This document shows positions 1 through 21,195 of a stretch of DNA of 21,195 nucleotides, piece after piece. Below the pieces are notes generated by a model, which saw only the letters and a program-made list of their open reading frames with translations, was not told the origin of the DNA and ran no database searches. This DNA is from a virus: positions 1 through 21,195 of the IMG/VR virus record IMGVR_UViG_3300017782_000277; one strand, given 5' to 3'. Each line of letters begins with the position of its first letter. The stretch's first letter is position 1. A program made the translations under genes and the position numbers.

Positions 1-1
1 A

Positions 2-160
2 CAAGCTGTTGACCTTGACACTATGGAAAGTAACATAGCGACTAACAATGCTAAAAACAGCTATCCGACTACAGATGCTACTAAAGTAGGATTCATAAGT
101 ATTACTCAGGCAGTAGATTTAGACGCCATAGAAAGCGATGTAGCAACGAATAACGCCAAA
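2..160 (+). repeat. Diverged in-frame tandem repeat in the fibre gene
   Basis: Two 18-residue copies, bases 2-55 and 107-160, lie 105 bases apart and agree at 14 of 18 residues (consensus QAVDLDxxES.xATNNAK). A shorter related motif (ITTNNNKV) follows. Two TVGTGLD copies, near bases 466-486 and 535-556, form a second repeat family. The window begins inside the first copy, so more copies may lie upstream. Confidence 0.75.
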
Positions 161-826
161 GTAGGTATAACTACCCAACAAGCATCAGATATTACTACAA
201 ATAATAACAAGGTTAGTATGGTGCTTGGTACGACAGCAGGCACAGCGTTAGAGGGTAATACCGCTTTGCTTCAATTAGGTACTACATCTACTACTGCATT
301 AGCAGGCGATACAACAATCCCTGATAATAACAATCAACTTGAAAATGGTGCAAATTATATTACGGCATCATCTACTGACGCGCTTACAAATAAAAGTGGT
401 AGCAATAGTCAATGGACTAACGATGAAGGATATACAACAAACGTAGGTACAGTTACAGAGGTTACAGTTGGCACAGGTTTAGACGTTACAAATGGCACAA
501 CAACACCTAACGTAACATTAGACCTTACTGAAATAACAGTAGGTACAGGGTTAGATACAACAGCAACAGGTATATCTTTAGACCTATCAGAGTTTACAGA
601 CATGAGTGCTGATATGGTTGAAACAGACGAGTTTATTGTGCTTGACAATGGCGCAGAAAGACGTAAGGCAGTAAACGAAATAAAATCAACTCTATTTAGT
701 AACAATGACCTTTACAAAGTTATAGGTGTTGCAACAGATCATTCAAGTAGAGTACTATCAGATAGTGGCACATCAGAAGGTGCTACAAGTATTATGCAAA
801 ATTTTGAAATTTTAATAGCAAACTAA
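2..826 (+). CDS. Tail fibre-like structural protein, 5' partial
   Basis: The reading frame is open to the window edge: codons before the first ATG (position 23) encode QAVDLDT, which matches a repeat unit further in, so the gene starts upstream and the ATG is not its start. The visible 274 residues are rich in Thr, Asn, Ala, Gly and Asp and poor in Cys, with repeated motifs of the type LDxxES.xATNNAK and TVGTGLD. This low-complexity composition is typical of elongated trimeric phage fibre shafts. The C-terminal part (FIVLDNGAERRKAVNEI) is more globular. The stop overlaps the next ATG (TAATG), so the two genes are probably translationally coupled. The role in adhesion or tail-tip structure is inferred from repeats and context. 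No enzymatic motif is visible. Confidence 0.7.
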   Translation, partial: QAVDLDTMESNIATNNAKNSYPTTDATKVGFISITQAVDLDAIESDVATNNAKVGITTQQASDITTNNNKVSMVLGTTAGTALEGNTALLQLGTTSTTALAGDTTIPDNNNQLENGANYITASSTDALTNKSGSNSQWTNDEGYTTNVGTVTEVTVGTGLDVTNGTTTPNVTLDLTEITVGTGLDTTATGISLDLSEFTDMSADMVETDEFIVLDNGAERRKAVNEIKSTLFSNNDLYKVIGVATDHSSRVLSDSGTSEGATSIMQNFEILIAN

Positions 827-2103
827 TGAGTTTATACGATAAGGCAAGCATAGCGATGATACCGAGTGGCTACAAAGCGAGTACACTTTACTCTGTTATT
901 CCAGCAAACGGAAACGGAGACTTTTCACACATTAGAGGTAATACAGATGCTACTAGAGTAAATAAAGACGGACTAATTGAGAACGTAAGTAGCAATATAC
1001 CTAGATTAGACTACCCACTAACAAATGGACTAGCCGGAGATTGTCCGAATTTGCTTGTAGAACCGAGTAGAACGAATATATCGCCTGATTCAGAGAGAAT
1101 GGATTTGTGGAACAGTTTAAGAGTTACAAGAACAATTAATTCAGGTGTTTCGCCTGATGGCGCAAATACTGCTGTAAAGGTAGCTATGACATCTGACACT
1201 GGAGAACATTCAGTTTATGATGGTGTTAGTGTTTCATCAGGCACTACATATACAAATAGTATCTTTATCAAAAGAGGTACAGGTAGTGCTGATTGGCAGT
1301 ACTTTCAATTTAGATATCGTAATGGTGGTTTTGGTACAGGTGGTGGTGTTGTTGTTGATATACATAATGGCACAATAACTTATAATTCAGGTTTAACTGA
1401 TTATGGTATTGAAAACTATGGTAATGGTTGGTACAGGGTTTATATTACTCAAACAGCTACTACTACTTCATCAAGTGCAGGTCCTGTATTAGCTTTTAAT
1501 GAAATTGCTAATGGTTATGATGTAAGCATAGTTGGTAACATAAATGCTGATGTTTTAATATGGGGAAGTCAAATCGAAGCAGGAAGCTATCAAACTTCAT
1601 ATATCAAAACGTCAGGTGGTCAAGTAACTCGCTCTAGCGATGCTTACTATAACTCTGGAACAACAGCAGATTTTAACGACAGCGAAGGAGTTTTATTCGT
1701 AGAGATTGCTGCTCTAGGTACAGACGGAATTACAAAAAGATTATCAGTATCAAGCAGTGGCACTAGCGCAGATTATGTAATACGAATTGAGTTTAGACCA
1801 ACTGAAAACCAGATATATGGTGTAATTTTTGTAAACCCCAGCAACGTAGCGGTGCTAACGCATACAGTATCTGACTGGACACAGATGAACAAAGTAGCTG
1901 TAAAATATAAAACCAACGATTTTGCTTTGTGGATAAATGGAGTTGAAGTTTCAACAGACTCATTTGGTAGCACTGGCACTGGATTGGGTACACTTCGTTT
2001 AGACAGCGGAAGTGGCGGCAACAGTTGGTACGGAAACCTTAAACAATTAATCTATTTCAACGAGGCACTTACAGACACCGAACTACAAACTTTAACAAGT
2101 TAA
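826..2103 (+). CDS. Tail/receptor-binding protein with C-terminal LamG-like lectin fold
   Basis: A 425-residue virion-type protein. Residues about 30-53 carry a motif (GDFSHIRGNTDATRVNKDG) that I know from phage fibre/spike proteins. Residues about 90-260 look like a beta-rich jelly-roll. Residues about 274-425 resemble a concanavalin/LamG-like domain, ending in the typical pattern W.G.L.Q.I.F..ALT..E...L. Such domains usually bind glycans, so a role in host-surface recognition is inferred. It starts at ATG 826, overlapping the upstream stop, and lies between the fibre gene and the lysis cassette. No catalytic residues are recognised. Confidence 0.65.
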   Translation: MSLYDKASIAMIPSGYKASTLYSVIPANGNGDFSHIRGNTDATRVNKDGLIENVSSNIPRLDYPLTNGLAGDCPNLLVEPSRTNISPDSERMDLWNSLRVTRTINSGVSPDGANTAVKVAMTSDTGEHSVYDGVSVSSGTTYTNSIFIKRGTGSADWQYFQFRYRNGGFGTGGGVVVDIHNGTITYNSGLTDYGIENYGNGWYRVYITQTATTTSSSAGPVLAFNEIANGYDVSIVGNINADVLIWGSQIEAGSYQTSYIKTSGGQVTRSSDAYYNSGTTADFNDSEGVLFVEIAALGTDGITKRLSVSSSGTSADYVIRIEFRPTENQIYGVIFVNPSNVAVLTHTVSDWTQMNKVAVKYKTNDFALWINGVEVSTDSFGSTGTGLGTLRLDSGSGGNSWYGNLKQLIYFNEALTDTELQTLTS

Positions 2104-2106
2104 AAA

Positions 2107-2436
2107 ATGGGATATATATTTAAAAAATACGAGTTTGACTCACAAGAACAAGCAGAGGAAAAAATAGCAGCTTTGCCTCACAATACAGATGATGAAGGTA
2201 ACAAGTGGCTTGAAGCAAGACACACTATTGTAAAGCTAGGTTACCTATTAGTTACCGAGCCAGTTTATGACGATAACGGAGAGGTTGAAATAGAGGGTTT
2301 AGCATCTGACAAATACTCTGTTGATGTACTATGGGAAGGACTAGACGAAAGTCCGTATGGCTGGAAAAGTTACGAAGTTAACCCAGAGGGCAACGGTGTA
2401 CACACTTTTGCGGGTTGGTCGTTTAATTCTAAATAG
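2107..2436 (+). CDS. Hypothetical protein, possible tail-associated
   Basis: A 109-residue acidic, soluble-looking protein with no signal peptide or membrane segment. It begins three bases after the preceding stop in the same transcriptional direction. The N-terminal stretch KKYEFDSQEQAEEKIAALP looks helical, and the C-terminal half is rich in Trp, Tyr and Gly (YGWKSYEV, TFAGWSFNSK). I do not recognise the family. Its position between a lectin-like tail protein and the lysis genes fits a small structural or fibre-assembly factor, but nothing in the sequence proves that. Confidence 0.55.
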   Translation: MGYIFKKYEFDSQEQAEEKIAALPHNTDDEGNKWLEARHTIVKLGYLLVTEPVYDDNGEVEIEGLASDKYSVDVLWEGLDESPYGWKSYEVNPEGNGVHTFAGWSFNSK

Positions 2437-2443
2437 ATAAGAA

Positions 2444-2716
2444 ATGTCAGAGTTGTCGAAAGATACTAAATTCAGTATGAGCATAGAAACTATTGTATCT
2501 CTTGCTATCGGTATAAGTACTGTTACAGCATTTTACTTTAGCTTAAAAGCACAGATTGATAGAGCTATGGAATTACCTGAACCTGTTATCTCACGACAAG
2601 AGTACGACCTAAAAGATAACGCCATCCGTTCAGAGATTATGAATAATCGTGAGCTGATAGAAAAGAACTTTGAGAAACTTGAACTGATTGAGCAGCGTGT
2701 ATATGAATTAAGATGA
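2444..2716 (+). CDS. Single-pass membrane protein with coiled-coil, first gene of the lysis cassette
   Basis: A 90-residue protein with a hydrophobic segment at residues about 14-34 (IETIVSLAIGISTVTAFYF), preceded by a short polar N-terminus. A charged, heptad-like helix follows at residues about 55-90 (EKNFEKLELIEQRVYELR). This N-terminal anchor plus external coiled-coil topology matches inner-membrane spanin subunits, and also many small lysis-associated phage proteins of unknown role. The stop overlaps the start of the secreted thioredoxin-like gene by four bases (ATGA). A spanin-like role is a guess from topology and neighbours. No partner lipoprotein with a lipobox cysteine is visible. 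Confidence 0.6.
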   Translation: MSELSKDTKFSMSIETIVSLAIGISTVTAFYFSLKAQIDRAMELPEPVISRQEYDLKDNAIRSEIMNNRELIEKNFEKLELIEQRVYELR

Positions 2717-3033
2717 GAGCTTTAATAGTCTTAGCGTTTTTACTTTTTACCCCTACATCTTTAGGTAAGGTAGAAAAAAAAGATATTACAGTATTACAAG
2801 TTAATACACAATGGAATAAACATCATAATTTAGACCTTAATGGACTTATAGGTTGTGATGTACAATTTGCTTGGTTAGAAGAGCAAAGCGATAATTTTAA
2901 GAAGCAAGTACAAACAGTACCTGTTATAGTTGTTTATTATAAAAACAAACCTGTACGTCAATGGTCTGCTGATTTAAGTTTTAAGTTAGACATAGATATA
3001 AATGAAATACAAAGCGTAGTAGATAGATTATGA
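2713..3033 (+). CDS. Secreted thioredoxin-fold-like protein lacking the CxxC motif
   Basis: A 106-residue protein. Residues 1-18 form a signal peptide (MRALIVLAFLLFTPTSLG). The remainder follows the thioredoxin layout: a beta strand (ITVLQVNT), the position where WCxxC would stand (here WNKHHN, residues 34-39), then a strand/helix region and a cis-proline segment TVPVIVVYYKNKPVRQW (residues 68-84). Both redox cysteines are absent and the only Cys in the mature part is C48. It is therefore probably not an oxidoreductase, and may be a binding or scaffold protein of the envelope. It overlaps its neighbours by four bases on both sides, inside the lysis cassette. The fold call is by eye from motif order. 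Confidence 0.55.
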   Translation: MRALIVLAFLLFTPTSLGKVEKKDITVLQVNTQWNKHHNLDLNGLIGCDVQFAWLEEQSDNFKKQVQTVPVIVVYYKNKPVRQWSADLSFKLDIDINEIQSVVDRL

Positions 3034-3383
3034 AATACTTTAACTATTATGAGTTTGACTCACCAGATGTTCAAGGTTCTGGTCAGTTAATGGATAAACA
3101 AATTTTAGAAATGCTTGATCTTGTAAGAGAAAAGTTTGACAAACCAATACATATAAACTCTGGTTATAGAACATCAGCACATAACACTAAAGTAGGCGGT
3201 AAACAAAACTCAAGTCACTTAAAAGGACTGGCTGTAGATATTGCTTGTAATAACTCTAGAGATAGACATGAGCTTTTATGGTGTTTACAAGATGTAGGCA
3301 TTAATAGAATTGGTATTGCAAAAACATTTATACATGTTGACATAGATAAAGACAAGGATAAAAACGTTATTTGGACATACTAA
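3030..3383 (+). CDS. Endolysin, peptidase M15 (D-Ala-D-Ala carboxypeptidase-like)
   Basis: A 117-residue single-domain peptidase, the length usual for phage M15A enzymes. The family signatures are clear: INSGYRTSAHNTKVGG (residues 42-57), SSHLKGLAVDI (61-71) and FIHVDID (100-106). The predicted zinc ligands are H63, D70 and H102. Members cut peptide cross-links in peptidoglycan to release progeny. There is no signal peptide, so export would need the holin encoded immediately downstream, whose ATG overlaps this stop (TAATG). It is preceded by two envelope proteins, completing a four-gene lysis cassette. Confidence 0.9.
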   Translation: MKYFNYYEFDSPDVQGSGQLMDKQILEMLDLVREKFDKPIHINSGYRTSAHNTKVGGKQNSSHLKGLAVDIACNNSRDRHELLWCLQDVGINRIGIAKTFIHVDIDKDKDKNVIWTY

Positions 3384-3772
3384 TGAAAAAGCTACTACAA
3401 TTAATCTCGGGCACTCTAGTGAAAGATATTGGTAAAGTAATAGATAATCTTACCACAACCGACGAAGAGCGCTTAGAAGCAAAGAGAGGCATACAGGAAC
3501 TATTAGAAAAAGCTGATAAAGATGCACAAGAACAAGTCACAGAGAGATGGAAGTACGATATGCAAAGTGATAGCTTTCTTTCGAAAAACATTAGGCCAAT
3601 TATTATGGTATTTCTTACAGGAATGTTTACAGTTCTTGCTTTTACCGATGGTAACATTGGAGGATTTGAAATACAGAAAGAGTACATACCAATCTTTCAA
3701 ACATTATTGGTCACAGTATATGGAGCATACTTTGTTGGCAGAACTTGGGAGAAAGGTAAAAAAAGTAGTTAA
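3383..3772 (+). CDS. Holin, 3TM GTA-holin-like family
   Basis: I choose ATG 3383 (129 residues), which overlaps the endolysin stop, rather than an in-frame TTG four codons upstream. The N-terminus is amphipathic and helical (LQLISGTLVKDIGKVIDNL), followed by a charged helix. Then comes the conserved-looking junction SFLSKNIRPIIMVFL and two hydrophobic segments (residues about 70-89 and 104-122), ending in a basic tail. This arrangement resembles the 3TM holin family (GTA_holin_3TM type). The product would permeabilise the inner membrane and release the endolysin. The gene ends the lysis cassette and is followed by the largest gene-free gap in the window. Confidence 0.75.
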   Translation: MKKLLQLISGTLVKDIGKVIDNLTTTDEERLEAKRGIQELLEKADKDAQEQVTERWKYDMQSDSFLSKNIRPIIMVFLTGMFTVLAFTDGNIGGFEIQKEYIPIFQTLLVTVYGAYFVGRTWEKGKKSS

Positions 3773-3784
3773 TAACTTTCTGTC

Positions 3785-3812
3785 TTGACAAAATCTTTTT
3801 TATATAATTTTA
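3785..3812 (+). promoter_or_regulatory. Candidate Bacteroidota-type promoter
   Basis: TTG at 3785-3787 is separated by 17 bases from TAATTTTA at 3805-3812. This fits the -33 TTG and -7 TAnnTTTG consensus of Bacteroidota with one mismatch. It is the only site in the window with both elements at the standard spacing. It lies just after the lysis genes and points into the non-coding gap. Confidence 0.5.
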
Positions 3813-3817
3813 CAAAC

Positions 3818-3900
3818 ATACTTCAGCAACCTAATAAAGTTGGACGGCTGTTGGAACAGGTAACTAAATTTTTCTTTTTTACCTGGCTTTTTTCTTTTTT
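3818..3900 (+). ncRNA. Candidate small RNA or leader in the main intergenic gap
   Basis: Downstream of a promoter-like site is a locally GC-richer stretch, 3824-3860, inside very AT-rich flanks. It can pair internally: CAGC with GCTG and AAC with GTT, around an AATAAA loop. A 7-bp hairpin (3857-3863 with 3879-3885) and T runs follow at once. No ORF covers it. The arrangement promoter, folded segment, terminator suggests a transcript of roughly 70-80 bases. I recognise no known RNA family. Confidence 0.3.
3857..3900 (+). terminator. Hairpin plus T tract after the lysis genes
   Basis: CAGGTAA (3857-3863) pairs perfectly with TTACCTG (3879-3885) over a 15-base loop, followed by CTTTTTTC and more T runs. 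It would end transcription from the lysis cassette and/or the candidate small RNA. The long loop makes it weaker than the other terminators here. Confidence 0.5.
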
Positions 3901-3929
3901 CTTTTTACTCTTTTTCTTTTTTCTTTTTA
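3869..3929 (+). repeat. Polypyrimidine tract with TTTTTTC-type iterations
   Basis: About 60 bases, almost all T and C apart from a short ACCTGG and an AC interruption, with imperfect 7-base TTTTTTC repeats. It overlaps the hairpin and lies directly before the early gene block. It could be a multi-site terminator, an easily melted origin-associated tract, or simple repeat expansion. The sequence does not decide among these. Confidence 0.6.
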
Positions 3930-3941
3930 ATTCTAATTTAT

Positions 3942-3949
3942 TATATTTA
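3942..3949 (+). promoter_or_regulatory. TATATTTA -7-like box before the early block
   Basis: TATATTTA matches TAnnTTTG at seven of eight positions and lies 7 bases before ATG 3957. There is no TTG at the -33 distance because the upstream sequence is the pyrimidine tract. Similar boxes precede the starts at 4672, 8116, 11333 and 15827. Confidence 0.35.
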
Positions 3950-3956
3950 TAAAATA

Positions 3957-4181
3957 ATGGTTACATATATGATTGATAAAATTTTAAACTATAAAACAGT
4001 ATCTATTAAAGACAAAATAGATAGATTATTAGAATTAGATGCTAATATGTATACAGAATTAGGATCTGACTCTACAAAGATAGAAAGACTAGAAGCTAAA
4101 AAAAAATCTAAAGTTATATATAGAGCAATTAAAACTTTAAATAAAGATCTGGGTGAGATGCTTTTAAAAAACCCATGCTAA
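3957..4181 (+). CDS. Hypothetical helical early protein
   Basis: A 74-residue, highly charged, helix-rich protein (ELGSDSTKIERLEAKKKSK). It is the first gene of the early block, preceded by a -7-like box. A second in-frame ATG (3969) could equally be the start. The stop directly abuts the GTG of ninG. I do not recognise a family with confidence. Its size and position are typical of small phage early proteins. No DNA-binding motif, membrane segment or metal site is visible. Confidence 0.55.
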   Translation: MVTYMIDKILNYKTVSIKDKIDRLLELDANMYTELGSDSTKIERLEAKKKSKVIYRAIKTLNKDLGEMLLKNPC

Positions 4182-4577
4182 GTGAGAAAACAATCTAGAA
4201 AAAATATAGTAAAAAAACTAGATAATGCCTTTAGTGAATTCATACGACTACGATACGCTGATGCACATGGGACTACCGAATGTTTTACATGTGGAAAAAA
4301 AGATCATTGGAAAAAATTGCAGTGCGGACATTTCCAATCAAGAAAACATTATGCAACAAGATGGGACGAAGTGAATTGTCAAGTGCAATGCTCGGCTTGT
4401 AATGTGTTTAGATATGGTGAACAATATATATTTGGAATAAATTTAGATAAAGACTTTGGAGATGGTACAGCTGACTCTTTACATGATGCATCAAGACAAG
4501 TTGTTAAATTTTCAAACGACGATTTATTAGAAAAGCTTGAGTATTATAAACAACAAATCAAAAATTTTTCTCTGTAA
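4182..4577 (+). CDS. ninG: NinG-like recombination protein (zinc, HNH-related)
   Basis: A 131-residue protein starting at GTG right after the preceding stop. The core matches NinG (Rap): CFTCGKK (C34, C37), LQCGHFQSRKHYATRWDE (C48, H50, H56) and NCQVQCSACN (C66, C70, C73). These cysteines and histidines would bind zinc around a nuclease-like centre. In lambda, NinG aids Red-dependent recombination and acts on branched DNA. Here it sits just upstream of an ERF annealing protein and an SSB-like protein, consistent with a recombination/replication operon. The C-terminal helix ends in YYKQQIKNFSL. A strong terminator follows. Confidence 0.88.
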   Translation: MRKQSRKNIVKKLDNAFSEFIRLRYADAHGTTECFTCGKKDHWKKLQCGHFQSRKHYATRWDEVNCQVQCSACNVFRYGEQYIFGINLDKDFGDGTADSLHDASRQVVKFSNDDLLEKLEYYKQQIKNFSL

Positions 4578-4594
4578 TTTCTGTTTGTGATTGG

Positions 4595-4632
4595 AAAAGC
4601 CGGTGGTATTAATTTACTGCCGGTTTTTTTTT
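4595..4632 (+). terminator. Intrinsic terminator after ninG
   Basis: CCGGTGGTA (4600-4608) pairs with TACTGCCGG (4615-4623) over a 6-base loop, with two G-T wobbles. The stem is extended by A/T pairing and followed by nine Ts (4624-4632). The A run before the stem means it could also work on the opposite strand. Confidence 0.85.
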
Positions 4633-4647
4633 ATTAAAAAGTTTTTA

Positions 4648-4655
4648 TATATTTA
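4648..4655 (+). promoter_or_regulatory. TATATTTA -7-like box
   Basis: TATATTTA lies 16 bases before ATG 4672 and directly after the ninG terminator, where a new promoter is expected. No TTG stands at the -33 position. The 16-base spacing is the same as at the boxes before 8116 and 11333. Confidence 0.45.
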
Positions 4656-4671
4656 CATAAATTAATTTTAT

Positions 4672-4815
4672 ATGACACATACAGATGATTTATTACGACT
4701 TAAAAATGCTAGGATAAAAGCATTAGAAAGTGAAGTTGAAAGACTTGAAAAAAAAGTAGAATTTTATGGAGCACAATTAGAAGTTATAGAAAATGGAAAA
4801 GAATATATACAATAA
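4672..4815 (+). CDS. Small coiled-coil protein (47 aa)
   Basis: ATG 4672 opens a 47-codon frame beginning MTHTDDLLRLKN and continuing through a heptad-like segment (KALESEVERLEKKVEFYG) to TAA at 4815. It lies between a terminator/promoter pair and the ERF gene and overlaps the ERF start by 23 bases. Its position as first gene of a transcript and its coherent amphipathic helix support real coding. It may be a coiled-coil partner or oligomerisation factor, and its function is unknown. Confidence 0.55.
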   Translation: MTHTDDLLRLKNARIKALESEVERLEKKVEFYGAQLEVIENGKEYIQ

Positions 4816-5305
4816 GCTTTTAAAAGTGCAAAAAGAGATTGGAACTATTAGTAAAGAAGTAACCAATCCGTTTTACAATTCTAAGTATTTTGATATTAAC
4901 TCACTATTAAAGCAGTTAACACCATTATTGCAAAAGCAAAACTTAGTATTGTTACAACCTATCCAAGATGGTCAAGTTAAAAGTGTAATTATAGACACAG
5001 ATGGTGGTAGCGTAGAGTCTTCTATGTTTTTACCAGAAATATCTGATCCACAAAAACTTGGTAGTGCTATTACTTATTACAGACGTTATACGTTACAATC
5101 TTTATTAGCTTTACAAGCAGAAGACGATGATGCTAATGCTACTGTAAATGAAGTAAAAGACAATAAAAAATGGTTGAATTTAAATACACCTGAATTCAGT
5201 AAAGCAACTGAGTTTATTAAAAACGGTGGTAAAATTCAATCTATTCAAAGTAAATATAAATTAAGTAAATCAGTTAAAGAAGAGTTATTAAAATGGCAGG
5301 ACTAG
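4793..5305 (+). CDS. ERF-family single-strand DNA annealing protein
   Basis: A 170-residue protein with clear ERF family hallmarks: TNPFYNSKYFDINSLL (residues 24-39), LVLLQPI, VESSMFLPE, and the signature DPQKLGSAITYYRRYTL (85-101), followed by LLALQAEDDDAN (104-115). ERF proteins coat single-stranded DNA and anneal complementary strands in phage recombination and genome circularisation. The partner exonuclease is probably the RecE-like nuclease at 12266-13291. The C-terminal 50 residues are basic and helical, outside the core. The gene overlaps the SSB-like gene by 13 bases. Confidence 0.92.
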   Translation: MEKNIYNKLLKVQKEIGTISKEVTNPFYNSKYFDINSLLKQLTPLLQKQNLVLLQPIQDGQVKSVIIDTDGGSVESSMFLPEISDPQKLGSAITYYRRYTLQSLLALQAEDDDANATVNEVKDNKKWLNLNTPEFSKATEFIKNGGKIQSIQSKYKLSKSVKEELLKWQD

Positions 5306-5598
5306 TAAATGTAAGTTTAGATCTAAGTAAAATAGACAAAACAAAAGTTAAAGACGGTAAATATCTAAATGCTATTGTAGCAATTGGAGATGACACAAAT
5401 CAATATGGTCAAAATGCAAGTATGTATATTTCTCAATCAAAAGAAGAAAGAGAAGCTAAAGATGCAAGAACATACATTGGAAATGGCAAAGTTGTTTGGA
5501 ACGATGGAAACATTGTAAATGCTGAAAAAGTAGAGCAAGTAACAAACACAGAGCAAAATCCACAAAGAAACGACATAGACGATTTGTTAGACTTTTAA
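5293..5598 (+). CDS. Putative single-stranded DNA-binding protein
   Basis: A 101-residue protein with a beta-rich N-terminal half (VNVSLDLSKIDKTKV, KYLNAIVAIGDD), then a flexible Asn/Gln/Glu-rich linker and an acidic tip ending DIDDLLDF. A compact domain plus an acidic, Phe-terminated tail is the arrangement of bacterial SSB, whose DDDIPF tip recruits partners. The position between ERF and the helicase supports an SSB role. I cannot confirm an OB fold by eye, so the call rests on tail, length and neighbours. A strong terminator follows at once. Confidence 0.55.
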   Translation: MAGLVNVSLDLSKIDKTKVKDGKYLNAIVAIGDDTNQYGQNASMYISQSKEEREAKDARTYIGNGKVVWNDGNIVNAEKVEQVTNTEQNPQRNDIDDLLDF

Positions 5599-5603
5599 TC
5601 TAC

Positions 5604-5628
5604 GGGGAGTTAACGCTCCCCTTTTTTT
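5604..5628 (+). terminator. Strong intrinsic terminator abutting the helicase start
   Basis: GGGGAG (5604-5609) pairs perfectly with CTCCCC (5616-5621) over TTAACG, followed by seven Ts. The ATG of the helicase gene begins at 5629, so no promoter or leader fits between. It may act as an attenuator that reduces helicase expression relative to the SSB-like gene. Confidence 0.88.
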
Positions 5629-6546
5629 ATGTTAGCCGAAATAAACAAACTACAAGAGAATATACTTGACATAAAATACGGTCGAGTAAAAGAAGGACTT
5701 AAAATTGATGTTACAGAAATAGATGAGCATTTAAGATTTAAGCAAGGCAACTTTAATATAATTATTGGCCACGCTAATGTAGGTAAAACAACTGTGATAA
5801 TTTATATGATGTTGCTTTATACTATTAAACATAAAATCAAATGGCTAGTTTTTTCTGCTGAGAATACTCCACAAAGCATAGCGAGAAAAATAGTAGAGTT
5901 CAAATCAGGTAAACCAATTACAAAAATGTTAGATGAAGAAATACAAAATACGCTTGAATGGGTAAATGAGTATTTTAAAATCATTGACGTATCAGATGCT
6001 TATACTTATAAAAAATTATTAGACGAAGCTAAGTTAGTTAAAAAAGATTTTGATTATCACGGATTGCTTATTGATCCTTATAATTCTTTAAACAAAGATA
6101 GAAACTTACTACGCGGTATAAACTCACACGAGTATGATTATGAAGTAGCAAGTGAATTTAGATTGTTTTGTAAAAATAATAAAGTATCTATTTGGTTAAA
6201 CACTCACGCTGTAACGGAAGCACTTAGAAAAGTACACACTAAAGAACATGAATACGCAGGTTTGCCATTACCACCGAGTATGGCAGATGTAGAAGGTGGC
6301 GGTAAATGGGGTAACAGAGCCGATGATGTATTTACTATTCATCGATATACTCAGCATCCTACAGAATGGATGTACTCTGATATTCATGTAAGAAAAATAA
6401 AAGAAGTAGAAACTGGTGGAAGGCCAACTCCAATAGAAGAACCAATAAGATTAAGAATGGTTAGAAATAATGTTGGATTTGAATTCCTTGGTGTTGATAT
6501 ACTTCATTCTAATAATACTAATGTAAACGAACTTTTAGACTTCTAA
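5629..6546 (+). CDS. RecA-fold ATPase, DnaB-like replicative helicase
   Basis: A 305-residue protein. Walker A is GHANVGKT (residues 47-54). The segment KWLVFSAENTPQSIARKI matches the strand/helix after Walker A in DnaB. Walker B is LLIDP (146-150). Further motifs are IWLNTHAV (188-195) and GGGKWGNRADDVFTIHR (223-239), followed by a basic segment. It lacks the DnaB N-terminal domain and any primase domain, so it is a standalone motor module. It would unwind or load onto the replication fork. The C-terminus ends NVNELLDF, echoing the SSB-like protein's tail. The start sits directly on a terminator T run, and no later in-frame ATG precedes Walker A. Confidence 0.85.
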   Translation: MLAEINKLQENILDIKYGRVKEGLKIDVTEIDEHLRFKQGNFNIIIGHANVGKTTVIIYMMLLYTIKHKIKWLVFSAENTPQSIARKIVEFKSGKPITKMLDEEIQNTLEWVNEYFKIIDVSDAYTYKKLLDEAKLVKKDFDYHGLLIDPYNSLNKDRNLLRGINSHEYDYEVASEFRLFCKNNKVSIWLNTHAVTEALRKVHTKEHEYAGLPLPPSMADVEGGGKWGNRADDVFTIHRYTQHPTEWMYSDIHVRKIKEVETGGRPTPIEEPIRLRMVRNNVGFEFLGVDILHSNNTNVNELLDF

Positions 6547-7073
6547 TGAGTGCTTGGTTAAAAATAGTAGCAAACGAACATGATCATTGGATCAGAATTA
6601 TAAACTCTTTTGGCGAATATGACTATGCTGAAGATATTGTACAAGAAATGTATTTAGCTTTAGAAAAATATGCAAAGCCAGATAATATAATTAAAAATGG
6701 CAAAGTTAGTAATGGCTATGTATTTTTCACTTTAAGATCTTTATACTATCAATTTTATAATGCAAAAAATAAAATAAATAAAGTTAGTATAGATGACGTA
6801 CAACTTGAGCATTTTAGTAACTTAGAAGAACAAGAAGCTTATAACAAATTTTGTCAAACATTAGATAAATATATAGACAAATGGCATTGGTATGATAAAA
6901 AACTATTTAGATTGTACCGTGATACAGATATGAGTATTAGGAAACTTGCTAAAGAAACTGGAATAAGTTGGGTAAGTATATTTAACACTCTTAAAAAATG
7001 TAAAATAGATTTAAAAGAAAACTTCACTGAAGACTATGATGATTATATAAACGGAGACTATGAAAGAATTTAA
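6546..7073 (+). CDS. Sigma-70-like / HTH transcription factor
   Basis: A 175-residue protein that overlaps the helicase stop (TAATG). Residues 26-45 (DYAEDIVQEMYLALEKYAK) resemble sigma region 2.1-2.2, where the phrase ED.VQE is typical. Residues about 116-153 (DKKLFRLYRDTDMSIRKL, then ETGISWVSIFNTLKKCK) resemble a region 4 helix-turn-helix. The spacing and total length fit an ECF-like or phage-type sigma factor. It may redirect host RNA polymerase to phage promoters such as the TATATTT boxes seen here. The region 2 match is modest, so a HTH regulator without polymerase binding is an alternative. Confidence 0.65.
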   Translation: MSAWLKIVANEHDHWIRIINSFGEYDYAEDIVQEMYLALEKYAKPDNIIKNGKVSNGYVFFTLRSLYYQFYNAKNKINKVSIDDVQLEHFSNLEEQEAYNKFCQTLDKYIDKWHWYDKKLFRLYRDTDMSIRKLAKETGISWVSIFNTLKKCKIDLKENFTEDYDDYINGDYERI

Positions 7074-7470
7074 AGGAGACAAGCGTACTAAAGCTTATAA
7101 AGACTGGAAAAAGAAATATAACAAAGACTCTAAAGGAGTTGGTGATACAGTAGAAAAAATAACCAAAGCAACTGGTATTAAGAAAGTAGTTAAATGGTTA
7201 GCTGGTGAGGATTGTGGTTGTGATCAAAGACAACAAGAACTTAATAAGCTTTTGCCTTATAAAAAACCAAAGTGTTTATCAGAATGGGAATTTAATTTTT
7301 TACATGATTGGTATGAAAGAAATACTAGTATAATGACACGTAAAAATCAAATTGAATTCTTAAAGATTTACAATAGAGTATTTAGTGACAAGAAAAAAAT
7401 TAGCTCATGTAGTACTTGTGTAAAACAAATTGTGTTAGATTTAAAGAAAGTTTATCAAAAATACTTATGA
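7060..7470 (+). CDS. Hypothetical Cys-containing basic protein
   Basis: A 136-residue protein that overlaps the sigma-like gene by 14 bases. The N-terminus is strongly basic (FKGDKRTKAYKDWKKKY). A central motif GEDCGCDQRQQELNKLLPY is followed by KPKCLSEWEFNFL, and the end carries SSCSTCVKQIVLDLKKVY. The five cysteines (CxC, C, CxxC) could form a zinc site. The motif feels familiar from flavobacterial phage genomes, but I cannot name a function. The basic N-terminus and metal-like site would fit nucleic-acid binding. Confidence 0.6.
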   Translation: MKEFKGDKRTKAYKDWKKKYNKDSKGVGDTVEKITKATGIKKVVKWLAGEDCGCDQRQQELNKLLPYKKPKCLSEWEFNFLHDWYERNTSIMTRKNQIEFLKIYNRVFSDKKKISSCSTCVKQIVLDLKKVYQKYL

Positions 7471-7733
7471 CATTATTTCAAAAACAAACATTCCTTGCAA
7501 ATTACAGTTACTTAGCAACTCAGCTTATAGATGTTATGGAACGAGCTGCAAATAGTAATTCAAAGAAAAAATATCAAAATGCAAAAAACCTTGTTGATGC
7601 ACTCAATGAAGTTTATATGTACACAAGATTGCTAGAAAATGAAGAACAAAATGCTCAACAAAAATTAGTTATTGAGCGTACAGCTAAATTAAGAGCAGTT
7701 GAATCATTAAAAAAAATAAGAAAAGATGGGTGA
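7467..7733 (+). CDS. Hypothetical helical protein
   Basis: I choose ATG 7467, which overlaps the previous stop as ATGA, giving 88 residues. The frame is open further upstream, but only inside the preceding gene. The protein is almost entirely predicted helix, with Asn/Gln/Lys-rich and coiled-coil-like sections (EEQNAQQKLVIERTAKL). No catalytic or membrane motif is visible. It overlaps the next gene by eight bases. It is a small early phage protein of unknown role. Confidence 0.55.
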   Translation: MTLFQKQTFLANYSYLATQLIDVMERAANSNSKKKYQNAKNLVDALNEVYMYTRLLENEEQNAQQKLVIERTAKLRAVESLKKIRKDG

Positions 7734-8004
7734 TATAATTAGTAAATACTTTGAGATGTTAGAAGATGGCGAATGGACTTCTAATAATACTAGAGAAAAT
7801 AGAAAAGATCAGATAGTAGAAAATGTAAAAACATTATACGATATACGAGCTATAAAAGGTAAAAACCGATATGGTGTTACTATGGATCGTAATGACTTAA
7901 GTTTTTTAGAATGGTTAACACATTTGCAAGAAGAACTTATGGATGCTACAATATATTTAGAGAAACTTAAATTTGAGTATAATAACAACTCTAAAGAGAA
8001 ATGA
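7726..8004 (+). CDS. Hypothetical protein, possibly an all-alpha NTP-pyrophosphatase relative
   Basis: A 92-residue helical protein with the well-defined segments GKNRYGVTMDRNDLSFLEWL and HLQEELMDATIYLEKLK. The second resembles the EE..DA..YL helix of MazG-type nucleotide pyrophosphohydrolases, but the complete ExxE..ExxD set is not convincing. It belongs to a run of small overlapping early genes. The TGA stop overlaps the ATG of a tiny membrane peptide. A nucleotide-metabolism role is only a suggestion. Confidence 0.55.
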   Translation: MGDIISKYFEMLEDGEWTSNNTRENRKDQIVENVKTLYDIRAIKGKNRYGVTMDRNDLSFLEWLTHLQEELMDATIYLEKLKFEYNNNSKEK

Positions 8005-8075
8005 AAATTGATTACGCACAAATAGGCTTAGTAGGTATTTTGATTAGTATAATTTTTTATCTACTATGTAATTAA
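8001..8075 (+). CDS. 24-residue single-pass membrane micropeptide
   Basis: ATG 8001 overlaps the preceding TGA as ATGA, the same coupling used throughout this operon. It encodes 24 residues whose core, IGLVGILISIIFYLLC, is long enough to span a membrane. A TATATTTG box and a new transcription unit follow. The coupling and hydrophobicity support real translation. Tiny membrane peptides in phages can be lysis regulators or exclusion factors, but nothing specific can be claimed. Confidence 0.4.
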   Translation: MKIDYAQIGLVGILISIIFYLLCN

Positions 8076-8091
8076 TTGTAAATAAATTGTT

Positions 8092-8099
8092 TATATTTG
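8092..8099 (+). promoter_or_regulatory. TATATTTG -7 box, exact consensus
   Basis: TATATTTG matches TAnnTTTG exactly and lies 16 bases before ATG 8116, in the only non-coding gap between 5629 and 11301. TTA rather than TTG stands 17 bases upstream. It would drive the transcript that enters the hypermodification cluster. Confidence 0.5.
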
Positions 8100-8115
8100 T
8101 ATAAAATAAATATAA

Positions 8116-8343
8116 ATGAACACAAAAGAAATTACATTTTACGACGTTTATCTTACAGTTGACTATGACTATAGTCCTGAAGAACCAACAATATGGAGAT
8201 ACTCTAATGGAGATGGCCATCCAGGTAGTCCAGCTTACGTAGATATACTTGATATACGTGTACAAGATACAAGCATATTAGTAGTATTTAGTGACGATTT
8301 AATTGAAAAACTAGAGGAAAAAATACTCGATGAACATTCTTAA
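8116..8343 (+). CDS. Hypothetical acidic protein
   Basis: A 75-residue acidic protein and first gene after a consensus -7 box. It looks beta-rich (ITFYDVYLTVDYDY, SPAYVDILDIRVQ) and has a WRYSNGDGHPGSP loop, ending in a charged helix (LIEKLEEKILDEHS). I do not recognise the family. The overlap of 14 bases with the following gene suggests co-translation. It may be an early regulator or an inhibitor, but there is no motif evidence for either. Confidence 0.55.
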   Translation: MNTKEITFYDVYLTVDYDYSPEEPTIWRYSNGDGHPGSPAYVDILDIRVQDTSILVVFSDDLIEKLEEKILDEHS

Positions 8344-8593
8344 AGAAGCAGATAAAATAATCAATGATCGTTCTGAAGAGAAAGAACGTATGTATGGGCC
8401 TTTTAGTAAAGGTATGGAAAGAGCAGCTATAATTGCTTCAGCTAGTACTGGTAAACATATTACAGCTAAAGATATGTATTTATGTATGGTTGCTTTAAAA
8501 CTATCTAGAGAGTCTTATAATCACAAAGAAGACAACTTATTAGATGCTGTAGCTTATTTAGGCGCATTAAATAATTACGAAAACGGAGAATAA
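8330..8593 (+). CDS. DUF6378-like small phage protein
   Basis: An 87-residue helical protein matching the pattern I know for DUF6378: an N-terminal EADKIINDR helix, then RMYGPFSKGMERAA, HITAKDMYLCMVALKLSR and DNLLDAVAYLGAL. The family is common in phages, often near nucleotide-metabolism genes, and its all-alpha layout with conserved acidic residues recalls MazG-type folds. Its activity is unknown. The stop overlaps the start of the SGNH-like gene, tying it to the hypermodification cluster. Confidence 0.65.
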   Translation: MNILKEADKIINDRSEEKERMYGPFSKGMERAAIIASASTGKHITAKDMYLCMVALKLSRESYNHKEDNLLDAVAYLGALNNYENGE

Positions 8594-9513
8594 TGAAAGT
8601 AGCAATGCTAAATTTACTTGGTAATATACCAATAAGATTAAACTCTCATAATGCTGGTTGGACTTTTTGTTTAGCTAGTATTATAGAAGATAGATCAGGA
8701 GTTTATCCTGATTTTATAAATGACGCTAAAGATATTAAAAACTATGATTATATAGTTATCAATAATGGTATAAACTATAAGAAAGATCAATGGAATTTTT
8801 TTGGCGGTGTACAAGAATCTACTATTGAAAAGCTACAAGAGTTATCTAAGTTTAAAGGTAAATTGATATCTTATAATGAAGAGGTTGAGTTTGATAGTTT
8901 ATTAAAGCGTAAAGAGATAACTCAAATACCAGATAAAAAAGTATACTTAAAGCATACAGAGACAGGTGATAATATAATTATAGGTGACTCACATTCTTTG
9001 TCTATATTTAAAAAAGGATATAATATAAAGCGGATAGATGGTAAAACATTACATGGTTTTTTAAAAGATCCTTATAGTTATTATGATTTAAATAATGCTA
9101 AAAAAGTATATATGTATTTTGGCAATATAGATATACGTTTTCATATAATGAGACAAAGTAGTCCTATGAATGCTATAAAAGATTTATGTGATAAATATGC
9201 TAAATTAGCTTGGGAACTATGGAATAATGAATCCGAGGTATTTATACAAGGTTTATTACCTATAGAAGATGAGTCAAGAAAAATACCTGGTACTGGTCTA
9301 TATAAAGATAAACCATTTTTTGGTACTCAAGAACAAAGAGAGCAGATGCGTATTTTATTTAATGACTATATGCGTCAGCATTCTAATCAATTTAACTTTA
9401 CATTTGTTGAGCCTTGGTTAGATAGTCCTTTAAGTTTTGATGATATGGAAGCAAGACAATCAGTACATGTTAGACCTAGTTCATATTTATATAAAGATAC
9501 TTTTGTATGTTAG
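8593..9513 (+). CDS. SGNH/GDSL-like protein, first gene of the putative hypermodification cluster
   Basis: A 306-residue two-part protein. Residues 1-115 look like a Rossmann-type domain (MKVAMLNLLGN; YDYIVINNG; KGKLISYNEE). Residues about 117-300 carry SGNH hydrolase landmarks: IIIGDSHSLSIF (128-139, nucleophile S133), YMYFGNIDIRFHIM (173-186, the block III Gly-Asn) and QSVHVRPS (289-296, candidate catalytic H292, with D283/D284 upstream). Such enzymes hydrolyse or transfer acyl groups; a form with FGEIDCR occurs near polysaccharide genes. Here it is coupled to base-modification genes by overlapping starts and stops, so the substrate could be a decorated base or an activated donor. The role is inferred. 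Composition is very AT-rich. Confidence 0.55.
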   Translation: MKVAMLNLLGNIPIRLNSHNAGWTFCLASIIEDRSGVYPDFINDAKDIKNYDYIVINNGINYKKDQWNFFGGVQESTIEKLQELSKFKGKLISYNEEVEFDSLLKRKEITQIPDKKVYLKHTETGDNIIIGDSHSLSIFKKGYNIKRIDGKTLHGFLKDPYSYYDLNNAKKVYMYFGNIDIRFHIMRQSSPMNAIKDLCDKYAKLAWELWNNESEVFIQGLLPIEDESRKIPGTGLYKDKPFFGTQEQREQMRILFNDYMRQHSNQFNFTFVEPWLDSPLSFDDMEARQSVHVRPSSYLYKDTFVC

Positions 9514-10433
9514 ATCAATTTAAAGATTATTATAATAAAGCTAAGTTAAACCAACAAAGACTTTACCAAGGTTATAACTGGACTAAAGAAGATATAAATG
9601 ATGATTTAGTTTGGCATATACCAATATATGATGTAGTTAATAGACGTTATGCTGCTTTTAGTAGTTTACTTGAGGCGTTAAAATTAAAAGATAAAGATCC
9701 TAAAGGTAATGGTAATTATTTTTTAAATACTAGCTTTAGTAATTTTGATTTTATTTTTTTATGTTATTTATTTAGACTATGTGGATCTGGTATTAACTAT
9801 ATACCTAAAAGAGATTTGCCTTATGGTTCTCATGGCTTTGGTAATTTTTGGATAGTAGACTCTTTAAAAAATGGCAGATATAATAAAGATCAATGGCTAG
9901 ATGATTTGCCTGATAAAAAGTTTAGTGATAATAAAGGTTATTTATTACCTATGATATCTAAAGGTTTAAATGCTTTTATTAAAGAAGATGCATTAGAGTT
10001 AGTTAATCATATATTTAAAAATCTTGAATGGAACCCTGAGATCTATCAGATAGTAGATATAGGAAACAAATGGCTTATTGATAAAGGATATAAAAGACAG
10101 AACTTTGTACTATGTGCTTTTGCTATGGATTTAGCTGAGTATTTTCCTAATATAATATCTAGAGATAGTAAAGTATATATAGGATCTAATGCTAAAAAAT
10201 GTTTAAAGCAGATATTTCCTAAAGCTAAAGGTATTGGTACAAACTTAGATAACACTAATAATTGTTTAGAATACCTTTGCGATATAACCGGAAACTATAG
10301 TAAGAAATATGACATGGAAGATGTTGCTTGTGACTTTATAAGATATATAGATAATTTTCAAAGTAAGCATCATATAGAATTTAACAACGGAATAAAATAC
10401 TATAATAATGTTTTTAAACAAACAGAAGTATAA
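9507..10433 (+). CDS. Putative DNA base hypermodification protein (HMUDK-helical / aGPT-Pplase-like)
   Basis: A 308-residue mostly helical protein. Its order of motifs resembles the helical family found with 5-hydroxymethyl-dU DNA kinases and amino-acid:DNA transferases (alpha-glutamyl/putrescinyl-thymine pyrophosphorylase clades). The key stretches are SNFDFIFLCYLFRLCGSG (78-95), HGFGNFWIV (109-117), FVLCAFAMDLAEYFP (200-214), VYIGSNAKKCLKQIF (223-237) and YDMEDVACDFIRYID (268-282). In characterised phages this family joins amino acids or polyamines to an activated hydroxymethyl base. Its neighbours, a PLP enzyme and a hydroxymethylase, are those expected of such a pathway. The match is by remembered pattern and is remote. 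The closest alternative is an unrelated helical protein of unknown function. Confidence 0.55.
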   Translation: MLDQFKDYYNKAKLNQQRLYQGYNWTKEDINDDLVWHIPIYDVVNRRYAAFSSLLEALKLKDKDPKGNGNYFLNTSFSNFDFIFLCYLFRLCGSGINYIPKRDLPYGSHGFGNFWIVDSLKNGRYNKDQWLDDLPDKKFSDNKGYLLPMISKGLNAFIKEDALELVNHIFKNLEWNPEIYQIVDIGNKWLIDKGYKRQNFVLCAFAMDLAEYFPNIISRDSKVYIGSNAKKCLKQIFPKAKGIGTNLDNTNNCLEYLCDITGNYSKKYDMEDVACDFIRYIDNFQSKHHIEFNNGIKYYNNVFKQTEV

Positions 10434-11301
10434 AGAGAATAATGATATAAAAGGTTTTATGAATTTAGACTATTATCTAGATTTAACTAAAGACTTTAGT
10501 TCTTCTTTTGGTGATTTTAATGTTAAACAAGTAAATGGCTTTAATGTTATAGACGAATCAGAATCTTGCGAGGTTGGTTATAAAGCAAGAAGTGGTGAAT
10601 TTTTTATACAAGAATTAGTAGCTAAAGGTATTACTAAAATAGTTTACGTACAACCTAGAAGAGGTTTTGCTGGTATATCATTGTCTTGGTTATGTAAAAA
10701 ATATAATTTAGATCTTATATTAGTTATGCCTTCTTCTAAAGAAGTTAGTGATCACCAAGCTTTATGTATTGAGTTAGGTGCTAAGCCTTTGTTTGCTAGA
10801 ATAGCAGCTATGCCTAACGCTAATAGTTTAGCAAAAAAATATGCTGATAAAATAGATGCATATTATATACCACTAGGATTGAATCATCCTTATGTAATAG
10901 CAGGTGGTGTTAGATCTATTTATGATTATTTTAAAGACAAAGAAAAACCTAATACAATGTGGAGTGTAATATCTACAGGCGTACTTAGTAGATCAATGCA
11001 GATAGCTTTACCAGATACAGAATTTAAAGCCGTTGCTGTAGCAAGAAACATACAACAAGGTGAGTTAGGTAGAGCAGAGTTTTATTCATATCATAAACCA
11101 TTTAATAGCAAATCAGATTTAATACCAGATGAGTTTGATTGCGAGAACTCTTATGACTCTAAAGGTTGGGACTACATGATTAAATATGGCAAAAAAGGTG
11201 ATTGGTTTTTTAGTGTAGCAGGAAATGCTAAACTACCTACTATAGATAAAAGTACTATAGACTCTTATAGAGACTGGAATGATTTAAAAGATTTTAAATA
11301 A
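10408..11301 (+). CDS. Fold-type II PLP-dependent enzyme (ACC deaminase/threonine synthase-like)
   Basis: A 297-residue protein from ATG 10408; an in-frame ATG at 10459, after the previous stop, gives 280 residues and may be the true start. The PLP Schiff-base lysine is probably K59 in EVGYKARSGEFFIQEL, followed by a TKIVYVQPRRGFAGISLSW segment like the GG.QSNHA strand-helix of ACC deaminases. A glycine/serine phosphate-binding loop candidate is SVISTGVLSRSMQIA (186-200). The substrate is unknown. In thymidine-hypermodifying phages, PLP enzymes decarboxylate or rearrange the amino acid attached to the base, and I infer an equivalent role here from context. Confidence 0.7.
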   Translation: MFLNKQKYKENNDIKGFMNLDYYLDLTKDFSSSFGDFNVKQVNGFNVIDESESCEVGYKARSGEFFIQELVAKGITKIVYVQPRRGFAGISLSWLCKKYNLDLILVMPSSKEVSDHQALCIELGAKPLFARIAAMPNANSLAKKYADKIDAYYIPLGLNHPYVIAGGVRSIYDYFKDKEKPNTMWSVISTGVLSRSMQIALPDTEFKAVAVARNIQQGELGRAEFYSYHKPFNSKSDLIPDEFDCENSYDSKGWDYMIKYGKKGDWFFSVAGNAKLPTIDKSTIDSYRDWNDLKDFK

Positions 11302-11308
11302 TTTTTAT

Positions 11309-11316
11309 TATATTTG
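11309..11316 (+). promoter_or_regulatory. TATATTTG -7 box, exact consensus
   Basis: TATATTTG stands 16 bases before ATG 11333, the same spacing as at 8116 and 4672. No TTG is present at -33. It would give the hydroxymethylase its own promoter in addition to read-through from the upstream cluster. Confidence 0.5.
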
Positions 11317-11332
11317 TTAAACAATAATTAAC

Positions 11333-11980
11333 ATGAACTTTAAAACAGCACAAGAAGCTTTTGAGTATCTTTATGAAGATATAAAACAAAATGGTATTGA
11401 CTTTAGTAATACTAAAGCTTTGTTTAATGTTGGTTTTTATATAGAAGATCCAATAAGTAATAGAATAGATACTAACTATAGAAAATGGAGTGAAGTATAT
11501 GCTAATGCTGAATGGCAATGGTATTTATCTGCTGATAATAATATAGAAAAATTAGGTGAGATATATGGTAAAGTACCTGCGATATGGAAACGTATGGCAA
11601 GAGAAGATGGTACAGTCAATTCTAATTATGGCTGGCAATGGTCTAGAGAAGCTCAATTAGATAAAGTAATAGATATACTTAGAAAAAATAAAACAACAAG
11701 ACAGGCAACAATAAGTATTTACGATGGTAAAGAGATAAATAGCTATAAACATGATACACCATGTACTTATGCGGTACAATTTACTATTATAGATAATAAA
11801 CTATGTATGTCGGTATATATGAGATCAAATGATTTATGGTATGGATTTTGCAATGATCAATATCAGTTTTCTATGTTACAACAAAAAGTAGCACAAGAAT
11901 TAAATGTCCAAGTCGGGTGGTATTATCACCACGCACATAACTTACATTTGTATAACGATAAATTAAATAATAATGACTGA
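11333..11980 (+). CDS. Thymidylate synthase-family dNMP hydroxymethylase, Asp at base-recognition site
   Basis: A 215-residue enzyme, shorter than the typical 264-residue thymidylate synthase, but all core motifs are present: AEWQWYLSADNNI (E60, equivalent to E. coli E58), SNYGWQW (97-103), catalytic DTPCTYAVQF (C144), RSNDLWYGFCNDQ (164-176) and LHLY (204-207). Where E. coli has N177, which reads uracil, this protein has D175. T4 dCMP hydroxymethylase also has Asp there, and Asn-to-Asp changes shift synthases toward dCMP. I therefore infer folate-dependent formation of 5-hydroxymethyl-dCMP rather than dTMP. It has its own -7 box and overlaps the MazG-like gene by eight bases. Confidence 0.8.
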   Translation: MNFKTAQEAFEYLYEDIKQNGIDFSNTKALFNVGFYIEDPISNRIDTNYRKWSEVYANAEWQWYLSADNNIEKLGEIYGKVPAIWKRMAREDGTVNSNYGWQWSREAQLDKVIDILRKNKTTRQATISIYDGKEINSYKHDTPCTYAVQFTIIDNKLCMSVYMRSNDLWYGFCNDQYQFSMLQQKVAQELNVQVGWYYHHAHNLHLYNDKLNNND

Positions 11981-12266
11981 GTTTAAATTAATTAGAAACT
12001 GGGCAAAAAAACGTGGCATATATGACAAAGGCGACGTAAAAACACAATTAATAAAATTATATGAAGAAACAGGAGAACTATCAGAAGCTATTCTCAAAGG
12101 TGATCAAGAGGAGTTTATTGACGCTATCGGTGATACCGTTGTGGTACTCACTAATCTTGCCGCTTTGGGTGATGTCGATATTGAGCATTGTATTAAGCAC
12201 GCGTATGGTGAGATCGCTTCTAGAACTGGAAGTATGGTTAATGGAACATTTGTAAAAGATAAATAA
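11973..12266 (+). CDS. MazG-like nucleotide pyrophosphohydrolase
   Basis: A 97-residue, all-alpha, single MazG domain. The metal-binding set is visible: YEETGELSEAI (E31/E32, E35) and EEFIDAIGD (E47, D50, D54), then VVVLTNLAAL. These enzymes hydrolyse NTPs or dNTPs to monophosphates. Directly after a hydroxymethylase, the likely job is to destroy the normal dNTP competing with the modified one, as dCTPases and dUTPases do in T4- and SPO1-like phages, and to supply the dNMP substrate. The nucleotide preference cannot be read from the sequence. A stop/start overlap joins it to the exonuclease gene. Confidence 0.8.
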   Translation: MTEFKLIRNWAKKRGIYDKGDVKTQLIKLYEETGELSEAILKGDQEEFIDAIGDTVVVLTNLAALGDVDIEHCIKHAYGEIASRTGSMVNGTFVKDK

Positions 12267-13291
12267 TGAGAGTAGTAACCAAAAAACCAACATGGAAACA
12301 CGTAACATTCACAACACCTAAGATAGGATTTAAAGAATGGGCTAAGCAAGGACTTAAAGTAGTTATCAAAGATGAGTCTTTTGAATTTAAGACAGAAGAT
12401 CAATTACATGCATTACATGTTAATTTAAATGGATCTTTTCATGGTGACAGTAGTTGTTGGATCAGTGTTGATGAGATCAAGTCAATACATGCTAAAGCAG
12501 GAAGAGCAGAAAAAATACAACTATTAAATGGTGAAACATATAACAAGCCTGAGTTATTAAAAAGAATGTATGATGATAGCTTTTATTATGGTGAACTTGG
12601 TAAATACGCATTGAGCTCATCTGCTATAAAATCTTTGATAACTTCACCAAAAGAATATGCTAGAAGCTTAAACTATAAGTCAGATAGTGGTGCTTTTAAA
12701 ATGGGTAGACTTATTCATTTAGCAGCATTAGAACCAGATAAAATAGATACACTTTGTCACGTTGTAGAAGTACAATCAGAAGTAACTAAAAAATTCAAAG
12801 ATAAAGTAGAAGAAGTAGGTAGTAAAGATTTTGTATTTACAAGAAAAATGTATGACAAAGCTATGTATACTGTAGATGCTTTACTACAAAATGATATATG
12901 GCAAAACTTAACTAGAGATGCTATATTTGAACAACCAGGATTTGATATATTAAATGGTTATCCTTTTAGAGCTAAAGCAGATGTTCTTGGATCTGACTAT
13001 GTTGCTGATTTAAAAACAACATCAGATTTACGTGCATTTCCTTACGCTGCTAAGAAATACGGTTATGATGTGCAAGTTTATATTTATTGCAATTTATTTA
13101 ATGTAGATTATGACAACTTCTTTTTCTTTGCTATCGATAAAGGGACAGGTGATTTAGGTTATTACAATGTTAGTAAAGAATTTTATGAATCTGGTAAAGC
13201 TAAAGTAGAATACGGCTTAAAAGTATTTGAGACTTACTTTGTCAAGCAAGACCAAGAACTAAATGAATACGTTATCAAAGGAACACTATAG
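12266..13291 (+). CDS. RecE-like PDDEXK exonuclease (exodeoxyribonuclease VIII type)
   Basis: A 341-residue protein. Residues about 113-341 form a RecB/RecE-type nuclease: LSSSAIKSLITSPKEY (117-131), MGRLIHLAALEP (146-157, H151), FRAKADVLGSDYVADLKTT (234-252, D239, D248, K250) and YDVQVYIY (267-274, Q270). It should digest one strand of duplex ends and leave overhangs for the ERF annealing protein encoded 7 kb upstream. Residues 1-110 are an additional N-terminal region (KHVTFTTPKIGFKEW; HGDSSCWISVDEI) that I do not recognise. The gene follows the MazG-like gene by a TAATG junction and overlaps the next by 29 bases. Confidence 0.85.
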   Translation: MRVVTKKPTWKHVTFTTPKIGFKEWAKQGLKVVIKDESFEFKTEDQLHALHVNLNGSFHGDSSCWISVDEIKSIHAKAGRAEKIQLLNGETYNKPELLKRMYDDSFYYGELGKYALSSSAIKSLITSPKEYARSLNYKSDSGAFKMGRLIHLAALEPDKIDTLCHVVEVQSEVTKKFKDKVEEVGSKDFVFTRKMYDKAMYTVDALLQNDIWQNLTRDAIFEQPGFDILNGYPFRAKADVLGSDYVADLKTTSDLRAFPYAAKKYGYDVQVYIYCNLFNVDYDNFFFFAIDKGTGDLGYYNVSKEFYESGKAKVEYGLKVFETYFVKQDQELNEYVIKGTL

Positions 13292-13496
13292 TGATTATTT
13301 TTACAAGCTAACATATAATAGTGTATACGAAGGTAGCTCGTTGCAAGAAATAAATAACATATTAAACGTATACGAGGAACTAGAAGACTATGAAGCTTGT
13401 GAAGGTATAAACAAAGCATTGAAAGAAATAAAAATAATGACATTAAGCGATTTTATAGACAAAATAAATTATATACATGGAAGATTATCACATTAA
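13263..13496 (+). CDS. Hypothetical small helical protein
   Basis: A 77-residue acidic, helical protein (LQEINNILNVYEELEDYEAC; EGINKALKEIKI). It starts 29 bases inside the exonuclease gene and ends 20 bases inside the DnaA-like gene. Overlaps on both sides and unbroken tight packing support coding. I recognise no family. An internal ATG (13437) could give a short 19-residue product. A role as a recombination or replication accessory is suggested only by neighbours. Confidence 0.5.
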   Translation: MNTLSKEHYSDYFYKLTYNSVYEGSSLQEINNILNVYEELEDYEACEGINKALKEIKIMTLSDFIDKINYIHGRLSH

Positions 13497-14001
13497 AAAG
13501 ATTAAAAAATTAGTAGAACAAGAGTACGGTTACTTTGTAGACTCACCTACTAGAAAAAGAGAAGTAGTAGAAGCAAGAGGAATGTACTACACAATACTAA
13601 AGGAATTTACTAGTTTAAGTTTAGCTGCTATTGCTAGAACAGTAGGTAAGAATCATGCTACTATATTATATAGTTTAAAAAACTTTAAGCAGTGGAGAAA
13701 AGAAAATAAATACTTAGATCTTGCTTATAGAAATATAGTAGACAAATTATCTATGTTAGACGAAGTAGACTCTTTTAACGATATTAAAGAGCTAAGAAAA
13801 GAATTGGTAAGACTAAAATTAGAGAATCAGAATCTTAAAAACATCGAGCAAAAGAAAGACTCAATAGAAGAACTAATTAAAGACTTACCTATGGATAAAG
13901 TACAAGAAGTAAAAGATAGAGTAAAAGTAATGATACAATCCTACTCTTGGAAATATAAAGACAAAGTAAAAGTTTATCAAGCTAATGCTACTGTATTATG
14001 A
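13477..14001 (+). CDS. DnaA domain IV-like DNA-binding protein with coiled-coil
   Basis: A 174-residue protein. Residues about 5-75 resemble the DnaA C-terminal duplex-DNA-binding domain: VEARGMYYTILKEFTSLSLA (31-50), then IARTVGKNHATILYSLKNF (52-70), corresponding to the DnaA signature IG..F..RDHSTV..A. A long charged helix (RKELVRLKLENQNLKNIEQK) follows, then a short basic C-terminus. There is no AAA+ ATPase domain. Such proteins probably bind origin-like sites in the phage genome and recruit the helicase, or act as regulators. The coiled-coil suggests a dimer. It overlaps a micro-ORF by four bases. Confidence 0.72.
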   Translation: MEDYHIKKIKKLVEQEYGYFVDSPTRKREVVEARGMYYTILKEFTSLSLAAIARTVGKNHATILYSLKNFKQWRKENKYLDLAYRNIVDKLSMLDEVDSFNDIKELRKELVRLKLENQNLKNIEQKKDSIEELIKDLPMDKVQEVKDRVKVMIQSYSWKYKDKVKVYQANATVL

Positions 14002-14108
14002 TACTATATATGAATTTACAAGGATTGATAGTTTGCTTAGGAGTTGCTATATGCTTTTCTATATTAAGCTACTTGAAAGGATTTGAAGATGGGTCTAAAG
14101 ATAAATAA
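13998..14108 (+). CDS. 36-residue single-pass membrane micropeptide
   Basis: ATG 13998 overlaps the DnaA-like stop as ATGA. It encodes 36 residues with a membrane segment, LQGLIVCLGVAICFSILSYL, and a short charged tail (GFEDGSKDK), giving a probable outside-in or inside-out anchor. It overlaps the next micro-ORF by 20 bases. Coupling and a clean hydrophobic core support translation. The function is unknown. Confidence 0.45.
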   Translation: MILYMNLQGLIVCLGVAICFSILSYLKGFEDGSKDK

Positions 14109-14235
14109 TTTTACTTGTATTGAACATATATTCGGTGATAGGTTATGTAAAGACCAATGTGATCTTTGTTTAAAATACGATAACGATAATGAGACAAAAA
14201 AAATTAACACAACAACAAAGAATAGTAAATCTTGA
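14089..14235 (+). CDS. 48-residue Cys-rich putative zinc-ribbon peptide
   Basis: ATG 14089 to TGA 14235 encodes 48 residues. Four cysteines in CIEHIFGDRLCKDQCDLC have spacing C-x9-C-x3-C-x2-C, followed by a hydrophilic Asn/Thr/Lys tail. This could be a small zinc-binding fold. It overlaps the membrane peptide upstream and the next micro-ORF downstream. The low-complexity tail lowers confidence. No family is recognised. Confidence 0.4.
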   Translation: MGLKINNFTCIEHIFGDRLCKDQCDLCLKYDNDNETKKINTTTKNSKS

Positions 14236-14305
14236 AAAAGCAGTAGCTAATCTTTATATGATGATCCAAGCTTTGATAGACAAGTTACCTAAAGAGAGTG
14301 ATTAA
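14189..14305 (+). CDS. 38-residue helical micropeptide
   Basis: ATG 14189 to TAA 14305 encodes 38 residues, a basic start (MRQKKLTQQQRIV) and an amphipathic helix (NLEKAVANLYMMIQALIDKL). It overlaps the Cys-rich peptide by 47 bases in another frame, so at least one of the two may be non-coding. The heptad-like helix makes this one plausible. It is the last gene before the terminase module. Confidence 0.4.
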   Translation: MRQKKLTQQQRIVNLEKAVANLYMMIQALIDKLPKESD

Positions 14306-14330
14306 CAAAATACCTTTTTTTTTATTATTT

Positions 14331-14351
14331 AATTGAATAATCAATTTTTTT
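14331..14351 (+). terminator. Weak AT-only hairpin before the terminase genes
   Basis: AATTGA (14331-14336) pairs with TCAATT (14341-14346) over ATAA and runs into Ts. The stem has just one G-C pair per arm. It lies at the boundary between the early and packaging modules, preceded by a T-rich stretch. It may be a weak terminator or only AT-rich leader. Confidence 0.35.
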
Positions 14352-14354
14352 CAA

Positions 14355-14582
14355 ATGAAAGGTGGAGCAAGACCAGGAGCAGGAAGACCTTCTAAAGCAG
14401 ATGAAGTCAAGTTAATAGAAAGACTTGGTCCGTTAGAAGACAAAGCTTTTGAGGCATTGGAAAAGGGTATTGAGTCTGGAGATTTTAAGTATGTACAATT
14501 GTTTTATCATTATTATGCTGGTAAGCCAAGAGAAACAAAAGACATTACTTTAAATACAGAACAACCCTTATTTGAACTCTAA
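14355..14582 (+). CDS. terS: Small terminase subunit-like protein
   Basis: A 75-residue protein with the phage N-terminal signature GGARPGAGRPSKADE, a basic, Gly/Pro-rich DNA-contacting stretch common in small terminases. A short helical domain follows (LEDKAFEALEKGIESGDFKY; VQLFYHYYAGKPRETKDI). It lies nine bases before the large terminase. It is about half the usual TerS length, so it may be a minimal form or a TerS-associated protein. Expected role: recognise the packaging site and stimulate TerL. Confidence 0.72.
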   Translation: MKGGARPGAGRPSKADEVKLIERLGPLEDKAFEALEKGIESGDFKYVQLFYHYYAGKPRETKDITLNTEQPLFEL

Positions 14583-14591
14583 GAGACTTTA

Positions 14592-15758
14592 ATGGAGTTT
14601 GTAGTAACTACAGCAATAAAGAAATTACATGCGCTTAGAGAGCGTGTAAAGGTTGTTAGAGGAGGTACAAGTGCTGGTAAGACATTTGGTATTATACCTA
14701 TTCTCATAGACAAAGCAATAAGAGAAGAAGGACTAGAAATATCTATAGTAAGTGAGTCAATACCACATTTAAGACGTGGAGCATTAAAAGACTTTCTTAA
14801 GATCATGATGGCTACTAACCGTTATAGAGATAATCAATTTAACAAGTCGACACTTAAATACAACTTTGCTAATGGTAGCTATATTGAGTTCTTTAGTGTA
14901 GATCAGCCAGATAAATTACGTGGAGCAAGAAGACATATATTATATGTGAATGAGAGTAACAATGTTCCATTTGATTCGTATTACCAATTAGCTATTAGAA
15001 CATCAAGAGATATATGGTTAGACTACAATCCTGTAAGTTCATTCTGGGTTGACAAGGAGGTCTTAAATTCTGAAGATGTAGATTTTATCACATTAACTTA
15101 TTTAGACAACGAGGCGTTACCTGAGTCAATTGTAAAAGAAATAGAGTCAGCTAAGATTAAAGCAAAGACAAGTACATATTGGTCTAACTGGTGGAAAGTA
15201 TATGGACTAGGACAAATAGGAAGTCTAGAAGGTGTATGCATAAAAGACTGGAAAGAAATAGATCTACCAGAAGAAGCAAGGATATTATGTTACGGTATGG
15301 ACTTTGGTTATAGTAACGACCCTACAAGTTTAGTAGCTATGTATAAATACAATGATGCATATATATTTGATGAGATAGTCTACAAGAAAGGATTGTTGAA
15401 TAGTGAGATAAGTAACCTACTAAAAGCTAACGATATTAAAGATGTAGTATATGCAGATAGTGCTGAGCCTAAGTCTATTGCTGAATTGAACCACTACGGA
15501 CATACGGTATTACCTGTAAAAAAAGGTAGAGATAGTATTGCATACGGTATAAACTTAATAAACCAAAATAAGATCTTTATAACAAGTAGAAGTAAGAACC
15601 TTATAAATGAATTAAGGAATTACATATACATGATCGATAAACAAGGTAACACTCTTAATAAACCTATCGATGCTTATAATCATGCTATAGATGCTTTACG
15701 GTATGCTATAACAAGTCAACTTGAAAACCCTAACAAAGGTGAATACCATATCTGGTAG
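14592..15758 (+). CDS. terL: Large terminase subunit, PBSX/Terminase_3 type
   Basis: A 388-residue packaging motor. The ATPase domain has Walker A GGTSAGKT (residues 24-31) and Walker B ILYVNE (116-121), with an SVSESIPHLRRG-type segment between them (here IVSESIPHLRRG). The nuclease domain has D237 (GMDFGY), D289 (YADSAEP) and D360/D367 (DAYNHAIDALRYA), the RNase H-like acidic set. It translocates DNA into the prohead and cuts concatemers. The length is slightly short but complete. The usual portal gene does not follow; instead there are two small unknown genes and then tail genes. Confidence 0.93.
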   Translation: MEFVVTTAIKKLHALRERVKVVRGGTSAGKTFGIIPILIDKAIREEGLEISIVSESIPHLRRGALKDFLKIMMATNRYRDNQFNKSTLKYNFANGSYIEFFSVDQPDKLRGARRHILYVNESNNVPFDSYYQLAIRTSRDIWLDYNPVSSFWVDKEVLNSEDVDFITLTYLDNEALPESIVKEIESAKIKAKTSTYWSNWWKVYGLGQIGSLEGVCIKDWKEIDLPEEARILCYGMDFGYSNDPTSLVAMYKYNDAYIFDEIVYKKGLLNSEISNLLKANDIKDVVYADSAEPKSIAELNHYGHTVLPVKKGRDSIAYGINLINQNKIFITSRSKNLINELRNYIYMIDKQGNTLNKPIDAYNHAIDALRYAITSQLENPNKGEYHIW

Positions 15759-15790
15759 CTTATTTATAATTAGTATAAATTAACAAGTTA

Positions 15791-15822
15791 TTGTCATAGT
15801 TTATAAATTGTTTATATATTTA
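15791..15822 (+). promoter_or_regulatory. Candidate promoter after terL
   Basis: TTG (15791-15793) is separated by 21 bases from TATATTTA (15815-15822), slightly longer than the usual 17-19. The box ends only 4 bases before ATG 15827, which would imply a nearly leaderless transcript. It lies in the 68-base gap after terL. Confidence 0.4.
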
Positions 15823-15826
15823 CACT

Positions 15827-15988
15827 ATGAAATTTACAGAACAGTTATCAAAACAAGTAGAAGAATTAAGAGAACTTATAAAAGAGCAAAATGAATTATA
15901 CAAACATTTCGAAACAAGAGAAAGTAAAATACTTAACAAGTGGTGTAGTAACCATATTAGTAAAAGACAAAATAAAAGTAATTACTAA
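15827..15988 (+). CDS. Small coiled-coil protein (53 aa)
   Basis: ATG 15827 to TAA 15988 encodes 53 residues, starting MKFTEQLSKQVEELRELIKE, a strong heptad-like helix, then a basic tail (CSNHISKRQNKSNY). It follows a promoter-like box and ends two bases before the next ATG. It is not long enough to assign a family. Small coiled-coil proteins near the packaging module may be terminase or head accessories, but this is a guess. Confidence 0.5.
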   Translation: MKFTEQLSKQVEELRELIKEQNELYKHFETRESKILNKWCSNHISKRQNKSNY

Positions 15989-15990
15989 AG

Positions 15991-16248
15991 ATGATAAAAG
16001 CTTCAATAGGTTATATAGAAAATGGTTTAGGCTTCAAAGCCATGAATTGGTGTAACCATAATGATATTAAGATCTACCCTGTACCTTTAGAAAAGAAATA
16101 CAATGGTGGTAAATACGGACAACATTGGTGTGTAATTGAAATAGATAAACAAGGCATAAAGAAAAGAGGCACACAATGGTATACACAAAATATGAAACTT
16201 ACAGATAAGATATTAGAGCTTTACGTATACTTCTATAATAGAAGGTAG
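15991..16248 (+). CDS. Hypothetical protein
   Basis: An 85-residue basic, aromatic-rich protein with no membrane segment. Visible patterns include GFKAMNWCNHNDIKIYP, a GQHWCVIEIDKQG strand pair and a KRGTQWYTQNMKLTDKI helix. I do not recognise the family. It is followed by a clear terminator, so with the previous small gene it forms a short separate transcript between terL and the tail operon. That isolation suggests a moron-like accessory role rather than a structural one. Confidence 0.55.
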   Translation: MIKASIGYIENGLGFKAMNWCNHNDIKIYPVPLEKKYNGGKYGQHWCVIEIDKQGIKKRGTQWYTQNMKLTDKILELYVYFYNRR

Positions 16249-16280
16249 TTTTTTTTCATTTTGTTTTAATTAGGTAGATT

Positions 16281-16308
16281 GGCAGCTTTTATAGTTGCCT
16301 TTCTCTTT
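16281..16308 (+). terminator. Intrinsic terminator before the tail operon
   Basis: GGCAGCT (16281-16287) pairs with AGTTGCC (16293-16299), with one G-T pair, over TTTAT, followed by a T-rich tract (TTTCTCTTT). It closes the short transcript after terL. Confidence 0.8.
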
Positions 16309-16340
16309 ATACAAGACTTTCAAAGTTTTATTATTATAAT

Positions 16341-17006
16341 ATGAAGATTGACATTTATATACCAGACTCTTTAAGTGAGATAACATTAGGTCAGTATCAA
16401 AAGTTTTTATCTATAGCTAAAGACAAAGAGCAAGACTTATTTATCCAACAAAAGATGATAGAGATCTTTTGCAAGTTAGACTTAAAAGACATAGTCGATA
16501 TTAAATACACTAGCCTTAGAAGCATTATAGATCACTTTAATGAACTATTTAATAAAGATCATAAACTAATACAGTCGTTTAATTTAAATGGCTTAGAGTT
16601 TGGCTTTGTACCTAAGCTAGACGATATTACATTTGGTGAGTATGTAACATTAGACACTTATTTATCAGATTGGAAAAACATAGACAAAGCAATGGAGGTT
16701 CTTTATAGACCAATTGTTAGTAGATATAAATACCTTTACAATATAGAAGCTTACGAAGATGGTAGGCATGATATGAGTAAAATGCCATTAGACGCTGTAT
16801 TAGGTTGCATTGTTTTTTTTTACAATTTAAGCAACGAATTATTGAAAACTACCCTGAACTATTCAGCGAAACAAGCCAACAAGATTATAGCAGAGCAGCG
16901 AGCTTTGGGAAAAAGTGGGGATGGTATCAATCAATCTATGCAATCTCTCAAGGAAGCCTTAAAGACTTTGAGCAAGTTGAAAACACAAACGTTCATAAAT
17001 GTTTAA
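16341..17006 (+). CDS. Probable tail assembly chaperone, short (unshifted) form
   Basis: A 221-residue acidic/helical protein. The body (DSLSEITLGQYQKFLSI; FGFVPKLDDITFGEYVTLD; AMEVLYRPIVSRYKYL) resembles the adaptor-like proteins that precede tail genes in flavobacterial phages. At codons 158-160 the mRNA reads GTT TTT TTT TAC, a T9 slip site. The unshifted frame continues for 61 residues (KSGDGINQSMQSLKEALKTL) and is itself well-formed. A -1 shift reaches a second, overlapping frame. This is the gpG/gpG-T plan of lambda-like tail chaperones, which guide tape-measure protein during tail assembly. The chaperone identity is inferred mainly from that plan. Confidence 0.65.
   Translation: MKIDIYIPDSLSEITLGQYQKFLSIAKDKEQDLFIQQKMIEIFCKLDLKDIVDIKYTSLRSIIDHFNELFNKDHKLIQSFNLNGLEFGFVPKLDDITFGEYVTLDTYLSDWKNIDKAMEVLYRPIVSRYKYLYNIEAYEDGRHDMSKMPLDAVLGCIVFFYNLSNELLKTTLNYSAKQANKIIAEQRALGKSGDGINQSMQSLKEALKTLSKLKTQTFINV
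16814..16820 (+). promoter_or_regulatory. Slippery heptamer T TTT TTT for -1 frameshifting
   Basis: The T9 run (16813-16821) gives X XXY YYZ = T TTT TTT in the zero frame. Slipping back one base moves translation from GTT-TTT-TTT-TAC to TTA-CAA at 16820, entering the overlapping frame. I saw no obvious stimulatory hairpin directly downstream. Confidence 0.65.
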
Positions 17007-17077
17007 TGTATTTAGCTTTTGTAAAAGAAAAGAATGAAATTGAGCAAGAAAGAATAAAATCAAAAATGAGAAGATGA
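16820..17077 (+). CDS. C-terminal extension of the tail chaperone made by -1 frameshift
   Basis: This frame has no early ATG (only a TTG at 16805), yet encodes a coherent segment, ASFGKKWGWYQSIYAISQGS and NVHKCLMYLAFVKEKNEIEQ, which looks like a genuine conserved C-terminus. Fusion at the T9 run gives a protein of about 245 residues (160 from the zero frame plus 85 here). Bases 16820-17006 are therefore read in two frames. The stop overlaps ATG 17074. In lambda, the frameshifted gpG-T form binds tape-measure protein, and an equivalent role is inferred. A sequencing indel is the alternative, but both frames look selected. Confidence 0.65.
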   Translation, partial: LQFKQRIIENYPELFSETSQQDYSRAASFGKKWGWYQSIYAISQGSLKDFEQVENTNVHKCLMYLAFVKEKNEIEQERIKSKMRR

Positions 17078-17529
17078 TAGGATTTTATAATGTATTAGAA
17101 CAAATAAAAGACACATTAGGAGCTGAGCCTTTTGTTAACACAATAACTTACGGCAATATAGATGATGTTGATCTTAATAAGCAAAACATATTTCCTTTGT
17201 CTCATATTATTGTAAACAATACAACAATACAAGAAAGAGTATTGACATTTAATATATCAGTATTAGCAATGGATGTTGTAGATATTTCTAAAGACGAAAC
17301 AACAAACATATTTAGAGGTAATGATGATGAGCAAGATATATTAAACACACAACTAGCAGTATTAACAAGATTAAGCTCAATTCTAAAAAGAGGTACGTTA
17401 TACGATAATAAATATCAATTAGATGGTGATGTAACTTGTGAACCATTTGTAGATAGATTTGAAAACAAGATTGCTGGTTGGACCGGAACATTTAGCATTA
17501 TAGTACAAAATGATATGACAATATGCTAG
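17074..17529 (+). CDS. Tail completion/connector-like protein
   Basis: A 151-residue mixed alpha/beta protein (MIGFYNVLEQIKDTLGAEPF; IFPLSHIIVNNTTIQERV; FENKIAGWTGTFSIIVQN). It resembles tail-completion/head-tail joining proteins of flavobacterial siphophages, which are commonly followed by an HK97 gp10-like gene, as here. The beta-sheet pattern and C-terminal W.GTF.I.V strand are typical of tail terminator proteins. The start overlaps the frameshift product's stop and the end overlaps the next gene by seven bases. Confidence 0.6.
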   Translation: MIGFYNVLEQIKDTLGAEPFVNTITYGNIDDVDLNKQNIFPLSHIIVNNTTIQERVLTFNISVLAMDVVDISKDETTNIFRGNDDEQDILNTQLAVLTRLSSILKRGTLYDNKYQLDGDVTCEPFVDRFENKIAGWTGTFSIIVQNDMTIC

Positions 17530-17819
17530 ATAATACTCAACAAGCTTTAGAGGATTTTAAAAAGTATGTTATACAACAAGCTCGTACTAACCTAACAAAA
17601 GGTAAAAAGAATGTTGATGGCAATCTTTATAAAAGTCTACAAGGATTTGTTGAAAAGTCTCCTGCTGGTTTTAGGCTTTATTTTGAAATGGAAGACTATG
17701 CTATGTTTCAAGATAAAGGGGTAAGTGGAATTAAGAAAAAATATAATACACCTTTTAGTTATAAATCTAAAATGCCACCTATTAAACCACTACAGCTTTG
17801 GGCAAAAAAAGAAATATAA
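17523..17819 (+). CDS. HK97 gp10-like protein, N-terminal frame
   Basis: A 98-residue frame. LYKSLQGFVEKSPAGFRLYF and MFQDKGVSGIKKKYNTPF are typical of HK97 gp10-like head-tail connector proteins, which normally run to about 130-160 residues. The frame ends abruptly after PLQLWAKKEI because a 7-A run puts the natural continuation (RNIRLRDEKGQ...) in the -1 frame. Alone, this product lacks the C-terminal half. Either ribosomes slip at A AAA AAA to make a full protein, or the sequence has a one-base homopolymer error or mutation. Confidence 0.65.
   Translation: MLDNTQQALEDFKKYVIQQARTNLTKGKKNVDGNLYKSLQGFVEKSPAGFRLYFEMEDYAMFQDKGVSGIKKKYNTPFSYKSKMPPIKPLQLWAKKEI
17804..17810 (+). promoter_or_regulatory. 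Slippery heptamer A AAA AAA in the gp10-like gene
   Basis: Zero-frame codons read GCA AAA AAA GAA. A -1 slip on A AAA AAA gives AGA AAT ATA AGA, entering the downstream frame. The motif resembles known bacterial -1 sites such as A AAA AAG. A homopolymer sequencing error would look the same. Confidence 0.5.
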
Positions 17820-18010
17820 GACTAAGAGACGAAAAAGGACAATATAAAAAAGGTAATTATAAAACTATAGGATTTTTAATAGCGAGATCTATATTCGAAA
17901 AAGGTATAAAACCAAGTTTGTTTTTTACAAAACCATTTGAACGCGCTTTTAAGAGGTTACCAGAAGACCTTAGAGAAGCTTTTGGAGAAGATCTAAATAA
18001 ATTATTATAA
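17810..18010 (+). CDS. HK97 gp10-like protein, C-terminal frame reached by -1 shift
   Basis: The frame has no ATG near its beginning (TTG 17798 is the only candidate). It encodes RNIRLRDEKGQYKKGNYKT, FLIARSIFEKGIKPSLFFTK and a helical end. A basic RD..G..KKG stretch followed by an IARSI..KGI...LFFTKPF ending is the expected C-terminus of gp10-like proteins. Joined at the A7 run, the product is about 162 residues, a normal family length. It is therefore best read as the second half of the same gene, not a separate one. Confidence 0.6.
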   Translation, partial: RNIRLRDEKGQYKKGNYKTIGFLIARSIFEKGIKPSLFFTKPFERAFKRLPEDLREAFGEDLNKLL

Positions 18011-19167
18011 TGGCAACAAAGATAAACGTACGAAGCCCCTTTTATAAGAAAACAGAAGATAGCAGTTTAGCTTCTGCTACAATGCAGTTATATATCTACA
18101 CAGGTGTACTAACAACAGACAAACCTGCTTCGCCACAATATACCATAACTAAAAATGCAATAGATTCAAATACTTATGTAGTGTTTGAGATTAGCGAACT
18201 TGTAAGAGATTATCTTGATATAGAGTTTAATGGCGAATACGATAGCCAAACAGTATGGGTAGAATCTGATATAACACAATACCCTTTAGCAGATGGTGGT
18301 GGTACAGCTATTGATACTGATAACAATAACTATATAGCGTTCGATGGTTATGGTTACTTTCACGAGGGTAAGAATCCTCAGCTGTCAAGAGGGCTATTAA
18401 TGTCAAATAATACTATATTCAGATTAAACTACGATAATGTAAGAATACCTGTATTTACAGAAGATACTAACTCAGTTACATTTTTGTATAAAGGAGAAGA
18501 AAAAAGAACACAAACAGTAAGTAGCTCTACAAACACAAACGGACAAATAGACTATATTACAGTAAGTGGCTTAGATGATAATGATACTTATAGAGAAAGA
18601 GTTATAAATGATAATGGTACATTAGAAGATAGTATATGCTTAGATCAATTTCTAAGAAGCTTTGACGTAGGAGAAGTAGATACTATTATTATTGACACAG
18701 ATAGCGGATCAGAGGTTGTTAAAATAAACACTATTAATGAGTGTAAGTTTGATCCTTATAAAGTAACATTTGTAAATAAATTTGGTGCTTTACAAGATTT
18801 ATGGTTTTTTAAGAAGTCAGTAGAAACTACCAACGTAACATCTGAACAGTTTAAAGCATCTATATTTGATCAATCAACTTTAAGCTACAAAACATATAAG
18901 CATCAGCAACAAGCATTCTTAGCACAAGGCAAAGATAGAATTGTAATGAATACAGGATATGTTAATGATGACTATAACGCCGTGTTAGAAGAGTTGTTAT
19001 TAAGTGAGCAAGTATGGTATACTAAGATAACAGAAACAGAAGAACAGGTAATACCAGTAATTCCACAAACAAAGTCAATTACATACAAGACAAGTGTTAA
19101 CGATAAACTTGCTAATTACACAGTAGAGTTTGAACATGCTTTTGATAAAATAAATAACATTAGATAG
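18010..19167 (+). CDS. Tail structural protein
   Basis: A 385-residue acidic, beta-rich protein without a signal peptide or membrane segment (KINVRSPFYKKTEDSSLA; NTYVVFEISELVRDYLDIEF; TFVNKFGALQDLWFFKKSVE). Similar proteins follow the gp10-like gene in flavobacterial siphophage tail modules; I cannot tell whether it is a tail tube, distal-tail or baseplate component. The start overlaps the preceding stop (TAATG). The stop overlaps the GTG start of the next gene by one base. Thr/Asp/Asn content matches virion proteins. Confidence 0.6.
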   Translation: MATKINVRSPFYKKTEDSSLASATMQLYIYTGVLTTDKPASPQYTITKNAIDSNTYVVFEISELVRDYLDIEFNGEYDSQTVWVESDITQYPLADGGGTAIDTDNNNYIAFDGYGYFHEGKNPQLSRGLLMSNNTIFRLNYDNVRIPVFTEDTNSVTFLYKGEEKRTQTVSSSTNTNGQIDYITVSGLDDNDTYRERVINDNGTLEDSICLDQFLRSFDVGEVDTIIIDTDSGSEVVKINTINECKFDPYKVTFVNKFGALQDLWFFKKSVETTNVTSEQFKASIFDQSTLSYKTYKHQQQAFLAQGKDRIVMNTGYVNDDYNAVLEELLLSEQVWYTKITETEEQVIPVIPQTKSITYKTSVNDKLANYTVEFEHAFDKINNIR

Positions 19168-21195
19168 TGCAGAGCATACAGCTACATATCGAGGGGCAAA
19201 GAGTGGATATGTTTAAAGACGAAAGCGTATCTATCACTCAGTCTATACAAAACGTAAAGGATATCGCTAAGGTATTTACAGAGTTTACCAAGACTTTTAC
19301 TCTACCTGCTTCTAAAACGAATAACAAGATATTCAAACACTATTATAACTTTGATATCACAGGGGGCTTTGATGCGAGAACTAAAAAAGATGCTACACTT
19401 GAATTAAACTACCTACCATTTAAAAAAGGTAAGATTAAGTTAGAGGGTGTAGACTTGCAAAACAGAAAACCAAAGTCTTATCGCATTACATTCTTTGGTA
19501 ATACAGTAACACTTAAAGACCTATTAGGCGAAGATAAGCTAAGTGCATTATCAGACCTTAATACATACACAGATACATATGCTGATACAGATGTAGAAAG
19601 ATTGCTTAAACGTAATCCATCAAGAAACTCAACAGGCACAGTAGATACAATAGGAACTTCGTCTATTACAGATAGTAGTGGTTTTGGTACTGTTAGTGTT
19701 GGCGATTTAATTACAAACACCTCTACAAACGAAACGACTTACATAACAGGCATACCTGTATCTACTGCTATTGTTTTAAATGAGCAGATATTTACAGCAG
19801 GTCAATCTTACGAAATAGCTAACCATGTTTTAGCACCTCTTATTACACATACAAAAAGATTAACATATCAAAGCAACACTCATGGGCAAACCACAGGTAA
19901 TCTATGGTACGAATCAGGTAGTGGTACATCACATCATCATGGGGTTGCGTGGAACGAATTAAAATACGCAATAAGAGTACATAAAATTATAGAAGCCATT
20001 GAGAATAAATATGGCATAACATTTAGTACAGACTTCTTTAATACCTCAAACGATGCTTACTATGATTTGTTTATGTGGCTACACAGAAAAAAGGGCGAAG
20101 TTGGTTTTGGTGGGCAAATTACAAGTTTTGAAACACAAGTAACAGGTTTTCCTAATAGTACAAACTCAGGATCGAGAATGACTAATAACAACCTAAGTGT
20201 CAATGTGTCAAGTAGCTTTATTACATCACTTATACTTTCTCTATATAGAACAGGTACTGCTGAATATGGCGTTATTGTAAAAAGAAACGGAACGACTATA
20301 TATACACAAACAGGTATAACAGATACAACTAAAGTTATTAATCTTCCGCAGCAATCAGGTAGCTATACTGTTTTTATTACTCATTCATCATCAATTACTT
20401 TTGATACAAGCCCTTATGTTAGGTGGACTCTTTCTTATAGAGAACCCGGTGGCGCACCTACTTTTGAGATATACCAATTAAGCTCGTCTTTTACTGCTAA
20501 TGCTGAGATACAATTTGCAATCACAGAACAAATACCTGAAATTAAAATTATAGACTTTTTAACAGGATTATTTAAGATGTTTAACCTTACTACGTTTGTA
20601 GAGGAAAATGGCACTATATACGTTGACACCTTAGATGAATTTTATGAAAATAAAAAATCAATAAGCACAGCATACGATATAAGCGAGTTTGTAGATGTAA
20701 AAAGTGGGCAGGTTGACGTGGCTTTGCCTTACAGAGAAGTATCATTTAGTTATGAAGATACAGATACATTTTTAGCAGAAACACATAATCAGATATTTAA
20801 CCAAGAGTGGGCTAAAACAGACTTTACACAAACAGACGATGATAACAATATAGTGGATGGTAGTCTTTATAGTGTAAAAGCACCATTCTCACACCTAAAG
20901 TATGAGCGATTAATTAATTTAACTAATAATTCACAAACAGATATACAATGGGGGTATTTTGTAGATGATAACCAAGAAAGTTATATAGGCAAACCATTAC
21001 TATTTTATCCTGTATATACAAACCCATTTGAAACAATTAGCTTTATAGATCAAGTAGGTTCTGATGGCGATTATGAATCTCACAAAGCAATTTCAGGAAG
21101 TGTCAATATGCCTTCTAACAGCGTTTCGTTTAGCTCAAGTACATCTACTGATAATATAAATTTTAAAAACGAATTAAACGAATACACAGGCGATA
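19167..21195 (+). CDS. Large tail protein, 3' partial
   Basis: An open frame of 676 codons runs from GTG 19167 to the window end without a stop. The GTG overlaps the preceding TAG; an in-frame ATG lies at 19209. The N-terminus (MFKDESVSITQSIQNVKDIA; FTEFTKTFTLPASKTNNKIF) is a well-known start of a Bacteroidota phage tail protein. Residues about 345-430 form an Ig-like, Ser/Thr-rich insert (VKRNGTTIYTQTGITDTTKV), flanked by ordinary tail sequence (IKIIDFLTGLFKMFNLTTF). It is probably a baseplate or tail-tip component whose insert may bind cell-surface glycans. Confidence 0.7.
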   Translation, partial: MQSIQLHIEGQRVDMFKDESVSITQSIQNVKDIAKVFTEFTKTFTLPASKTNNKIFKHYYNFDITGGFDARTKKDATLELNYLPFKKGKIKLEGVDLQNRKPKSYRITFFGNTVTLKDLLGEDKLSALSDLNTYTDTYADTDVERLLKRNPSRNSTGTVDTIGTSSITDSSGFGTVSVGDLITNTSTNETTYITGIPVSTAIVLNEQIFTAGQSYEIANHVLAPLITHTKRLTYQSNTHGQTTGNLWYESGSGTSHHHGVAWNELKYAIRVHKIIEAIENKYGITFSTDFFNTSNDAYYDLFMWLHRKKGEVGFGGQITSFETQVTGFPNSTNSGSRMTNNNLSVNVSSSFITSLILSLYRTGTAEYGVIVKRNGTTIYTQTGITDTTKVINLPQQSGSYTVFITHSSSITFDTSPYVRWTLSYREPGGAPTFEIYQLSSSFTANAEIQFAITEQIPEIKIIDFLTGLFKMFNLTTFVEENGTIYVDTLDEFYENKKSISTAYDISEFVDVKSGQVDVALPYREVSFSYEDTDTFLAETHNQIFNQEWAKTDFTQTDDDNNIVDGSLYSVKAPFSHLKYERLINLTNNSQTDIQWGYFVDDNQESYIGKPLLFYPVYTNPFETISFIDQVGSDGDYESHKAISGSVNMPSNSVSFSSSTSTDNINFKNELNEYTGD

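Follow-up and report, generated by a model that had tools for sequence, protein, structure and literature searches.

A candidate module for amino-acid-type hypermodification of 5-hydroxymethylcytosine in a marine phage

In the 5-hydroxymethyl-dU pathways of phages ViI, M6, and phiW-14, a hydroxymethylase, an amino-acid:DNA transferase, and a PLP enzyme form the core, and thymidine hypermodification pathways use phosphorylation at the activation step. To our knowledge, the described amino-acid (ADDT/PLP) DNA hypermodifications all act on hydroxymethyluracil, and the described decorations of hydroxymethylcytosine are sugars or carbamoyl. Here we analysed a window comprising the entire IMG/VR record IMGVR_UViG_3300017782_000277, a linear fragment of 21,195 bp. 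A sequence-only reading of the window had proposed a base-hypermodification operon, which is supported by the hydroxymethylase, an ADDT-like fold, a PLP enzyme that shares a PHROG with M6 gp52, and an SGNH protein. Amino-acid-type DNA hypermodification is well supported as the pathway class, and we consider it fairly probable that the locus specifies a cytosine version of it with a new activation enzyme, by the steps proposed below.

Organization, conservation, and origin of the locus

The module and the gene directly upstream of it are composed as follows.

8330–8593, + strand: DUF6378 small protein (PF19905, E 4.6e-13), a constant upstream member of the module
8593–9513, + strand: two-domain protein with a BGT-like N-terminal domain and an SGNH domain (predicted structure, fold match, and profiles)
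9507–10433, + strand: all-helical ADDT/HMUDK_hel-like protein, designated HELp (predicted fold)
10408–11301, + strand: predicted fold-type II PLP enzyme (PALP) with K59 (PF00291 and phrog_7093)
11333–11980, + strand: predicted dCMP-type 5-hydroxymethylase of thymidylate-synthase fold (PF00303 and specificity residues)
11973–12266, + strand: MazG/PRA-PH-like nucleotide pyrophosphohydrolase, a candidate dCTPase (PF03819, PF01503, and PHROG MazG)

All five open reading frames previously read at 8593–12266 are present on the + strand. The five genes had been described as overlapping; three of the four junctions do overlap (by 7, 26, and 8 nt), whereas the PLP enzyme and hydroxymethylase genes lie 31 nt apart. 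The DUF6378 gene overlaps the first of the five genes by 1 nt, and an exonuclease gene downstream overlaps the MazG gene by 1 nt, which places the module within a longer operon.

The five genes are real and under purifying selection, with dN/dS values of 0.08–0.19 for all of them against two relatives. Across 79 non-redundant IMG/VR contigs, the six-gene module (DUF6378 plus the five genes) has a constant gene order, and nearly all exceptions are contig ends. The dN/dS values and this conserved order indicate that the five-gene cluster is not a product of chance. DUF6378 is present in nearly all relatives, immediately 5' of the SGNH gene in most, and dCMP deaminase/dUTPase genes are carried by some of them. 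Moreover, the core of SGNH, ADDT-like, and PLP genes recurs in a changed order in a cyanophage-like contig, on which no hydroxymethylase was seen; the single MAG match to the hydroxymethylase lies on another contig. A search for sequenced isolates with the whole module found none, tblastn of 50,697 phage records returned no match for the 9507–10433 protein, and PALP relatives in species genomes were confined to two MAG contigs, both phage-looking. The gene set is widespread in viral metagenomes and previously undescribed.

The source is a marine phage, probably infecting a relative of Flavobacterium. The nearest sequenced terminases, from Flavobacterium psychrophilum phages, are 56% identical, which makes the flavobacterial host suggested earlier plausible. 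The closest Flavobacterium phage, Fpv5, gave no PALP or hydroxymethylase match. DNA methyltransferases are encoded close to the Fpv5 terminase.

The ADDT-like, PLP, and SGNH proteins

Searches with the 9507–10433 protein (15 members) gave no match at the curated cut-offs of Pfam, including PF18724 and PF18723, and nothing was found for it in profile searches of PHROGs, NCBIfam, and the PDB. Alignment by hhalign with M6 ADDT and HMUDK_hel showed no link; since hhalign is weak here, having also failed to link ADDT with HMUDK_hel, the fold was used instead. The AF2 model (pLDDT 86.9) is all-helical, and its BFVD fold matches were ADDT (E 2e-10, TM 0.76), aGPT-Pplase1, HMUDK_hel, and ORF233c of Aeromonas phage 31. 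The best PDB fold match was PaMx11 gp46 (8z2n), with a Z of 10.3, moderate for a helical protein, and 5% identity over 208 residues; PaMx11 gp46 is the 5-PmdU glycinyltransferase, a phage glycine:DNA transferase. By fold only, the protein is predicted to be ADDT/HMUDK_hel-like. The HMUDK-helical/aGPT-Pplase-like identity read earlier was borne out in the fold, the protein matching no family by sequence and the expected one by structure.

The 10408–11301 protein is a predicted fold-type II PLP enzyme, in agreement with its first assignment. It matched PF00291 (E 8.2e-9; 35.6 bits versus a cut-off of 35) and phrog_7093 (E 4.5e-19), the PHROG to which M6 gp52 belongs (E 2e-159). BLAST of the window PALP against M6 gp52 was insignificant, the link being made through the PHROG profile. 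In addition, the predicted Schiff-base lysine K59 is invariant in PALP and aligned with M6 gp52 and R6L.

It is conceivable, if unlikely, that attachment of the amino acid falls to the PLP enzyme: aminoacrylate would be formed from serine or O-acetylserine and the base nucleophile would add to it, as in O-acetylserine sulfhydrylase, while the SGNH protein supplies or removes an acyl group and the role of the ADDT-like protein is limited to flipping and holding the base. Such a reaction would suit the presence of an acyl-type enzyme (SGNH) in the same module, the direct PALP–DNA methylase fusion of an Erythrobacter phage, and a PALP profile whose closest relatives of solved structure are cysteine synthases/O-acetylserine sulfhydrylases. 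However, these PDB matches are weak (E 5e-4), the phosphate-binding loop, judged by eye, differs from that of cysteine synthases, and the closest protein by PHROG, M6 gp52, is encoded in a cluster that has a separate ADDT, its gene lying beside the M6 ADDT, radical-SAM, and HMUDK genes.

The preferred reading, amino-acid hypermodification of cytosine with a new activation enzyme, places the first protein at the activation step. Its AF2 model (pLDDT 91.8) comprises a Rossmann-like domain (residues 1 to ~110) and an SGNH hydrolase/acyltransferase fold (residues 121–303). SGNH chains filled the list in a whole-model fold search, and the SGNH match reached a Z of 14 over residues 124–302 in the PDB, confirming that an SGNH-like protein takes first place in the operon. 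The catalytic blocks S133 (GDSH), N178 (GNID), and H292 are invariant among members. In the PDB, the N-terminal profile matched only the N-terminal domain of T4 beta-glucosyltransferase (1bgt/1nzd), weakly (E 0.036–0.04), and PF09198 was detected in 7 of 16 members with a best E of 0.005, below the cut-off; this domain may thus bear a weak resemblance to T4 beta-glucosyltransferase, below any formal cut-off. Furthermore, the SGNH and ADDT/HMUDK_hel-like proteins form a single polypeptide in L119/L130, and the SGNH domain of 44RR ORF233c is fused to an HMUDK_hel-like C-terminus (E 9e-4). These fusions suggest that the two proteins act together.

The same protein invites another explanation, in which it and its partner would complete the modification of 5-hmC with a sugar or other acyl group, with the amino-acid resemblance being incidental. 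The BGT-like domain, the carbohydrate esterases among the PDB neighbours of the SGNH domain, and the SGNH-family gene of Aeromonas phage 25, which adjoins a UDP-galactopyranose mutase gene and a glycosyltransferase-like gene, are in keeping with this explanation, but the module showed no recognisable donor domain of a glycosyltransferase and no recognisable sugar-nucleotide gene, and PALP is invariably accompanied by the ADDT-like protein and the SGNH protein across the 79 contigs. We therefore judge it improbable.

Hydroxymethylase, MazG, and the target base

The preferred cytosine reading depends on the specificity of the hydroxymethylase, whose membership of the thymidylate-synthase family was confirmed (PF00303, E 3.2e-24). 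Its top PDB matches were to the MilA CMP hydroxymethylase, and T4 dCMP hydroxymethylase ranked fourth. Among the key residues C144, T145, R164, and D175, C144 and D175 are invariant. Asp occupies the position of TS N177 (D175) in 69/69 module homologues, in contrast to Asn in 4/4 dUMP hydroxymethylases (M6, Epa5, SH-Ab 15599, and RHph_I65), and this difference points to 5-hydroxymethylcytosine, not 5-hydroxymethyluracil, as the substrate. The specificity residues Asp (TS N177) and Thr (TS H147) are identical to those in the gp42 proteins of two Aeromonas phages, 44RR and 25, and unlike those of the four dUMP hydroxymethylases; in phage 25, gp42 has T/D and the phage's own thymidylate synthase H/N. 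In addition, the complete phages with an SGNH-family protein (44RR, Aeromonas 25, and Tenacibaculum PTm1) have an Asp-type hydroxymethylase in 3/3 cases.

The MazG-like pyrophosphohydrolase was likewise confirmed (PF03819, E 1.2e-6; PF01503, E 3.7e-6; PHROG MazG, E 4e-31). The MetaGPA study linked cytosine modification, determined experimentally for phage contigs, with Asp177 and position 147, and also with the co-occurrence of thymidylate-synthase and PRA-PH domains (PMC8670742). The window shows all three signs. The hydroxymethylase is most likely of the dCMP type in its predicted activity, and the modified base is most likely cytosine, as 5-hydroxymethylcytosine rather than 5-hydroxymethyluracil.

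Membership of the 5-hydroxymethyl-dU pathways, of the ViI, M6, and phiW-14 kind, had been proposed from the joint occurrence of an ADDT-like fold, a PLP enzyme, and a hydroxymethylase. This assignment was not supported, both specificity positions being of the dCMP type, and thymidine hypermodification is very improbable given that every homologue reads the base with Asp where Asn would be expected. Moreover, neither the P-loop HMUDK kinase (PF18748) nor a radical SAM gene was found in any of 27 contigs, namely the window, for which the lack of a P-loop hydroxymethyl-base kinase had already been remarked, and 26 related contigs, all fragments; the kinase search recovered the M6 and ViI controls and missed that of phiW-14. 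A T4-type dNMP kinase was also not found in the same fragments. Finally, a chance clustering of nucleotide and amino-acid metabolism without DNA modification is also very improbable. In its favour, some relatives carry MazG, the hydroxymethylase, and dCMP deaminase/dUTPase as ordinary genes of nucleotide metabolism, but the ADDT/DNA-glycosylase fold, the SGNH–HMUDK_hel-like fusion, the Asp-type hydroxymethylase, and the strict co-transfer of the module (79 contigs and the cyanophage-like contig) argue against it.

Proposed pathway and comparison with known systems

For the preferred reading, cytosine hypermodification with an amino acid, we infer the following sequence of steps, including the reactions assigned to SGNH and PALP. 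MazG would remove dCTP from the pool, and the hydroxymethylase, in line with its family and specificity residues, would make 5-hm-dCMP. This would be converted to hm-dCTP, presumably by a host enzyme, no kinase having been found in the fragments searched, and incorporated into phage DNA. The T4-BGT-like domain of the first protein may then bind 5-hmC in DNA, and the SGNH domain may activate the hydroxymethyl group via Ser133, probably by acylation. The HhH-fold ADDT-like protein, to judge from its fold, would swap the leaving group for an amino acid, on which the PLP enzyme would act while it is bound to DNA. Decarboxylation is the most likely reaction, because no radical-SAM isomerase was found in the fragments searched and the enzyme is related to M6 gp52. 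One candidate product would be 5-(2-aminoethoxy)methyl-dC, which corresponds on cytosine to the base of phage ViI, and the modification would probably serve to escape host nucleases.

A more specific, kinase-free form of this pathway is put forward tentatively: the BGT-like/SGNH chimera would esterify 5-hmC, the HhH transferase would put an amino acid in place of the ester, and the PLP enzyme would process the result. If esterification is correct, the pathway would be the first to hypermodify hydroxymethylcytosine on an amino-acid basis, and it would activate a DNA base in a new way. More generally, the pathway would offer a modified base and an activation chemistry that are both new, along with new enzymes for 5-hmC labelling.

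Among known systems, the Pseudomonas phage M6 cluster (gp51–gp58) resembles the window in uniting ADDT, a PALP of the same PHROG, and a TS-family hydroxymethylase. M6 differs in its dUMP-type hydroxymethylase (Asn), P-loop HMUDK kinase, HMUDK_hel protein, and radical SAM, whereas the window has a predicted dCMP-type enzyme and a BGT-like/SGNH protein, with no kinase or radical SAM found. PaMx11 gp46 shares its fold with the 9507–10433 protein; its substrate base and leaving group would differ from those of the window if the hydroxymethylase is read correctly. In T4 beta-glucosyltransferase, weakly resembled by the N-terminal domain of the first protein, the C-terminal half binds the UDP-glucose donor; an SGNH fold stands in its place in the window protein.

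The MetaGPA phages share with the window an Asp177 hydroxymethylase and a PRA-PH domain and carry a 5-hydroxymethylcytosine carbamoyltransferase, which acts on the 5-hmC hydroxyl, where the window has SGNH, ADDT-like, and PLP proteins instead (PMC8670742). The Aeromonas T4-like phages 44RR2.8t and 31 encode, as predicted for the window, a dCMP-type hydroxymethylase (gp42) and a dCTPase (gp56). Their ORF233c joins an SGNH domain to an HMUDK_hel-like domain, the two being separate genes in the window, and its C-terminal half has no detectable sequence relation to the window protein. The PALP family had no match in 44RR or Aeromonas phage 25, and 44RR carries SHMT instead. Because these Aeromonas phages (44RR and 31) are cultivable, part of the module can be tested now. 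What would set the window apart from all of these systems is the joining of amino-acid machinery to a predicted dCMP-type hydroxymethylase, with an esterase-fold enzyme in the place of the kinase.

Gene content and spread of the module

The five plus-strand genes proposed by the sequence-only reading were present at 8593–12266 of the linear 21,195-bp fragment, which is the complete IMG/VR record:

8593–9513, +, SGNH protein (first protein)
9507–10433, +, amino-acid:DNA transferase (ADDT)-like protein (second protein)
10408–11301, +, PLP enzyme (third protein)
11333–11980, +, hydroxymethylase
11973–12266, +, MazG

The genes had been described as overlapping, which holds for three junctions (7, 26 and 8 nt) but not for the PLP enzyme and hydroxymethylase genes, which lie 31 nt apart. 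A DUF6378 gene lies upstream of the set and an exonuclease gene downstream. The window terminase is closest to those of Flavobacterium psychrophilum phages (56% identity), making a Bacteroidota host plausible. Another small helical protein, MazG-like by eye, is encoded at 7726–8004, and its PHROG matches are all of unknown function. Between the exonuclease and the terminase, 13477–14001 encodes a putative DNA-binding protein resembling the DnaA C-terminus by eye (motif GKNHATILYSLKNF).

Scans of viral contigs, run independently for the second, first and third proteins, yielded 79 non-redundant contigs, the window not counted. In 65 of the 79, the SGNH, ADDT-like and PLP genes were adjacent and the contig also encoded a hydroxymethylase; of the remaining 14, 12 were truncated at a contig or stretch end, L014 had an inserted paralogous gene and L122 a short PLP ORF. 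Moreover, a contig from two MAGs with cyanophage features by eye (porin, high-light-inducible protein and ribonucleotide reductase genes) carried ADDT-like, paralogue, PLP and SGNH genes in a different order. This linkage, together with the reordered set, indicates that the module moves as a unit. In the window versus two relatives, dN/dS was 0.08–0.19 for all five genes.

Some modules contain a divergent helical ADDT-like paralogue as a second copy (contigs L014:823-1755, L029:5952-6854, L030:5340-6242 and L170:6716-7702), possibly serving a second transfer or base-flipping step. In addition, a gene for a protein of roughly 186 residues, in which Cys and His are conserved, lies between the PLP enzyme and hydroxymethylase genes of another contig (L003:3130-3687), with equivalents in L007, L011, L012, L070, L075, L082 and L096; this gene type had no Pfam or PHROG match.

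Base specificity of the hydroxymethylase

The top PDB sequence matches of the hydroxymethylase included, in order, MilA (a CMP 5-hydroxymethylase), thymidylate synthase and T4 dCMP hydroxymethylase. The position of thymidylate synthase N177 is Asp in all 69 module hydroxymethylases and that of H147 is Thr in 67 of them; at the former, M6, Epa5, SH-Ab 15599 and RHph_I65 carry Asn in their dUMP hydroxymethylases. Aeromonas phage 25 has T/D at positions 147/177 in gp42 and H/N in its thymidylate synthase. MetaGPA found that these two positions, together with thymidylate-synthase/PRA-PH co-occurrence, mark phages with modified cytosine (PMC8670742), and the window MazG also matches PRA-PH. These specificity residues and the PRA-PH match shift the operon from the 5-hydroxymethyl-dU class, to which it had been assigned, to the hydroxymethylcytosine side, and the hydroxymethylase is predicted to read cytosine. 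The family is uniformly short (most about 205–220 residues) and terminates just past the H-x-Y motif, lacking the thymidylate synthase C-terminal part.

The first protein was modeled confidently (pLDDT 92), and its SGNH-like identity was upheld by the fold of residues 121–303 (Z 14) and invariant S133, N178 and H292. A profile of its first 112 residues had a sole match in the whole PDB, T4 beta-glucosyltransferase (E 0.036, aligned from residue 1 in both), and 7 of 16 members matched Pfam T4-Gluco-transf, none reaching the cut-off (best E 0.005), which is suggestive of kinship between this N-terminal domain and the T4 enzyme. Since the latter acts on 5-hydroxymethylcytosine in DNA, this resemblance fits the cytosine reading. 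Furthermore, all three complete phages with the SGNH protein (44RR, Aeromonas 25 and PTm1) have an Asp-type hydroxymethylase.

In Aeromonas phage 25 (NC_008208 150841-154112), the SGNH-family gene adjoins a UDP-galactopyranose mutase gene and a glycosyltransferase-like gene, neighbors that hint at galactofuranosyl hydroxymethylcytosine in its DNA. The T4-like phage 44RR2.8t encodes both a full serine hydroxymethyltransferase (ORF008c, 6130-7299; PF00464, E 5e-129) and an SGNH/HMUDK_hel-like fusion.

Proposed activation, transfer and processing

The second protein had no family match by sequence searches. Its model (pLDDT 87) matched the folds of amino-acid:DNA transferases, aGPT-Pplase1, HMUDK_hel and Aeromonas phage 31 ORF233c in BFVD. 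The best PDB match was PaMx11 gp46, a 5-phosphomethyl-dU glycinyltransferase, with a Z of 10.3 that is moderate given the helical fold. Queuosine salvage hydrolases and helix-hairpin-helix DNA glycosylases came next, and the top matches were mutually consistent. Residues common even to the cyanophage-like form include R90, G93, S94, N97, Y98, D208, G226, N228, E271, D272, C275, D276 and R279. Two contigs (L119 and L130) encode the SGNH and ADDT-like regions as a single 639-residue protein. In 44RR ORF233c, an SGNH region is followed in the same protein by a C-terminus that matches HMUDK_hel marginally (E 9e-4).

The sequence-only reading had seen no hydroxymethyl-base kinase in the window. Searches of the window and 26 relatives likewise gave no member of the 5-hmdU kinase family, and no T4-type dNMP kinase. 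Because these records are fragments, none known to be complete, and the 5-hmdU kinase profile also missed phiW-14, the kinase is an unfilled gap rather than a proven absence.

The PLP enzyme (PALP, E 8e-9; K59 invariant) grouped with phrog_7093, which includes M6 gp52. In M6, gp52 lies between gp51 (ADDT) and gp53 (radical-SAM), and may decarboxylate an amino acid to which the radical enzyme has given access. No radical SAM gene was found in 27 contigs; if this gp52 role holds, the amino acid here must already be attached with its amino and carboxyl groups free, for example serine via oxygen. The closest solved structures are cysteine synthases, so the enzyme may instead have a beta-replacement role. 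In Erythrobacter phage vB_EliS_R6L (KY006853.1, gp1), a PALP domain of the same PHROG is joined to an N6/N4 DNA methylase, and such domains also occur within annotated DNA methylases of ZS04 and Microcystis phage Mae-JY30 (PP438422.1).

Proposed pathway and known systems

Gene content, folds, specificity residues, linkage and fusion are observed, and from them we infer each reaction. dCTP would be removed, 5-hm-dCMP synthesized and 5-hydroxymethylcytosine incorporated into DNA; the BGT-like/SGNH protein would then activate the 5-hydroxymethyl group, the ADDT-like protein would transfer an amino acid and the PLP enzyme would process the product. A cytosine hypermodification pathway is the probable class, while acyl activation in detail is a tentative and rather unlikely proposal. 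A literature search, short of key subscription papers, found no description of amino-acid machinery combined with hydroxymethylcytosine, and the activation step may be new. Amino-acid transfer is an established form of DNA hypermodification for hydroxymethyluracil, and hydroxymethylcytosine is known to carry sugars or carbamoyl.
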